61,991 nucleotides of DNA from Bacteroidota bacterium (GTDB lineage Bacteria > Bacteroidota > Bacteroidia > Flavobacteriales_C > GCA-002722245): the NCBI GenBank assembly GCA_026390935.1, contig JAPLEZ010000149.1, positions 1-61,991 on the forward strand, in the 5' to 3' direction. Within the stretch, counting starts at the first letter, position 1. Every line of letters begins with the position of its first letter. This document shows, in pieces, positions 1 to 61,991 of this stretch. A program made the translations under genes and the position numbers. The notes beneath the pieces are model-generated. The model saw only the letters and a list, made by a program, of their open reading frames with translations. It was not told the origin of the DNA and searched no databases.

Positions 1-90
1 TCCTAAGGTTAACACAAGTTCTATCGAGTGCCTACGACCACTCGATATCCGTGGGTCTTCTACTTCTTGAAATAGTTCTATTAGGTTCAT
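1..90 (-). CDS. ISAs1 family transposase, N-terminal fragment at window edge
   Basis: Only the first 30 codons are in the window; the ATG is the complement of 88-90. The peptide begins MNLIELFQEVEDPR and continues with an SSGRRHSIELVL segment. This fits the small N-terminal domain of ISAs1/H-repeat DDE transposases (a DPR motif, then RRH and a hydrophobic run). The catalytic DDE domain is not visible. The call rests on this short N-terminal pattern and on the IS-like end just upstream. Confidence 0.6.
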   Translation of the reverse strand, partial: MNLIELFQEVEDPRISSGRRHSIELVLTLG

Positions 91-144
91 ATTTTTGATT
101 TTTTCAAAAATATAAATTTTTGGAATGAATCAGTCCTGCCCAGG
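1..144 (-). mobile_element. Insertion sequence end, ISAs1-like (partial)
   Basis: The window opens inside an insertion sequence that continues to the left. Minus-strand translation of 90-1 gives the start of an ISAs1-type transposase. About 30-50 bp upstream of its ATG, at 121-144, the minus strand reads CCTGGGCAGGACTGATTCAT, which I take as the terminal inverted repeat. Its partner lies outside the window, so the exact boundary and the target duplication cannot be confirmed. Confidence 0.6.
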
Positions 145-535
145 AAACGGGTCGAATTTAATATAATAATTTGAAAACAAAATGTTTTCAGAAAAAAAAT
201 ATAGGAATTTACAAATCCACTCAAAACGCCATCATTAATCGATAAACCACTTCATGAATTCCTAAATCAAAACCAGAAAACAAAGAAAGAAATGAGAACA
301 CGTTTTAAATATACTTCACAACATTCGTTCTTATACCCCTTCAATTCAATCACTATCATTTCCAAATTATTAAATTACATTGTTGTCTGACAACATTATC
401 TACTGAGCTCTTCAAACTGCTTCTCTGAACAGAAAATTTGCAAGGGAACTTGTATGAATAAACAGCAAATTTTTGCAATTGCAAAACCTCTTAAGTCGCA
501 ACAGGCAGACAGAGCAAACTATAAAGCACATCTAC
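145..535. other. Intergenic stretch with two short perfect palindromes
   Basis: No convincing gene lies between the IS end and the 3' end of the Lrp gene. The DNA is AT-rich. Two short symmetric sites stand out: 381-395 (arms TGTTGTC/GACAACA around one base) and 471-486 (TTTTGCAATTGCAAAA, perfect). Both have the size of a dimeric regulator site, but no downstream plus-strand gene explains them. The stretch may be the remains of a gene displaced by the IS. Confidence 0.4.
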
Positions 536-1000
536 TTAATATTCCAACGGCACTTCTTTAGCATCCTTAATTTTAGAAAGGATCACCATGGAATGCATCT
601 GTCCGATTTCCTCAATTTTGCTGAGGCGATTGGAAATCAATTGTTCGAAGGAAGGAATATCTTTCACCATTATTTTTACCAGATAATCGGCATTACCAGT
701 AATCTGATAGCACTCCATAATTTCTGGAATGTCGTTGATTTTCGATTTAAATCCGGCAATGGCGTTGTCGATCTGACGGGTCAATGAAATGGAGATAAAA
801 GCCTGAATACCCAGACCTAGCTTCTGTTCATTTACACAAGCATGATAGCTGGCAATAAAGCCCGAGCTTTCTAACTTTTTTACTCTTTCTAAGGTTGGAG
901 CTGGGGAGAGTCCAATATCCTGACTCAATTGCAAATTGGTGATGCGCCCATCCTTTTGCAGGGCACGTAAAATTTTCAAATCGATTTTGTCTAGTTTCAT
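536..1000 (-). CDS. Lrp/AsnC family transcriptional regulator
   Basis: A 154-residue protein, the normal length for the family. Residues 1-60 form a winged helix-turn-helix, with recognition around 22-42 (TNLQLSQDIGLSPAPTLERV). Residues 65-140 form the ligand-binding RAM domain, including the NADYLVKIMVKD segment. Such proteins are octamers or dimers that sense amino acids and regulate amino-acid metabolism or transport. No amino-acid gene adjoins it, so its regulon cannot be inferred. A possible -7 box lies 29 bp upstream of the ATG. The gene is transcribed in the same direction as hemW but is separated from it by 52 bp. Confidence 0.93.
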   Translation of the reverse strand: MKLDKIDLKILRALQKDGRITNLQLSQDIGLSPAPTLERVKKLESSGFIASYHACVNEQKLGLGIQAFISISLTRQIDNAIAGFKSKINDIPEIMECYQITGNADYLVKIMVKDIPSFEQLISNRLSKIEEIGQMHSMVILSKIKDAKEVPLEY

Positions 1001-1028
1001 TTTCTTATGATTTGGATCCCCAGTCCTA

Positions 1029-1036
1029 CAAAAATA
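1029..1036 (-). promoter_or_regulatory. Candidate -7 box (TATTTTTG) for the Lrp gene
   Basis: Minus strand TATTTTTG matches the Bacteroidota sigma-A -7 consensus TAnnTTTG and lies 28 bp before the Lrp-family ATG. A TTG (complement of 1062-1064) about 25 bp upstream is further than the usual -33 spacing, so the call is tentative. Confidence 0.35.
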
Positions 1037-1052
1037 GAAGAATAAATAGATT

Positions 1053-2183
1053 TTACTCTTTCAACATAAATAAATCAGAAGTGATCTTGTCGGCAATGAA
1101 TTTCCCCTCCTCGCTAAGTGTATATTTTCCGTCAAAAAATAAAACTTTTCCATGTTCCAAATAGGTTTGAATCTCTTTATGGAAAGTATCTCTACAGTTT
1201 GCACCGAAAGTCAAAAGATCTTGCTCTTCCACGCCCCAAATAGTGCGCAAGCGAGTAAGCACGTATTCATTGTAAGCGGTGTCGGCAGAAATTTCTTCTT
1301 TCTCAAAAGGCACAACACTTTTTTCAATACTATCCATATAACGCAGGTTATTGGCCACATTCCAGTAGCGATTGGCGCCGTCAAACGAATGAGCAGAAGG
1401 ACCAATTCCCAAATATTTTTTTCCCTTCCAGTAAGATGAATTGTGTTTGGATTCATGCGCCGGTAAAGAAAAATTAGAGATTTCGTAATGGATATATCCT
1501 GCAGATTTTAATGCGTCCTGTAGCATCTTAAAATGTTGTATGCTTTGCTCGTCGTCAATCTTTAAAGCTTTTCCCTTAGCAATTTGATGACTCAGTGCAG
1601 TTCCAGCCTCCACCGTCATGGAATAAGAAGATATATGTTGAACACCCAACTCAATGGCTTTTTTTAAATTGAATTGCCATTTTTCTTCTGTTAATCCTGG
1701 AAAACCATATATCAAATCAATGCTAATGTTATCAATACCTTCAGCTCTTGCTAACGCAACGCAATCCAACGCTTGCTGCGCGTTGTGCGCCCTGTTCATA
1801 TATCGCAAATCTTCGGCAAAGAAAGATTGAATGCCTATGCTTAGGCGGTTGATTCCGGCAGAACGAAGCGCTCTTATCTGCTCTATATTCAAATCATCTG
1901 GATTGGCTTCTAAAGTTATTTCCTGAATTTGTGATGTATCAAAAAAGCGATGTATAGTATTTAAAATTGAGGTAAGTTCCTCGCCGGAAAGCAAGGATGG
2001 CGTTCCACCTCCGAAATAAATGGTATGAATTGGATCGTTGAAAAATTCCTTTTGCAATTCGATTTCTTTACTGATAGCAGCCAACATTCTTTCTCTATAA
2101 CCCTTGAAAGTGGTGGAAAAATGGAAATCGCAATAATGACAGCTTTGCTTACAAAAAGGGATATGGATGTAAATTCCGGGCAT
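1053..2183 (-). CDS. hemW: Radical SAM heme chaperone HemW
   Basis: A 376-residue radical SAM protein. The FeS cluster motif is at C11-x3-C15-x2-C18, followed by D-F rather than the fourth cysteine of true oxygen-independent coproporphyrinogen oxidase (HemN). That points to HemW, a heme chaperone that binds heme and passes it to cytochromes. The GGGTPS SAM-binding motif is near residue 60, and the family motif HNSSYW lies near residue 243. The C-terminal HemN_C-type domain is present and the length is normal. The gene is cytoplasmic and probably transcribed alone: a 285-bp gap holding a repeat separates it from the upstream kinase gene. Confidence 0.92.
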   Translation of the reverse strand: MPGIYIHIPFCKQSCHYCDFHFSTTFKGYRERMLAAISKEIELQKEFFNDPIHTIYFGGGTPSLLSGEELTSILNTIHRFFDTSQIQEITLEANPDDLNIEQIRALRSAGINRLSIGIQSFFAEDLRYMNRAHNAQQALDCVALARAEGIDNISIDLIYGFPGLTEEKWQFNLKKAIELGVQHISSYSMTVEAGTALSHQIAKGKALKIDDEQSIQHFKMLQDALKSAGYIHYEISNFSLPAHESKHNSSYWKGKKYLGIGPSAHSFDGANRYWNVANNLRYMDSIEKSVVPFEKEEISADTAYNEYVLTRLRTIWGVEEQDLLTFGANCRDTFHKEIQTYLEHGKVLFFDGKYTLSEEGKFIADKITSDLFMLKE

Positions 2184-2248
2184 GATTCAAAGGTAGTTTT
2201 TTCTTAATACTTAAAGATAAATCCCTCTGCCAACACACAACAATTCCT

Positions 2249-2466
2249 TCACACTCTCCCTTTTTTCAAAGGGAGATGTCCCATACTCATAAATACCAGG
2301 GAATGGTCACTAACTTCGTGCGAGGGCCCGAGCCAAGATGCGGGCCGGCGGTGGCGGGAGAAAAATCGTAGGCCGAAAGGCCGTAGGGATTTTTCGACGT
2401 GCGGTGGAAGCATATCTTGGCTCTTGATTTTTTGTTACTTTTTCATCAAGGAAAAAGTAAAAAGAA
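2249..2466. repeat. Dispersed structured repeat, copy A
   Basis: Shares extended similarity with 18445-18678, in the same orientation. It has three nested or adjacent hairpins. The first has TCTCCCTTT/AAAGGGAGA arms near 2254-2275. The second is an outer pair, GAGCCAAGAT (2330-2339) with ATCTTGGCTC (2414-2423), enclosing a GC-rich core with aggccgaaaggcc. The third is a perfect 10-bp stem, 2435-2444 with 2451-2460, around the loop ATCAAG. It fills the gap between the sensor kinase gene and hemW. No protein is convincingly encoded. Confidence 0.8.
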
Positions 2467-2468
2467 GG

Positions 2469-3626
2469 TTATTTCTTCAACATCACTCTGAAAGTACTTC
2501 CCTTCCCAACTTCCGATTCCTTCACAAATATTTTTCCTTTATGGTAATACTCCACAATTCGTTTGGCCAACGATAAGCCCAAGCCCCAACCGCGAGTTTT
2601 AGTAGTAAATCCCGGACGGAAAATTCTTTTGAAATCCGACGAATTCACTCCTTTACCCGTATCTACAAAATCAATAAAAACATGCTTGTCTTTAGCACTG
2701 ATAATGACTTTCAAGCTGCCCTCCCCTTCCATTGCATCTACAGCATTTTTAAATAAATTCTCTATCACCCACTCAAACAAGGGCTGATTCAAAGGAACCA
2801 TTTGCTGTTCATCACATTGCACCAATAACTCCAATTCCACCTTTTTTGAAACGCGCGATTTTAAATAATGCAAGGACTGCTCCACCACACTTTTTATTTG
2901 GAGAGGCAACAGCACCGGAGTGGCGCCAATCTTAGAAAATCGCTGGGTAACGGTTTCCAGCCGGTTGATGTCTTTTTCTATTTCCAAACTAGTAGCTTCA
3001 TCCAAACCGGTAGATTTTAAGTACTCCAACCAGCCCATTAATGAAGATAGCGGCGTTCCCAGCTGATGCGCGGTTTCCTTTGCCATTCCCACCCAAACCT
3101 GATTTTGCTCGGCATTTCTGCTAGAAGAAAATGCCAAATACGACACCAAAATAAAAATGGCAATAACAGTCAATTGCGCATAAGGATAATACCTCAACTG
3201 TGTAAGCAACAAAGAATCTTTGTAATAAATGTAATTGAAATGATGATCGGTTAAAGGGATCACAATTGGTTCATGATCGGCCTTCATTTCCAAAAGCTCC
3301 TCTTTTAAATAATCGGGACTGTTCAATGCTTTCAAAGAATCCACATTTCGCCACGAAACAATTTCACCCTTTTGATTGGTTAAAATAACTGGAACGGTGG
3401 TGTTGTTTTGGACTACCGTATTGAACAAAAAACTGATCTCACTCATCGTGGTTTCCATGCTCGTCAATCTCTTGGTGCCTTCGGCCCACAACTTCACCTT
3501 CTTTTCTTCTTCCTTGGATAATTTGTCTACCAATTTTTCGGTATACCATAACGACAAAACAGCGATGCCCAGAGCCACTGTGAGTAGCGTAATTTTCCAA
3601 ATTTGTTTGCGGTAATAAATATTCAT
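2469..3626 (-). CDS. Membrane sensor histidine kinase
   Basis: A 385-residue sensor kinase. Transmembrane segments at about residues 12-28 and 150-168 enclose a roughly 120-residue extracytoplasmic region. The cytoplasmic part has a HisKA-like dimerisation helix with the phospho-acceptor H187 in AKETAHQLGTPLSS. A HATPase_c domain follows, with the N box near NLFKNAVDAM, then DTGKGV and GWGLGLSLAKRI. No HAMP domain is obvious and no response regulator adjoins it, so it is an orphan kinase here. The start codon lies 15 nt after the AsmA-like gene stop, suggesting co-transcription. The stimulus is unknown. Confidence 0.9.
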   Translation of the reverse strand: MNIYYRKQIWKITLLTVALGIAVLSLWYTEKLVDKLSKEEEKKVKLWAEGTKRLTSMETTMSEISFLFNTVVQNNTTVPVILTNQKGEIVSWRNVDSLKALNSPDYLKEELLEMKADHEPIVIPLTDHHFNYIYYKDSLLLTQLRYYPYAQLTVIAIFILVSYLAFSSSRNAEQNQVWVGMAKETAHQLGTPLSSLMGWLEYLKSTGLDEATSLEIEKDINRLETVTQRFSKIGATPVLLPLQIKSVVEQSLHYLKSRVSKKVELELLVQCDEQQMVPLNQPLFEWVIENLFKNAVDAMEGEGSLKVIISAKDKHVFIDFVDTGKGVNSSDFKRIFRPGFTTKTRGWGLGLSLAKRIVEYYHKGKIFVKESEVGKGSTFRVMLKK

Positions 3627-3641
3627 CGAAAGCTTTTTGCG

Positions 3642-6209
3642 TTAATTATCGTCCCACTGCACATCAAAACGCGAATTATCCTCTACTTGTTTTTTATCGT
3701 CTTTCTTTTCTTCCTTTTTTTCTTCTTTTTTAGAACCGAATTCCTTCTTAAATGCTTCCTTGAATTTTTCTTTTTCTTTCTCCATTTTGGTTTTTGCCAA
3801 ATCCTTTCTCACTGCCTTATCATAGCCAAACTCAGGATTATCAGTGGTTCCTTTCATATAAAAAGGAATGGTTTCGCTGATATCTTCTTCTTCTTCCACA
3901 AACTCATTGTCGCGTTTTTTCTTGCTTTTATAAGCCTTCATCAACTCCGAACTTTTTATTTTAAAATGATAATCGATGGCCATATCAAAAGTATGTTCTC
4001 CTGAAATTTCCAGGTTGAGCGCCGAAGATTTGATGACCATATTTGGAATAACTATCACTCGTTTTTCAATTTTAATGTCATTTTCCAAAGTAGAAAAAGA
4101 AAGATTTCCTAAATCGTTGAACTTCATTTTATACTCTTTAGATAAAAACTCATCTAACTCCAACATTGATGGAAACTCAATCAATTTACCATTTTCAATT
4201 TTAACATGAGCCAGCGTATACATCTTCGCCATATCAATATTTAAAGCCGAATCCGACTCCGCTTTAAAATGAATATCACTGCTTAAAATTCCTTCAATGT
4301 GTTTGTCCATGATGAAATCTTGCGAAAAGTTTTCAAACTGAGAAAACAACTTTTTAACGTTGATTTTTTCCAAATTTCCATTGCACTCAAAAACGATTTT
4401 GTTGGCACTTTCAATCGCAATAGATCCACTCACTTTAGCTTTTCCATCACTGGTTTTACAAGTGAATTCGGGCAAATTGAGCACTTGATCTGCCAGCGTT
4501 GCCGATCCTTTCACATCACTAGCTTCAAACTTCCTGAAAATAAATTTCCCAATATCGAACTTCAATCCCAGTTCCGTATTTTCAGGGAAAGTCAATTTAT
4601 AATCATCGTCGGATGAAGATTCGCTTTCCGACAAAAATTCATTCATGTTGAATTGATTGGAATGCACGGATGCGGTCATTTTAAATTTCGATTGTCCGAG
4701 CAAAAACAAAAACACATCGGGCACTTTACCCTGAATCATAAAATCGGTGGAATTGGCAAATCCTGCTATACTGTCCACCATAAAATCACGGTTGTTAAAA
4801 CTTATTTTGCCTCTGATTTCCTTGTATTGATTGGGGTCTTCCAGCAACTTCACGTTCACGTTGGAGAACGAAATTTCCCCGTCGGATTTAAACAACTGTA
4901 AATATTTAAGGTCTTTTTCAATAAAAATATCAGCGAGTTTACCTTGAAAATTGAAGGTAGTATGCGTTCTTCCCGACATGTCCTCCACCTTCGCAATTTT
5001 TATTTTGTTGTGCAAATCCTCTAACAAAACATCGGCTTCGCCTTTGAGGCGGATGTAAGGATTTTTTAATTCCGACAACTCAATTTCACCCTTGATATAG
5101 CTGTCGCCAAACTTCATCAAATACTCTTTAATGCTGATAAAATGCGGGTTAATTAAACTTTCGCCATTGTAAAAATAATGTCCTTTGATTTGCAAATTAT
5201 CTAAAGTGATATCATCTTCCGGCAATAGAAAACTAAGGTCTTTGGATGCAAATTCAATTTTAACATCTGGCGAACGAACCACGTCGCTTTTGTTAGTGAT
5301 GGCAATCTTCAAGCTCGTTTCACCACCAGGTTTTAATGGAGTGATCTCTTCCAGATACGAAGCAGGAAAAAGAGTCAACAAATCCTCCACATTCACTGTT
5401 TCAGTTTCGGCTTTGAAATCAAAATGCAATCCATCCTTTTTATCCTGAATGCTGCCATTGCTGCTCACTAATATTTTTCCATCCAAGTCAAGTTCCATTT
5501 CACGAATCTTGAACAAATCTGTATCGAAATAAAAGAATCCTCCTTTTAAATGATGATCGATTTCAATGTCTTTTTCAAAAAGAAAATCATCATTTTTCAA
5601 TTTCTTCAACATCAAATTTCCTTCAGAAGCAAAGCTGATATTGTTCTCATTGAATACAGGATACAAATCAATTTTTTCGAGCAAAAATGAATATTTGCTT
5701 TCGGCATCTTCATTGAAATAGGAAAATAAAACATTGTCCAGATTGATCATCGTTAAATTGATCTGTACATTGGATTCTTCATCGGGATTTTCTTCAGCGC
5801 TTTCCTTCCAGATGTAAAAATTGGCTTTATCGTTTTCTTCGTAACCAACGTTTAATTCACCGTCCTGCACATCAATAGCATCCACCTCAAAATTGCTGGT
5901 GAACACAGAAAACATATCAAAAAGCAAATAGAGTTTTTTTACTTTCAACAAATTCGGTGCACCCTTTTTAATTCCAGGAACAGTAATGTTGTTGATTTCA
6001 ACAGACGCATCGGGAAACTTTGAAAAGAGAGAGAAGTGCACATCAGCGTCGTCCACTTTAATGTCGCGTGAAAGATTTTTACGAAGTTCTTTCATCACCA
6101 CACCTTTCACCTCATCTTGATAAACAGTACCAATGATAACGCCGGTAATAATGAAAAGGAGAATTAATCCTAAAACAATCAGACCCGCTATTTTGAGTTT
6201 TCTTTTCAC
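3642..6209 (-). CDS. AsmA-like family membrane protein
   Basis: An 855-residue protein with one N-terminal transmembrane helix (about residues 7-29) and a long periplasmic region rich in beta strands, with the DADVHFSLFSKFPDASVEI pattern typical of AsmA-like proteins. Proteins of this type (AsmA, TamB, YhdP relatives) are thought to bridge the envelope and carry phospholipids or assist outer-membrane assembly. The C-terminal 75 residues are very highly charged, dominated by Lys and Glu, and end in a D-rich tail. It is the upstream partner of the sensor kinase and follows the pseudouridine synthase by 16 nt, so the three genes may be one transcript. The exact substrate cannot be told. Confidence 0.85.
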   Translation of the reverse strand: MKRKLKIAGLIVLGLILLFIITGVIIGTVYQDEVKGVVMKELRKNLSRDIKVDDADVHFSLFSKFPDASVEINNITVPGIKKGAPNLLKVKKLYLLFDMFSVFTSNFEVDAIDVQDGELNVGYEENDKANFYIWKESAEENPDEESNVQINLTMINLDNVLFSYFNEDAESKYSFLLEKIDLYPVFNENNISFASEGNLMLKKLKNDDFLFEKDIEIDHHLKGGFFYFDTDLFKIREMELDLDGKILVSSNGSIQDKKDGLHFDFKAETETVNVEDLLTLFPASYLEEITPLKPGGETSLKIAITNKSDVVRSPDVKIEFASKDLSFLLPEDDITLDNLQIKGHYFYNGESLINPHFISIKEYLMKFGDSYIKGEIELSELKNPYIRLKGEADVLLEDLHNKIKIAKVEDMSGRTHTTFNFQGKLADIFIEKDLKYLQLFKSDGEISFSNVNVKLLEDPNQYKEIRGKISFNNRDFMVDSIAGFANSTDFMIQGKVPDVFLFLLGQSKFKMTASVHSNQFNMNEFLSESESSSDDDYKLTFPENTELGLKFDIGKFIFRKFEASDVKGSATLADQVLNLPEFTCKTSDGKAKVSGSIAIESANKIVFECNGNLEKINVKKLFSQFENFSQDFIMDKHIEGILSSDIHFKAESDSALNIDMAKMYTLAHVKIENGKLIEFPSMLELDEFLSKEYKMKFNDLGNLSFSTLENDIKIEKRVIVIPNMVIKSSALNLEISGEHTFDMAIDYHFKIKSSELMKAYKSKKKRDNEFVEEEEDISETIPFYMKGTTDNPEFGYDKAVRKDLAKTKMEKEKEKFKEAFKKEFGSKKEEKKEEKKDDKKQVEDNSRFDVQWDDN

Positions 6210-6225
6210 GAAAAAAGGATGTTTT

Positions 6226-7215
6226 TTATCCCAGCATTTTCAAAAACCTAACCTCGTTTTCTGTCAGAAATCTCCATTTACCGCGTGGCAAATCCTTTTT
6301 GGTCAATCCCGCAAAGTACACCCTATCCAACTTCAAAACATTGTAATTAAAGTGTTCGAATATTCTTCTCACAATACGGTTACGACCCGAATGTATTTCA
6401 ATGCCCAGTTCTTTTTTATTTTCCTTGTTCGCATATTCCAGCGCATCCGGCTTTATAAAACCGTCTTCCAAAGTGATTCCTTCGGTGATGGATTTGAAAT
6501 GATCTACATCAATCCCTCGGTGCAGCTCAACATGGTAGATCTTTTTTACAAGATGTTTAGGATGCAATAATTTTTGAGTGAGTTCGCCATCGTTGGTAAA
6601 CAAAAGCACTCCGGTAGTCATCCTATCCAAACGCCCCACAGGATAAACCCTAAATTTTCCCACACCTTTTAACAATTCCATAACTGTACGGCGATTTTGC
6701 GGATCGTCGGAAGTAGTTACAAAATCCTTTGGTTTATTGAGCAAAACATAAATGTTCTTTTCTGGTTTTAAAGTCTCTTTTCCGTATTGCACCTTATCGG
6801 TCGCCAATACTTTGGTTCCCACTTCTGTCACCACTTTACCGTTTACAGAAACAGCACCAACTCTGATGAGTTCATCGGCTTCACGGCGGGAACAAACCCC
6901 AGCATTAGAAATGTATTTATTCAAACGGATAAACCCGTCGTCCTCCTTATAAGTCTCAGGTTTAGAAACCAATTTCTTTTTAACCACCCTTTGAAAGGGT
7001 TTTGAATATTGCTTTTCCTCACCAGCTGGTTTTGCAGGCTTCTCCGATTTATCTTTTGTTTTTGTAGGTGCAGGCTTTTCTGGTTTCTTAAACTTGAATC
7101 CTTTTTTTTCTACCGCAGGTTTTGCTTTGCGGGAAAAACTTGCGCTTTCTCTTTTTTCTGCAGGCTTTCTGCCTCTGTTTCTTCCTTTTCCGGAAGCATC
7201 TCTTTCTGTGGCCAT
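6226..7215 (-). CDS. rluB: RsuA/RluB-family rRNA pseudouridine synthase with basic N-terminal extension
   Basis: A 329-residue protein. Residues 1-90 are a low-complexity Lys/Pro/Arg-rich extension, likely disordered and RNA-binding. An S4 RNA-binding domain follows at about 95-140 (RLNKYISNAGVCSRREADEL). The catalytic domain begins near 155, with the nucleophile D197 in VYPVGRLDRMTTG. The family isomerises a uridine in 16S or 23S rRNA; the RluB/E/F/RsuA type cannot be settled by eye, and RluB-like is the best guess. It lies in a minus-strand run with the AsmA-like gene. Confidence 0.88.
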   Translation of the reverse strand: MATERDASGKGRNRGRKPAEKRESASFSRKAKPAVEKKGFKFKKPEKPAPTKTKDKSEKPAKPAGEEKQYSKPFQRVVKKKLVSKPETYKEDDGFIRLNKYISNAGVCSRREADELIRVGAVSVNGKVVTEVGTKVLATDKVQYGKETLKPEKNIYVLLNKPKDFVTTSDDPQNRRTVMELLKGVGKFRVYPVGRLDRMTTGVLLFTNDGELTQKLLHPKHLVKKIYHVELHRGIDVDHFKSITEGITLEDGFIKPDALEYANKENKKELGIEIHSGRNRIVRRIFEHFNYNVLKLDRVYFAGLTKKDLPRGKWRFLTENEVRFLKMLG

Positions 7216-7262
7216 ATCTTCAATTTGAAGTAAAAATACAATATTGTTCTGAGAAGCAAGCG

Positions 7263-8837
7263 TTAGCGCAACTGGCGTAACACATAGGCGATGTGCCTGT
7301 CGTTTTGAAGCAAAACTTTATAATAAGCATTACTGTCCCATGCGCTTTTTGCAATTACGGCATTTACCTCTTTAAGGATAAAGGCTTGAGAAGCAGCATT
7401 CAAAGGCGATTTAAGCAATTGGGATTGAACGAGATGACGCTGTACATATTTTTTAATATCCATTTGCATTAGTCCCGATGCCATAAATTTTTCAGGAGTG
7501 AGAGCCTTCAATTCTTTTTTATGATCAAGATAATATTGCAATGCCATTTTACGAATAAAATCATCTTCGTATAAAATCGCAATTTCTTCCATCATTAAGG
7601 TAGTGTCCTCATGCATTACAACATCAGGAAGCACTCCACCACAGGCATACACCTTGCGTTTGTTTTTAGTAAAAAACACTTTTGTTGTATCGGTTTTGCT
7701 TTCATCAAAGCGCAGGGTGCTATAGTCCTCATATTCCACACCTTTGTAATCTCTTTGTATGCATCGGCCGGAAGGGGTGTAATAGCGAGAAACGGTGAGA
7801 CGCATTTGTCCGCCATCCGACAAAGGGAAAACTTCTTGCACCAAACCTTTACCAAAGGTGCGTTCTCCTATGAGTAAACCCCTGTCATTGTCTTGAATGG
7901 CACCTGCAAAAATTTCACTGGCCGATGCCGATTCACTGTTGATGAGTACAAAAACCTTTGCTTTTTCAAATTGTCCTTTTTCAGTAGCAAACATTTTCTT
8001 TTCCTTATGCTGCCTGTCGTCTGTGTAAACCACAAGCTCATCGGCCTTTAAAAATTCATCGGCCAAATCAATGCAAGTGTTCAAATAACCGCCTCCGTTG
8101 TTACGCAAATCAATAATAACATTTTTCACTTTCGGATTGGAATAAGGATAACTCGCTTTCATTTCCTGAATAGTGTTTTCAGCAAAGTCGGAAATCCTAA
8201 AATAAGCAGTTGCAGAATCTAACATATATGCCGCATCCACACTATGAATAGGGATTTCGGCCCTTGTGATGGAAAAAGTTAAGAGTTGAGCTTCTCCCTT
8301 TCTCCACACGGAAATATTCACTGTACTTCCTCTTTTGCCTCGTAATTTTTTAATGATGTCCTCGGATTTGATCCCAAGGCCTGCGATATTTTTTCCTTCT
8401 ACTTTTAAAATTTTATCTCCAGGCTGCAAACCAACTTTCTCTGATGGTCCGCCAATAATGGGTTTTACTACTACAACAGTATCATCAAACATGGTGAACT
8501 CCATTCCTATTCCTTCAAAACTTCCTTTAAGGGACTCGTTCATTTTTTCCACCATGGAAGCTGGAACATACACAGAGTGCGGATCCAATTGCTTTAACAA
8601 ATCATTGATTCCTTTTTGAGCAATTTTTGTCACGTCCACCGAATCCACATAATTATCTTTCACCAGCTCCAGCATTTCTGCGAGATTATATATTTCATTG
8701 GCCAGAGAATCGGAACGAGAAGAACCACCAAGAGAAGAAGAAACTCCTGCTGGCAGAGACTTTCCTACATAGATCCCCACAATTAAAGTGATGGCAATGT
8801 AAATAGGGAAATAATATATTTTTGAAAATCTACTCAT
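7263..8837 (-). CDS. S41 family C-terminal processing peptidase
   Basis: A 524-residue protease with an N-terminal signal anchor (about residues 8-26), placing it in the periplasm. A PDZ domain covers about 105-190 (GIGMEFTMFDD, then GDKILKVEGKNI). The catalytic core follows with S305 in ESASASEIF and K330 in TFGKG; their 25-residue spacing matches the Ser-Lys dyad of E. coli Prc. A C-terminal helical extension follows. It degrades or trims exported proteins. Its start codon region overlaps the end of the dCMP deaminase gene by 8 nt, so the two are translationally linked. Confidence 0.93.
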   Translation of the reverse strand: MSRFSKIYYFPIYIAITLIVGIYVGKSLPAGVSSSLGGSSRSDSLANEIYNLAEMLELVKDNYVDSVDVTKIAQKGINDLLKQLDPHSVYVPASMVEKMNESLKGSFEGIGMEFTMFDDTVVVVKPIIGGPSEKVGLQPGDKILKVEGKNIAGLGIKSEDIIKKLRGKRGSTVNISVWRKGEAQLLTFSITRAEIPIHSVDAAYMLDSATAYFRISDFAENTIQEMKASYPYSNPKVKNVIIDLRNNGGGYLNTCIDLADEFLKADELVVYTDDRQHKEKKMFATEKGQFEKAKVFVLINSESASASEIFAGAIQDNDRGLLIGERTFGKGLVQEVFPLSDGGQMRLTVSRYYTPSGRCIQRDYKGVEYEDYSTLRFDESKTDTTKVFFTKNKRKVYACGGVLPDVVMHEDTTLMMEEIAILYEDDFIRKMALQYYLDHKKELKALTPEKFMASGLMQMDIKKYVQRHLVQSQLLKSPLNAASQAFILKEVNAVIAKSAWDSNAYYKVLLQNDRHIAYVLRQLR

Positions 8838-9288
8838 TCTCCAAAACCGGAATGTGAGTAATTTGAATATCTGATTTAGAAAGAAAGGCGATGCCTTCGT
8901 CGTCTTTGTATGCGTTCATGTACACTACGCGCTTTATTCCAGCTTGTAAAATCAGTTTACTGCAATCTTTACAAGGAGACAAGGTAATGTACAAAGTTGC
9001 GCCCTCACCGCTGTTGGTAGATTTGGCCAATTTCAAAATCGCGTTAGCTTCGGCATGCAGCACGTACCAATGCGTTTCGTTGTTATCGTTTTCGCAACAA
9101 TTGTCGAAACCCGACGGGGTACCATTGTATCCGTCGCTGATGATCATTCCATTTTTAACAATGATGGCACCAACTTGCTTTCGGGTGCAATGCGATAATC
9201 TGGCCCATTCAATGGCCATTTTCAGATAAGCAACATCGTAACGGTGCTGTTTTAAATGGTTTTCGTAAGTGAGCGCATTTTCATTCAT
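8830..9288 (-). CDS. dCMP/cytidine deaminase family zinc enzyme
   Basis: A 152-residue deaminase. The zinc ligands and proton shuttle are clear: H78-A-E80 (VLHAEANAIL) and C106-x2-C109 (SPCKDC). The GYNGTPSGFDNC segment near residue 53 is characteristic of dCMP deaminases (ComEB/DCTD type) rather than of tRNA adenosine or free cytidine deaminases. It would convert dCMP to dUMP for thymidylate synthesis, which fits the dUTPase gene elsewhere in this window. It overlaps the downstream S41 protease gene by 8 nt. Confidence 0.9.
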   Translation of the reverse strand: MNENALTYENHLKQHRYDVAYLKMAIEWARLSHCTRKQVGAIIVKNGMIISDGYNGTPSGFDNCCENDNNETHWYVLHAEANAILKLAKSTNSGEGATLYITLSPCKDCSKLILQAGIKRVVYMNAYKDDEGIAFLSKSDIQITHIPVLENE

Positions 9289-9322
9289 GAGGCAAAGATA
9301 GAATTTCCTGAAAAAGGATACT

Positions 9323-10459
9323 CTATTTTTTCAGAGTCAGTTTGAGAAAAATAAAGCCAACGGTGCCTGCAATAAATGACGCGATGAGAATGGCGATTTT
9401 GGAAGCGTTTATTATTTCCGCATTATCGTAGGCCAGCAAGGTGATGAAAATTGACATTGTAAATCCGATACCCCCTAAAAATCCTACACCAATTATATTT
9501 TTCCACTTCAGATCTTCGGGCAATACGCACAAACCCAAAGCCACGCCCACCAGCGCAAACAAAAATATTCCGATAGGCTTTCCGAGCACCAATCCTACAA
9601 TAATCCCCAAACTGTTGACTTCTACAACACCACTTTGCCAGTCGCCATCCAATGTGATACACGTATTGGCTAGAGCAAACGAAGGCAAAATAAAAAATGC
9701 AACAGGCTGATGTAAAAAATGCTGAAGAAGTGATGAAGGTGTTTTTTCGCTACCGTCACCAAAAGGTATTGCAAACGCCAAAAGCACACCGGTAATAGTA
9801 GCGTGAACACCCGAATGCAGCATGCAATACCACATAATTATTCCACCAATTAAATAGGGAAACAAATTGCGCACCTTCCATTTGTTGAGTAAAAGAAGTA
9901 CAGCAAAAATTCCCAATGCGATGAGCAAGTAAGTAAAAGAAAGATCGCTGGTATAAAAAACAGCAATGACTAAAATTGCTCCCAAATCATCTATTACCGC
10001 CAGTGCCGTGAGAAAAATCTTTAATGATGCCGGAACGCGATTTCCCAATAATGATAAAATGCCTATGGCAAAAGCAATATCGGTAGCCATTGGAATACCC
10101 CAGCCCGATTGAGTTCCACCTCCGAAGTTCAATAATGCAAACAATCCCGCTGGAAGTAGCATCCCGCCTAATGCTCCGAAGATAGGCAAAGATGCTTTTT
10201 TCATGTCCGACAATTCACCCTGATAAATTTCCCTTTTCAATTCCAATCCGATTAGAAGGAAAAAAATAGCCATCAACCCATCGTTGATCCAATGGAGCAA
10301 ATTGTGATCGCCCAAATGAAAATCCCACAACTTAAGGTAAGAGGTTTGAAAAATAGAGTTTGCCAAACCCAAAGAAAGTGCAGTAGCAAAAACCAAGATC
10401 AGTCCGCCTGCCTTCTCGCTTTGAAAAAAATTTTTAAACTGTTGACTTAAATTCATCAC
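9323..10459 (-). CDS. nhaA: Na+/H+ antiporter NhaA
   Basis: A 378-residue inner-membrane protein with about 12 hydrophobic segments, close to the E. coli length of 388. The transport-site aspartates D157 and D158 are in TALAVIDDLGAIL, and D127 is in the ATDIAFAIG motif of the discontinuous helix. LIGLELKREI near residue 70 is a family signature. It exchanges internal Na+ for external H+ for pH and salt homeostasis. It is probably monocistronic: a strong terminator separates it from the upstream SRPBCC gene, and 34 bp separate it from the deaminase. Confidence 0.96.
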   Translation of the reverse strand: MMNLSQQFKNFFQSEKAGGLILVFATALSLGLANSIFQTSYLKLWDFHLGDHNLLHWINDGLMAIFFLLIGLELKREIYQGELSDMKKASLPIFGALGGMLLPAGLFALLNFGGGTQSGWGIPMATDIAFAIGILSLLGNRVPASLKIFLTALAVIDDLGAILVIAVFYTSDLSFTYLLIALGIFAVLLLLNKWKVRNLFPYLIGGIIMWYCMLHSGVHATITGVLLAFAIPFGDGSEKTPSSLLQHFLHQPVAFFILPSFALANTCITLDGDWQSGVVEVNSLGIIVGLVLGKPIGIFLFALVGVALGLCVLPEDLKWKNIIGVGFLGGIGFTMSIFITLLAYDNAEIINASKIAILIASFIAGTVGFIFLKLTLKK

Positions 10460-10470
10460 GGCAAAGTAGC

Positions 10471-10504
10471 AAAAAAAAACAGAGTGAGTCTAAAGCTCAC
10501 TCTG
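10471..10504 (-). terminator. Rho-independent terminator after the ArsR-SRPBCC operon
   Basis: Read on the minus strand, a CAGAGTGAG/CTCACTCTG stem with a short loop is followed by a run of nine T. It lies just past the SRPBCC stop codon and just before nhaA. Confidence 0.85.
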
Positions 10505-10526
10505 CTTTAACAGCTTTGATGGTAAC

Positions 10527-11030
10527 TCACTTTTTCAAGGAAGGCAACAATTCGTCCAGTCCTTCCATGGCCATTGACAATCCTTCTTTGAAACCCATTT
10601 GAATGGTTGCTTCTAGCTGCGCCAGATCATCATAGGAAATCATAAATTCCACCAATGTTATTTCACCTTTGCCAGTAAAAGTTACTTTCCACTTTGACTG
10701 TGGCATTTCTTTATTGATAGTGCCGTTGGCATCTGCAAAAGCATCCAGGCCTTTGAAGCTTTTCTGATGTTCAATCTCCAGATACTGTGCCACCGCCCAA
10801 TGTTCTTCGCCTGCCGGTCCAACCATGGCATAATACCAATATCCGCCTTCGGTGAAGTCTTGTGATTTTGTTCTGGCTTTCCATGGTTTCGGCGCCCACC
10901 ATTGATCCAGAATTTCACTTTTTGTATACGCATCCCACACCAAATGGAGTTCTGCTGCGAATTCTCTTTTTACCGTAATGGTTTTGTTTTCCTTGTTGAC
11001 AAAAAAATCAAAGGCTAAGTTTTTACTCAT
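10527..11030 (-). CDS. SRPBCC (AHSA1-like) domain protein
   Basis: A 167-residue protein of the START/Bet v1-like SRPBCC fold, AHSA1 subfamily. Marks are [17 protein letters not shown] near the start, the DQWWAPKPW motif, and [16 protein letters not shown] at the end. The family binds hydrophobic ligands in a deep cavity; the ligand here is unknown. It overlaps the upstream ArsR gene by 4 nt (ATGA type). This arrangement recurs in many bacteria and suggests that the regulator controls the pair. Confidence 0.88.
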
Positions 11031-11347
11031 TTTTTCTTTTTTTTCATGGTTAATAATACGTTGTCTAATTCGTTAAATCTACTTTCCCATATTTTTTTGA
11101 ATTGTTCCAGCCAACGGTCGATTTCTTTCATTTTAGTTTCATTCAATTGATAGTAAATTTCCCTACCGGACTGCTCTTGTTTTACCAATTCACACTCTGT
11201 TAATATGCGCAAGTGCTTGGAAACCGCTTGCCGGCTAGTGTCAAAATGCTCGGCAATAGCGTTGGGAGTCATCGCCTGAAAGGCAATCAATAAAATAATT
11301 CCCCTTCTAGTGGGATCGGCAATCGCTTGAAAAACATCTCTTCTCAT
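11027..11347 (-). CDS. ArsR family transcriptional repressor
   Basis: A 106-residue winged-helix protein. [11 protein letters not shown] near residue 11 starts the fold, and the recognition helix is within [13 protein letters not shown] (about 38-50). The wing follows at [10 protein letters not shown]. There are no cysteine pairs for metal sensing, so this is not a classic arsenic or zinc sensor; ArsR members paired with SRPBCC genes usually respond to unknown cues. The gene is first in a two-gene operon. Its likely operator, two AAC-n6-GTT sites, lies directly upstream of the ATG. Confidence 0.9.
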
Positions 11348-11362
11348 TAGCTCTATTTATGA

Positions 11363-11400
11363 AACTGTTTGGTTGCAAATATATGCGCAACTATTTGGTT
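11363..11400 (-). promoter_or_regulatory. Probable ArsR operator, two repeated half-palindromic sites
   Basis: Two copies of AACtRTTTGGTT at 11363-11374 and 11389-11400 (AACCAAAYAGTT on the minus strand) have starts 26 bp apart. Each has AAC/GTT symmetry. They sit 16-53 bp upstream of the ArsR ATG, where an autoregulatory dimer would block transcription. Confidence 0.55.
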
Positions 11401-11570
11401 TCGCAAATTTATTTGAAAATATTTCATGATACCATGGTGGGTGCATATCTAAACCTTTTTAGTTAGGATGTTACCACAGAAAATTGGGCTTGCGAAAATA
11501 TTATTGCGTTGATTGGCAAGGGTTTTCGTGAGTCAAATTTGCTTTCACATCGCAAAATGATTATATTGTT

Positions 11571-11584
11571 GTCACATTTGTGAC
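11571..11584 (+). promoter_or_regulatory. Operator-like inverted repeat upstream of dnaE
   Basis: GTCACA-TT-TGTGAC, with arms of 6 bp, ends 25 bp before the GTG start of dnaE. Its position would allow repression or activation of the dnaE-dinB cassette. The sequence resembles neither the E. coli nor the Bacillus LexA site. The regulator is unknown. Confidence 0.4.
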
Positions 11585-11609
11585 TGTTTATTTATCAATA
11601 TAATAGAAA

Positions 11610-14600
11610 GTGCTTGTAAATACTCATACTTATCATTCACTAAGATACGGAATTCTTTCTCCTGAAGAATTGGTAGCTGCTGCTAAGAAAAATGGCATGG
11701 AGTATCTCGCCCTTACTGATATCAATGCAATGACGGGCATTTATGATTTTGTTGTAGAGGCAAGGAAAGTCGGCATAAAACCAATTGCCGGAATTGAATT
11801 CAGAAATGGCGATGAATTGCTTTACATAGGACTGGCAAAAAACCTGATTGGTTTTCGTGAGCTGAATGAATTTTTATCTCTCTATCTACTCAATAAAACT
11901 CCGCATGCTGAACGTGCGCCGCAGTTCAATCATGTTTATGTTATTTATCCCTTACGCAAGTATCCTGGAAAACTTCGCGACAATGAATTTGTTGGAATCG
12001 CTATTGATGAAGTACACCGACTGCACTTAAAAAAATACGAAGGCATACTCAATAAATGCGTCATGCTACATCCGGTAACTATCGCCACTCGCTTCGATTT
12101 CAATTTGCACTTGGCTTTGCGCGCTATCGATCACAATATCATTATCGATAAACTTCAAAAAATTCAGCATTGCGAGCTTACCGACCATATGCCAACCATT
12201 GATAAACTCCTAAAAAAATACGAAACCTTTCCTTCCATTGCTGCTACTACTTTACAGCTACTTGATAGCTGCAGCTTCAATTATGATTTCAAAACACCAA
12301 AAAATAAAAAGCATTATACTGAAAGTGTTTACGGCGATAAATTACTACTCAGCTCTTTGGCCATGGAAGGCATGGAACGCCGCTATGGAAAAGACAATGC
12401 AGAGGCAAAAGCAAGAGTTGAAAAGGAATTAACCATCATTGAAAATCTTGGTTTTGCCGCCTACTTTTTAATCACCTGGGATATTGTTCACTATAGTTTG
12501 AGTCGGGGATTTTTCCATGTTGGCAGAGGTTCCGGCGCCAATAGCGTAGTAGCTTATTGCATAGGGATTTCAGATGTTGACCCTATAGAACTTGATCTTT
12601 ATTTTGAACGCTTTTTAAATCCTCACCGACTGAGTCCGCCTGACTTTGATATCGACTGGTCGCACGATATACGAAACCATATTCTGGATTATATATTTGA
12701 GAAATTTGGCAGAAATTACGTGGGCTTCGTAGGAAACATCAGCACCTTTCGCAGACGATCTCCTATTAGGGAATTGGGCAAAGTATTCGGACTCCCGAAA
12801 CAGGAACTGGATGCCCTTACCAGCACTTCCAAAAACAGGCACCAAATGAATGAATTCGTACAAAAAATTCATCAGTACAGCGCTGCTCTGGAAGGGAAAC
12901 CCAATCTGCGAAGCATGCATTCCTGCGGCATCTTAGTTACAGAGGAACCCATTTATCAATATACCGCAATGACCATGCTTCCCAAAGGTTATCCAACGGC
13001 ACAAATTGATATGTATATATGTGAAGACATTGGGTTGGAAAAACTAGATATCCTTTCGCAACGGGGCTTGGGCAGCATCAACAGCACGATTAAACTGATT
13101 GAAAAAAATAAAAATAAAAAGGTAAATATTCAGGAAGTACAACAATTTAAAAATGATCCCCGCATCAATGAAAGACTTTCTGCCGGAAAAACCATTGGGT
13201 GTTTTTATATTGAAAGTCCGGCTATGCGCGGACTCTTACGCCGCTTGAAATGCAATAACTACAACACGCTCGTTGCAGCTTCATCAGTGATTCGTCCGGG
13301 AGTTGCTCAATCCGGAATGATGAGTGAATACATTATGCGACACAACAATGGAGGTACCACCAAATACTTGCATCCTCTTTTTGAAAAATACCTCAGCGGT
13401 ACTTATGGTATTATGGTGTATCAGGAAGATGTTATTAAAATCGCTCACTACTTTGCCGGATTGGATTTGGGAGAAGCGGATATCTTACGCAGGGCCATGA
13501 GCGGAAAAGCCAGATCCAAATCTGAAAGCGAAAAAGTAAAACTGCGCTATTTTGAAAACTGCAAAAAATTTGGCTACTCAGAGGAATTGACCAATGAGGT
13601 ATACCGACAAATTGAAAGTTTTGCAGGATACTCTTTTTGCAAAGCACACTCTGCAAGCTATTCTGTAGAAAGCTACCAGAGTCTTTACCTCAAGACTTAT
13701 TTTCCACTGGAATTTATCGTTGGCGTCATCAACAACTTTGGTGGTTTTTACAGAACAGAAGTCTACGTTCATGAAGCAAAAATGAGCGGTGGTACTGTAC
13801 ATCTTCCTTGCGTAAATAAAAGTGAATTTGAAACCACTTTATATGGAGATGATATTTACCTGGGCTTTGTGCATATAGAAAGACTAGAAGATTATTTCAA
13901 AAAAATCATTGCCGATGAACGAGAAAAAAATGGAGCATATATATCGTTGGAAGACTTTATCACCAGAACAGAAATAAAGTATGAACAGCTAAAACAACTT
14001 ATATATGTAGGGGCTTTCCGCTTCACAGGAAAAACCAAGGCAGAACAAATTGTGCAGGCACGAATGTTTCTTGGCGCTAATCCGCCAACAAAAGAATCCA
14101 CACTATTTCCTGCGCCTCCTCCCAAGGAATTTAAACTTCCTGCCATCACACGTTCCAGCTTGGAGGATGCCTTCGATGAAATTGATGTGCTTGGATTTCC
14201 TGTGAGTTTAAGCACTTTTAACCTGCTGGATATAGAAACAAAAGAATCTGTTTTTGTGAGCGATTTACCCAATCTGCATGGGAAATTCATTGCCCTTGTT
14301 GGAATGCTGATCGCTATAAAAGATGTGCCCACTGCGCGCGGCCACATGAACTTCGGCACCTGGATAGATAGCAAAGGAGATTATTTTGATACCGTTCACT
14401 TTGCTCAGGTTTTACAAAACTTTCCTTTTATGGGAGGCGGTTGCTATGCGCTTTACGGAAAGGTTGTTGTTGATTTTCATATGCCCACTATAGAAATCAG
14501 GGAAATGAAAAAGTTGCCGATGAAAACCGATCCGCGCTATGATGATCCAACACAAAAAACAGCTTTCCGCAAAACACATGAACTATCAGGCACGCCGCTC

Positions 14601-14657
14601 ACACGCAATCCCTATCCTTCAAAAGAACAAGTCAATCAATTATTTGGAAGAGCGTAA
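11610..14657 (+). CDS. dnaE: DNA polymerase III alpha-type subunit, short form
   Basis: A 1015-residue C-family polymerase, shorter than E. coli DnaE (1160). It starts with GTG. An N-terminal PHP domain (about 1-70, NTHTYHSLRYG) is followed by the palm with catalytic PDFDIDW near residue 345; a third conserved aspartate is in KLDILSQRGL. Fingers motifs IRPGVAQSGM, VYQEDV and FAGYSFCKAHSASY follow, then an OB-fold near 890-960. In the PHP domain a position that is usually His in TDHG-type motifs is Ile (LTDINAMTG), so PHP activity may be lost. Fusion-free pairing with dinB suggests an accessory, damage-related polymerase (DnaE2/ImuC-like role) rather than the main replicase; this is inference. 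Confidence 0.88.
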   Translation: MLVNTHTYHSLRYGILSPEELVAAAKKNGMEYLALTDINAMTGIYDFVVEARKVGIKPIAGIEFRNGDELLYIGLAKNLIGFRELNEFLSLYLLNKTPHAERAPQFNHVYVIYPLRKYPGKLRDNEFVGIAIDEVHRLHLKKYEGILNKCVMLHPVTIATRFDFNLHLALRAIDHNIIIDKLQKIQHCELTDHMPTIDKLLKKYETFPSIAATTLQLLDSCSFNYDFKTPKNKKHYTESVYGDKLLLSSLAMEGMERRYGKDNAEAKARVEKELTIIENLGFAAYFLITWDIVHYSLSRGFFHVGRGSGANSVVAYCIGISDVDPIELDLYFERFLNPHRLSPPDFDIDWSHDIRNHILDYIFEKFGRNYVGFVGNISTFRRRSPIRELGKVFGLPKQELDALTSTSKNRHQMNEFVQKIHQYSAALEGKPNLRSMHSCGILVTEEPIYQYTAMTMLPKGYPTAQIDMYICEDIGLEKLDILSQRGLGSINSTIKLIEKNKNKKVNIQEVQQFKNDPRINERLSAGKTIGCFYIESPAMRGLLRRLKCNNYNTLVAASSVIRPGVAQSGMMSEYIMRHNNGGTTKYLHPLFEKYLSGTYGIMVYQEDVIKIAHYFAGLDLGEADILRRAMSGKARSKSESEKVKLRYFENCKKFGYSEELTNEVYRQIESFAGYSFCKAHSASYSVESYQSLYLKTYFPLEFIVGVINNFGGFYRTEVYVHEAKMSGGTVHLPCVNKSEFETTLYGDDIYLGFVHIERLEDYFKKIIADEREKNGAYISLEDFITRTEIKYEQLKQLIYVGAFRFTGKTKAEQIVQARMFLGANPPTKESTLFPAPPPKEFKLPAITRSSLEDAFDEIDVLGFPVSLSTFNLLDIETKESVFVSDLPNLHGKFIALVGMLIAIKDVPTARGHMNFGTWIDSKGDYFDTVHFAQVLQNFPFMGGGCYALYGKVVVDFHMPTIEIREMKKLPMKTDPRYDDPTQKTAFRKTHELSGTPLTRNPYPSKEQVNQLFGRA

Positions 14658-15815
14658 ATGGAAAGAACTATCGTACATGCCGACATGGATACCTTCTTTG
14701 TTTCTTGTGAAAGACTCAGAGATTCCCGACTAAACAATATTCCTTTGATTATAGGAAGCCAGTCGGACAGGGGCGTTGTTGCTTCCTGTTCCTATGAATC
14801 GCGCTACTTTGGCGTGCGTTCGGCCATGCCGATGTATATGGCGAAAAAACTTTGTCCGCAAGCAAAAATCATCCAGGGAGATATGGAGCTCTATTCTCAA
14901 AAATCAGAGGAAGTCACACAAATCATGACTGAAAATGCCCCTGTGCTGGAAAAGGCCAGCATTGATGAGTTTTATATGGATGTAAGCGGCCTCGATAAAT
15001 TTTTTGGTTGTTACAAATGGACCAATGAATTGATTGAAAAAATTATAAAAGAAACCGGATTGCCCATGAGCTTCGGCATGTCGGTGAACAAAACCGTATC
15101 CAAAATCGCAACCGGCGAAGGCAAACCAAAAGGCAAATTGCAGGTAGAGCCTACCATGACACAACAATTCATCAACCCACTAAGCATAAAAAAAATACCA
15201 ATGCTGGGCAATGAAACGTATAGAGAGCTTTCCCGCATCGGCATTCGCGTCATTCACAATCTAGCTGAAACTCCACAGGAATTTTTATATCGACTCTTTG
15301 GTGAAAACGGATCGTCCCTTTGGAAAAAAGCCAATGGCATCGACAATACCCCTGTGGTGCCTTACAGGGAAAGGAAATCACTTTCTACCGAAAGAACATT
15401 TGAAAAGGATACTACAAAAATAGATGAGCTGCGTGCACTCATCATAAAAATGGTGGAAGAACTGGCCTTCGATCTCCGACAGTCGAACCAGCTTGCAGCA
15501 GTAGTCACCATCAAAATTCGTTACTCCGATTTCAATACCACCACCAAACAAAAAACAATTCCATTTACGGCCAACGACAAAACATTAATTGAAATTGCCA
15601 CCGAATTATTTAATCAGGCTTATGAGCGCAGGTTGTTAATCCGACTCGTAGGCGTGCGTTTTGGAAAACTGATTTATGGAAGTCCGCAAATAAATTTATT
15701 TGAAGATACAGAAGAAGAAATCAAACTGCTGCAAGCTATTGATCGAATGAAAAAAAGATTCGGCAATCAGGCTATTACAAGAGCTATTACTATGAAAGCG
15801 TATAAAGGGAAGTGA
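14658..15815 (+). CDS. dinB: DNA polymerase IV, Y-family
   Basis: A 385-residue translesion polymerase. Catalytic residues are in HADMDTFFVSCE (first Asp) and ASIDEFYMDVSG (Asp-Glu pair). SYESRYFGVRSAMPMYMA is the steric-gate and fingers region. A little-finger domain occupies about 240-340. QINLF at 344-348 is a textbook sliding-clamp binding motif. The ATG immediately follows the dnaE stop codon without a gap, so both are made from one transcript and probably act together in bypass of damaged bases. Confidence 0.95.
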   Translation: MERTIVHADMDTFFVSCERLRDSRLNNIPLIIGSQSDRGVVASCSYESRYFGVRSAMPMYMAKKLCPQAKIIQGDMELYSQKSEEVTQIMTENAPVLEKASIDEFYMDVSGLDKFFGCYKWTNELIEKIIKETGLPMSFGMSVNKTVSKIATGEGKPKGKLQVEPTMTQQFINPLSIKKIPMLGNETYRELSRIGIRVIHNLAETPQEFLYRLFGENGSSLWKKANGIDNTPVVPYRERKSLSTERTFEKDTTKIDELRALIIKMVEELAFDLRQSNQLAAVVTIKIRYSDFNTTTKQKTIPFTANDKTLIEIATELFNQAYERRLLIRLVGVRFGKLIYGSPQINLFEDTEEEIKLLQAIDRMKKRFGNQAITRAITMKAYKGK

Positions 15816-15873
15816 ACAAATCAATAAGATCATTATCTCAAAAATCCCAGCATCAACAGCACAAAAATGAGGA

Positions 15874-15912
15874 CAAAAAAGAAAAGCCGTCAATCGTAAG
15901 ATCAACGGCTTT
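15874..15912 (-). terminator. Rho-independent terminator after tRNA-Leu
   Basis: The minus strand after the tRNA reads an AAAGCCGT/ACGGCTTT stem followed by TTTTCTTTTTT. It may also slow plus-strand transcription leaving dinB, although the T run on that side is short. Confidence 0.75.
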
Positions 15913-15919
15913 CTACTTG

Positions 15920-16001
15920 TACCCAGGAAGGGAATCGAACCCCCACGACCGAAGTCGCTAGATTTTGAGTCTAGTGCGTCTACCAATTCCGCCACCTAGG
16001 C
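15920..16001 (-). tRNA. tRNA-Leu (anticodon CAA)
   Basis: The minus strand folds as an 82-nt tRNA with a long variable arm, as expected for class II Leu tRNA. The acceptor is GCCTAGG paired with CCTGGGT. The D-arm contains GGCGGAATTGGTAGACGC. The anticodon stem is CTAGA/TCTAG around the loop CTCAAAA, giving anticodon CAA for UUG codons. The T-loop is TTCGATT. CCA is not encoded. Confidence 0.96.
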
Positions 16002-16058
16002 ATTTATCAATGCGGGGGCAAATTTATTCAAAAATTCCTACTTTCAAAATAAATTACA

Positions 16059-16066
16059 TATCTTTG
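16059..16066 (+). promoter_or_regulatory. Candidate -7 box (TATCTTTG) for prs
   Basis: TATCTTTG matches TAnnTTTG and lies 53 bp before the prs ATG. I see no clear TTTG at -33. It lies between the divergent tRNA-Leu gene and prs. Confidence 0.4.
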
Positions 16067-16119
16067 GCCTCCCTTATAAAAAAATACCTTTTTTATTTGA
16101 GGATCACATTGTTAGCGTA

Positions 16120-17052
16120 ATGAACAGAGATTTTAAAATATTTTCAGGAAGAAACACGATGGAGCTCTCTAAAGAGATTGCTTCCAAAGTTGGCGTTCCT
16201 CTAGGAAATGTAGGTTTTTTTGAATTCAGCGATGGCGAGTTTCAAACTTCTTTCGAAGAAAGTATTCGCGGTCAGGATGTATTTATCATCCAATCTACTG
16301 TTCCTCCTACCGATAATTTATTTGAAGTTTTACAAATGGTTGATGCTGCTAAAAGAGCATCGGCCCATGAAATAGTAGCGGTAATGCCTTATTTCGGCTA
16401 TGCCCGTCAGGACAGAAAAGACAAACCAAGAGTTTCTATTACTTCTAAACTAGTAGCCAATTTATTGACTGCAGCTGGTGTAACTAGAATAATGACGATG
16501 GATTTGCACGCTGATCAAATACAAGGATTTTTTGAAGTTCCGGTGGATCACTTGTTCGGTTCTTCTATCTTCATGCCTTATTTGAAAACACTGGATTTAA
16601 GCAACATGGTAATTGCCGCTCCTGATACAGGAGGAACAAAAAGAGCAAATGCCTACGCTAAATATTTAGATGTTGATTTAGCGATCTGCTACAAACAAAG
16701 AGAAAAAGCAAACCAGGTTTCCAGCATGACCGTGATTGGTGATGTAAAAGGAAAAGATGTGGTATTGATTGATGATATGTGCGATACAGCAGGTACTTTA
16801 ACCAAAGCCGCTGAAATGATGATGGAGCATGGTGCAATTAGCGTTCGCGCTTTATGTACACACGCTGTTTTATCAGGAAAAGCCTACGAAAGAATTGAAA
16901 AATCTGTTTTAACAGAATTAGTAGTTACCAGCACCATTCCTTTGCAAAAAGAATGTGCTAAGATAAAAGTTTTATCGGTTGCCGATTTGTTCGCGAAAGT
17001 GATCAAAAGCGTGAACAACAACCAATCTATAAGTGCCAATTTTATTGTTTGA
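16120..17052 (+). CDS. prs: Ribose-phosphate pyrophosphokinase
   Basis: A 310-residue PRPP synthase of class I length. It transfers pyrophosphate from ATP to ribose 5-phosphate, feeding purine, pyrimidine, His, Trp and NAD synthesis. Visible motifs are the ATP-binding FGYARQDRKDKPR region near residue 92, the DLHADQIQGFF metal loop near 128, and the PRPP-binding VVLIDDMCDTAGT near 213. It is first in a prs-rplY-pth run with gaps of 15 and 21 nt, a common bacterial arrangement. Confidence 0.97.
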   Translation: MNRDFKIFSGRNTMELSKEIASKVGVPLGNVGFFEFSDGEFQTSFEESIRGQDVFIIQSTVPPTDNLFEVLQMVDAAKRASAHEIVAVMPYFGYARQDRKDKPRVSITSKLVANLLTAAGVTRIMTMDLHADQIQGFFEVPVDHLFGSSIFMPYLKTLDLSNMVIAAPDTGGTKRANAYAKYLDVDLAICYKQREKANQVSSMTVIGDVKGKDVVLIDDMCDTAGTLTKAAEMMMEHGAISVRALCTHAVLSGKAYERIEKSVLTELVVTSTIPLQKECAKIKVLSVADLFAKVIKSVNNNQSISANFIV

Positions 17053-17067
17053 TTTAAATTTAGAGTC

Positions 17068-17709
17068 ATGAAATCAGTAGAGATTCAAGGAACAAAAAGA
17101 CCGACAGGTGAAACAAAAGCAACGATTAAAGCCGTTCGTAACTCAGGACTAGTTCCTTGCGTTCTTTATGGTGGCGAGCAACCGATGCATTTCACAACAC
17201 CATTGACGTCATTCAAATTATTAGTTTTTACACCGGATTCATACTTAGTGAATTTGGATGTAGATGGTAAAAAATTCCAAGCTGTCCTTCAGGAAACACA
17301 ATTCCACGCTTTAACAGACGAAATGCTGCATGCAGATTTTATGCAGGTTTTTGAAGACAAAGCTGTTGTAATGGAAGTGCCTGTTAAATTAACTGGAACA
17401 TCTGTAGGTGTTTTGGCGGGTGGTAAATTGCAAGTGAAATTGAAAAAATTGAAAGTGAAAGCTTTGCCAAAAAACCTTCCTGATTTCGTAACGGTTGATA
17501 TTACAAATATCGGTATCGGACAATCAGTAAAAGTTGGTTCTTTGGAAGCTACGGGCTTTGAATATGTTTCTTCTGCAAACTCTGTAGTAGTAACAGTGAG
17601 AGTAACTAGAGCAGCTACAGCAGAAGCAGTAGCAGCAGCAGCGGCTCCAAAAGCAGCAGCAGCAAAAGCTCCAGCTGCGGCAGCAGCAAAAGCTCCAGCT
17701 AAGAAGTAG
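17068..17709 (+). CDS. rplY: 50S ribosomal protein L25/general stress protein Ctc
   Basis: A 213-residue long-form (Ctc) bL25, with an N-terminal 5S rRNA-binding domain (about 1-90, RNSGLVPCVLYGGEQP) and a C-terminal TL5-like domain (about 95-185). The last 30 residues are almost entirely Ala, Lys and Pro, a flexible basic tail of low complexity and a likely site of length variation. It lies between prs and pth, and its spacing supports one operon. Confidence 0.94.
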   Translation: MKSVEIQGTKRPTGETKATIKAVRNSGLVPCVLYGGEQPMHFTTPLTSFKLLVFTPDSYLVNLDVDGKKFQAVLQETQFHALTDEMLHADFMQVFEDKAVVMEVPVKLTGTSVGVLAGGKLQVKLKKLKVKALPKNLPDFVTVDITNIGIGQSVKVGSLEATGFEYVSSANSVVVTVRVTRAATAEAVAAAAAPKAAAAKAPAAAAAKAPAKK

Positions 17710-17730
17710 TTTTAACTCGTTAATGCGAGT

Positions 17731-18294
17731 ATGAAATTTCTAATAGTCGGCCTCGGAAATATTGGTAAAGAATACGAAGAGACTCGTCATAATATAGGAT
17801 TTAAGATATTGGATGCTTTAGCTAAGGCATCCAATATTTTTTTTACAACCGATCGCTATGGCGACATCACCACCCTCAAACACAAAGGTCGCAGCTATAT
17901 TCTTTTAAAGCCCAGTACTTACATGAATCTCAGCGGCAACGCGGTTCGTTACTGGATGCAAAAAGAAAATATTCCACTAGAAAGAACATTAATCCTCGCC
18001 GATGATCTCGCGCTCCCTTTCGGAAAGTTGCGCATACGCACCAGCGGAAGCGACGGCGGACACAACGGATTTAAAAATATCAATCAAGTACTAAACACTA
18101 ATGCTTATCCGCGACTCCGCTTTGGCATCGCCGCTGAATTCGGCAAAGGCCAACAAGTGGATTACGTCCTTGGCGAATGGAGCAAAGAAGAAAAAGAAAA
18201 ATTAGCCGAGAGAATTGAAGTTGCTTCAAAAGCCGTGTTGGCCTTTGGATTGATAGAGATTGGGAAAGTGATGAGTGAGTTTAATGCGAAGTGA
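17731..18294 (+). CDS. pth: Peptidyl-tRNA hydrolase
   Basis: A 187-residue enzyme of normal length. Key residues are N10 and the catalytic H20 in VGLGNIGKEYEETRHNIGF, D91 in LADDLALPFG, and N112 in GGHNGFKNI, matching the E. coli positions closely. It releases tRNA from peptidyl-tRNAs dropped by the ribosome. It is third in the prs-rplY-pth run. The following gap carries copy B of the dispersed repeat. Confidence 0.96.
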   Translation: MKFLIVGLGNIGKEYEETRHNIGFKILDALAKASNIFFTTDRYGDITTLKHKGRSYILLKPSTYMNLSGNAVRYWMQKENIPLERTLILADDLALPFGKLRIRTSGSDGGHNGFKNINQVLNTNAYPRLRFGIAAEFGKGQQVDYVLGEWSKEEKEKLAERIEVASKAVLAFGLIEIGKVMSEFNAK

Positions 18295-18444
18295 GTTAGA
18301 AAGCACTTTCAAATCCATTCCACTATTTTTGACGACAAAACAACGCTACCATAAATTAATATTCTCAGTGTCCCCTCTTTCTTGCAGCAAGGATAGATAA
18401 ATATTACACATAATAAAATCCCTCTTGCCATCACACTGCACTCC

Positions 18445-18678
18445 TCCACACTCTCCCTTTTTTCAAAGGGAGAAGAGCAGTACTCATCGATTTTCACACA
18501 TAGATCATCAGGAAATGGGTCGGTAACTTCGTGCGGGGGCAAGAGCCAAGATGCGAGCCGGCGGTGGAGGTGAGGCAAAAAGTGCGGCCGAAGGCAACGC
18601 ATTTTTGCCGAGGCGGGGAGGAGCATATCTTGGCTCTTGAATTTTTTGGATACTTTTTGTTTCAAGACAAAAAGTATC
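18445..18678. repeat. Dispersed structured repeat, copy B
   Basis: Second copy of the element at 2249-2466, in the same orientation. The outer pair is 12 bp here: AAGAGCCAAGAT (18541-18552) with ATCTTGGCTCTT (18627-18638). The terminal hairpin is a perfect 12-bp stem, 18649-18660 with 18667-18678, around TTCAAG. The stem sequence differs from copy A but pairing is kept. The leading TCTCCCTTT/AAAGGGAGA hairpin is identical. Confidence 0.8.
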
Positions 18679-18702
18679 GATTTGCTTCTTTTAAAAGAAG
18701 AC

Positions 18703-18737
18703 ATAAAAAAAATCCCCTCAGTTTCCCGAGAGGATTT
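18703..18737 (-). terminator. Rho-independent terminator after asd
   Basis: The minus strand reads AATCCTCTC/GAGGGGATT with a short loop, then a run of T (complement of 18703-18712). It lies 22 bp past the asd stop codon. Confidence 0.8.
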
Positions 18738-18758
18738 TCATTTCAAAAATTATTGTGT

Positions 18759-19766
18759 TTACGCCAAAACACCTTCTTTCAAAATACCTTTTTCAACAAG
18801 GTATTCAGCAATTTGAACTGCATTGGTAGCTGCACCTTTTCTAAGATTATCGGCAACAACCCAAAGATTTAAAGTTTTAGGTTGAGTTTCGTCGCGACGG
18901 ATTCTACCAACAAACACCTCATCTCTGTTGTGTGCATCTTTCGGCATTGGGTAATCGAATTTAGAATTGTCGTTTTTCACGATTACTCCTTTTGTTTTTT
19001 TCAAAATTTCGATAGCCTCGTTCAAATCATATTCATTTTCAAACTCAACGTTAACGCTTTCACTATGCCCGCCAATTACCGGAATACGAACAGCTGTTGC
19101 AGTAACTTTAACGTTCTCGTCACCAAATATTTTTACGGTCTCTTTCACCATTTTCATTTCTTCTTTGGTGTATCCATTTTCCGTAAATACATCGATATGA
19201 GGAAGAACGTTTAAGTCGATGCGATGTGCATAAGCCATTTCACCTTCAATCCCTTTACGCTCATTCATCATTTGAGTAACCGCTTTAACACCAGTACCAG
19301 TTACAGATTGGTAAGTAGAAACAACGATTCTTTTGATTTTGTATTTTTTATGTAAATCGGCCAAAGCCACTACCATTTGAATGGTAGAGCAATTTGGATT
19401 GGCAATAATTTTTGTGGTCTCGTTCAATTCATGAGCATTGATTTCAGGAACACACAAAACTTTTGTAGGATCCATTCTCCATGCCGAAGAATTGTCAATT
19501 ACAGTAATTCCCGCTGCTGCAAATTTCGGCGCATATTCAGTAGAAGTACTTCCTCCCGCAGAGAAAATCGCTACTTCAGGTTTCATAGCAATAGCGTCAT
19601 CCATGCTAACGATCTTATAGTTCTTACCCTTAAAAGCTAATTCCTTACCAACAGATTTAGCACTTGCAACAGGAATAAATTCTGTTACCGGGAAGTTTCT
19701 TTCTTCAAGAACTTTGATCATTTGGGAGCCTACTAATCCAGTCGCTCCAACTACTGCTACTTTCAT
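18759..19766 (-). CDS. asd: Aspartate-semialdehyde dehydrogenase
   Basis: A 335-residue NADPH-dependent enzyme that reduces aspartyl phosphate to the semialdehyde, the branch point to Lys/diaminopimelate, Thr and Met. The Rossmann start is VAVVGATGLVGSQM, and the catalytic cysteine is C126 in NPNCSTIQMV. A substrate-binding Arg/His region (GGHSESV) lies near residue 230. It is monocistronic, with its own terminator. It is divergent from the lamin-tail gene across a 111-bp region. Confidence 0.96.
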   Translation of the reverse strand: MKVAVVGATGLVGSQMIKVLEERNFPVTEFIPVASAKSVGKELAFKGKNYKIVSMDDAIAMKPEVAIFSAGGSTSTEYAPKFAAAGITVIDNSSAWRMDPTKVLCVPEINAHELNETTKIIANPNCSTIQMVVALADLHKKYKIKRIVVSTYQSVTGTGVKAVTQMMNERKGIEGEMAYAHRIDLNVLPHIDVFTENGYTKEEMKMVKETVKIFGDENVKVTATAVRIPVIGGHSESVNVEFENEYDLNEAIEILKKTKGVIVKNDNSKFDYPMPKDAHNRDEVFVGRIRRDETQPKTLNLWVVADNLRKGAATNAVQIAEYLVEKGILKEGVLA

Positions 19767-19834
19767 AAATATATATTTAAAAGTTAAAATTGGACGACGA
19801 ATTTACTACTTTTACTTCAATTCTGACAAGAATT

Positions 19835-19856
19835 TTAACCATTCCTAAATGGTTAA
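19835..19856. promoter_or_regulatory. Inverted repeat in the asd/lamin-tail divergent region
   Basis: TTAACCATT-ccta-AATGGTTAA is a perfect 9-bp-arm palindrome 22 bp upstream of the lamin-tail ATG. It could be an operator or a 5'-UTR hairpin; nothing identifies a partner. Confidence 0.35.
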
Positions 19857-19877
19857 GCCAAACTAAACATATTTACA

Positions 19878-22055
19878 ATGAAGCAATTAACAGTACTAGC
19901 GATGCTGTGCTACGCATTAAGCACAGCTCAAATCAATGAAGATTTCTCTTCAAAAAACTTAATTCATTGGCAGGGAGATTGCGCTAACTTCACTGTCAAT
20001 TCAGCAATACAGCTACAAAGTAATGCTTCGGCAGGTGGAAGTTCGTGGATCGTGAGACCATACGAATTAAGCTCTTCAACTTATTGGGAACTGTGGATGA
20101 ATATGGCTTTTTCACCGTCGACAACAAACAAAATAAAAGTGTATTTGTATGCCGATCATGCAAAAATCGACAGCATCACTAAAGGATTTTATTTCACAGT
20201 TGGCGAAAGCGGAACAAAAGATTCTTACGATTTTTATTTACAAAGAAAAGGCAAAGCAGATAGTTTGCTGATCTCCGGAGTTGATGGATTGGCAGGAACT
20301 TCCAACAACAAAGGAAGAATTAAAATAGAGCCTTTCAATGCTTCATGGATAATATACTTAGATGCAAAAGGCGGAGAAAATTTTACTGTTTTAGATACAC
20401 TTCCTCAATATTTTTCAGGTTCCGCTTACTTCGGAATCTATTGTAAATACAGCGCTTCCAACGCTAAAAAGTTTTTCTTTGATGATATTACTATCGACAA
20501 ATTTGTGAAAGACACTATCGTTCCAAAGTATGGAGATATTGTGATTTCCGAAATCATGGCTGATCCTGAGCTATCCATCGGTTTAGCCGAAAAAGAATAT
20601 GTGGAATTGTACAATGCTTCTGCTTTTCCAATCAACTTAAAAGGATGGACATTATCCGTCAATGGAAGCAAAATTACTTTTCCTAAAACAATGATCGCTC
20701 CGCATGAATTCCTTGTTTTATATGATATTCCAGCGCTTTTGAATGAAGGCTGTGAAATTCTTTTAAGCTCTTCAAAAGGAGATATTATTCACTCCGTATC
20801 TTATTCTTCCGAATGGTATGGCGATCCTTTCAAAGCAGAAGGCGGCTGGTCGCTGGAAATAAAAGATGTGGCAAAACCTTGTCTGGCTGGAGAAAACTGG
20901 TCCGCTTCCAATGCTGCTATCGGTGGAACTCCAGGGAAAATCAACTCACTTTATCAAAATATGACGGATGATATTTCTCCAAAAATTGAATACGTCACCA
21001 TCTTAGATTCAAATACTGTTTCGCTTCATTTTTCAGAACTGGTGTATTACAACAATCAAATAAATCTTCCCATAGATTCCGTGTTCTACAACATTTCACC
21101 TCAAGCGGAATTGAAAATAAATTTGAAAGAAAATCTACTTTCCTATGTCGTTTACACTATAAATATTAATGCAAGCGATTGTTCAGGAAATTCAATCAAT
21201 GGCATCTTCCCCTTTGCAATGGCTGATTCGGCAGCACAAAACGATATTGTAATCAACGAAATTTTATACAATCCTAAAGGCGATGGATCCGATTTTGTGG
21301 AGATCTACAACCGATCCAACAAGTTTATTGATCTCTCATCTTTGCGTTTTTCATCAAGAGATACAAAGGGATTTTTAACTCCAGCAACTGCTGTCTCAAC
21401 TTATCCGATGTTGCTCTTTCCCGGAGAATACGCAGCTTTCACAACAAATCCCGAAAACATCATTCAACAATATCCATCTCATTCTGAAAGAATATTTAAA
21501 GTTTCTTCTCTTCCGGCTCTCAATAATGACGAAGGAAATATTGTTTTGATCCTTCCCAATGGAACTGTAATCGATGAATTTCATTACACAGAAAAAATGC
21601 AGGATGGTTTATTGAATTCCACTGATGGAGTTTCTTTAGAAAGAATTAATCCCAGCAATCAATCTTGGCATTCTGCAGCCGAAAGCATTGGCTTTGCCAC
21701 TCCAGGCTTACAAAATTCTCAATTTGTTGATCCTCAAAAAGTCAAGAATGAATTCAAATTATCTTATAAAATTATCACCCCTAATCAAGATGGAAATAAG
21801 GATTTTGCTGAAATTATTTATCAGTTGGAGAAACCCGGCTATAAAGCTACCATCCTCATTTTTGATGCTTCCGGCAACAAACTCAAAACTTTAGCTGATA
21901 ACGTCCTGCTCGCCACCAATGGTGATTTTCAATGGATGGGAACTACTGATTCAGGGGAACTTTTACCGGCGGGGATTTATATTCTTTATGCTGAATATTT
22001 TCATCCTAATGGGGAAGTAAAACATTGGAAGGAAAGTCTGGTATTGGAGCGGTGA
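19878..22055 (+). CDS. Secreted lamin-tail-domain protein
   Basis: A 725-residue exported protein with a signal peptide (about 1-17, cleavage near STAQ). After an N-terminal beta-rich region come two lamin-tail-like (LTD) domains. The first begins DIVISEIMADPE (about residue 220), the second DIVINEILYNPKGDG (about 457). Between them is a Big-type stretch (ISPKIEYVTILDSNTVSLHF). The C-terminal 90 residues (TPNQDGNKDFAEIIYQL onward) look like a FlgD-like or gliding-associated Ig fold. These domains are typical of Bacteroidota surface and secreted proteins, perhaps with nuclease or adhesion partners; no catalytic motif is seen. It is flanked downstream by a long inverted repeat. Confidence 0.8.
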   Translation: MKQLTVLAMLCYALSTAQINEDFSSKNLIHWQGDCANFTVNSAIQLQSNASAGGSSWIVRPYELSSSTYWELWMNMAFSPSTTNKIKVYLYADHAKIDSITKGFYFTVGESGTKDSYDFYLQRKGKADSLLISGVDGLAGTSNNKGRIKIEPFNASWIIYLDAKGGENFTVLDTLPQYFSGSAYFGIYCKYSASNAKKFFFDDITIDKFVKDTIVPKYGDIVISEIMADPELSIGLAEKEYVELYNASAFPINLKGWTLSVNGSKITFPKTMIAPHEFLVLYDIPALLNEGCEILLSSSKGDIIHSVSYSSEWYGDPFKAEGGWSLEIKDVAKPCLAGENWSASNAAIGGTPGKINSLYQNMTDDISPKIEYVTILDSNTVSLHFSELVYYNNQINLPIDSVFYNISPQAELKINLKENLLSYVVYTININASDCSGNSINGIFPFAMADSAAQNDIVINEILYNPKGDGSDFVEIYNRSNKFIDLSSLRFSSRDTKGFLTPATAVSTYPMLLFPGEYAAFTTNPENIIQQYPSHSERIFKVSSLPALNNDEGNIVLILPNGTVIDEFHYTEKMQDGLLNSTDGVSLERINPSNQSWHSAAESIGFATPGLQNSQFVDPQKVKNEFKLSYKIITPNQDGNKDFAEIIYQLEKPGYKATILIFDASGNKLKTLADNVLLATNGDFQWMGTTDSGELLPAGIYILYAEYFHPNGEVKHWKESLVLER

Positions 22056-22071
22056 AGTATATATAGGCATT

Positions 22072-22200
22072 GGTTTTCCCTCTCGGAGGAGAGGGGTGTG
22101 AAGGCCTTTGCGGGAAGGAGGGAGATGGAATCAAAACAAAATAATCCATCTCCCTTCCTTCGCGCTTTCCAACGCACCCCTCTCCTCCGAGAGGGAAACC
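22072..22200. repeat. Long imperfect inverted repeat, MITE-like
   Basis: Arms of about 57 bp (22072-22129 and 22145-22200) pair with few mismatches around a short A-rich loop. The outer 27 bp (core TTCCCTCTCGGAGGAGAGGG) and inner 13 bp (GGGAGATGGA) are nearly perfect. It lies 16 bp after the lamin-tail gene stop and could also end transcription. Confidence 0.75.
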
Positions 22201-22260
22201 CATATCCGTAAAAAACACATTTATCAAATACAAAGTAATATTATTATTACTTTTATAGTT

Positions 22261-22641
22261 ATGAAAAAAATTGAAATGATAGTCGAAAAAACAAAAACAG
22301 GATATTCCGCTTATGCTGAAAAACATTCTGTTTATACAGTAGGTAAAACCTTAGAAGAGCTGAAAGAAAATATTCTCGAGGCATTAAACTTACACTTCGA
22401 ATCAGAAAAGAAAACCATCAATGAAAATGATTTAAAAATCACTCTTGACCTCCCTCAGTTTTTTGAGTTTTACAAAGTTATTAATGCTAAAGCTCTTTCG
22501 GAAAGAATTGGCATGAATCAAAGTTTATTGGCACAATATATCATTGGCCACAAAAAACCTTCTCCGGCTCAAACTCAACGAATCTTAAAAGGGGTTCAAA
22601 AAATCGGAAGAGAATTAGCAGAGATTAGGTTTTTGATGTGA
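22261..22641 (+). CDS. HicB-like antitoxin fused to helix-turn-helix
   Basis: A 126-residue protein. The N-terminal half has the HicB pattern (GYSAYAEKHSVYTVGKTLEE, then LKENILEALNLH). The C-terminal half has a Cro/CI-like HTH (ALSERIGMNQSLLAQYIIGH). HicB proteins neutralise the HicA mRNA interferase and autoregulate. No hicA is visible on either side, so this is an orphan or has a different partner. I start it at the ATG at 22261; the longer upstream frame would be encoded by the inverted repeat. It leads a run of three small plus-strand genes. Confidence 0.75.
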   Translation: MKKIEMIVEKTKTGYSAYAEKHSVYTVGKTLEELKENILEALNLHFESEKKTINENDLKITLDLPQFFEFYKVINAKALSERIGMNQSLLAQYIIGHKKPSPAQTQRILKGVQKIGRELAEIRFLM

Positions 22642-22660
22642 GATAATTAAATTTGATAGC

Positions 22661-22831
22661 ATGGAAAAAATTAAGCCCATAAGAACCAAAGCCGACTATA
22701 AAGCGGCAATGAAAAGAATCGATGAAATTATTTTATCGAATCCTAAAAAAGGATCAGAAATATATGAGGAGCTGGATCACTTAGGGACTGCGGTAGCTGA
22801 TTACGAGGACATCCGTTATCTCATAGAATAA
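22661..22831 (+). CDS. Small HigA-like N-terminal-domain protein without HTH
   Basis: A 56-residue protein, MEKIKPIRTKADYKAAMKRI to the C-terminal DYEDIRYLIE. It matches the first segment of COG5499 HigA-type antitoxins (KPIRTEADYEAALxxI, then LxxLxxxVxxYEDxHYxI), but ends where the XRE DNA-binding domain would begin. It lies 19 nt after the HicB-like gene and 5 nt before the next gene, so co-transcription is likely. A true protein is supported by the conserved motif pattern. Whether it is an antitoxin remnant or a working HTH-less form is unknown. Confidence 0.65.
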   Translation: MEKIKPIRTKADYKAAMKRIDEIILSNPKKGSEIYEELDHLGTAVADYEDIRYLIE

Positions 22832-22836
22832 AATAT

Positions 22837-23304
22837 ATGGAAATTATCAACTACAAGGATTTTACTTCTTTAAGACTTTCCGACTTTACTTCAAACCAGG
22901 AAAATATTACCCCTATTGAAAATTGGGAGTTTTGGGAGGATATTTGGCTCGGTGAATCGATTAGATTTTCTGAATGGCTTAGATTAGAAAGTTCTCCCGA
23001 AAGCACTCAATCAATAGCTATACATTTTAGAGATTTTACGGAAGAAGAAATTTTGAGAATATTCAACAAATTAAAATTTCAATTTACAAATAATGTTAGT
23101 TTAAAAGAACTCGAAAAGCTATTCGGAGGTTCTCTCAATAAATCTTCATTTGCTGAAAACAGAATTACATATAAATTCTTAGTAGGAGAAAAGGAGCAAT
23201 ACTACTTGTCATGTACTTTCGATTCAGAAAAGTTGACTTATCTAGTCCTGATGAATCATCAAAATGCAATTAATTCATTGAAAGAGTCCACCAATAAACA
23301 ATAA
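22837..23304 (+). CDS. Hypothetical protein in antitoxin-like cluster
   Basis: A 155-residue acidic, soluble protein that I do not recognise. It has no signal peptide or membrane segment. It contains an aromatic patch (WEFWEDIWLGESIRFSEWL) near residues 30-48 and alternating strand/helix character afterwards. Its ATG comes 5 nt after the stop of the HigA-like small gene, suggesting translational coupling. By position it could be a toxin, an immunity-like protein or a third module of the cluster. Base composition is like its neighbours. Confidence 0.7.
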   Translation: MEIINYKDFTSLRLSDFTSNQENITPIENWEFWEDIWLGESIRFSEWLRLESSPESTQSIAIHFRDFTEEEILRIFNKLKFQFTNNVSLKELEKLFGGSLNKSSFAENRITYKFLVGEKEQYYLSCTFDSEKLTYLVLMNHQNAINSLKESTNKQ

Positions 23305-23375
23305 ATTTTCAGGTCCTCTTTTTCTAAATAAAACCCTCCACTTTTTTTCCGATATTTGCGCCAAAGCGATCATAA

Positions 23376-24710
23376 ATGAAACTTTGGGACAAAGGATTTA
23401 ATGTAAACAAAGCCATAGAGGCCTTCACCATTGGCAACGACAATGTGCTGGATCTGGAATTGGCTCCCTTTGATGTATTGGGAACCATGGCCCACGTGAC
23501 CATGTTGTGTGAAGTGGGATTGCTTGAACAAAAAGAATTACCAAAGCTCAAAAAAGAACTCAAAAAAATATATCAAACCGCCCTTGCAGGCAAATTTGTG
23601 ATTCAACCAGGAGTTGAAGATGTACATTCCCAAGTGGAAATGTTATTGACGGAAGCCCTCGGCGATATTGGTAAAAAAGTGCATTCGGCACGTTCCCGCA
23701 ACGATCAGGTTTTGGTAGATTTAAAATTGTACGGACGCGCCAAAACAATTGAAATTGCTAATCTCACGCAAAAATTATTCGACGCTTTAATTCAACAAAG
23801 CGAAACACATAAAAAAGTTTTATTGCCAGGGTACACGCACTTGCAAGTGGCAATGCCCTCGTCCTTCGGATTGTGGTTTGGCGCTTATGCCGAATCGCTT
23901 AGCGACGATATGGAAATGCTGGCAACAGCCTACAAAATGACCAATCAGAATCCTTTGGGATCTGCTGCTGGTTATGGTTCTTCTTTCCCAATTGATCGTG
24001 AATTGACAACGGAATTATTGGGTTTTGAAGACTTGCATTACAACGTAGTTTACGCTCAAATGACCCGCGGAAAAACGGAAAAAACGGTTGCTGCTGCTAT
24101 GGCTTCACTGGCCGGAACCTTGGGTCGATTCGCTGCCGATTGTTGTTTGTATATGAGTCAGAATTTTTCTTTCATCACACTTCCGAAAGAATTTACGACA
24201 GGCTCCAGCATCATGCCGCACAAAAAAAATCCTGATGTTTTTGAGTTGCTGCGAGGTAAATGCAACGCCATGCAAGCCGTTCAATTTGAACTGGGATTGA
24301 TGACTGGAAATTTAACTTCTGGTTATTTCCGCGACATGCAATTGCTCAAGGAAAAATACATTTATCTTTTCAAGGAAATGAAAGCCTGTCTGGAAATGGC
24401 GCTATTGATGGTGCCAAACATCGGTGTTAAAAAAGACATATTGAAAGACGATAAATACGTTTACTTATTCAGCGTTGAAGAAGTAAACCGTCGCACCCTA
24501 AAAGGCAAACCTTTCCGTGATGCATACAAAGAAGTAGGCATTGAAATTGAAAAAGGAAAATTCAATCCGGAACGTACTGTAAACCACACCCACGAAGGAA
24601 GCGTAGGCAATTTGTGCAACAAGGATATCCAGCGCAAAATGAAAAAAGCTTATTCAAAAATAAATTCAGCTGCAGTAGAAACAGCCATTCAAAAATTATT
24701 AAAAGCATAA
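23376..24710 (+). CDS. argH: Argininosuccinate lyase
   Basis: A 444-residue member of the fumarase/aspartase superfamily. It cleaves argininosuccinate to arginine and fumarate. The signature loop TGSSIMPHKKNPDVFELLRG lies near residue 275; VHSARSRNDQV near 107 and GYTHLQVAMPSSF near 150 are substrate-site motifs. Its stop is followed after 3 nt by the carbamoyltransferase gene, so the last and an earlier step of arginine synthesis are co-expressed. Confidence 0.95.
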   Translation: MKLWDKGFNVNKAIEAFTIGNDNVLDLELAPFDVLGTMAHVTMLCEVGLLEQKELPKLKKELKKIYQTALAGKFVIQPGVEDVHSQVEMLLTEALGDIGKKVHSARSRNDQVLVDLKLYGRAKTIEIANLTQKLFDALIQQSETHKKVLLPGYTHLQVAMPSSFGLWFGAYAESLSDDMEMLATAYKMTNQNPLGSAAGYGSSFPIDRELTTELLGFEDLHYNVVYAQMTRGKTEKTVAAAMASLAGTLGRFAADCCLYMSQNFSFITLPKEFTTGSSIMPHKKNPDVFELLRGKCNAMQAVQFELGLMTGNLTSGYFRDMQLLKEKYIYLFKEMKACLEMALLMVPNIGVKKDILKDDKYVYLFSVEEVNRRTLKGKPFRDAYKEVGIEIEKGKFNPERTVNHTHEGSVGNLCNKDIQRKMKKAYSKINSAAVETAIQKLLKA

Positions 24711-24713
24711 GAA

Positions 24714-25661
24714 GTGAAGCACTTTTTCTCCATAGCTGACGTAGACAATCTTCAGGGCATTGTAGCTGAAGCCATCGAACTAAAAAAAACAATTGGCAAT
24801 TTTTCCACTCTAGGAAAAGGCAAAACCATTGGTTTGATTTTTTTCAATTCAAGTTTAAGAACGCGTTTGAGCACTCAAAAAGCGGCGATCAATTTGGGCA
24901 TGAGCGTTATAGTGATGAACGTTGGTTCCGACGGATGGAAACTGGAAATGGAAGATGGCGCCATCATGAATGGTGATGCTGCTGAGCACATCAAAGATGC
25001 TGCGCGTGTGATGGGCGCATATTGCGATATCATTGCTGTTCGCTCTTTCGCAGGATTGAAAGACCGCCAAAAAGATTATTCTGAAGAAGTTTTGAAAAGC
25101 TTCATGAAATATGCCGACGTGCCTGTTGTGAATTTAGAGTCTTCTACTTTACACCCGCTGCAATCTCTAGCCGATTTAATCACCATTGAAGAATACAAAA
25201 AAGTAAAACGACCGAAAGTAGTTTTAACCTGGGCTCCTCATCCGAAAGCATTGCCGCAAGCAGTTCCCAACAGTTTTGTGCAATGGATGAAAAATGCCGA
25301 TGTTGATTTTGTAGTGACGCATCCCGAAGGCTATGAACTCGCGCCGGAATTTATGGAAGGTGTTGCTGTGACCAACGATCAAAACAACGCATTTAAAGAT
25401 GCCGATTTCATTTACGCTAAAAACTGGTCGTCATACCAAAGCTACGGACAGATATTAAATACCGATCCAGCTTGGACGGTTTCTGCCGACAAAATGGCGC
25501 TCACCAACAATGCTAAATTCATGCACTGCCTACCCGTTCGCAGAAATGTAGTGGTTACAGATGAAGTGCTGGACGCCGACTATTCCATCATTATCCCTGA
25601 AGCGAAAAACCGCGTGACTTCTGCGCAGGTGGTGTTGAAAAGGATCTTGGAAAATCTTTAG
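24714..25661 (+). CDS. argF': N-acyl-L-ornithine carbamoyltransferase (acetyl- or succinyl-ornithine type)
   Basis: A 315-residue transcarbamylase starting with GTG. The carbamoyl-phosphate loop reads FFNSSLRTRLSTQ (S-L-R-T-R at 47-51, where ordinary OTCases have S-x-R-T-R variants). HPLQSLADL and MHCLPVRRNVVV complete the site. The SLRTR loop and the neighbouring region fit the acylornithine branch used by Bacteroidota (Bacteroides uses N-succinylornithine). I cannot decide acetyl versus succinyl by eye. It lies directly after argH and is followed by a perfect inverted repeat that may end the transcript. Confidence 0.88.
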   Translation: MKHFFSIADVDNLQGIVAEAIELKKTIGNFSTLGKGKTIGLIFFNSSLRTRLSTQKAAINLGMSVIVMNVGSDGWKLEMEDGAIMNGDAAEHIKDAARVMGAYCDIIAVRSFAGLKDRQKDYSEEVLKSFMKYADVPVVNLESSTLHPLQSLADLITIEEYKKVKRPKVVLTWAPHPKALPQAVPNSFVQWMKNADVDFVVTHPEGYELAPEFMEGVAVTNDQNNAFKDADFIYAKNWSSYQSYGQILNTDPAWTVSADKMALTNNAKFMHCLPVRRNVVVTDEVLDADYSIIIPEAKNRVTSAQVVLKRILENL

Positions 25662-25663
25662 TA

Positions 25664-25756
25664 ATAGATCCTGAAACAAGTTCAGGATGACAAATGTGAA
25701 CCACACTCTTCAGGTAATACCAACTAATGTCATCCTGAACTTGTTTCAGGATCTAT
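25664..25756. repeat. Perfect 29-bp inverted repeat, each arm itself a hairpin
   Basis: Arms 25664-25692 and 25728-25756 are perfect reverse complements around a 35-nt spacer. Each arm contains TCCTGAA-acaag-TTCAGGA, so the element can fold as one long stem or two short hairpins. It lies immediately after the argF' stop. Confidence 0.9.
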
Positions 25757-25822
25757 GTGAGAAACTCTAGCTTTTGTTCAAAACTCCCCTCTTTTTCAAC
25801 AACAAACCGTCCCCTTCTTTCT

Positions 25823-25830
25823 TATTTTTG
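25823..25830 (+). promoter_or_regulatory. Candidate -7 box (TATTTTTG) for bactofilin-atpZ
   Basis: TATTTTTG matches TAnnTTTG 19 bp before the bactofilin ATG. No TTTG is seen at the expected -33 spacing. Confidence 0.4.
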
Positions 25831-25849
25831 ATCCACAAAATTTCACACT

Positions 25850-26272
25850 ATGTTCAAAAGCAAAAACGAAACTGTTATGGTAAGAACTACCGAAGCATCC
25901 TCTCCAGCAGATAAAATCTCAGAAGGCACAATATTTCAAGGTGACATCATTTCCTCAAAAGGAATAAGAATCGACGGCGTAATTAAAGGTTCTGTAACTT
26001 GCGAAGGCAAAATAGTAGTTGGTAGATCAGGGATTATCGAAGGTGATATCAAATGCCAGAATGCAGAAGTAGAAGGAATTATTAAATCTTCCATCTTCGT
26101 TAAAGAATTGCTGGAACTGAAATCAACTGCAAATTTAAGTGGAGAAATTACAACTGGTCGCTTGTCTGTTGAACCAGGAGCAACATTTACAGGTTCATGC
26201 AAAATGGGCGGTGTAGTAAAAGAATTTAAAGAAGAAAAAACAGTTGGAGCCCTCAAAGAAAAAACCGCTTAA
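25850..26272 (+). CDS. Bactofilin-like polymer-forming protein
   Basis: A 140-residue protein whose centre (about 22-120) is the regular beta-helix repeat of bactofilins: hydrophobic and glycine positions alternate through GDIISSKGIRIDGVIKGSV and GDIKCQNAEVEGIIKSS. Bactofilins polymerise without nucleotide and scaffold cell-shape or cell-wall enzymes. Short charged tails flank the core. It is the first gene of the run leading to the ATP synthase genes, and its 3' end overlaps the atpZ start by 29 nt. A bactofilin upstream of atpZ is a link between envelope and energy genes that may only be positional. Confidence 0.9.
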   Translation: MFKSKNETVMVRTTEASSPADKISEGTIFQGDIISSKGIRIDGVIKGSVTCEGKIVVGRSGIIEGDIKCQNAEVEGIIKSSIFVKELLELKSTANLSGEITTGRLSVEPGATFTGSCKMGGVVKEFKEEKTVGALKEKTA

Positions 26273-26462
26273 TCCATACGTAAAATACACAGGGCTAGCT
26301 TTTCAGATGGTAGGCCCTATTATTTTAGGGGTTTGGGGTGGTATTCAGTTAGACAAAGCATTTGATAGTGGGAATTTATGGACTATCATATTGTCGTTAG
26401 TTGGCGTGATTGGCGGTTTGTATCTCGCTTTGAAAGATTTCATTAAACCGCAAAATGACTAA
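26244..26462 (+). CDS. atpZ: AtpZ/AtpI-family small membrane protein (TTG start)
   Basis: A 72-residue protein with two transmembrane helices (about 14-35 and 44-63), in the pattern YVKYTGLAFQMVGPIILGVW then GGLYLALKDF seen in PF09527. Such proteins assist ATP synthase assembly or act as Mg/Ca channels. No ATG or GTG gives a complete domain; TTG at 26244 does, and that places the start 29 nt inside the bactofilin gene. It overlaps the next gene by 8 nt. Confidence 0.82.
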   Translation: MEPSKKKPLNPYVKYTGLAFQMVGPIILGVWGGIQLDKAFDSGNLWTIILSLVGVIGGLYLALKDFIKPQND

Positions 26463-26829
26463 AATATTAATCCGCTTTTTATTGTTCAGCGTCCTAATCT
26501 GCGGAATACAGTTTTTATTGTCTCAACTTTATCCACTTCTTCAAAGTCGGCTCTACTTAGTTTCACATCTTTTCCTCTTTTTTATCAATCTTATCTCCAT
26601 TCTTGCCGTTTTATTCATTCCCACAAAAACAAAAATATTGCCTGCACAAATATTTTTGGTGCAGTCGATGGCCAAAATAATATTTGCGGCTTGCTTCATC
26701 CTTTTTGTACTTAAGGCACAAAAAAATCTTGCGAACACCCAATATTTGCTGTATTTCGTGGCTTTGTACGGACTTTATCTCACTGCTGAAATTGCCCTCT
26801 TATTGCAATGGTTTAAAAGGGTAAATTAA
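26455..26829 (+). CDS. AtpI-like four-helix membrane protein
   Basis: A 124-residue hydrophobic protein with four predicted membrane helices (about 5-22, 36-55, 68-87, 96-116). Sequence identity to AtpI is not obvious by eye, but the position between atpZ and atpB, the length and the four-helix layout fit the ATP synthase I chain, which helps assemble the c ring. Its start overlaps the atpZ end by 8 nt. The alternative is a lineage-specific membrane protein. Confidence 0.65.
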   Translation: MTKILIRFLLFSVLICGIQFLLSQLYPLLQSRLYLVSHLFLFFINLISILAVLFIPTKTKILPAQIFLVQSMAKIIFAACFILFVLKAQKNLANTQYLLYFVALYGLYLTAEIALLLQWFKRVN

Positions 26830-26866
26830 TTCTTGAAAAAATAAATTCACCAATTCACTTTTTAGA

Positions 26867-26898
26867 TTTGGAAGAAGCTGATTAATCCCCTACTTTTG
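26867..26898 (+). promoter_or_regulatory. Bacteroidota-type promoter of the atpB operon
   Basis: TTTG at 26867-26870 (-33) and TACTTTTG at 26891-26898 (-7) are 20 bp apart, which is the expected spacing. The -7 box ends 27 bp before the atpB ATG. This lets atpBEFHAG be expressed apart from the bactofilin-atpZ genes. Confidence 0.7.
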
Positions 26899-26925
26899 CG
26901 TCGAATTTAAGTAGCCCACTTCGCA

Positions 26926-28011
26926 ATGAATACTTTAAAAGACAAAACACTACTAGCTCTAATACTTGTTTTTACAAGTGTTCTAACCGTTTTTGGAAAT
27001 GCCGATAGCACCTCTAAAAAGAAATCTTTCGATGCTTCTTCTTTCATTTTGCACCACGTTTTGGATGCCCACGACTGGCATATCCTCGGTGAAGGAGAAA
27101 ACTCTATACATCTTCCTCTTCCAATAATCCTTTTGGATCGTGGATTACAGGTGTTTTCCTCAAACAAATTTTCTGTTGCACATAGTGAGCATGGTCATGA
27201 TTACGCAGTTACAGAAGATGGCCTTTATGCTATTTTTCACGAAAAAATATATCGTACCATCGATGGTCAATTAACATTTGATGAAGAGGGCCACCCTACA
27301 GAAGCTCACGCAACGCCTTTGGATTTCTCTATTACAAGAAACGTTGCTTCTATGTTTTTAACCACTGCTTTATTGCTTTGGTTGTTCATTGGGGCGGCAA
27401 GAGCATATCAAAAAACCGGAATAAATTCAGCTCCTAAAGGCAAACAATCCTTTCTTGAGCCATTAGTGCTTTTTGTTCGCGACGAGATTGCTATCCCAAA
27501 CATCGGCGAGAAAAAATACATGAAATACATGCCTTATTTATTAACGGTGTTTTTCTTTATATGGATTAATAACTTATTAGGTCTTGTGCCTTTCTTCCCA
27601 GGTGGATCGAACTTAACTGGTAACATTGCTTTTACAATTTGCTTGTCGGTATTCACTTTGTACATGACAATATACAGTGCTAACAAAAACTACTGGAGTC
27701 ACATTTTTATGCCGCCGGTACCCAAAGCACTTTACTTCATTATGATTCCAATTGAGATCGTTGGGATTTTCACAAAGCCTTTCGCATTGATGATCCGTTT
27801 ATTTGCAAACATGACAGCTGGTCACATTGTAGTACTGAGCTTCATTTGTATCATCTTTATTAAAGAAAGTGCAGCGTGGGCTGGTTTATCTATTCCAATG
27901 GCTTTATTCATAAGCATTTTGGAATTACTGGTTGCAGCGTTGCAAGCTTTCATATTTACATTGCTTAGTGCATTGTTTATAGGGTCAGCAATTGAAGAAC
28001 ATCATCATTAG
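26926..28011 (+). CDS. atpB: ATP synthase F0 subunit a
   Basis: A 361-residue membrane protein. The first 130 residues (signal-like helix 7-24, then a His/Asp-rich stretch) form the long N-terminal extension normal for Bacteroidota. The membrane core follows, with the essential arginine in FALMIRLFANMTAGH. It forms the proton half-channels next to the c ring. It has its own promoter upstream and leads atpB-E-F-H-A-G. It ends in a HHH tail. Confidence 0.95.
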   Translation: MNTLKDKTLLALILVFTSVLTVFGNADSTSKKKSFDASSFILHHVLDAHDWHILGEGENSIHLPLPIILLDRGLQVFSSNKFSVAHSEHGHDYAVTEDGLYAIFHEKIYRTIDGQLTFDEEGHPTEAHATPLDFSITRNVASMFLTTALLLWLFIGAARAYQKTGINSAPKGKQSFLEPLVLFVRDEIAIPNIGEKKYMKYMPYLLTVFFFIWINNLLGLVPFFPGGSNLTGNIAFTICLSVFTLYMTIYSANKNYWSHIFMPPVPKALYFIMIPIEIVGIFTKPFALMIRLFANMTAGHIVVLSFICIIFIKESAAWAGLSIPMALFISILELLVAALQAFIFTLLSALFIGSAIEEHHH

Positions 28012-28024
28012 TATTTATGTTTAA

Positions 28025-28288
<264 letters not shown>

Positions 28289-28315
28289 AATTAAAACGAC
28301 TTAAATAAAAACAAT

Positions 28316-28810
28316 ATGGAATTAGTAACGCCCGGACTCGGACTTATTTTTTGGACTTCTTTGACCTTTTTCTTTTTGATGATTATCCTAAAGAAATTTG
28401 CATGGAAGCCTATCCTTACAGCTGTAAAAACAAGAGAGGACAACATTGAAAAAGCATTGTCATCAGCAAAAGAAGCGGAAGAAAAAATGCAACAACTTAC
28501 CTCTCAAAACGAGCAAATTTTAAGAGAAGCACGTGAAGAGCGTGATATTATCTTGAAAGAAGCACGTGCTGCAAAAGACAGCATCGTAGGAGAAGCCAAG
28601 AACACTGCTAAAAATGAAGCTGCAAAAATCATGGAAGATGCTAAGAAAAGCATTGAAAATGAAAAACTAAAAGCCATCACTGAATTGAAAAATCAGGTAG
28701 CTGCATTGTCTATCGAAATTTCTGAAAAGATTTTGGGATCTGAGCTTTCTGACAAAAACAAGCAACAAGCTTTAATGAACACTTTGGTGGAAGACGTAAC
28801 ACTTAATTAA
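28316..28810 (+). CDS. atpF: ATP synthase F0 subunit b
   Basis: A 164-residue peripheral-stalk protein with one N-terminal membrane helix (about 5-26, LGLIFWTSLTFFFLMIIL) and a long charged coiled coil (about 35-140) rich in Glu, Lys and Ala. It dimerises and joins subunit a to alpha and delta. It is separated from atpE by 27 nt and from atpH by 4 nt. Confidence 0.95.
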   Translation: MELVTPGLGLIFWTSLTFFFLMIILKKFAWKPILTAVKTREDNIEKALSSAKEAEEKMQQLTSQNEQILREAREERDIILKEARAAKDSIVGEAKNTAKNEAAKIMEDAKKSIENEKLKAITELKNQVAALSIEISEKILGSELSDKNKQQALMNTLVEDVTLN

Positions 28811-28814
28811 TTTT

Positions 28815-29369
28815 ATGCAATCCAGAGCAGCAATAAGATACGCTAAGGCTTTACTCGACCTTTCTCTTGAAAAAGGAGAATTGGAAAAAGTATATGCTGA
28901 TATGCAACTGATCCACAAAATCTGCAATGACTCAAAAGATTTGCAATTGTTGTTGGAAAGTCCGGTTGTAAAAACCGACAAAAAACAAGATATCCTTAAA
29001 GCCATTTTCACAGGGAAAGTTAGTGCATTGACTTTATCATTTCTATTGATTTTAGCTGCTAAAAAAAGAGAAGGGATTTTGAAAGATGTTGCCTTCGCCT
29101 TCATTGAAAAATATTACGAGCACAAAAACATACTCAGAACGGTGATCCGTTCTGTTAGCGGTGTTAGCGACACTGTTAAATCCAAAGTTCGCTCTTTAGT
29201 AAAAGCCACTTATAACAGCGAAGTGGAGATTGTTGAAGAATACGATCCAAAATTAATTGGCGGATTTATTTTAAAAGTAGGCGACAAACAAATTGACACT
29301 ACAGTAAAAGCAAAATTAGAAAAGCTGAGAAGAAATTTCAGCGACAACCCTTACGTACCAGAGTTTTAA
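28815..29369 (+). CDS. atpH: ATP synthase F1 subunit delta
   Basis: A 184-residue delta subunit of usual length, with an N-terminal six-helix domain (AAIRYAKALLDLSLEKGELE) and a C-terminal GGFILKVGDKQIDTTV motif that contacts subunit b. It caps the F1 head and ties it to the stalk. Coding base use is like that of its neighbours. Confidence 0.94.
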   Translation: MQSRAAIRYAKALLDLSLEKGELEKVYADMQLIHKICNDSKDLQLLLESPVVKTDKKQDILKAIFTGKVSALTLSFLLILAAKKREGILKDVAFAFIEKYYEHKNILRTVIRSVSGVSDTVKSKVRSLVKATYNSEVEIVEEYDPKLIGGFILKVGDKQIDTTVKAKLEKLRRNFSDNPYVPEF

Positions 29370-29396
29370 TAACGCATATATATAAACAATAATAAA

Positions 29397-30977
29397 ATGG
29401 CAGAAGTTAATCCAGCAGAAGTATCGGCAATTTTAAGACAACAGATTTCTGGTCTTAAAACACAAGCCGACTTGGAAGAAGTAGGAACAGTATTGCAAAT
29501 CGGTGACGGTATTGCCCGTGTATACGGTTTGAATAATGTTCAGTCAGGTGAGTTAGTAGAGTTCGAAAACGGACTTCAATCTATCGTATTAAACCTTGAA
29601 GAAGACAACGTAGGTTTAGTTTTGTTGGGTAGCTCAAAAGGCATTAAAGAAGGTGCAACCGTAAAAAGAACCCGCAAAATCGCTTCTGTGAAAGCAGGAT
29701 TTGGTATGGTGGGTAGAGTTGTAAATACTTTAGGTGAACCTATCGATGGTAAAGGTCCGATCGTAGGTGATACTTACGAAATGCCATTGGAAAGAAAAGC
29801 TCCAGGTGTTATCTATCGTCAGCCTGTAAACGAGCCATTGCAAACTGGTATCAAAGCGATTGACGCGATGATCCCGGTTGGAAGAGGTCAGCGTGAGTTG
29901 ATCATCGGTGACCGTCAAACTGGTAAAACCACTGTTGCCATTGACACCATCATCAATCAAAAAGAATTTTACGATGCTGGAAAACCAGTATACTGTATAT
30001 ATGTAGCTATCGGACAAAAAGGTTCAACAGTTGCAAATACTTTACAAACATTAACTGAAGCTGGTGCAATGGCTTACACTGTAATTGTTGCTGCTACCGC
30101 TTCTGAGCCTGCTCCGATGCAGTTTTACGCTCCGTTCACTGGTGCAGCTATCGGCGAGTTCTTCAGAGATTTAGGAAATCCTGCATTGATCGTTTATGAT
30201 GATTTATCTAAACAAGCAGTTGCTTACCGTGAGGTTTCTTTGTTGTTGAGAAGACCACCGGGCCGTGAGGCTTATCCTGGTGACGTATTCTTCTTGCACT
30301 CCAGACTTTTGGAAAGAGCTGCGAAAGTAAACTTATCTGATTCTATCGCACAAAGCATGAACGACCTTCCTGCTTCTATCAAGCACTTGGTAAAAGGTGG
30401 TGGTTCATTAACTGCTCTTCCAATCATTGAAACACAAGCGGGTGACGTTTCTGCTTATATCCCAACGAACGTAATTTCTATTACCGACGGACAGATATTT
30501 TTGGAATCTAACTTATTCAACGCAGGTGTTCGTCCGGCTATCAACGTAGGTATCTCTGTATCTCGTGTGGGTGGTAACGCGCAAATCAAGTCGATGAAAA
30601 AAATCTCTGGTACTTTGAAGTTAGATCAAGCTCAATACCGCGAGCTGGAAGCTTTTGCGAAATTTGGATCTGATTTGGATGCAACTACTAAAGGTGTTAT
30701 CGACAAAGGTGCACGTAACGTGGAAATTTTGAAACAACGTCAAAATTCTCCAATGACAGTGGAAAAACAAGCCGCTATCATTTTTGCAGGAACAAACGGC
30801 TTATTAAGCAAAGTACCTGTTAACAAAGTGAAAGATTTTGAAGAAGAATATTTAGGCATATTGGAAGCTTCACACAAAAATGTATTGAACGACATCAAGG
30901 CTGGTAAACTGACTGATGAAGTTGTTGACACATTGACTAACGTAGCTAAACAATTGGCTGATAAATACGGAAAATAA
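29397..30977 (+). CDS. atpA: ATP synthase F1 subunit alpha
   Basis: A 526-residue non-catalytic nucleotide-binding subunit. Walker A is GDRQTGKTT near residue 180, and the family tail KFGSDLD lies near 420. Three copies per F1 alternate with beta; the beta and epsilon genes (atpD, atpC) are not in the operon here, as in other Bacteroidota. A perfect inverted repeat lies between this gene and atpG. Confidence 0.97.
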
Positions 30978-30986
30978 ATAGAGTTC

Positions 30987-31036
30987 AAAGTTTAAAGTTG
31001 AATGTTCAAAGTCAGCAACATTCAACTTTAAACTTT
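30987..31036. repeat. Perfect 20-bp inverted repeat between atpA and atpG
   Basis: Arms AAAGTTTAAAGTTGAATGTT (30987-31006) and its exact reverse complement (31017-31036) enclose 10 nt. The transcript would form a long A/U-rich stem 20 nt before the atpG ATG. Confidence 0.88.
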
Positions 31037-31055
31037 AAACATTGAACAAAGAAGT

Positions 31056-31940
31056 ATGGCAAACCTTAAGGAAACACGAAGCAGAATAGTCTCCATCAAA
31101 TCAACGATGCAAATTACCAGCGCCATGAAAATGGTGTCGGCAGCTAAGTTGAAAAGAGCTCAGGATGCAATCACTCAAATGCGTCCTTACGCTGAAAAAT
31201 TGCAGGAAATATTAAGTAATGTTTCTGACGGGGCAGACGATATTGAAGGAAGCGCATTCTCAAAATTCCGTCCGGTAAAAAAAGTTTTAATTATTGCTGT
31301 TACTTCTAACCGTGGATTGTGCGGTGGTTTCAATTCCTCTATTTCAAAACACATCGTTACCTTATTGAAAGGCGAATATGCCGAATTAAATGCAGCTGGA
31401 AATGTTGAAGTGTTGGCGATTGGAAAAAAAGCCGGTGACTTTTTCAAAACCAAAAACGTCACCAAAATAGCCGCCATCAAAACCGATATTTGGAATGCTT
31501 TAAATTTCCAGAATTCCTCTGTCATTGCAGAAGAAATCATGTCTGATTTCGCAGCAGGAAAATACGATGAAGTGAAGTTGGTTTACAATACTTTCAAAAA
31601 CGCAGCTACTCAAACTGTAAAAACAGAATCTTTCCTACCTATCCAGCCAAGCGCGCTGAATACAGGAAATGCTTCCAACAAAGATTATATTTTCGAGCCC
31701 AACAAAGAGGAGATTATTGTTAACCTGATTCCAAAAGCATTGAAAACGCAATTCTACAAAGCATTGTTGGATTCAATGGCTGGTGAGCACGGCGCGCGTA
31801 TGACCTCGATGCACAAAGCTACCGACAACGCCAAACAAATGGCGAAAGACCTTACGTTGCAATACAACAAAGCACGTCAGGCTGCAATTACCAACGAAAT
31901 CCTTGAAATTGTGGGTGGTGCAGAGGCTTTAAATAACTAA
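31056..31940 (+). CDS. atpG: ATP synthase F1 subunit gamma
   Basis: A 294-residue rotor subunit. The N-terminal coiled coil begins KETRSRIVSIKSTMQITSAM, and the C-terminal helix carries QYNKARQAAITNEILEIVGG, the classic signature. It turns inside the alpha-beta ring. It is the last ATP synthase gene here; its stop codon overlaps by one base the ATG of the following SGNH protein. Confidence 0.96.
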   Translation: MANLKETRSRIVSIKSTMQITSAMKMVSAAKLKRAQDAITQMRPYAEKLQEILSNVSDGADDIEGSAFSKFRPVKKVLIIAVTSNRGLCGGFNSSISKHIVTLLKGEYAELNAAGNVEVLAIGKKAGDFFKTKNVTKIAAIKTDIWNALNFQNSSVIAEEIMSDFAAGKYDEVKLVYNTFKNAATQTVKTESFLPIQPSALNTGNASNKDYIFEPNKEEIIVNLIPKALKTQFYKALLDSMAGEHGARMTSMHKATDNAKQMAKDLTLQYNKARQAAITNEILEIVGGAEALNN

Positions 31941-33079
31941 TGACTAAAAACGTCATACGTTATTTTCTCCTTCTACTTTCTGTTATTTTTTTCCCCCTTA
32001 CAATTGACTTGCTCTACCATGAAATAGAACTGCCCTATTTTCGGGCGCTATTGTATTGCACTTCCTTTTGCTTTCTATCCCTATTCCTTCTAAGCTTTCA
32101 AAAGAAATATGTTAAACTGAAAATCATTGCCATTAATTTTAGTGCGCTGATCATCCTTCTTTGTTTTAGTGAATTTTTCTTTTGGTACATGAATCAACGC
32201 TCACTTCCTCAAAGAAAACAACACAACTCACAAGCTCTCACGGTTCCTGATCCCTTGCTCGGATACAAAACAAAAGAACACCTAACGCTCTCCAGCTTAC
32301 TCACAATTAACAATGACACTATATACAACTGTTTAGTTAGCTCTGATGAGCACGGTTGGAGAACCTCTCCATTTGACTCCATTAAAAGCAAGCAGGCGGT
32401 GTTTTTAGGTTGCTCTTTCACTTTTGGTGAAGGACTAAACGACGAACAAACACTTCCTTACCTCGTCGGCAAAAATTCTGCTTACAACACTTACAACTTA
32501 GCGTGCTTGGGCTATGGACCGCAACAAGCATTGCTTCTAGCGAAGAATGCTCTTCTTCCTCCTGCAGCTGAAACCAAAGTAGTGTACGTTTACATCGACG
32601 GCCATATTCAAAGAGCCAACGGCACTTTATCAGTAGTCAATTCTTACGGCAAAAATTTCCCTTATCCCAAATTGGAGGATGATTCACTAATGCTGTATCC
32701 GTCCTTCGAAAAGAAATCACCCTTTCTCCTTTCTCTCTATTCAGCACTCCGCGATTGTCAAACCATGCAATACTTCAACCTAGATCTTCCGCTATTTTTG
32801 CGCGAAAAACATTTTGAATTGTTTGGAAAAACAATTGAAAAATTGGCGTTGGAGGTAAAAAAGAAATACAAAAGTGATTTGATTTTGCTGATATATCCTG
32901 GCTCAGTGCTGCACGAAAAAGTATTGGAACACATAAATATCAACCTGATTGAGGTAGTAGATTATTCGTCGCTTGCTACAAAAGGCGACGAAAATTATTT
33001 CTTTAAAACCGATGGCCATCCCAATGCTTTGTTGAACAAAATTGTGGCTGGCAGGATTTTAGTGGATATCTTCCGCTAG
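31940..33079 (+). CDS. Membrane-anchored SGNH/GDSL-like protein
   Basis: A 379-residue protein with three hydrophobic segments in the first 90 residues, then a globular domain. The hydrolase block I is GCSFTFGEGL near residue 155 (Ser in GCS) and the C-terminal block is TDGHPNALLN (Asp-x-His). This fits an SGNH esterase facing the periplasm. A deacetylase or acyl-hydrolase role on a glycan is likely but unproven. Its ATG overlaps the atpG stop by one base, so it may be translated from the tail of the ATP synthase transcript. Confidence 0.75.
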   Translation: MTKNVIRYFLLLLSVIFFPLTIDLLYHEIELPYFRALLYCTSFCFLSLFLLSFQKKYVKLKIIAINFSALIILLCFSEFFFWYMNQRSLPQRKQHNSQALTVPDPLLGYKTKEHLTLSSLLTINNDTIYNCLVSSDEHGWRTSPFDSIKSKQAVFLGCSFTFGEGLNDEQTLPYLVGKNSAYNTYNLACLGYGPQQALLLAKNALLPPAAETKVVYVYIDGHIQRANGTLSVVNSYGKNFPYPKLEDDSLMLYPSFEKKSPFLLSLYSALRDCQTMQYFNLDLPLFLREKHFELFGKTIEKLALEVKKKYKSDLILLIYPGSVLHEKVLEHININLIEVVDYSSLATKGDENYFFKTDGHPNALLNKIVAGRILVDIFR

Positions 33080-33106
33080 AAGGAATTTCCCCTTATATTT
33101 ACGACC

Positions 33107-36100
33107 ATGCGCTTTACCCGGAAAAACATTCTGCTTGCTTTTACCCTTTCCCTTGCGGGTTTGCTGCTGAGTGGCGTTTTCTTTTCCCAGGGCTCTAACA
33201 AAGAAGAAGAATTAAAGGAAGAAATTTCACTTTTTGGAAAAGACTTAGAGCAACAACAAACACTACTGAAGCAAGAAGTTGAAAAATTGGCTGCATTGAA
33301 TTCCTACGAAGATCTGCTACAAAAAAACATTTCCCAATACTCTACACTTCACGATAAACAGGGAATTTCACTATATGTGTATGAAGATTCCATCTTAAAA
33401 TTCTGGAGCAATAATGCTGATCCCATTGAAAACACAAGTGTTTCAGAACAAGGATTTATAAAAATGTCATCGGGATTTTATGAAAAATACAGTCTGCAAA
33501 AAGCGGGAAAAACCTTTGTTGGCTTGCTCCTCATTAAAAAGGAACATCATTTTGAAAACTCCTACGTAAAAAATTATTTTCAAAAACAATTCCACCTCAA
33601 CGAAACATGGAAAATCAATATTACTAAAGATAAAGGAGCGTTTACTTCATTATCCGGAAACGCTATTTCATTGTTGCCCGATCCAAATTTTTCAGGAAAA
33701 GAAGATGAGCCTGCACTTCAAATTCTTGAAATTATGTGCCTCTTCCTTTTCGTGTTGGCGCTATTAAAAAGCATTGAAGCTTTACCGCTCAATTACTGGA
33801 TAAAAATTATGCTTTTCGCAGGATTGATGTACTGCGTACGATGGGCAATGATAGCCTTCCATTTTCCGTTTTTCTTGTACAATGACGAAATCATGGATCC
33901 GCAGCTATTCGCCTATTCATCGTGGTTTCCTTCATTGGGCGATTTGCTGATGAACGCATTTTCTATTCTCGCCATTTCCTACTTTATCAAAGGACTTCCT
34001 GTAGCTAAAGAAAAAATCGCCTCCTTGTCTAATGCCTATAAGCATCTTCTGATGTTCGCGCTTTTCGCCGTAATTTTCACATTGGCGAGCTTACTTATTG
34101 AGGTTATTGAAGTTCTGGTGTTCAACTCTAATTTGGTTTTAGACGCAAAAAAAATATTGAAAATAGATGCGTTTAGCTGCGTTGCTATTTTGGGAATACT
34201 GCTCTTTCTATATGCCTTTTTAATGTTGGTTAAAAAATCTGCGCTGACTTTAAAAGACACCGGATTTTCTTGGTGGTACACCGCAACATTTTTGACTTCC
34301 TTCTTTCTTCTATTTCTGCTCCTTTATCTCACAAAAGATGATGAAGACAGTACCGGACTTTTCCTTTTACTACCTATTCTATTGCTAATTTTTTACAGGG
34401 TTTTCCGCTCTCTATCCGATTTTGAGTTAGCTTCTACCATCTTCCTCATTTTATTTATTTCATTATTCGTATCGGCAACTTTTGAAACATTCCTTGAAAT
34501 AAAAGAAGAAAGCAACCGAAAACAAAAAGCTATTCTAATGGCATCAGAGCGAGATCCTATTGCCGAATACCTCTATATTGAATTGGCGGAAAACATGAAC
34601 AACGACACCGTAATTTCTGCAACACAGGATTCAACGCTGTTGTCCGATTATCTTCGAAAAAACTATTTCAATAAGTATTGGGAAAAATACGACCTACAAC
34701 TCCGTAACATTTCAACCTCCTATCGCTCTCCATACATGGGCACAGAAGTTATTCCAAACACTTTGTACCACAACGATAATAAAGCTGGAAAAACAGGTTA
34801 TATAGCGAAAGTAACTAAGGCCGGACTTTCAGAAAAATGGATAGAGTTGTACCCAAAAAACATTTCTGATGAATTAGGTTTTCCTGTTTTACTCGTTGAT
34901 AAAGCAACTGAAAATAACACGCTTTCTTCCGAATATTCATACGCCAAATACTATCAAGGAAAATTGGTCACTAGCAAGGGCGGCTTTCATTATCCTGTAC
35001 TTGCGTGGCAAATGCCGAAAACGGATTTTCAATGGATTGAAAGAGATGGAGTAAATCATTTGATATATTTTGCAGATGCCAATACATGTATTGTGATTTC
35101 GGCGGAACGCTGGGGTGTATGGCGCATGTTGTCGGGCTATTCCTATCTTTTTCTTTTGCTAGGTGCAATCACCATTCTGGCTTATATTTTCTATCGCTTG
35201 CTTCATGGCAAAAGCAATCACAGCGCCAATTTTAAAGTGCGCCTTCAACTCAGCATGCTAGCGATGTTGCTCTTTTCGGGGGTGATCATTGGCGCTGGTT
35301 CCATCTTCTTTATTAAAAACCAATACAATGAAAAAACCTTTGAAACCATTAATGAAAAAATAAAATCGGTCAACCTGGATATTGAGCGCCGCCTAACGCG
35401 TCACAAAGCTTTCAATAAGCCCGATGTGATTAAAGAAACACTAGAAAGATTCTCGAAAGTATTCTTCACCGACATCAATCTTTACGATGCCAAAGGACAA
35501 ATTCTTTCCACTTCACGACCAGATATTTTTAAAATGGGATTGGTTTCCAATAACATGGATCCACGGGCTTTTTACGAACTTCATTTCCTACATCAATCTC
35601 ATTTTGTGGGTGTGGAAAAAATAGAAGGCATGGAGTATCTTTCAGCCTACATTCCCTTCTACAATGAAAAAGAAGAACTGCAGGGATATCTCAATCTACC
35701 CTATTTTTCTCGACAAAATGAGCTGAGCAATGAAATCTCCAACTTCCTTGTAGCGCTCATCAACATTTATGGTTTACTCATTGTATTCTCCATTTTAGCT
35801 GCGCTATTTGTATCCGATCAAATCACCAAACCACTGAGTTTGATACAGGAAAAATTAAAAAATGTGCGCTTAGGAAAACGCAATGAAAGCATTGAATGGA
35901 AAGGAAATGATGAAATAGGTAGATTGGTGGCCGAATACAATCGTATGGTCAACGAGCTGAGCGATAGTGCCGATCGCCTTGCCAAATCGGAGCGAGAAGG
36001 TGCCTGGCGAGAAATGGCAAAACAAGTGGCCCACGAAATAAAAAATCCGCTCACCCCAATGAAACTCAACGTACAGCATTTGAATCGCCTCTGGAAAGAT

Positions 36101-36664
36101 GCACCACGTGAAGAGTTTGAGGAACGCTTAGTACGGATCAGCAAAAGTTTGATTGAGCAAATTGATGCTCTTTCATCTATTGCCACCGAATTTTCCAACT
36201 TTGCCAAAATGCCCGATCCTATAATAGATGATGTGGATCTTGTAGAAGTATTGCGCAACAGCGTTCAACTCTATTCTGATGAGAACACAGCAAAAGTTGA
36301 ACTGGAAACCGACTACAATATCCTAGTGATTAAAGCTGATAAGGATCAATTGTTGCGCGTGTTCAACAACCTTATTAAAAATGCCATTCAAGCCATTCCT
36401 GAAGAAAGAAAAGGAGAAATTAAAGTACGCCTCATCTTCAATGGTGAGGCCTTCTTGGTGATGGTAGTCGATAATGGAAAAGGGATTTCAGAAAATGATA
36501 AAGAAAAAATATTTATTCCTAACTTCACCACGAAAAGTTCGGGGATGGGACTTGGTTTAGCCATGGTGAAAAAAATTATTGAAGGCATGAATGGCCGAAT
36601 ATGGTTTGAATCACAAGAAGGAAAAGGAACTTGTTTTTACATAGAATTTAAAAAAATAAATTAA
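33107..36664 (+). CDS. Large NtrY-like membrane sensor histidine kinase
   Basis: A 1185-residue kinase. The N-terminal 720 residues hold many membrane helices (one at 8-27, a cluster at about 205-460, one near 680) with extracytoplasmic regions between them. Another periplasmic part follows, then a helix near 890, a HAMP domain (about 905-960), HisKA with H976 in QVAHEIKNPLTPMKLN, and HATPase_c (NLIKNAIQAI, DNGKGI, GMGLGLAMVKKI). The HEIKNPLTP box is the NtrY type. No response regulator adjoins it. It is 27 nt downstream of the SGNH gene and 6 nt upstream of the ROK gene, so it may belong to that transcript. Confidence 0.9.
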   Translation: MRFTRKNILLAFTLSLAGLLLSGVFFSQGSNKEEELKEEISLFGKDLEQQQTLLKQEVEKLAALNSYEDLLQKNISQYSTLHDKQGISLYVYEDSILKFWSNNADPIENTSVSEQGFIKMSSGFYEKYSLQKAGKTFVGLLLIKKEHHFENSYVKNYFQKQFHLNETWKINITKDKGAFTSLSGNAISLLPDPNFSGKEDEPALQILEIMCLFLFVLALLKSIEALPLNYWIKIMLFAGLMYCVRWAMIAFHFPFFLYNDEIMDPQLFAYSSWFPSLGDLLMNAFSILAISYFIKGLPVAKEKIASLSNAYKHLLMFALFAVIFTLASLLIEVIEVLVFNSNLVLDAKKILKIDAFSCVAILGILLFLYAFLMLVKKSALTLKDTGFSWWYTATFLTSFFLLFLLLYLTKDDEDSTGLFLLLPILLLIFYRVFRSLSDFELASTIFLILFISLFVSATFETFLEIKEESNRKQKAILMASERDPIAEYLYIELAENMNNDTVISATQDSTLLSDYLRKNYFNKYWEKYDLQLRNISTSYRSPYMGTEVIPNTLYHNDNKAGKTGYIAKVTKAGLSEKWIELYPKNISDELGFPVLLVDKATENNTLSSEYSYAKYYQGKLVTSKGGFHYPVLAWQMPKTDFQWIERDGVNHLIYFADANTCIVISAERWGVWRMLSGYSYLFLLLGAITILAYIFYRLLHGKSNHSANFKVRLQLSMLAMLLFSGVIIGAGSIFFIKNQYNEKTFETINEKIKSVNLDIERRLTRHKAFNKPDVIKETLERFSKVFFTDINLYDAKGQILSTSRPDIFKMGLVSNNMDPRAFYELHFLHQSHFVGVEKIEGMEYLSAYIPFYNEKEELQGYLNLPYFSRQNELSNEISNFLVALINIYGLLIVFSILAALFVSDQITKPLSLIQEKLKNVRLGKRNESIEWKGNDEIGRLVAEYNRMVNELSDSADRLAKSEREGAWREMAKQVAHEIKNPLTPMKLNVQHLNRLWKDAPREEFEERLVRISKSLIEQIDALSSIATEFSNFAKMPDPIIDDVDLVEVLRNSVQLYSDENTAKVELETDYNILVIKADKDQLLRVFNNLIKNAIQAIPEERKGEIKVRLIFNGEAFLVMVVDNGKGISENDKEKIFIPNFTTKSSGMGLGLAMVKKIIEGMNGRIWFESQEGKGTCFYIEFKKIN

Positions 36665-36670
36665 ACAAAT

Positions 36671-37633
36671 ATGAAGTACACAATTGGAATCGACATTGGA
36701 GGAACCAACACAAAAATTGGATTGGTTGATCACGACGGAAATGTAATCGCTCACTCTCACCTATCCACTACAGCTTATCCAGTATTTGAATTGTACGTTG
36801 ACGCTTTATCAGATGAAATCATGAAACTGGTGAACGCCAACAAAGAATTTCCATGCATAGGAGTTGGTATTGGTGCGCCAAACGCCAACTACTATTCCGG
36901 AATGATTGAAGAAGCGGTTAATCTTCTATGGAAAGGAAATCTGCCTTTGAAAAAAGAAGTAGAAAAAAGAACGGGACTGACTACCTTCATCACCAACGAC
37001 GCCAATGCAGCAGCTATCGGTGAAAAATTATTTGGTGCTGCAAAAGGAATGCGCGATTTCGCCATGATCACTTTAGGTACAGGCGTGGGATCAGGAATCG
37101 TTGTAAATGACGAAATGGTTTATGGATATGATGGATTTGCTGGTGAACTAGGCCACATCATTATTGAAGAAAACGGCCGCTTGTGCAACTGCGGTAGATA
37201 TGGTTGTTTGGAGACTTACGCCTCAGTAACGGGCTTGGTAAATACTGCCCGTCAGATGGCTGAGAACTATGCAGGCGATTCTATTTTAAAAGAAGTAGGC
37301 AAAGAACACATAACAGGAAAATTAGTTGGTGAAGCTGCTAAAAACGGCGATAAACTAGCCAAACAAGTTTTTGATTATACCTCAAAAAAATTAGGATTGG
37401 GCTTGGCTAACTTGGTGGCCATTACTCGTCCGGAAGCCATCATCTTATACGGCGGCATGATCAGCGCTGGAAAAGAATTGTTTGTGCCAACAGAAAAATA
37501 CATGAACGAATTCATGTTGCACATGTTTAAAAACAAAGTGAAATTATTGCCTTCACAACTTCCTGGTGCTGATGCCGGTATTATTGGCGCTGCAGCTTTG
37601 GCTGAAGAAGAGATTTCAAAAGGACGTAAGTAG
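36671..37633 (+). CDS. ROK family sugar kinase (glucokinase-like)
   Basis: A 320-residue ROK protein. The ATP-binding IGIDIGGTNTKIGLVD is at the start. ITNDANAAAIGE holds the catalytic Asp, and the zinc-binding ROK motif is C172-N-C174-G-x3-C179 (LCNCGRYGCLE). It lacks an N-terminal HTH, so it is an enzyme, most likely glucokinase, rather than a NagC-type repressor. It follows the kinase gene by 6 nt and is followed by a perfect 31-bp inverted repeat. Confidence 0.92.
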   Translation: MKYTIGIDIGGTNTKIGLVDHDGNVIAHSHLSTTAYPVFELYVDALSDEIMKLVNANKEFPCIGVGIGAPNANYYSGMIEEAVNLLWKGNLPLKKEVEKRTGLTTFITNDANAAAIGEKLFGAAKGMRDFAMITLGTGVGSGIVVNDEMVYGYDGFAGELGHIIIEENGRLCNCGRYGCLETYASVTGLVNTARQMAENYAGDSILKEVGKEHITGKLVGEAAKNGDKLAKQVFDYTSKKLGLGLANLVAITRPEAIILYGGMISAGKELFVPTEKYMNEFMLHMFKNKVKLLPSQLPGADAGIIGAAALAEEEISKGRK

Positions 37634-37635
37634 AG

Positions 37636-37703
37636 TTTTCCCACAGATTGCACAGATTTTCACAGAACCACCTCTGTGAAAATCTGTGCAATCTGTGGGA
37701 AAA
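37636..37703. repeat. Perfect 31-bp inverted repeat with internal CACAGA periodicity
   Basis: Arms 37636-37666 and 37673-37703 are exact reverse complements around ACCACC. Each arm holds three CACAGA units about 10 nt apart. It starts 3 bp after the ROK stop codon. Confidence 0.92.
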
Positions 37704-37796
37704 GCTATTTTTAACGAGACCTTTGTTGATAATTCCCCTACTTCATTTCCACTTTCCACCTTACCTTGTTTACATTTGTTTGTAAACCCTTCAAGC

Positions 37797-38570
37797 ATGA
37801 CATTTAAAAATATTTTGGTAAGCAGTAAAGAAGAAATTTCTTACGTCACCATTATCCGCCCTGAACAACTCAACGCCCTCAACAAAGAAACAATAAGCGA
37901 ACTCTCTAAAGCATTTGATGATCTAGAAAAATCAAGCTCTTGCAAAGCCATTATCGTTACAGGTTCGGGCGAAAAAGCTTTTGTAGCTGGAGCCGACATT
38001 AAAGAATTTGCAAAATTTTCAAGCGAACAAGGAAAAAAATTAAGTGCCGACGGACAAAAAATATTATTTGATAAAATTGCCTATTGCACCAAACCAGTGA
38101 TTGCTGCAGTGAATGGATTTGCTTTGGGCGGCGGATTGGAACTGGCCATGGCCTGCCACTTGCGTGTTGCATCTGATAAAGCAAGAATGGGTTTGCCTGA
38201 AGTCAGCCTGGGTGTTATTCCTGGTTACGGCGGAACCCAGCGCTTGCCGCAACTGATAGGAAAATCCAAAGCTTTTGAAATGATACTCACTGGCGAAATG
38301 ATTGACGCCAAAACAGCTTTGCATTATGGCTTGGTGAATCATGTGGTGCATCCAACCGACTTGCTCAACACTGCCACTGAACTGGCAAAAAAAATCATAA
38401 AAAATTCACCAATGGCACTTTCTTCTGCCATCAAAGCGCTGAACGCCAATTACAATGATGGTGTTAATGGCTTTGCTGAAGAAATACGTTTGTTCGGTGA
38501 GTGCTTCGGCACCAAAGACTTTACCGAAGGAACCAACGCTTTTTTGGAAAAAAGAAAAGCAAATTTTTAG
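37797..38570 (+). CDS. Enoyl-CoA hydratase/isomerase family protein
   Basis: A 257-residue crotonase with the normal enoyl-CoA hydratase length. The oxyanion-hole segments are GEKAFVAGADIKEF (about 60) and GFALGGGLELAMAC (about 105), and both catalytic glutamates are in place (GGLELA and LPEVSLGVIPGYGG). It hydrates trans-2-enoyl-CoA in fatty acid or butyrate-type metabolism. The ATG at 37797 gives a standard N-terminus; a GTG at 37686 lies inside the inverted repeat and is rejected. A TACATTTG -7-like box occurs at 37771-37778. Confidence 0.9.
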   Translation: MTFKNILVSSKEEISYVTIIRPEQLNALNKETISELSKAFDDLEKSSSCKAIIVTGSGEKAFVAGADIKEFAKFSSEQGKKLSADGQKILFDKIAYCTKPVIAAVNGFALGGGLELAMACHLRVASDKARMGLPEVSLGVIPGYGGTQRLPQLIGKSKAFEMILTGEMIDAKTALHYGLVNHVVHPTDLLNTATELAKKIIKNSPMALSSAIKALNANYNDGVNGFAEEIRLFGECFGTKDFTEGTNAFLEKRKANF

Positions 38571-38571
38571 T

Positions 38572-38590
38572 CTGAGAGACAGTCTCTTAG
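38572..38590 (+). terminator. Possible weak terminator hairpin after the crotonase gene
   Basis: CTGAGAGAC-a-GTCTCTTAG begins just past the stop codon; T-rich DNA follows about 20 bp later (TTTGTTTTTT). The loop is tight and one pair is G-T, so termination is uncertain. Confidence 0.3.
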
Positions 38591-38663
38591 AAAAAGAATT
38601 TGTTTTTTCATGCAACCCTAAACATCATTTCCTATCTCATGAGTAGACATCAAACTCTGCTTT

Positions 38664-41600
38664 ATGAAAAAATTATTGTTCCTTTTCCTTTTTATTAATT
38701 CCGCTTTATTTGCGCAATTGACCATTGATCCCGTAAATCCTATCTGCGTAAATCATGATCCCATTAAACTTATAGCTAACCAACCAGGCGGATATTGGAG
38801 CGGTTTCGGAATCACCGATTCACTAAATGGGGTGTTTGATCCTAATGTGTGGAAAAATTACTACGGCCAGGAAGGTACCGCTCAAGTTAAATACTACTTA
38901 GGCAACATGATTGCCACTTTGGATATCAAAATAAAAGTATTGCCGGCTATTGAATTTTCACCCTCTTCAATAACAATGTGTACCGGTCAAAGTTATGTGG
39001 TGCACCCCCGTTCTTTTTATAATCAAGGAGTTACTTCCTATGAGTGGTCGGGAGCTGGAAGTGGCACAGATAGCGCAATTACCGTAACAAAGCAGGGGAT
39101 ATACCATCTTAAAATTTCAAACGACGTATGTTCTAATTCAGCCGACTTTACTGTAGTTATGAAAGACACTCTTGCGTTATTCACTCAACACGATAGCGTA
39201 TGCAGCGGAGGAAGCATTCAACTGAATACCAAAAATGCCACTACCATATGGAGCAATGGAAATACCGACTCCATCCTCACTGTTACTACACCTGGCACTT
39301 ATAACTATACTTTCCAAGAAAAAGGCTGTACGATGCTGGGCTCTTTTTCTGTTCACACCGGAACGGTGCAAGTGATTATTGGTGATGTTACCGTTTGTAA
39401 AGGAGATTCTGCCACTATATCTGCAGGATATTATCCGAATGACCATACCTTTTTATGGAGCACAGGTGCAACAACTTCCTCTGTTCGTGTTCCCGTGGGA
39501 ACCTATTCCGTAACAGTCACAAGCGGGAACCGTTGTTCAGGAAGTGCGTCTGCGAAAGTAAAGGAACTACAAGTAGCTAATTCAAACATCATCAATGATA
39601 CTGAGGCATGCTCTTATGTTTATTTAAACGCACCAAATATTTTAGGTTCGTTTACCTGGACTGATCCCGACGGCGTTAAAAGTTACGACAATTGGACCTA
39701 CGCTCAAAAAAGTGGAGTTTACAAAGTGAGTGTAAAACTGAATGGAAGCGCCTGTACCATTCATGATGAAGCCAACATTATCATTCATTCTACAGAATGG
39801 GCAAGCCTACTTAATCCGGAAGATTCTATTATTTGCACAGGAAAAACTACTGAGTTTAAACTTAAACAGCCTTACTCCGTGTACTCCTGGACTACCTATA
39901 CAAAAAACCACACAGTTAAAACCGAAACCTCCGGCACTTCTCTTTTCCTTAAAGAAGACGCAGTTGTTTATGTAAGTGTTACCGACAACCATGGTTGCCA
40001 AAGCCAAACCTACTTCTCCACGCATACTTATAGTTGCGATAGTGCCTTCAAGGTAAAGGGAACTGTGTTTGAAGATTTAAATAAAAATGGAATTAAGGAT
40101 CAAGGAGAAAAAGGATTGGCAGGAGTTTGGATGACGGCTTATACGCCGCTTTACATCTATTTTAAAACCGACAGCAATGGAAATTATGAATTCACTGCCT
40201 ATCGCAATTATGGCATTTCAGTTTCTGTTGACCCTTATGCCTACAAAGGAATTACTCTAAACGGAAAATATACTATTGATATTAACCTAGGAAATAATTT
40301 ACCTGTGGAACTTACAGAACAGAATTTTGCTTTTATAAATAGCGCCTACAAAGTAAAAGGAACTGTGTTTGAAGACGCCAATAAAAATGGAATCAAAGAT
40401 CAAGGGGAAAACGGTTTAGCCGGGATTTCAATGTGGATAAATGCGCCCTTTTACGAAATGACGCTCACCGATGACAATGGAAATTATGAGTTTACAGCGT
40501 ATTCCATTCATGATGGAAAAGTTGGTTTGAATCAATACAATACTTCAAGCATTATTACCACAGGAGGAAATTATGTGAATATCGATTTAAGCTCTTTTCC
40601 CAACGAATTAATCCATCAGGATTTCGGAATATATCATCCTACCCGTGATGCAAGTACCTTCATAACTACCAATGGTTCCCGTCCCGGATTTTTAACCTAT
40701 TGTAATATTCAAATTAAAAACGAAGGGACACTCACGCTTAACGATCTTAAGTATGATTTAACTTTTGATGACCAGTTGCTATCGGTCAATTCTTTAAATC
40801 TTCCATACACACAAAAAAACAACGTAATTTCTTTCAATGTCGATAAGATTGTTCCTAACGAGTTAATGTATGTAACGGTAGTTTTCGAAGTCAAAAGTGG
40901 TGAGGAAAACTTAGGAAAATTGCTCGCATACAAAGGCGTGATCACCTATGCCAATGACGATAATTTAAGCAACAACATTTCAACGTATAGCAGGAACATT
41001 ACAGGTTCCTACGATCCGAACTTCAAAGCTTCTTCTTTAGGTGATGGCGAAATTTCTGATAGCACCAAAGAAATGGAATACACCATTCATTTTCAAAACA
41101 CCGGATCAGATACGGCAATAACCATTGTTGTGAAGGATGCACTGGATAAATCGGTTTTTGATATTCATTCGGTGGAGGATCTTATGGGCAGTCATAACTA
41201 CAAAATGAAAGTGGATTCCAATGGTATTATCACGGTTACTTTTGCCAACATTATGCTTGCCGACAGCACTACCAATGAACAAGCGAGTCATGGCTTCATC
41301 AAATTTAAAGTGACACTCAAAAACGGTTTGACACCCGGGACCAATATCGACAACAGTGCTGCAATTTATTTCGATTTCAACAGTCCTATCATCACCAACA
41401 CCGCACACAACAAACTTGAAAAACTAAATTCGGTACAAAATATAAACAATCCATCTTTGATATTGAAGCTCTATCCCAATCCAACACAAGGGGACGTCAC
41501 GCTAGAAATCAATGGAATCAATGATTTGCAAAACATACAAGTCCAAGTAATTGATGTTTTAGGCAAAGAAGCGCTTACTCCATTCTCCGTATCAAATATT

Positions 41601-41714
41601 GGTGAAAACAACAGAATAAACATATCTTCGAATGCACTAAGCGACGGCATGTATTTCGTGAAAGTTTCTAACGGAAACTTCAGTGAAAGCATACCGCTTG
41701 TGGTGCATGATTAA
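38664..41714 (+). CDS. Secreted SdrD_B-like repeat protein with T9SS sorting domain
   Basis: A 1016-residue protein. The signal peptide (1-18) is followed by several PKD/Ig-like segments (about 20-450). Two tandem SdrD_B-type repeats follow, marked by KVKGTVFEDLNKNGIKDQGE and KVKGTVFEDANKNGIKDQGE about 103 residues apart. Then comes a DUF11/DUF7619-like conserved region (SYDPNFKASSLGDG, HFQNTGSDTA). The last 85 residues are a type A Por sorting domain (LKLYPNPTQGDVTLEI ending in a FVKVSNG strand). It is exported by the type IX system to the surface or medium, probably as an adhesin or structural protein. Its stop overlaps the flippase start. Confidence 0.9.
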   Translation: MKKLLFLFLFINSALFAQLTIDPVNPICVNHDPIKLIANQPGGYWSGFGITDSLNGVFDPNVWKNYYGQEGTAQVKYYLGNMIATLDIKIKVLPAIEFSPSSITMCTGQSYVVHPRSFYNQGVTSYEWSGAGSGTDSAITVTKQGIYHLKISNDVCSNSADFTVVMKDTLALFTQHDSVCSGGSIQLNTKNATTIWSNGNTDSILTVTTPGTYNYTFQEKGCTMLGSFSVHTGTVQVIIGDVTVCKGDSATISAGYYPNDHTFLWSTGATTSSVRVPVGTYSVTVTSGNRCSGSASAKVKELQVANSNIINDTEACSYVYLNAPNILGSFTWTDPDGVKSYDNWTYAQKSGVYKVSVKLNGSACTIHDEANIIIHSTEWASLLNPEDSIICTGKTTEFKLKQPYSVYSWTTYTKNHTVKTETSGTSLFLKEDAVVYVSVTDNHGCQSQTYFSTHTYSCDSAFKVKGTVFEDLNKNGIKDQGEKGLAGVWMTAYTPLYIYFKTDSNGNYEFTAYRNYGISVSVDPYAYKGITLNGKYTIDINLGNNLPVELTEQNFAFINSAYKVKGTVFEDANKNGIKDQGENGLAGISMWINAPFYEMTLTDDNGNYEFTAYSIHDGKVGLNQYNTSSIITTGGNYVNIDLSSFPNELIHQDFGIYHPTRDASTFITTNGSRPGFLTYCNIQIKNEGTLTLNDLKYDLTFDDQLLSVNSLNLPYTQKNNVISFNVDKIVPNELMYVTVVFEVKSGEENLGKLLAYKGVITYANDDNLSNNISTYSRNITGSYDPNFKASSLGDGEISDSTKEMEYTIHFQNTGSDTAITIVVKDALDKSVFDIHSVEDLMGSHNYKMKVDSNGIITVTFANIMLADSTTNEQASHGFIKFKVTLKNGLTPGTNIDNSAAIYFDFNSPIITNTAHNKLEKLNSVQNINNPSLILKLYPNPTQGDVTLEINGINDLQNIQVQVIDVLGKEALTPFSVSNIGENNRINISSNALSDGMYFVKVSNGNFSESIPLVVHD

Positions 41715-43222
41715 TGAGCGCATTAAAAAAATTACTCGGGCAAACAGCAGTTTACGGACTCAGCAGCATACTTGGTCGCATGGCCAATTATCTGCTGCTT
41801 ACACCGCTTTTTGCCCGGGTTTTTTCTGTTGAACAATTTGGCGTGATCACCAATACCTACTCATGGGTAGCAATGATGATTATCTTTTTTACTTATGGAT
41901 TGGAAACCGGTTTCTTCCGTTACGCCACTTCACATGAAGACCGGAAGGACGAAGTTTATTCCACTGCTTTTATTTCAGTATTGGGTACTTCCATCATTTT
42001 AGTGTCGGCAATTATTTTCTTTGCAGGTGATATCGCTACTGCCATGAAATATCCTGAGCACAGGGAATTTATTGTTTACTTGGGTATTATAGTAGGTTTG
42101 GATGCGCTCACCGCCATTCCCTTCGCAGGATTGCGGATGAAAGAAAAAGCCAAGAAATTCGCTTTCATAAGATTGTTCTCTTTAGGTGTAAATATTGGTT
42201 TGAACTTTTTCTTCTACGTTATTTGTCCTTGGCTTACCAGTGAATACAATTACGATTGGATGAATAACATCATTTATTCTATTTACACGCCTCAAGTTGG
42301 TGTGCGATATGTTTTCATTGCCAATCTCATTGCAAGCATTGTGACATTTGCTTTACTACTGCCTGAAATCATTGGTCACAAATGGAAATTTGATACAGAA
42401 TTATGGAAAAAGTTAATTCCGTATTCTGCGCCGATGCTGTTAGTAGGACTAGCCGGTGCTATCAACCAGAATTTCGATAAGCTGGTAACCATGTATCTTT
42501 TGCCTGAAAAAATGGCCTTGCATGAAATAGGAATTTATGGTGCTATTTTCAAGTTATCCATCATGATCACTCTTTTTATTCAGGCTTATCAATACGCGGC
42601 TGAACCTTTCTTTTTCAAGAAAAGCAAAGACCTTGATGCTAAAAAAACATTTGCCGATGTGGCGAAATTTTTCACGCTTTTTACTTGCGTCGGATTTTTA
42701 GGAATTATGCTATCTGCCGATCTTTTACTCACTACCCTTTTGGGCAAAGCAGAATTCAAAGAAGGTCTCGTTGTATTGCCACTTATCATGATGGGCTCTG
42801 TATTTTACGGCATGTATTATAGTTTGTCGAACTGGTACAAGCTAAGCAACAAAACCTATTTTGGCGGAATTATTTCGGCGCTGGGAAGTTTGCTGACGCT
42901 CGCAGGAAATTTCCTTCTTATTCCTTTTTTTGAACGACTAAATCCCGGACATGGCTATGTGGGCTGCGCCATCACCAACTTCATCTGCTACCTCGCAATG
43001 GTAGTGATTTCCTATTTCCTCGGACAAAAATATTACCCTATCAACTATGACGTAAAACGCATTTTATTTTACCTCGGTTTAGCGTCAGCTTTAGTGGTGT
43101 TGAACATGTATGTCATTGAGAATTTATCTCCCGTACCAAGATATTCTATAGGAGCCTTGCTATTCCTTTCATACGTAGGCGTTGCATACATTTTAGAAAG
43201 ACCGAAAAAAGTGATAATTTAG
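41714..43222 (+). CDS. Polysaccharide flippase (MATE/Wzx-like)
   Basis: A 502-residue membrane protein with about 14 hydrophobic helices, starting LLGQTAVYGLSSILGRMANY, the usual opening of lipid-linked oligosaccharide flippases. It would move undecaprenyl-linked glycan across the inner membrane. The ATG overlaps the previous stop codon by one base. It heads a conserved-looking run: flippase, dut, nucleotidyltransferase, TPR, DUF4292 and EnvC-like genes. Its substrate is unknown. Confidence 0.9.
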   Translation: MSALKKLLGQTAVYGLSSILGRMANYLLLTPLFARVFSVEQFGVITNTYSWVAMMIIFFTYGLETGFFRYATSHEDRKDEVYSTAFISVLGTSIILVSAIIFFAGDIATAMKYPEHREFIVYLGIIVGLDALTAIPFAGLRMKEKAKKFAFIRLFSLGVNIGLNFFFYVICPWLTSEYNYDWMNNIIYSIYTPQVGVRYVFIANLIASIVTFALLLPEIIGHKWKFDTELWKKLIPYSAPMLLVGLAGAINQNFDKLVTMYLLPEKMALHEIGIYGAIFKLSIMITLFIQAYQYAAEPFFFKKSKDLDAKKTFADVAKFFTLFTCVGFLGIMLSADLLLTTLLGKAEFKEGLVVLPLIMMGSVFYGMYYSLSNWYKLSNKTYFGGIISALGSLLTLAGNFLLIPFFERLNPGHGYVGCAITNFICYLAMVVISYFLGQKYYPINYDVKRILFYLGLASALVVLNMYVIENLSPVPRYSIGALLFLSYVGVAYILERPKKVII

Positions 43223-43247
43223 AGCCTCCTATTTTTAAACAAAAAAG

Positions 43248-43685
43248 ATGACCACAGTTAAAATAATCAACCAATCCAAACATCCCTTACCAAAGTATGA
43301 AACAGCACTTTCTGCTGGGATGGATCTTCGCGCAAATTTAAGTGAGAAGATCGTACTAAAACCTCTGGAAAGAGCTTTGATTCCTACAGGATTGTTCATT
43401 GAGCTGCCAGCAAATTGCGAAGCGCAAATTCGTCCGAGAAGTGGACTCGCCTTCAAAAAAGGTGTAACCGTTTTAAACTCTCCAGGCACTATTGATGCCG
43501 ATTACAGAGGTGAAATAGGTGTGCTGTTGGTGAACTTATCCAATCAGGAATTTGCAGTGGAAGATGGCGAAAGAGTGGCGCAAATGGTCATTTCAGAATT
43601 CAAACAAATCAGCTGGGAAGAAGCAGGAGAATTGCAGTCTACCGACAGAGGTGCTGGTGGATTCGGACACACAGGGGTTAATTAA
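43248..43685 (+). CDS. dut: dUTP diphosphatase
   Basis: A 145-residue trimeric dUTPase with all five motifs: SAGMDLRA (I), RPRSGLAFK (II), [15 protein letters not shown] (III), GERVAQMVI (IV) and [10 protein letters not shown] (V). It hydrolyses dUTP to dUMP, keeping uracil out of DNA and feeding thymidylate synthesis together with dCMP deaminase. The gap to the next gene holds a small inverted repeat. Confidence 0.96.
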
Positions 43686-43693
43686 TAATTATG

Positions 43694-43734
43694 AATTTTG
43701 AATATTCAACACTCAAAATTCAACATTCAAAATT
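43694..43734. repeat. Short inverted repeat before the nucleotidyltransferase gene
   Basis: AATTTTGAAT (43694-43703) pairs with ATTCAAAATT (43725-43734); TTCAACA and CAAAATTCAACA units recur inside. It ends 6 bp before the ATG, so the leader and ribosome-binding region lie within it. Confidence 0.6.
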
Positions 43735-43740
43735 AAAAAT

Positions 43741-44742
43741 ATGAATATCATCGTTCCAATGGCAGGTATGGGCAAAAGAATGAGGCCGCATACCCTTACA
43801 GTTCCTAAACCATTAATTCCTGTTGCGGGAAAATCAATAGTACAGCGCCTTGTAGAAGATTTAGCTAAAGTGTGCAGCGAAAAAATTGATGAAGTTGCCT
43901 TTGTCATTGGTGATTTCGGAAAAGAGGTTGAAAATGAGTTGATCGCCATTGCCACTAGTATTGGCGCCAAAGGAAAAATATTTTACCAAAGGGAAGCAAT
44001 GGGAACAGCGCACGCTGTTTATTGCGCCCAAGAATGTTTGAAAGGCAATGTAATTGTTGCCTTCGCCGATACTTTGTTTCGCGCTACTTTTAAACTCGAC
44101 AGTAAAGCGGATGGCATCATTTGGGTGCACAGCGTAAGCGATCCGAGTGCTTATGGTGTTGTGAAACTGGATGCAAACAATCACATTACCGACTTCATTG
44201 AAAAACCAAAAACCTTTGTTTCCGATTTGGCCATCATCGGCATTTACTACGTGAAAGATGGTGATCAACTGAATGCTGAAATTAAACACATCATCGATAA
44301 CGACTTGCGTGAAAACAACGAATATCAACTCACGAACGCGCTGGAAGCTTTGAAACAAAAAGGAGTGAAATTCGCTCCGGGGAAAGTGGACGAATGGCTC
44401 GATTGCGGAAATAAAAATGCTACAGTTAACGCCAACCAACGCGTACTGGAATTTCATAAAGGGAATAAAGAACTGAAAGGCAATTTTAAAAATGAAAATT
44501 CCGTTGTTATTGAACCTTGCTACATTGCTGATGGCGTGGAATTGGTAAATTCTGTTGTCGGTCCGCATGTTTCCATCGGCAACAACACCATCATTTCAAA
44601 CAGCATTATTAAAAATTCTATCGTTCAAAAAAACACAAAAATCAACAACTCCAACATACATAATTCCATGGTGGGAAATTTCACTGAAATCAGTGGAACA
44701 CCTCGAGAATTAAGTGTTGGCGACTACAACACCGAAAAATAA
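43741..44742 (+). CDS. Sugar-phosphate nucleotidyltransferase
   Basis: A 333-residue enzyme. The nucleotide-binding loop MAGMGKRMRPHTLTVPKPLI is at the start, and FADTLFR near residue 115 holds a metal-binding aspartate. The C-terminal 90 residues form a left-handed beta helix (SIGNNTIISNSIIKNSIV hexapeptides). It activates a sugar phosphate, of the glucose-1-phosphate thymidylyl/uridylyltransferase type, for glycan assembly. Exact sugar and nucleotide are not clear. It is part of the envelope run after the flippase. Confidence 0.9.
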   Translation: MNIIVPMAGMGKRMRPHTLTVPKPLIPVAGKSIVQRLVEDLAKVCSEKIDEVAFVIGDFGKEVENELIAIATSIGAKGKIFYQREAMGTAHAVYCAQECLKGNVIVAFADTLFRATFKLDSKADGIIWVHSVSDPSAYGVVKLDANNHITDFIEKPKTFVSDLAIIGIYYVKDGDQLNAEIKHIIDNDLRENNEYQLTNALEALKQKGVKFAPGKVDEWLDCGNKNATVNANQRVLEFHKGNKELKGNFKNENSVVIEPCYIADGVELVNSVVGPHVSIGNNTIISNSIIKNSIVQKNTKINNSNIHNSMVGNFTEISGTPRELSVGDYNTEK

Positions 44743-44746
44743 TATC

Positions 44747-46465
44747 ATGCACTTACGCCTGCTTTTTCTTGCTTTAATCACTGTTTTTCTTGGCTGCAAG
44801 AGCAAGCAGGTAGCAGGCAATAAAAACGCTTTGAAGGACGAAGATCAACTCGCCTTCACGCATTACTTTATAAATGCCAACAAAGACAAAATCCTCGGAC
44901 ATGAAGGTGATGCCATTGCCGGCTTTGAAAAATGCATAAAAATTGATCCTAGCTGCGCTACTTGCTATTATGAAATTGCAGGAATACTGGACGCCCGTCA
45001 CCAAACAAAAGAAGCTTTGGATTTTGCAAAAAAGGCAGTGGAGCTGGATGCGGAAAATAAATGGTTTTTGCTCTTCTATGCTGATTTAACACACAGCAGC
45101 CGACAATACGAAGAATGCATTTCATCGTACCAAAAACTAATAAAAATTCAAGCCACCAATCTGGAGTACTACTTTGAGCTCGCCGAAGTTTATATTGAAT
45201 CAGGCAAACTGGAAAAAGCCATTGAAATTTATAATAAGGCTGAAGAAAAAACTGGCATCAAAGAAGAGATTTCCGTGCAGAAATATAAGATTTATGCAAA
45301 GCTCAACAACAGCGCCAAGGCCATTGAAGAGATGGAAAAACTCATTGCCACGGATCCTAAAAACACCAAAATTATTTTAATGCTGGCCGACTATCTGCAG
45401 CTTCTTGGCAGGGAAGATGAGGCGATTGCCAAATACGAAAGTGCCATAAAAATTGATCCTGCTGAACCCGGAGCTCACCTTTCTTTATCCGATTATTACT
45501 TCAAAAAAGGCAATAGAGACAAGGCTTTTGAACACCTTACACTGGCATTTGAAAATCCAGCCATGAACATTGACACCAAAGTTCAGGTGCTGCTGAACTA
45601 TTACAAGCTTTCTAAAAATGACAGTGCAATGACCACTAAAGTCTTTGGATTGTTGGAAGCCTTGCAACGCGCACACCCTGATAATGCAAAAACTTACGCC
45701 ATCTACGGCGACTTCTACTACCGCGACAATATTTACGATAAGGCACAGGAAAAATTCAGAAAATCAAGAGATCTGGAACCCGACAAATATCTTGTTTGGA
45801 GAAATATTTTGGCCATTGACGCTGAAACAAAAAACTATCAAAAATTGTTTGATGAAGCTAGTGAAGCCATGGAATATTTTCCTTCGCAAGCCGAAGTGTT
45901 TTGGTACAAAGGCATCGCTGCAGTTCAATTAAAAAAATATCCAGAAGCGATTGAAGCCCTCACCGATGGGGCAAATTTAGTGGCTGGCAACGATGGACTT
46001 AAAGCACAGTTTTATTCCACGTTGGGTGATGTTTACAACGAAACAAAAGATTTCCCTAAGTCGGATGAAAACTATGAAAAAGCTTTGCAGCTGGATCCCA
46101 ACAACGTTTTTGTGTTGAACAATTACGCCTACTATTTATCGCTTCGCAAAGAGAAGCTGGAAAGGGCTGCTGAAATGTCAAAGCGCTCCAACGTGCTCTC
46201 TCCCGACAATTCCTCATTTGAAGACACTTACGGCTGGATTCTCTTTCAAGACAAAAAATACGTCGACGCTTTGCAATGGCTCTCACAAGCAGAAGCGCAT
46301 GGAGGCAGTGGAAGCGGAACGATTTTAGAACACATCGGTGATACATATTTTATGATGGGTGATACCACAAAAGCTTTAGCTTACTGGAGCAAAGCCAAAT
46401 CCGCTGGAAACGGAGTAAGTACGCTGATTGACAGTAAGATTTCACAAAAAAAATATTTAGAATAA
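44747..46465 (+). CDS. Tetratricopeptide-repeat lipoprotein
   Basis: A 572-residue protein with a lipoprotein signal peptide (LITVFLGC, cleavage before the Cys near residue 18), followed by about ten TPR units (for example HEGDAIAGFEKCIKIDPSC, and LQLDPNNVFVLNNYAYYLS). It is likely a periplasmic scaffold. I start it at the ATG at 44747, because the upstream frame would run into the nucleotidyltransferase gene and push the signal peptide inward. It is joined to the next gene without a gap. Confidence 0.88.
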   Translation: MHLRLLFLALITVFLGCKSKQVAGNKNALKDEDQLAFTHYFINANKDKILGHEGDAIAGFEKCIKIDPSCATCYYEIAGILDARHQTKEALDFAKKAVELDAENKWFLLFYADLTHSSRQYEECISSYQKLIKIQATNLEYYFELAEVYIESGKLEKAIEIYNKAEEKTGIKEEISVQKYKIYAKLNNSAKAIEEMEKLIATDPKNTKIILMLADYLQLLGREDEAIAKYESAIKIDPAEPGAHLSLSDYYFKKGNRDKAFEHLTLAFENPAMNIDTKVQVLLNYYKLSKNDSAMTTKVFGLLEALQRAHPDNAKTYAIYGDFYYRDNIYDKAQEKFRKSRDLEPDKYLVWRNILAIDAETKNYQKLFDEASEAMEYFPSQAEVFWYKGIAAVQLKKYPEAIEALTDGANLVAGNDGLKAQFYSTLGDVYNETKDFPKSDENYEKALQLDPNNVFVLNNYAYYLSLRKEKLERAAEMSKRSNVLSPDNSSFEDTYGWILFQDKKYVDALQWLSQAEAHGGSGSGTILEHIGDTYFMMGDTTKALAYWSKAKSAGNGVSTLIDSKISQKKYLE

Positions 46466-47299
46466 ATGATGCCCTCAATTAAATATATACGCTTGTTTTC
46501 TTTGCTCCTGTGCAGCGCAATGATAGTAGCCTGCTCATCGGCAAAAAAACAAAAAACAAAAGGCTATCAAGCGAAAAAGGAAGATTCACTAGCCTCTGTT
46601 GCGAAAAGAAATAATCTCGATTTTCAATGGTTAAAAGGTCGTTTCGATGCTGATGTGGATTTAGGCAATGAACAAATTGGTTTCAACGCTTCATTCCGCA
46701 TGAAAAAAGACAGTGTGATTTGGATCACCATTTCAAAAATGGGATTCAATGTGGTAAAAATTGTGCTCACGCCCGACACTGTGGTGGTAGTGGACAAAAT
46801 TCAGGGGCAATATTACAAGGGCAATTATGCCTTTTTCAAAGACTCGCTGAAAACCGATATCGACTTCAATTTGTTTCAAGATATTTTGTTGGGTAATTTC
46901 CATCCGATGTTTAAAGAAGAGCTCTACAGTGCAGCCACTGAAGGCAGCAACCACATTTACGCTAGTCCGAAAAAAAGCACTCTTGGCACCATTTTAGAAA
47001 CGGGGGAATTCAACAAGGGAATAGAAAACATCAATGTTATTTACTTAAGTATGGATACCAGTCGTGTTGAACGAGTATACTACCAGGATCCTGTAAAACA
47101 ATACATTCTGGACATCCTTTACCAAAGCCGTCAGGAAGGTGATTTTCCTTTCCCGAAAAAGATGATGCTTGCGTTGAAAAGTGGTTCAACAAAACCTAAA
47201 AAGTTGGATATAGATTTTTCGAAAATAGAAACCGGATCAACACCATTGGATGTTAAGATCTCCATTCCTAAAGAATATGTACCGATTAAGATCAAGTAA
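46466..47299 (+). CDS. DUF4292 lipoprotein
   Basis: A 277-residue lipoprotein with lipobox MIVAC (Cys 23). The body fits DUF4292, a Bacteroidota family related to LolB/LolA-like folds: FDADVDLGNEQIGFNASFRM, then ITISKMGFNVVKIVLTPDTV. A role in lipid or outer-membrane assembly is an inference. It starts directly after the TPR gene stop, and its 3' end overlaps the EnvC-like gene by 23 nt. Confidence 0.87.
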   Translation: MMPSIKYIRLFSLLLCSAMIVACSSAKKQKTKGYQAKKEDSLASVAKRNNLDFQWLKGRFDADVDLGNEQIGFNASFRMKKDSVIWITISKMGFNVVKIVLTPDTVVVVDKIQGQYYKGNYAFFKDSLKTDIDFNLFQDILLGNFHPMFKEELYSAATEGSNHIYASPKKSTLGTILETGEFNKGIENINVIYLSMDTSRVERVYYQDPVKQYILDILYQSRQEGDFPFPKKMMLALKSGSTKPKKLDIDFSKIETGSTPLDVKISIPKEYVPIKIK

Positions 47300-48482
47300 A
47301 TTTCTTTTCGTTGCTATACTCAGCTTCTTTGGGCTTTTCAATGCGCAAGGGCAAAGTCAGGCTGAACTAAACAAAAAGAAAACAGCTATTGAAAAGGAAC
47401 TCATTGAGTTGAACAACCTTCAAAAAACCATTCAACGCGATAAGCAATCCAGCGAGTTCACGCTCATGATCCTCAATAAGAAAATAAGTTCACGGGAGCA
47501 GCTCATCAACAATATTCACTTTGAAATAAAAAAAGTAAATCGTGGCATTCAGGCGCAACAAAATGTAATTAAAACTCTTGATAAGGATTTACTGAGTTTA
47601 AGAAAACAATACATCAAAATGTTGCGCTATGCTTATAAAGTAAGGAAATCCACCGACCGACTTATTTTTCTTTTATCGGCCGATAATTTCAACAAAGCCT
47701 ACAAGCGCTGGAAGTATTTAAAGGATTTAACTGAGTACAGAAAAAAACAGGCGCAAATCATTTTTTCAAAACGTAAACAGCTTAAAAAAGAAATAGACAA
47801 GCTCGAAAAAACCAAGCAAGAAAAGGAAAGTCTGCTAGGTGAAGAAAACAATGAGAAGGTTAAGCTTTCCGAAGAAAAAAAGAAAAAGGAAGTAGTTTAC
47901 GAAGACCTCCGCAAAAAGCAGGATCAAATAAAAAAACAAATCAAGGATAAAAAGAAAGAAGCCGACCAGCTGGAATCTGCCATTAAAGACATTATCGCCA
48001 AAGAAACCGCAAAAACAAAAAACAAAGAAGGTGTTTTCTCCATGACACCAGCGGAAAAAGAATTGTCGCAAAATTTCTCTGCCAATCAGAAAAAATTCCC
48101 CTGGCCTGTCGAGCGTGGCTCACTATCGCAAGGCTTTGGTAAAAACAAGCATCAGGTTTTTGAAAATATTGAAACCAATAACAACGGAATCGACATTGTT
48201 TCAGCCCGAGGCTCCAAAGCACGCGCAGTGTTCAAAGGAAAAGTGGCAGCCATCATTGTGCTACCAGGAGATAAGTACGCAGTGCTCATCAAGCATGGAG
48301 AGTATTACACGATGTACTCTAACCTTGATGTAGTTTCGGTGAAGAAAGGCGATGACGTGATGACCAAAGAAGAAATAGGCACCATCAAAACCAACCCTGA
48401 AGACGGCAAAACCGAATTGCACTTTGAGATATGGAAAGGCGAGCAATTGCTTAATCCTAGCTTGTGGTTGAGTAGTAATTAA
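47277..48482 (+). CDS. envC: EnvC-like murein hydrolase activator (degenerate LytM/M23 domain)
   Basis: A 401-residue exported protein. The signal peptide (about 8-26) is followed by a long coiled coil (about 28-245) and a LytM domain (about 275-400). The catalytic set is broken: the HxGxD zinc motif reads N-N-G-I-D (N302, D306), and the final HxH reads E-L-H (E380, H382). That is the EnvC/NlpD pattern, in which the domain binds and activates amidases rather than cutting peptidoglycan. I use the ATG at 47277, which overlaps the DUF4292 gene by 23 nt. Confidence 0.88.
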   Translation: MYRLRSSKFLFVAILSFFGLFNAQGQSQAELNKKKTAIEKELIELNNLQKTIQRDKQSSEFTLMILNKKISSREQLINNIHFEIKKVNRGIQAQQNVIKTLDKDLLSLRKQYIKMLRYAYKVRKSTDRLIFLLSADNFNKAYKRWKYLKDLTEYRKKQAQIIFSKRKQLKKEIDKLEKTKQEKESLLGEENNEKVKLSEEKKKKEVVYEDLRKKQDQIKKQIKDKKKEADQLESAIKDIIAKETAKTKNKEGVFSMTPAEKELSQNFSANQKKFPWPVERGSLSQGFGKNKHQVFENIETNNNGIDIVSARGSKARAVFKGKVAAIIVLPGDKYAVLIKHGEYYTMYSNLDVVSVKKGDDVMTKEEIGTIKTNPEDGKTELHFEIWKGEQLLNPSLWLSSN

Positions 48483-48572
48483 TATGGAGGCATAATTACA
48501 AGCAGCATAAAAAGTTAATTTCTAGCCTCTATTTCAATAATTTATTACCTTTATCGAATTAATACTTGAATT

Positions 48573-48749
48573 ATGGGAAAATTAGGCGGAATGGAAATAG
48601 TCATAATCTTATTGATTGTGGTTTTATTATTCGGAGGCAAAAAAATACCTGAACTAATGAAAGGCATTGGTAAAGGGATGAAAGAATTTAAAGATGCCAA
48701 AGACGGTGTTGACAATACCAGCACCAACGTTGAGAAAAAGAAAGATTAA
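48573..48749 (+). CDS. tatA: Twin-arginine translocase subunit TatA
   Basis: A 58-residue protein with an N-terminal membrane helix ([20 protein letters not shown]), the F-G-x-K-x-I-P-E-L hinge, and an amphipathic helix ([12 protein letters not shown]), then a charged tail. It forms the pore for folded Tat substrates. tatC is not in the window. It is single and followed by a terminator. Confidence 0.93.
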
Positions 48750-48752
48750 TTT

Positions 48753-48780
48753 AAAGGCTGCCACCTCGGCGGCCTTTTTA
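48753..48780 (+). terminator. Rho-independent terminator after tatA
   Basis: GGCTGCC-acctc-GGCGGCC (one T-G pair) is followed by a T-rich run. It sits 4 bp past the tatA stop. Confidence 0.8.
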
Positions 48781-48797
48781 TTTCAGCCAAACTAAAT

Positions 48798-49709
48798 ATG
48801 TCGGGGATCATCCGCTATTCCGTATTTCTTTTATTACTCCCGCTCACTCTCCTTTCCAACTCAGATTCTCTTAGCTTGAAAGAGCGTATGCAGAGACTGA
48901 ACGAAAACTCTGAAATTCATTATGTTTTGAATGGTGCCGTGAAGGAAAAAATTGCCTTTTACAGCACCAAAGCAAAAGGCGTTATTGCTCGCGCCATGGG
49001 CCTTGCTCCACTCTACTTTCCTTTGATTGAAGCCGAACTGAGAAAAAATAATCTTCCAACAGATTTGAAATACATCACCATTAGGGAATCGGGTTTGAAT
49101 CCTTCTGCCGGCTCCGAAAAGGGTCCGCGAGGATTGTGGCAATTCATGCCCGGCACCGCACAGGTATTGGGGATGAAAGTGAATGCACATGTAGATGAGC
49201 GCAAAGATCCCTTGATCAGCACCAAGGCAGCTTGTACTTACTTCACAAAGTTGTACAAAATATATGGCGATTGGATGATGGTGATGGCGGCCTACGGATC
49301 AGGATCAGGCACTGTCGACAAGGCCATTAAAGCCTCAGGAGGAAAAAAAACCTATTGGGAAATTCTTCCGTTTTTACCAGCGGTAAGCAAAGACCATATT
49401 CCGGCATTTATCGCCATTGCCTTTGTATACAACAATTCTTCGTTGTACAATATCACTCCCACTGCGGCTAAATTTTCGGCGTTTTCTTTAGACAGTGTGA
49501 TGATTTCAAAATCACTCAGCTTTGAGCAAATTTCAAAAGTGTTGAATATTCCTAAAAATGATCTCGTGTTGTTAAACCCCATATACAACAAGCACCGCAT
49601 TCATGTGGATGAAGGGAAAACCATGCTACTGGTACTTCCGCTTGGAGAAGCAGTGAATTTCCGCAGGGACGAAAAAGACATTTACAAGTACAAAGAAGCT
49701 GCCCACTAA
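48798..49709 (+). CDS. Lytic transglycosylase, MltD-like with LysM-like tail
   Basis: A 303-residue exported enzyme with signal peptide (1-20). The SLT domain covers about 70-190, with catalytic E97 in ITIRESGLNPSAGS and the GLWQFMPGTAQVLG motif. AAYGSGSGTVDKAIK closes the domain. The last 50 residues look like one LysM repeat (SFEQISKVLNIPKNDLVLLN). It cleaves peptidoglycan glycan strands, leaving 1,6-anhydro ends. It is followed after 1 nt by an SGNH gene, suggesting linked cell-wall functions. Confidence 0.92.
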   Translation: MSGIIRYSVFLLLLPLTLLSNSDSLSLKERMQRLNENSEIHYVLNGAVKEKIAFYSTKAKGVIARAMGLAPLYFPLIEAELRKNNLPTDLKYITIRESGLNPSAGSEKGPRGLWQFMPGTAQVLGMKVNAHVDERKDPLISTKAACTYFTKLYKIYGDWMMVMAAYGSGSGTVDKAIKASGGKKTYWEILPFLPAVSKDHIPAFIAIAFVYNNSSLYNITPTAAKFSAFSLDSVMISKSLSFEQISKVLNIPKNDLVLLNPIYNKHRIHVDEGKTMLLVLPLGEAVNFRRDEKDIYKYKEAAH

Positions 49710-49710
49710 G

Positions 49711-51126
49711 ATGAACAAGCCTCTTAAAATATTGTGGTATATTTTATTTGTTAATGTGCTGCTGGTTTTGATTTCTTTTGCATTTCCAAAAGAAGGCATT
49801 GTGATCACCAAAGATGTTAGTATCAAATTCCCATCTGTTGTGGATTATTTCAATCCGAAAGAAAAAGGAACAACAGCTGTTCGAGTGGAAAAAATAGCCA
49901 ACAAATACGAAGGAGCAATACTTTCGGAAGATTCCTTGCAATGGACACCAACAGCAGGAACCAATGATTCGGCAAGTTCAAGCAACGAAAAAATAATTCA
50001 TCCTGGCGACTTTGAAAATGCTCTGTCTAATTTTTACAATAAACTGGATAAAATAAAAGATGGTGAATTGGTTCGCGTACTCCATTTCGGCGATTCGCAA
50101 ATTGAAGGCGACCGCATCAGTGGCATTGTTCGAAGCATGTTGCAAGAAAAATTTGGAGGCTGTGGTGTAGGTTATATTCCTATTACCGATCCCGGTTTCG
50201 ACAGAAAAAACATTCGCAGAACAACTTCTGGTACCTGGGAAAAATATAGTGTAGTACGTTCTCCAAAAACGCCGCCACACAACAAATATGGTGTGCTTGG
50301 AAATTTCTTCCAATGGGGCAAAGACGGCGCTTCCATCAGTTTAAGCAAAAACGAAAAAACCTATCAACGCACGCAAACTTTTGAGCAAATTTCATTGTTG
50401 TATGGTCAGGCCAAAGAAGATTTCTTTTACACATTAACCAGCGATACCAGCACATTACAACATGGTATTTTACCAGCAGATTCGGGTGCTGTGAACTTTA
50501 AATGGTCGATGAATGGCTTTGGAAACCGATCTATAAAATTCAGTTTCACAGGATTAAGTCCCGATCTTTACGGCATCTCCTTAGATTGCAAATCAGGAGT
50601 TGCCGTCGACAATATTTCCATGCGTGGAAGTTCAGGAAATGATTTTAGTAAAATGGATAAAATTGCTTTGAAACAACAAATTCAAAAGCTCAATGTAGGT
50701 CTCATCATTTATGAATTTGGAGTGAATATCGTTCCCAACGTTTTAAACGATTACACGTGGTATAAAAACATGGTCGTTCAGCAAATCAACCAATTAAAGA
50801 AACTCGCACCAGGCGCCTCCATATTAATTGTGGGAGTGTCGGATATGTGCCGCAAAGAAGAAACTGAATTTGCATCATATCCCAACATTGAAAAAATACG
50901 AAATGCACAGAGAGAAGCTGCGCAAGCCACTGGCTGTGCCTTTTGGGATTTATACCAGGTGATGGGCGGAAAAAATTCCATGTCGGAATGGGTTTCTATG
51001 AACCCCGCTCTGGCCGAAAAAGATTACACGCACTTTACCTGGCGCGGCGCGAATATTGTTGGCAATAAATTAGGAAACGCTATCTTGAACGACTACAATG
51101 CATTCAAAGAACTCGACATATATTAA
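49711..51126 (+). CDS. Membrane-anchored SGNH/GDSL-like protein
   Basis: A 471-residue protein with an N-terminal signal anchor (about 7-25). SGNH blocks: nucleophile S129 in VLHFGDSQIEGDR, an EFGVNIV block near 350, and D-Y-T-H-F near 447. The C-terminal part (WDLYQVMGGKNSMSEW, then THFTWRGANIVG) parallels the SGNH part of the next gene (WDLLKIMGGQESMDKW, VHFNDKGYQLQG), so the two are paralogues. It is expected to add or remove acetyl groups on an envelope glycan, as AlgJ/AlgX or PatB-like proteins do; the substrate is unknown. Confidence 0.8.
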   Translation: MNKPLKILWYILFVNVLLVLISFAFPKEGIVITKDVSIKFPSVVDYFNPKEKGTTAVRVEKIANKYEGAILSEDSLQWTPTAGTNDSASSSNEKIIHPGDFENALSNFYNKLDKIKDGELVRVLHFGDSQIEGDRISGIVRSMLQEKFGGCGVGYIPITDPGFDRKNIRRTTSGTWEKYSVVRSPKTPPHNKYGVLGNFFQWGKDGASISLSKNEKTYQRTQTFEQISLLYGQAKEDFFYTLTSDTSTLQHGILPADSGAVNFKWSMNGFGNRSIKFSFTGLSPDLYGISLDCKSGVAVDNISMRGSSGNDFSKMDKIALKQQIQKLNVGLIIYEFGVNIVPNVLNDYTWYKNMVVQQINQLKKLAPGASILIVGVSDMCRKEETEFASYPNIEKIRNAQREAAQATGCAFWDLYQVMGGKNSMSEWVSMNPALAEKDYTHFTWRGANIVGNKLGNAILNDYNAFKELDIY

Positions 51127-54010
51127 GCCCATAAAATCCCTCGCGCGCGTCTCCAGACGCGTGCGGATTTATCCTAAACAATTGCTTTGTTGTCTTTCAG
51201 GCATTACAAATGCCTTTGTAAATCCGCACGCGTCTGGAGACGCGCGCGTAAAAACTTCTTTTTTCTTCCTTTTTCTGCTGCCTTTGATTTCCCAAGCCCA
51301 GCATGGTGTTGACACCTTGTGGAAATATGATTTCATAGATTACGAAGCCAACAGAATTATGGTGAAAGACAGCTCTACCATGGAGCGTTTTTACAATAAA
51401 TTGTGGGATTATGAAACACAAAATACGGGTCAAATAAAAATATTGCACATTGGCGATTCCCACGTGCAGGCAGGATATTGGTCGGCAAGTGCGCGTGGTC
51501 ATTTTCACGAACATTTCAATTGCGGAACAACGGCTCGCGGACTCGTATTCCCCTACTCAATGGCCAATAGCAATGGTCCATTAAACTATGGCATCCGCTT
51601 TAATGGAAACTGGAATACACAGCGCTGCATCTATCCTGACACGACATGCGATTGGGGCATATCGGGAATCAACGTTTCATCCACCAGCGACTCTTTGTTT
51701 ATAAAAGTTTGGTGCAACAACCGCACTTTCGACAATTACTACCACAACAAATTAACGGTGTTGTACAAACCCGATAATTTTTCTCATGTCCTCAGCGCCA
51801 CATCCATTGGAAGTTCGGTGGTATCAACAACTATTGATTCCATTTTGGGCGCACAAACCTTCATTTTCGATAAACTGTCGGACACCTTAATTCTCCACAT
51901 CAATAAAAAAGATGCCGCGAGCTTAATACCATTTACTTTACAAGGACTCATTTTAGAGAATACTATTCCAGGCATCATTTACAGCGAACTAGGTGTTAAC
52001 GGAGCAAGAGTAAATTCTTTTGTGGCCTGTAAAAGTTTGAGCAAACAGATCAAGTATTACAATCCCGATTTAATTGTGCTCTCGCTCGGCACCAATGATA
52101 TTTACGCACCAACATTTAACGACTCACTTTTTTACACGCAGTACGATAGTTTGCTCACTTCAATCAGAAGAGCAATGCCCAATGCAGCAATAATTTTAAC
52201 TACACCTTCCGACTTAAAACGTAACCGAAAAACAACCATTAAGGAAAGTTTAAGAACCAGAAAAGTAATTATTGCATTGGCGAAAAAACACAATTGCGGA
52301 ATCTGGGACTTATTAAAAATAATGGGCGGACAGGAGTCGATGGACAAATGGTTCGCGGCTGGATTAGGCAACGCCGACAAAGTACATTTCAACGACAAAG
52401 GTTACCAGCTACAGGGAATGTTATTTTATGAAGCCATTGCAAAATCCTACGATGAACATACCAAAGGTTGGAAAGTGCATCAATTGAAAGTGAAAGAAGA
52501 AAATATTTTTCCAACTATTCTAAAAAACATTTTCTCAACAGACCCTAAGGATCCTATGATTTTCAGCAATTATAGTTTTTGGATTTTCTTTTTGGTGCTC
52601 ATTTTAGGATATCTTTTTGTGTACAATAAATTCAAAGCGCGAAGCATTTATTTGATGATCTTCAGCTTGTTTTTTTACTACAAATCAGGCGGATTTTTTT
52701 TTGCGATGCTGGTGTTCTCTACCATTCTTGATTACTACCTTGCACTGAAAATTTTTACATCAAAAAAGAAAAACACAAAAACACTTTTCCTCTTCATCAG
52801 TTTGTTTGTCAACCTTGGTTTACTGGCCTTTTTCAAATACTCGCATTTCTTTTTAGATATTGTAAACAGTGTCTTTCACACCGATTTTATTGCAGTAAAT
52901 TTCTTCAATGTTTTTTCCAATTTCGCCTTTGGAACCATTTCCGATATTCATAAAATTATTTTGCCAGTAGGTATTTCATTTTTCACTTTTCAAACGCTGA
53001 GTTATACAATTGACGTGTATTACGGAAAACTAAAACCCGCCGATGATATTTGGGATTTCGGATTTTTCATCACTTTTTTTCCGCAATTGGTAGCAGGACC
53101 GATTGTGAGAGCAGTGGATTTTATTCCGCAAATCAATCAGAAATACAATGTATCACAAGCCGATTTTGGCAGAGCGGTTTTCTTGATTCTCACAGGCTTA
53201 TTCAAGAAAATTGTCATCTCCGATTTTATCTCAGTGAACTTTGTAGACCGCATTTTTGACAATCCGCTGAATTACTCAGGCTTTGAAAACCTAATGGGAA
53301 TTTACGGTTACGCGGTACAAATCTATTGTGATTTCTCGGGCTATAGCGACATGGCCATTGGCATCGCGATATTGTTAGGTTTTCACTTGCCTATTAATTT
53401 TAATGCTCCTTATATGGCTTCCAGCATCACTGATTTCTGGCGCCGTTGGCACATCTCCCTATCCACTTGGCTGAAAGATTATGTTTATATTCCATTGGGT
53501 GGAAACCGAAAAGGGAAAGTGCGCACTTACGCGAATTTACTATTGACGATGCTCATTGGCGGACTATGGCATGGTGCCGCTTTTAAATTTATTTTTTGGG
53601 GAGGTTTGCACGGAAGCATGCTGGCGATGGAAAAATTCTGGTCGGAGAAAGTGCGCTGGAAAGCCCCTAAAATACTAGGAATTTTACTCACCTTTCATTT
53701 TGTAGCGGCATGCTGGATTTTATTCCGTGCTAAAAACATGAGCGACATTGGCGATATGTTTTCGCAAATTGCGCATCACTTCCAAGGTCAAAGAATTATT
53801 GAATACATCACCCATTACAAATTGGTTTTTGTATTGATTTTACTCGCTTTCCTGGCACATGCGTTTCCAATGAACTGGGAGAAAAAACTGGAATTATCTT
53901 TCGGAAAATTAAATTTGGCTTACCTCAGCATCATCACCACATTGGCAATAGTGCTGATTTTTCAATTCAAATCGGCAGGCATTCAACCCTTTATTTATTT
54001 TCAGTTTTAA
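51098..54010 (+). CDS. SGNH-MBOAT fusion, probable glycan O-acetyltransferase
   Basis: A 970-codon open frame. A signal peptide core (SFFFLFLLPLISQA) lies at about 54-67. An SGNH domain follows (S121 in HIGDSHVQ, GTND at 331-334, D427 and H430 in ADKVHF), then an MBOAT domain from about 490 with H785 (WRRWHISLSTWLKDY) and H825 (GGLWHGA). This layout would carry acetyl across the membrane and transfer it to a glycan. The start is unclear: the only ATG precedes a perfect inverted repeat (51142-51248) that encodes residues about 16-51. A TTG at 51182 inside the repeat is an alternative. It overlaps the previous gene by 29 nt. Confidence 0.82.
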   Translation: MHSKNSTYIKPIKSLARVSRRVRIYPKQLLCCLSGITNAFVNPHASGDARVKTSFFFLFLLPLISQAQHGVDTLWKYDFIDYEANRIMVKDSSTMERFYNKLWDYETQNTGQIKILHIGDSHVQAGYWSASARGHFHEHFNCGTTARGLVFPYSMANSNGPLNYGIRFNGNWNTQRCIYPDTTCDWGISGINVSSTSDSLFIKVWCNNRTFDNYYHNKLTVLYKPDNFSHVLSATSIGSSVVSTTIDSILGAQTFIFDKLSDTLILHINKKDAASLIPFTLQGLILENTIPGIIYSELGVNGARVNSFVACKSLSKQIKYYNPDLIVLSLGTNDIYAPTFNDSLFYTQYDSLLTSIRRAMPNAAIILTTPSDLKRNRKTTIKESLRTRKVIIALAKKHNCGIWDLLKIMGGQESMDKWFAAGLGNADKVHFNDKGYQLQGMLFYEAIAKSYDEHTKGWKVHQLKVKEENIFPTILKNIFSTDPKDPMIFSNYSFWIFFLVLILGYLFVYNKFKARSIYLMIFSLFFYYKSGGFFFAMLVFSTILDYYLALKIFTSKKKNTKTLFLFISLFVNLGLLAFFKYSHFFLDIVNSVFHTDFIAVNFFNVFSNFAFGTISDIHKIILPVGISFFTFQTLSYTIDVYYGKLKPADDIWDFGFFITFFPQLVAGPIVRAVDFIPQINQKYNVSQADFGRAVFLILTGLFKKIVISDFISVNFVDRIFDNPLNYSGFENLMGIYGYAVQIYCDFSGYSDMAIGIAILLGFHLPINFNAPYMASSITDFWRRWHISLSTWLKDYVYIPLGGNRKGKVRTYANLLLTMLIGGLWHGAAFKFIFWGGLHGSMLAMEKFWSEKVRWKAPKILGILLTFHFVAACWILFRAKNMSDIGDMFSQIAHHFQGQRIIEYITHYKLVFVLILLAFLAHAFPMNWEKKLELSFGKLNLAYLSIITTLAIVLIFQFKSAGIQPFIYFQF
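51142..51248. repeat. Perfect 30-bp inverted repeat inside the SGNH-MBOAT 5' end
   Basis: Arms 51142-51171 and 51219-51248 are exact reverse complements (core GCGTCTCCAGACGC). The 47-nt spacer holds a small hairpin, AGGCATT-aca-AATGCCT. It is much more GC-rich than the surrounding DNA. Confidence 0.93.
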
Positions 54011-54164
54011 TTCCCGGCACTATTGTACGGCACGAGACAAGCGGTGTTGCGTTTTAGTAAAAATAAATTCCTCATAACGCTTTATTTTACAGCACTTTGT
54101 AACGTTAAAAAAACGATAGCGTATTTATCATCAAGTCGGGAATGTATAACTAAAACTATGTGTT

Positions 54165-55076
54165 ATGGAAAAGTTAGGAAGATTGTTGGGAACACTATTA
54201 GTGTTAAGTTTAGTTTTTGTCTCTTGTAAAAAAGACGATAGCTCACATGGGAAAAAAGGAGAGAAAGACTCCTCTTTTAATGATGATTTTTTTAAGTCTC
54301 CTAAATCAGCTATGGGAGCTGAGCATCATTACAATTGCGGCGCTGGTGAAAATGATGATAATGATCACTCTAATTCTTCTAATCACACAAAAATCACAAT
54401 TTGCCATAACGGTCATTTAATCACTATTTCAATAAATGCCGTGTTCCATCATTTTAAGCAACATGGAACAGATATATTGTTTGATTGTGATGCATCTAAA
54501 GGAGTGGTATATGATGATGTGATTAGCACTTTAAATAAAATTATTATTGACAATAATTTGCAAGGCAGCACTGAAACAGTAATGCAAAGTGCATTTAATA
54601 TTTGGTACACCACTTACTATTTAACCGGAAACTGGCCTATACCTGTTGTCACAGATGGTGGTGGTGACACTGGTGGTGGTGGCGGTACAGGCGGTGGTAC
54701 AGTAGATACAACTCCGGTTGTTCTTCCACCTGCAGATCCAACAATGGCTATATGTACTAATGGGGCGTTGATCGATGTTACTTATCCTGTTGCCTTTGTA
54801 AATTTTCAAAACGGAGATATTTTATTTAGTTGTGATCCTAGTGCTGGTGTTTATTACAGCGATGTAGAGGGCCCATTGTTAGATATCATCTACATCTACT
54901 CTTTGGATGCCAACGCTAGTGACGTAATGTATCAAGCCTTTTTACTTTGGTATAAAGATTACTACTTGGCAGGCAACTGGCCTCCTGATGCGGGTGGTGC
55001 CGGTGGTGGTGGTGCTGGCGGTGGCGACGGAGGTGCGGGTACTGGTACCGATAGCACAGTTGTAATTACCAACTAA
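54165..55076 (+). CDS. Lipoprotein with duplicated CHxxxH-like domain and Gly-rich linkers
   Basis: A 303-residue lipoprotein (lipobox VFVSC, Cys 21; CKKDD after it). Two domains of about 85 residues recur: unit 1 near 75-160 (ITICHNGHLITIS, HHFKQHG, then FDCDASKGVVYDDV) and unit 2 near 195-280 (MAICTNGALIDVT, FSCDPSAGVYYSDV). Each ends in a W-Y, YY-L-G-NWP stretch and a Gly-rich linker. Unit 1 resembles the short K-x-TICH...H...H-G-D...C motif seen in many secreted Bacteroidota proteins. Unit 2 keeps the cysteines but has lost the histidines. The function is unknown. It has its own terminator. Confidence 0.8.
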   Translation: MEKLGRLLGTLLVLSLVFVSCKKDDSSHGKKGEKDSSFNDDFFKSPKSAMGAEHHYNCGAGENDDNDHSNSSNHTKITICHNGHLITISINAVFHHFKQHGTDILFDCDASKGVVYDDVISTLNKIIIDNNLQGSTETVMQSAFNIWYTTYYLTGNWPIPVVTDGGGDTGGGGGTGGGTVDTTPVVLPPADPTMAICTNGALIDVTYPVAFVNFQNGDILFSCDPSAGVYYSDVEGPLLDIIYIYSLDANASDVMYQAFLLWYKDYYLAGNWPPDAGGAGGGGAGGGDGGAGTGTDSTVVITN

Positions 55077-55091
55077 TATAAATAGCTTCTT

Positions 55092-55127
55092 TAAAACCCC
55101 CTTTCAGTGGAAGGGGGTTTTTTATTT
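55092..55127 (+). terminator. Rho-independent terminator after the duplicated-domain lipoprotein gene
   Basis: AAACCCCCTTT/AAGGGGGTTT stem with a short loop, followed by TTTTTTA, 16 bp past the stop codon. Confidence 0.88.
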
Positions 55128-55214
55128 GTATATAGTTGATTAAATCGAAATTATTGTTCGCCATCCAGTAACCCACCTCATTTATAATTCGTTTATATAA
55201 CAAAGGGAAGGATT

Positions 55215-56615
55215 ATGAGGGGAACGATAAACATACTACTAGTATTGGCTATTTTCTATTCTGAAAAAGCGCAATCACAAGCCATAAGTTTAATCTCGGG
55301 AAGTTATAGCAGCGCAAGTGCTACGGGTAGCACTTCTACTGGTAACGCGAGTTTAACTTACACTGCTCCGGCAGGATCCAACAGAATGTTGATTTTCGTA
55401 ATGTCGGTAGAGCGTGACCACAAGCCTCTGCCAAATGGCGACAACTGGGCCAATCCAGCGGTATTAGGAGGAAGTACTCCTGTGATATCCTTTGGAGGAA
55501 CCAACTTAACTTTAGTGGGGTGGTCGATTTCGTATTGGGCCAATGCCCCGGTATCGGAAACCACCACTAACATGAGCATTGAATTGCTGGTATACGCCAT
55601 GCCTGAAGCAAGCATTCCATCGGGATCAAATACTTTCACTATCGCTAGTAATTATAACAATCCCACTAATGCTGGTGATGAATCCATCTATGCTGCTATG
55701 GTATTTGACAATGTGAACAGTGCGTCAAACATTACTTATAGTGCTTGTGGTACCTGCACGTCAATTTCAACGAGTGCAGTAGATCCATTGAGCGCCGGAA
55801 ATGCTTTAGTAGCGTTGAGTGCAGCAGGAAGTAACCGAACCTACACTCAAGGTGCTGGATATACATTGATTGGTAGCACAACCACTGCCAATGCAAGTGG
55901 TACTTACACTTCAGCATCTATTTCAGAAAAGGACGGGAATGCACTAGGCTCGCAATTTATTACAGGGACAGCAAGTACACAAACCAGTCCATTTACCATT
56001 TCGGGTGATAGCAAAACATTTGGTGTTACAGAAATGATTTTGCGTTTGGTGACTTCAACAGCCTTACCTGTAACATTGATTGATTTTTCTGCAGAGAAAA
56101 AAAATGAAAATGTATTAGTTAAATGGTCCACTGGCGCCGAAATAAATAACGACTATTTTACCATTGAGCGTTCGGTAAACGGTGAAAATTTTGAAGCGAT
56201 TGCAACCATCAACGGAAAAGGAAATAGCAACAACGCATCAGAATACCAATTCATTGATGAACACGCTCCAAAAGGAACGGTATACTATAAATTGAAACAA
56301 ACCGACTATGATGGCACAACGGTTTCCTTTGACATGGAAGCAGTGAATATGGGCAAAGAAAAAAGCGTTTCGTCTCTGTTTCCAAATCCATGCAGTGAAT
56401 GTTCATACATTGATATCCGTGGAGAAAGCAAAAACGTCAAACAAATTTATATCACTGACAATTTAGGCAATAACGTTTTGGATGAAGTGCTGGTTTCTTA
56501 TGCTCCAGGCAGCACAATGAGAATTAATTTTAGCAATCCATTGGCGCCTGGAATGTACATGGTGAAAGTGAACAATGGAAATGACTGGACTGCAAATAAA
56601 TTGGTGGTGAAATAA
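55215..56615 (+). CDS. Secreted T9SS-sorted surface protein
   Basis: A 466-residue protein with signal peptide (1-22). A beta-rich N-terminal region (about 25-280, Ser/Thr/Gly-rich with ALVALSAAGSNRTY patterns) resembles a secreted stalk or lectin-like fold but is not recognised. A linker LPVTLIDFSAEKKNENVLVK (about 290), common just before Por domains, leads to a type A Por sorting tail (SLFPNPCSECSYIDI, ending GMYMVKVNNG). It is exported by the type IX system. The family function is unknown. Confidence 0.86.
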   Translation: MRGTINILLVLAIFYSEKAQSQAISLISGSYSSASATGSTSTGNASLTYTAPAGSNRMLIFVMSVERDHKPLPNGDNWANPAVLGGSTPVISFGGTNLTLVGWSISYWANAPVSETTTNMSIELLVYAMPEASIPSGSNTFTIASNYNNPTNAGDESIYAAMVFDNVNSASNITYSACGTCTSISTSAVDPLSAGNALVALSAAGSNRTYTQGAGYTLIGSTTTANASGTYTSASISEKDGNALGSQFITGTASTQTSPFTISGDSKTFGVTEMILRLVTSTALPVTLIDFSAEKKNENVLVKWSTGAEINNDYFTIERSVNGENFEAIATINGKGNSNNASEYQFIDEHAPKGTVYYKLKQTDYDGTTVSFDMEAVNMGKEKSVSSLFPNPCSECSYIDIRGESKNVKQIYITDNLGNNVLDEVLVSYAPGSTMRINFSNPLAPGMYMVKVNNGNDWTANKLVVK

Positions 56616-56618
56616 TTT

Positions 56619-56713
56619 GTCTGAACCTTGATTCACTTGATTAAAAGATAGAAGGATGAGTGTTACACGCTCAGATCTTTTAATTCTTTAATCAAGTGAA
56701 TCAAGGTTCAGAC
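56619..56713. repeat. Perfect 27-bp inverted repeat after the T9SS protein
   Basis: Arms 56619-56645 and 56687-56713 are exact reverse complements (core CTGAACCTTGATTCACTTGA). The spacer contains ATCTTTTAAT, which can pair with ATTAAAAGAT at the inner end of the left arm, so a second fold is possible. The right arm runs into the end of the next minus-strand gene. Confidence 0.92.
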
Positions 56714-56856
56714 GTTTTACATGAACCCTCATCACAGCCGCAATTTCCGCAACCGCCAGAGCTTTTCCTTTTCGCTATAACGCTTATATAAAATTTATAG
56801 CCGGCGATAATTACTGCCACTGCTACAATTCCATATGTGATTATTTCCTGTGTCAT
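56701..56856 (-). CDS. FeoB-associated Cys-rich membrane protein
   Basis: A 51-residue protein: one membrane helix (IITYGIVAVAVIIAGYKFYI) followed by a Cys-rich tail (SSGGCGNCGCDEGSCK) with four cysteines, matching the FeoB-associated Cys-rich family (PF12669). It likely helps Fe2+ uptake. Its ATG overlaps the feoB stop in an ATGA junction. The last four residues and the stop codon are encoded by the right arm of the inverted repeat, so the natural C-terminus may have been replaced. Confidence 0.88.
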   Translation of the reverse strand: MTQEIITYGIVAVAVIIAGYKFYISVIAKRKSSGGCGNCGCDEGSCKTSEP

Positions 56857-59261
56857 ACACCAACAAATATACTCCCAATTTGATAAACCAAAAACGCTAC
56901 ACCCCAAGCCATTACGGTGGTGTACACCATCATAAACACAGCCCACTTCCATCCTCCTGCTTCCTTTTTAACTGCTGCAATAACCGCTACACAAGGAAAA
57001 TAAATTAAAATAAAGAGCATAAAAGCAAAAGCAGATAAAGGCGTAAAAACTTTTTGTCCAACCTTTTCACCTTGCTTATAGGTGTGTTCTTGTAAACGGT
57101 TTTTTAACGTTGCAGAACTTTCATTCTTTGCGTCAGCTTCTCCCTGATATAAAACGCCCATCGTACTCACCACAATTTCTTTTGCAGCCATTCCTGTGAT
57201 CAGCGATACTCCCATCTTCCAATCGAAACCTAAAGGCTCAATCACAGGCTCCACAGCATGACCCATTTTCCCCATGAAAGAAGCTTCCATTTGTTCACTT
57301 GCTGTTTGCTGCGGATCGCGAGGAAAATAAGTCAATGCCCAAATGATCACCGAAGAAATTAATATCATTCCTCCCATTTTTTGGAGGTATTGATAAACAT
57401 TTCTCCACGAATGTAAAAGCAGTGATTTACCTGTAGGAATGCGGTAAGGAGGCAATTCCATCACAAAAGGGGAAGCTTCAGCCTTGAAAATAAATTTTTT
57501 GAAAACCAACGCCACCAATACGGCCAGCACAATTCCGATGATGTAAATTGAAAACAAAACTGTACCTGGATATTCAGGGAAAAAAGCACCAATGAGTAAA
57601 ATATAAACTGGCAATCGGGCGCTACACGACATAAATGGAGCGATTAACATCGTTAGCAACCGATTGTTTTTATCCTCAATTGTTCGCGTTGCCATTACCG
57701 CCGGAACATTGCAGCCAAAGCCCATTACAAGAGGGATAAATGATTTTCCGTGCAGCCCTATGCTGCGCATAAGTCTGTCCATAATAAACGCAGCACGCGC
57801 GATGTAGCCAGTGTCTTCCATCAACGAAATGAAAAAGAACAGAATTAAAATATTGGGCAAAAAAACAATCACACCACCCACTCCACCTATAACGCCATCA
57901 ATCAACAAATCCTTAAGCGGACCATCTTCCATATGTCCTTTCAACATTTCACTAAAGCTACCAACGAGCCCGTCAATCCAGTCCATAGGATACTGTCCGA
58001 TGGTAAAAGTAGCCTGAAACATCAACCACATAAAAAAGATAAACACCGGAAAACCCCAATATTTATTGGTTAAAAAGGAATCCAAAACTTCTGAACGTTG
58101 ACGTTTATCTTGCCATTCTTTTTTTAATGTGGCAGTTAACGCACCCGAAATAAATCCGTATTTGGCATCGGCAATCAAGGTTTCGCTATCTTCTTTAAAT
58201 TCTTCCTCCAACGATTGAATAGCAGTCAACGCTGTTTGTTGAACCACTTCACGATTGGCAAATTGCTTTAGTAACTTTAGTACGTGCTCATCTTTTTCAA
58301 TTAATTTAATTGCTAAAAAGCGAGGAGAAATAACATCGGTAATCTTTGTATTTTCTACAACAGCAATTTGTGTTTGAACAAGATCAATGGCTTCTTCAAT
58401 ATATTTTCCGTGACTTATATTGACTTGTTTCACCTCATTTTCCTTGCGCTCATAGGTTGAAATAACCGCTTTAAATAAATCAGCTATTCCTTTTTTCTTA
58501 AAGCCAACCGTTGGTATCATTAGAATGCCCAACATTTCACTCAATTGCTGATAATCCAATTGTGTCCCTTTTTTCTCCAGCTCATCGTACATGTTGAGCG
58601 CCATCACAACAGGAATATTCATGTCAATAAGCTGCGTGGTGAGAAATAAATTTCTTTCCAAATTGGCAGCATCAACGATATTGATCACAACATCTGGCTG
58701 GGCTTCAATGATGTGCTGGCGAACAAAAAGTTCTTCAGGAGAATATGCCGAAAGCGAATACGTGCCAGGTAAATCAGTGAGATTAAAAACATAACCATCC
58801 TGCATGAATTTGGAAGTATGCACATCCACCGTCACTCCCACATAATTCCCCACCTTTTGTTTGGCGCCTGATGCAGCATTGAATAAAGTTGTTTTGCCAC
58901 AATTAGGATTGCCTATAAAAGCAACATTAATAGTTTTTGTTTTGCTAAGCACATTTCTTTTGAAAATGGCATCGGGCAATGTTCCTGCAAATGGAGTTTC
59001 AAAGAGTTTTCCAGCTTCTTCGCGCGTTAACACTTCAATCAAATCCGCTTCACTTTTGCGCAAAGAAATATGATAACCCATTAGTTCATACTCCACAGGA
59101 TCCTTTAAGGGCGCATATTTTATTACAGAAATCTCCCGTCCTTTCACAAAGCCCATTTCAGTGATGCGCTTGCGAAAAGCACCCTGACCTTTCACACCCG
59201 TGATTATCCCTATATCCGCAAAAAAGGGATTATATTCGCGGTATGTGGTTACACGCTCCAA
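56853..59261 (-). CDS. feoB: Ferrous iron transporter FeoB with fused N-terminal FeoA domain
   Basis: About 802 residues. An FeoA SH3-like domain is fused at the front (GVKGQGAFRKRITEMGFVKG). The G domain follows, with GNPNCGKTTLFN (G1), DLPGTYSL (G3) and NMYDE (G4). Two gate/membrane domains follow, with GFGCNVPAVMATRT in the first. It imports Fe2+ across the inner membrane. No ATG fits the FeoA start: TTG at 59261 or GTG at 59276 would, and both lie inside the divergent pgeF gene. I give the TTG. FeoB is followed by its Cys-rich partner. Confidence 0.93.
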   Translation of the reverse strand: MERVTTYREYNPFFADIGIITGVKGQGAFRKRITEMGFVKGREISVIKYAPLKDPVEYELMGYHISLRKSEADLIEVLTREEAGKLFETPFAGTLPDAIFKRNVLSKTKTINVAFIGNPNCGKTTLFNAASGAKQKVGNYVGVTVDVHTSKFMQDGYVFNLTDLPGTYSLSAYSPEELFVRQHIIEAQPDVVINIVDAANLERNLFLTTQLIDMNIPVVMALNMYDELEKKGTQLDYQQLSEMLGILMIPTVGFKKKGIADLFKAVISTYERKENEVKQVNISHGKYIEEAIDLVQTQIAVVENTKITDVISPRFLAIKLIEKDEHVLKLLKQFANREVVQQTALTAIQSLEEEFKEDSETLIADAKYGFISGALTATLKKEWQDKRQRSEVLDSFLTNKYWGFPVFIFFMWLMFQATFTIGQYPMDWIDGLVGSFSEMLKGHMEDGPLKDLLIDGVIGGVGGVIVFLPNILILFFFISLMEDTGYIARAAFIMDRLMRSIGLHGKSFIPLVMGFGCNVPAVMATRTIEDKNNRLLTMLIAPFMSCSARLPVYILLIGAFFPEYPGTVLFSIYIIGIVLAVLVALVFKKFIFKAEASPFVMELPPYRIPTGKSLLLHSWRNVYQYLQKMGGMILISSVIIWALTYFPRDPQQTASEQMEASFMGKMGHAVEPVIEPLGFDWKMGVSLITGMAAKEIVVSTMGVLYQGEADAKNESSATLKNRLQEHTYKQGEKVGQKVFTPLSAFAFMLFILIYFPCVAVIAAVKKEAGGWKWAVFMMVYTTVMAWGVAFLVYQIGSIFVGV

Positions 59262-59944
59262 ATATTTCGGCAACACATGGTTTTTCAACACGCAGTGGTG
59301 GTGTGTCGCCAGCTCCTTTTGATTCAATGAATTTAGCTGGCCACGATGACGATCCGAACAACATTGAAAAAAACAGAGCGCTTGCTTTAGCAGCAATAAA
59401 TATAAATCCATCACAGATCGCCAACCTAAAACAAATTCATGGTTGTGATGTAGTGAAAGCTAAGCCCGGTACTTTTTCGGGTGATGCATTGGTAAGCAAC
59501 GAAAAAGGAATTGCATTGGCTGTGGCCGCTGCCGATTGTTATCCACTACTGTTTCATGATGAAAAAAATCATGTAATTGGCGCTGCACATGCCGGATGGC
59601 GAGGAACACTGGCTCGCATTGCCGAAAAAACCATTTTGCAAATGGTCGCTCTAGGCGCCGAAGCAAAATACATTCACATGGCCATCGGACCCGGCATTAG
59701 TCAACAAAATTTTGAAGTTGGCGAAGAAGTCATTCAACTTTTCCGCGATGCAAAATTCCCTGAAAAATGTTTTGACGGCCGACACTTAGATTTAATACAA
59801 GTGAATAAAACAGTGGCTATCCAAAGCCACCTCCTCCCCCAAAATATCTGGACCATGAATCGTTGTACCTATGAAAAAGATTTTTTTTCTTACCGCAGAG
59901 ACAATGGAAAAACGGGGAGAATGTGGGGGGTGATCTCCTTGTAA
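59243..59944 (+). CDS. pgeF: Purine nucleoside phosphorylase/polyphenol oxidoreductase family protein
   Basis: A 233-residue YfiH/LACC1-family protein starting MWLHAPNISATHGFSTRSGG. The zinc ligands are H66 (KQIHGCDVV), C99 (AAADCYPLL) and H116 (AAHAGWRGT). The family deaminates or phosphorolyses purine nucleosides, and in E. coli it edits peptidoglycan precursors. The start is set by the family's N-terminal pattern and overlaps the 5' end of the divergent feoB gene. Confidence 0.93.
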   Translation: MWLHAPNISATHGFSTRSGGVSPAPFDSMNLAGHDDDPNNIEKNRALALAAININPSQIANLKQIHGCDVVKAKPGTFSGDALVSNEKGIALAVAAADCYPLLFHDEKNHVIGAAHAGWRGTLARIAEKTILQMVALGAEAKYIHMAIGPGISQQNFEVGEEVIQLFRDAKFPEKCFDGRHLDLIQVNKTVAIQSHLLPQNIWTMNRCTYEKDFFSYRRDNGKTGRMWGVISL

Positions 59945-59948
59945 AAAC

Positions 59949-59985
59949 AAGAAGAGCTTCCATAATTTCTCTGAAAGCCCTTCTT
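59949..59985 (+). terminator. Probable terminator after pgeF
   Basis: AAGAAGAGCTT (59949-59959) pairs with AAGCCCTTCTT (59975-59985), with one mismatch. It lies 5 bp after the stop. The T tract is short. Confidence 0.5.
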
Positions 59986-60072
59986 ATTGTGCTACCGTTA
60001 GGACACTTTTAAATTCTAATTACCGCAAAGTCTCTTTCAGTAATAGCAACACACTTAGAACGTCCTTGCGAA

Positions 60073-60474
60073 AATTTTGTACTCAAAATTGAAGCAATCT
60101 CTTTTTTTCGTTTTTATTTTGCAGCAACTAACTAAATTAATATTATGGAAAAAGGTGGCTGGGTGTATATCCTGTCGGATCAATACAATAATGTCTTGTA
60201 CACTGGTGTTAGGGCAAATTTAAAAAGTAGAATCTACGAGCATAAAACTAAACAGCATCCGACGACCTTCATATCAACATACAATGTGAATAAACTAGTT
60301 TATTTTGAGTTTTTCAGCACTATTATTGAAGCTATTGAAATGGAGAAAAAAATTAAAGGAGGTTCTTGAGCAAAGAAAATTTTACGAATCGAGAAAATGA
60401 ATAGTCGCTGGTTAGATCTGTATACAGTAGATATGGAGGGATGATGAGATTGCTTTAATTTTGAGTACAAAATT
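60073..60474 (+). mobile_element. Small inverted-repeat-bounded cassette carrying a GIY-YIG gene
   Basis: Arms 60073-60101 and 60446-60474 (29 bp, one mismatch; core TTTTGAGTACAAAATT and AAGCAATCTC) face each other around the GIY-YIG gene, giving a unit of 402 bp. The right arm begins 2 bp after the far stop codon of the gene's extended frame. The arrangement suggests a gene-carrying miniature mobile element; no target duplication could be confirmed. Confidence 0.6.
60145..60369 (+). CDS. GIY-YIG nuclease, interrupted by an in-frame TGA
   Basis: A 74-residue URI-type GIY-YIG domain: GGWVYILSDQYNNVLYTGV holds the G-W/Y-V-Y-I-L and Y-T-G motifs, LKSRIYEHK has the catalytic Arg, and AIEMEKKIKGGS has the metal-binding Glu. 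Family members normally continue GSR-KK...LIExMNPxW.DLY. Here, after TGA (60367-60369), the same frame reads AKKILRIEKMNSRWLDLYTV up to 60444. A C-to-T change of an Arg CGA codon would create this TGA. It may be a pseudogene or a truncated protein that still folds. Confidence 0.75.
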   Translation: MEKGGWVYILSDQYNNVLYTGVRANLKSRIYEHKTKQHPTTFISTYNVNKLVYFEFFSTIIEAIEMEKKIKGGS

Positions 60475-60526
60475 ATCAAAACTGGAATCCCGCTTAGGGG
60501 AGTGGGAAGTGTGTGGGTTTTAAGAT

Positions 60527-60697
60527 TTATAGGGTAACAAATGGGTAACATTTATACCCAAAAACCAATATAATAAGACCTAAAGGAAACATGGTACCGA
60601 ATTTCTGCCATGCTATGGTTACTTGGTAACATTTCAAAGAATACACCCCAAGTATAATAAAAATAATGACCTTTTTCAAGTATTTTAGGGAATACAT
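60527..60697 (-). CDS. Possible small two-helix membrane protein
   Basis: A 56-residue frame starting MYSLKYLKKVIIFIILGVYS, with hydrophobic segments at about 9-20 and 36-47 and basic residues before the first. The composition is protein-like, but I recognise no family, and the C-terminus is formed from GTTACC repeats, so it may be a chance frame. A longer in-frame start at 60757 would overlap the weak 60714-60812 frame. Confidence 0.25.
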   Translation of the reverse strand: MYSLKYLKKVIIFIILGVYSLKCYQVTIAWQKFGTMFPLGLIILVFGYKCYPFVTL

Positions 60698-60949
60698 GTC
60701 TAAAGAAGATAATTCACTTTGCTCCTTTATCTTTGTCGCCCAATACGTCTGCCCCATAGCCGTTTTTACCCTTTACAACGATGTCATCAAATTCCCATAA
60801 ACTGAATTTCACCGCCCCGTAGTAGTTAATATTAGTGTAGGCAACTCGATAAACGAGCGAAAAAACGATAATAGTAATTTCTCTAAATTTTAAATCTCAG
60901 GATGAAGAAATACCATGTTTAGGGTATTTCCTGTTTCTTCTTCAGTTTA

Positions 60950-60957
60950 TAGCTTTG
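60950..60957 (+). promoter_or_regulatory. Candidate -7 box (TAGCTTTG) for the imelysin gene
   Basis: TAGCTTTG matches TAnnTTTG and lies 27 bp before the ATG. No clear -33 TTTG is seen at 19-21 bp. The upstream GAAATACC/GGTATTTC inverted repeat would overlap or flank the -33 region. Confidence 0.45.
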
Positions 60958-60984
60958 GCTTCTTATTTTTTAAATCACCACACT

Positions 60985-61991
60985 ATGAAAAAGTTTTTAA
61001 TTTTCTCCTTGTTCATGCTGACTATTATTACCGGATTTGATTCTTGTAAAAAAGAACCAAAAAAAGAGGACGATGTGGTAACTGATCCTAACGCAGCTCT
61101 TAAAAAAAGTATTATTGAGAACTACGCCGACATAGCTTATTATACTTATCTCGACAGCTATAATAAAGCTGTTGATTTAAAAACTGCCATTGATGCTTTT
61201 ACAAGCGATCCTACTAATACAACAAAGTTTGCCGGTGCGAAAGCTGCATGGCTTATTTCTCGCGAATCATACGGACAAACAGAAGCTTTTCGATTTGCTA
61301 ACGGACCAATTGATGACGCTAACGGACCGGAAGGATTATTAAATTCATGGCCTTTGGATGAAGCATATATTGATTATGTCAGTGGTGACGCAAATGCAGG
61401 AATTATTAATAACAATGTTTTGTATCCAACAATTAGCGAAAATATGTTGGACTCTTTAAATACAGTAGGTGGTGAAACAAACATTAGTGTGGGATATCAC
61501 GCAATAGAATTTTTATTGTGGGGACAAGATTTAACTGCTCCATCCGCTAAAATTCCCGGTCAACGTCCGAACACAGATTTTGTAGACGGAGGAACTGCAT
61601 CTAATCAATCACGAAGAAGACAATATCTTTCTATTTGCGCTGACCTTTTGGTAGATCATCTTGAATATGTTAAAAACGCTTGGGATCCGGCTGTATCAAA
61701 TAATTACAGAACAACATTTTTAGCTTTAAGTGCAAACGATGCTATTAAAAATATGATGACTGGCATTGGGGCTCTGAGTAAATCGGAACTTGCAGGACAA
61801 CGTATTTTCACTGCTTATGACAACCAAGATCAAGAAGACGAACATTCTTGTTTTAGCGATAATACACATCGTGATATTCGCTTAAATGCAGAAGGCATTA
61901 GAAATATATACACAGGGAATTACACGCGTGCTGATGGAATTAGTGTTGTTAGCGGAGAATCGCTGCATGACCTTTTGAAAGTTATTAATCC
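60985..61991 (+). CDS. Imelysin-like (peptidase M75-type) lipoprotein, 3' end outside window
   Basis: The frame is open from the ATG at 60985 to the window edge (about 335 residues). A lipoprotein signal peptide ends at FDSC (Cys 21; CKK follows). The imelysin signature GYHAIEFLLWGQD (G-x-H-x-x-E) lies near residue 172. KAAWLISRESYGQTEAFRF near 91 is another family stretch. Imelysins are iron-regulated, and several act in iron or heme uptake, although peptidase activity is doubtful. The protein is probably outer-membrane anchored. Its proximity to feoB suits an iron role. Confidence 0.9.
   Translation, partial: MKKFLIFSLFMLTIITGFDSCKKEPKKEDDVVTDPNAALKKSIIENYADIAYYTYLDSYNKAVDLKTAIDAFTSDPTNTTKFAGAKAAWLISRESYGQTEAFRFANGPIDDANGPEGLLNSWPLDEAYIDYVSGDANAGIINNNVLYPTISENMLDSLNTVGGETNISVGYHAIEFLLWGQDLTAPSAKIPGQRPNTDFVDGGTASNQSRRRQYLSICADLLVDHLEYVKNAWDPAVSNNYRTTFLALSANDAIKNMMTGIGALSKSELAGQRIFTAYDNQDQEDEHSCFSDNTHRDIRLNAEGIRNIYTGNYTRADGISVVSGESLHDLLKVIN

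Follow-up and report, generated by a model that had tools for sequence, protein, structure and literature searches.

The window, a 61,991-nucleotide stretch of Bacteroidota DNA, carries at 60061–60486 on the plus strand a small GIY-YIG nuclease gene enclosed by inverted hairpin repeats. This arrangement is probably a REPtron-like unit in a decayed state, and its intact relatives would encode a candidate nuclease that recognises the hairpins of its own arms in single-stranded DNA. The kind of system is a known one, that of a GIY-YIG nuclease with dispersed cognate repeats, and the window holds a new, decayed member of it.

Gene and arms of the window unit

The gene of the window matches the Pfam profile PF01541 with E = 2.8e-13, and its frame extends on the plus strand from 60145 to 60369, where an in-frame TGA (60367–60369) ends the translation at 74 aa. 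Tyr, Tyr, Arg and Glu of the catalytic core are present in this frame, and the C-terminal part that such proteins usually have is missing from it. The remainder of the ancestral frame (60370–60444, plus strand, translated with the TGA as X) is homologous to the C-terminus of the intact relatives and closes with a second TGA at 60442–60444. In close relatives the first TGA is an arginine codon, one TGA was flagged in the window gene by a whole-genome search, and in four close relatives from sister genomes the gene is uninterrupted and both arms are present. Judged from its sequence, the window gene is probably broken by the in-frame TGA; the profile with which small GIY-YIG genes were located had R entered at this stop and served gene-finding only. 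Between the arms there is the GIY-YIG frame and nothing else, so the unit holds no transposase gene of the sort expected in a classical transposon (IS/MITE with DDE transposase), and the enzyme belongs to PF01541 rather than to the Y1 HUH transposases (PF01797) that define RAYTs and REPtrons. NCBIfam has no specific family for the small GIY-YIG protein, which by sequence belongs to the same fold family as the UPF0213 proteins of known structure (1zg2, BH0048; E = 4e-5).

The inverted repeat that an earlier note had described around the gene is real, as 60070–60101 and 60446–60477 are 94% complementary over 32 nt and the 25-nt core of the repeat occurs at two sites in the window only (0 of 100 shuffles). 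The left arm, at 60061–60101 on the plus strand, is a complete CGTC-tagged REP hairpin, CGTCCTTGCGAAAATTTTGTACTCAAAATTGAAGCAATCTC, that folds with z = -3.2, directs its tag away from the gene and ends 43 bp ahead of the ATG at 60145. Its start at CGTC was set by 50 aligned arms, in a scan permitting one tag mismatch, where each base of the tag is present in 47–49 of the 50 and conservation falls sharply beyond it. The right arm, at 60446–60477 on the minus strand, begins 1 bp past the distal TGA of the extended frame, and its outer part to ∼60486 (TTCGCAAGGACG) is unrecognisable; the outer end reads ..TTATCAAAACTGG where ..TTTTCGCAAGGACG is expected, such that the outer ∼9 bp and the tag of a full arm have been lost. 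The exact 402-bp unit earlier proposed does not stand, as its left bound missed 12 bp and the outer end of the right arm is gone, and the outer limits of the unit used here are those suggested by the intact relatives. Owing to the in-frame TGA at 60367 and the damaged right arm, the window copy looks decayed and inactive.

Recurrence of the unit and dispersal of its arms

The unit of gene plus arms is observed directly at five places, namely the window (G000:C5), G001:C122, G001:C32, G001:C9 and G002:C28. These loci have no common sequence outside the unit, and the homology of the window with the other four stops at the arms. An empty site of the window unit was sought in the sister genomes, where the two flanking genes are not neighbours, and none was readable. 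Two further small GIY-YIG genes of G000, L032 and L033, are framed by different inverted repeats (GTCCTCCTGACGAAGGAAGGATCT and GTCATCCTGAACTTGTTTCAGGATCT, respectively), and the arm family of L032 is also dispersed. For L032 empty sites are found, the unit being missing between the same neighbours in two sister genomes, G002 and G004, with flank matches 15 bp apart in G002 versus 584 bp in G000. At these sites, the one case in which presence and absence are seen directly, both the arms and the gene are missing; the flanks are 14–23% diverged, which is too far for base-level junctions or a target-site duplication to be read. Within one unit, the two arms are near-identical (46/46 in L110 and 36/36 in L126), and most genomes hold few copies of the small GIY-YIG gene only. 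The proposal of a self-promoting or hitchhiking element is partly supported by recurrence at unrelated places, by framing far above control (below) and by the L032 empty sites, but not for the window copy with its inactive appearance.

The arms had been taken for terminal repeats private to the unit; they are instead REP hairpins, most copies of which stand apart from any such gene. The window arm family is found at ∼41 places in G000, almost all without a GIY-YIG gene, and at least 13 of these places are inverted pairs, many of them 70–200 bp apart; in G002 there are >130 matches to the arm. Two subfamilies are present in G000, CGTCCTTGCGAAAATTTTGTACTCAAAATTGAAGCAATCTC and CGTCATTGCGAAAATTTTTGTACTCAAAAATTAAAGCAATCCC, the second of which has the stem ATTGC..GCAAT, an imperfect palindrome in which complementary A-T pairs come first. 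CGTC REPs have been described in Bacteroidetes as dispersed intergenic repeats with a terminal CGTC (or TGTC/CCTC) tag, a stem starting with AT and a tendency to form inverted dimers, and include dRS3 of Neisseria and RPE-4/RPE-6 of Rickettsia (Di Nocera, De Gregorio and Rocco 2013, PMC3733652). The G000 arms share with them the terminal tag, the A-T-first stem, the inverted dimers, the high copy number and the dispersal; they differ in a longer, AT-rich inner hairpin (41 nt) and in the GIY-YIG gene between the arms, whereas the CGTC REPs were described without a dedicated transposase, with no RAYT flanked by CGTC repeats and no enzyme gene found (PMC3733652). Arms of the dRS3-like type GTCATTCCC are present at L263 and L278. 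Some inverted pairs of the window-type arm frame unrelated ORFs, one lipoprotein-like and one of 77 aa, at G000:C46:5164-6002 (L066) and G000:C75:1835-2303 (L071); neither ORF has a Pfam match, and they are possibly cargo.

Association of arms with small GIY-YIG genes

The association between gene and repeat was measured on 100 small GIY-YIG loci from the class, a gene being counted as framed when the inverted repeat around it scored 30 bits or more. Inverted framing is observed in 46/100 loci versus 1/94 and 1/94 in shifted windows, which lie mostly in coding DNA and so overstate the enrichment, and 1/100 in shuffled pairs; with direct repeats included, 79/100 loci are framed. Small GIY-YIG genes are also present in many phyla besides Bacteroidota, and a second, independent sample comprised 80 relatives drawn from GTDB genomes that span >10 phyla. 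Here, inverted framing amounts to 34/79 versus 0/73 and 2/72 in shifted windows of the same kind, the pair-shuffled control being higher (12/79) because unrelated genomes share one arm. In this set, hairpins with a TTGC stem lie within ∼270 bp of 54/80 genes versus 3–4 of ∼73 positions at 1 kb away, and their tags point outward in 96 cases and inward in 31. Set against non-ORF DNA only, the density of hairpins near the gene is 4.4-fold and 3.5-fold higher, arms inside extended frames being uncounted. Among long GIY-YIG proteins (UvrC and others), such a hairpin is found upstream in 1/17.

The tree of the GIY-YIG proteins resolves two well-supported clades, A (26 proteins) and B (76 proteins, including that of the window), and REP arms are present at 56/76 clade B loci, with about a quarter of the clade having no recognisable framing repeat. 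The type of arm matches the protein. When a protein is compared with its nearest counterpart in a different genome, the arm stems agree, with at most 1 mismatch, in 27/48 cases (null mean 10.9, p = 0.0005), and the correlation of arm stem with protein (Mantel r = 0.28, p = 0.0005) holds without own-genus pairs. Copy number follows in the same direction, with a median of 19.5 TTGC arms in genomes that carry a GIY-YIG gene beside a TTGC arm versus 7, and of 3.5 AGTTC arms in genomes that carry one beside an AGTTC arm versus 1 (p ∼0.001 for each). Repeats occurring mostly without the gene and unrelated to it had been named in advance as the outcome that would speak against an element; the former is indeed seen, but the latter is contradicted by an arm type that tracks the protein.

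As a predictor of the gene, the copy number of TTGC hairpins holds only partly. In G047:C1, a single-contig genome of the Bacteroidota class, ∼400 CGTCATTGCGAGG TTGC hairpins are present as REPIN-like inverted pairs of short and long arms (sampled in L291-L300), and no small GIY-YIG gene was detected; likewise, in G084, G091, G119 and G012, all rich in TTGC hairpins, no matching GIY-YIG gene was found. Such genomes imply that the repeats can persist once the gene is gone or can spread in some other way.

The genes of clade A have different surroundings, lying mostly 24–71 bp behind tRNA genes. Across both clades a tRNA is present within 400 bp at 21/102 loci versus 1–4 of ∼95 shifted windows, and part of the tRNA recurs on the far side of the gene at 16/26 loci of clade A. 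The tRNA-adjoining loci include L205, L031, L107, L129, L152, L161, L173, L176, L193, L198, L209, L210, L218 and others. At L205 (G107:C9:904500-912000), ten tandem copies of the GIY-YIG gene follow one another with a 457-bp period, their units having in common a tRNA-Met 3′ piece and a terminator sequence. The tRNA T-arm near the clade A genes L270, L279 and L252 (e.g. GTC-ACAGG-TTCGAAT-CCTGT) has a GTC-plus-hairpin layout like that of the REP arms, a likeness that may be a coincidence or may reflect a common recognition rule.

Proposed mechanism and alternative explanations

The system comes closest to the REPtron, where a RAYT (TnpA-REP, a Y1 HUH transposase) acts on its own GTAG REPs (PMC8266576). 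In both systems a small enzyme gene lies inside inverted cognate hairpins, many gene-less hairpin pairs are present in the same genome, and enzyme and repeat type covary (PMC3116915, PMC8266576); the differences are a GIY-YIG hydrolase here versus an HUH transposase, and a CGTC tag here versus GTAG. The combination of a small GIY-YIG protein with a genome-dispersed, GTC-tagged palindrome is also that of the Ssn family. A 2025 study in Nature Communications reportedly describes these as GIY-YIG nucleases that cut single strands at specific sites and are paired with NTS repeats in Neisseria, where Ssn is said to act at the NTS and to modulate natural transformation. The literature searched held no relevant report on GIY-YIG with REP, RAYT, dRS3 or inverted repeats in Bacteroidetes.

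In the reading that we favour, an intact clade B nuclease would recognise the hairpin of its own arms in single-stranded DNA, with recognition paralleling that of GTAG REPs by RAYT and cutting paralleling that by the Ssn nucleases. Arm hairpins would be cut while DNA is being replicated or taken up. A GIY-YIG enzyme hydrolyses strands without rejoining them, and the remainder would therefore fall to host repair, which would copy arms, and at times an entire unit, into new sites; arm pairs lacking the gene would become numerous and those carrying it would stay rare. The position, outward orientation and co-variation of the arms are observed; we infer that the enzyme binds and cuts them, does so on single strands and thereby drives their spread. 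The mobility of the unit itself would be the weakest step, because a GIY-YIG hydrolase cannot join strands.

The strongest rival is homing into existing REP pairs, in which the repeats spread otherwise and a selfish GIY-YIG gene cuts REP pairs and enters them when the break is repaired through the arms that they share with it. We consider it unlikely, although gene-less pairs of the same arm far outnumber gene-bearing ones, pairs abound in some genomes that lack a small GIY-YIG gene, and the GIY-YIG fold is classically one of homing endonucleases, with the small protein showing weak similarity to group I intron endonucleases. Homing would leave arms at a site that lacks the gene, yet the sole orthologous site seen (L032) is without both in the sister genomes, a state that two steps could mimic, and the close likeness of the arms within L110 and within L126 also speaks against it. 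That the arms are MITE-like ends moved by another transposase, a RAYT or other, with the GIY-YIG gene as a passenger, is improbable. It would account for the arm pairs around unrelated ORFs at C46 and C75, and RAYTs are present in G000, where three RAYT-type transposase genes are found at C118:708-1037, C106:3146-3361 and C135:567-770 (L076-L078). Each of the three is, however, framed by an inverted repeat of its own (31.9, 58.1 and 109 bits; two share the CTTAGAAGCTTTCAGCTTC family), with no CGTC arm near any of them. RAYT as the mobiliser of the arms was therefore rejected for G000, in line with the absence of RAYTs from CGTC repeats elsewhere (PMC3733652). A random passenger, moreover, would not yield framing at nearly half of the class loci by an arm type matched to the protein.

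Very improbable, in our judgement, is a host-domesticated regulator, a nuclease that serves the host, e.g. by limiting uptake or recombination at repeats, and has ceased to spread. The role in natural transformation reported for Neisseria Ssn at the NTS would fit this, as would the few gene copies in most genomes. No single orthologous locus is seen to be strongly conserved throughout a genus; the multiple places per genome and the presence or absence between sister species look selfish, and the window copy is broken with no evident replacement of the same arm type.

A wider proposal built on the favoured reading is a tentative one: small GIY-YIG nucleases may be the missing dedicated enzymes of GTC-tagged REPs, a second class of REPtron in which a hydrolase takes the place of the HUH transposase, and in the sister clade an equivalent hairpin rule may operate on tRNA T-arms, such that its genes insert, or are copied, beside tRNA genes and duplicate a piece of the tRNA. 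CGTC REPs are spread over many phyla, and their origin can be put to a laboratory test with this nuclease, a candidate for their cognate enzyme on the grounds of position, orientation and co-variation. If the nuclease does act on its arms as proposed, this would explain why tiny GIY-YIG genes are frequent beside repeats, and would imply that enzymes of a class with no relation to RAYTs are able to found REP populations.
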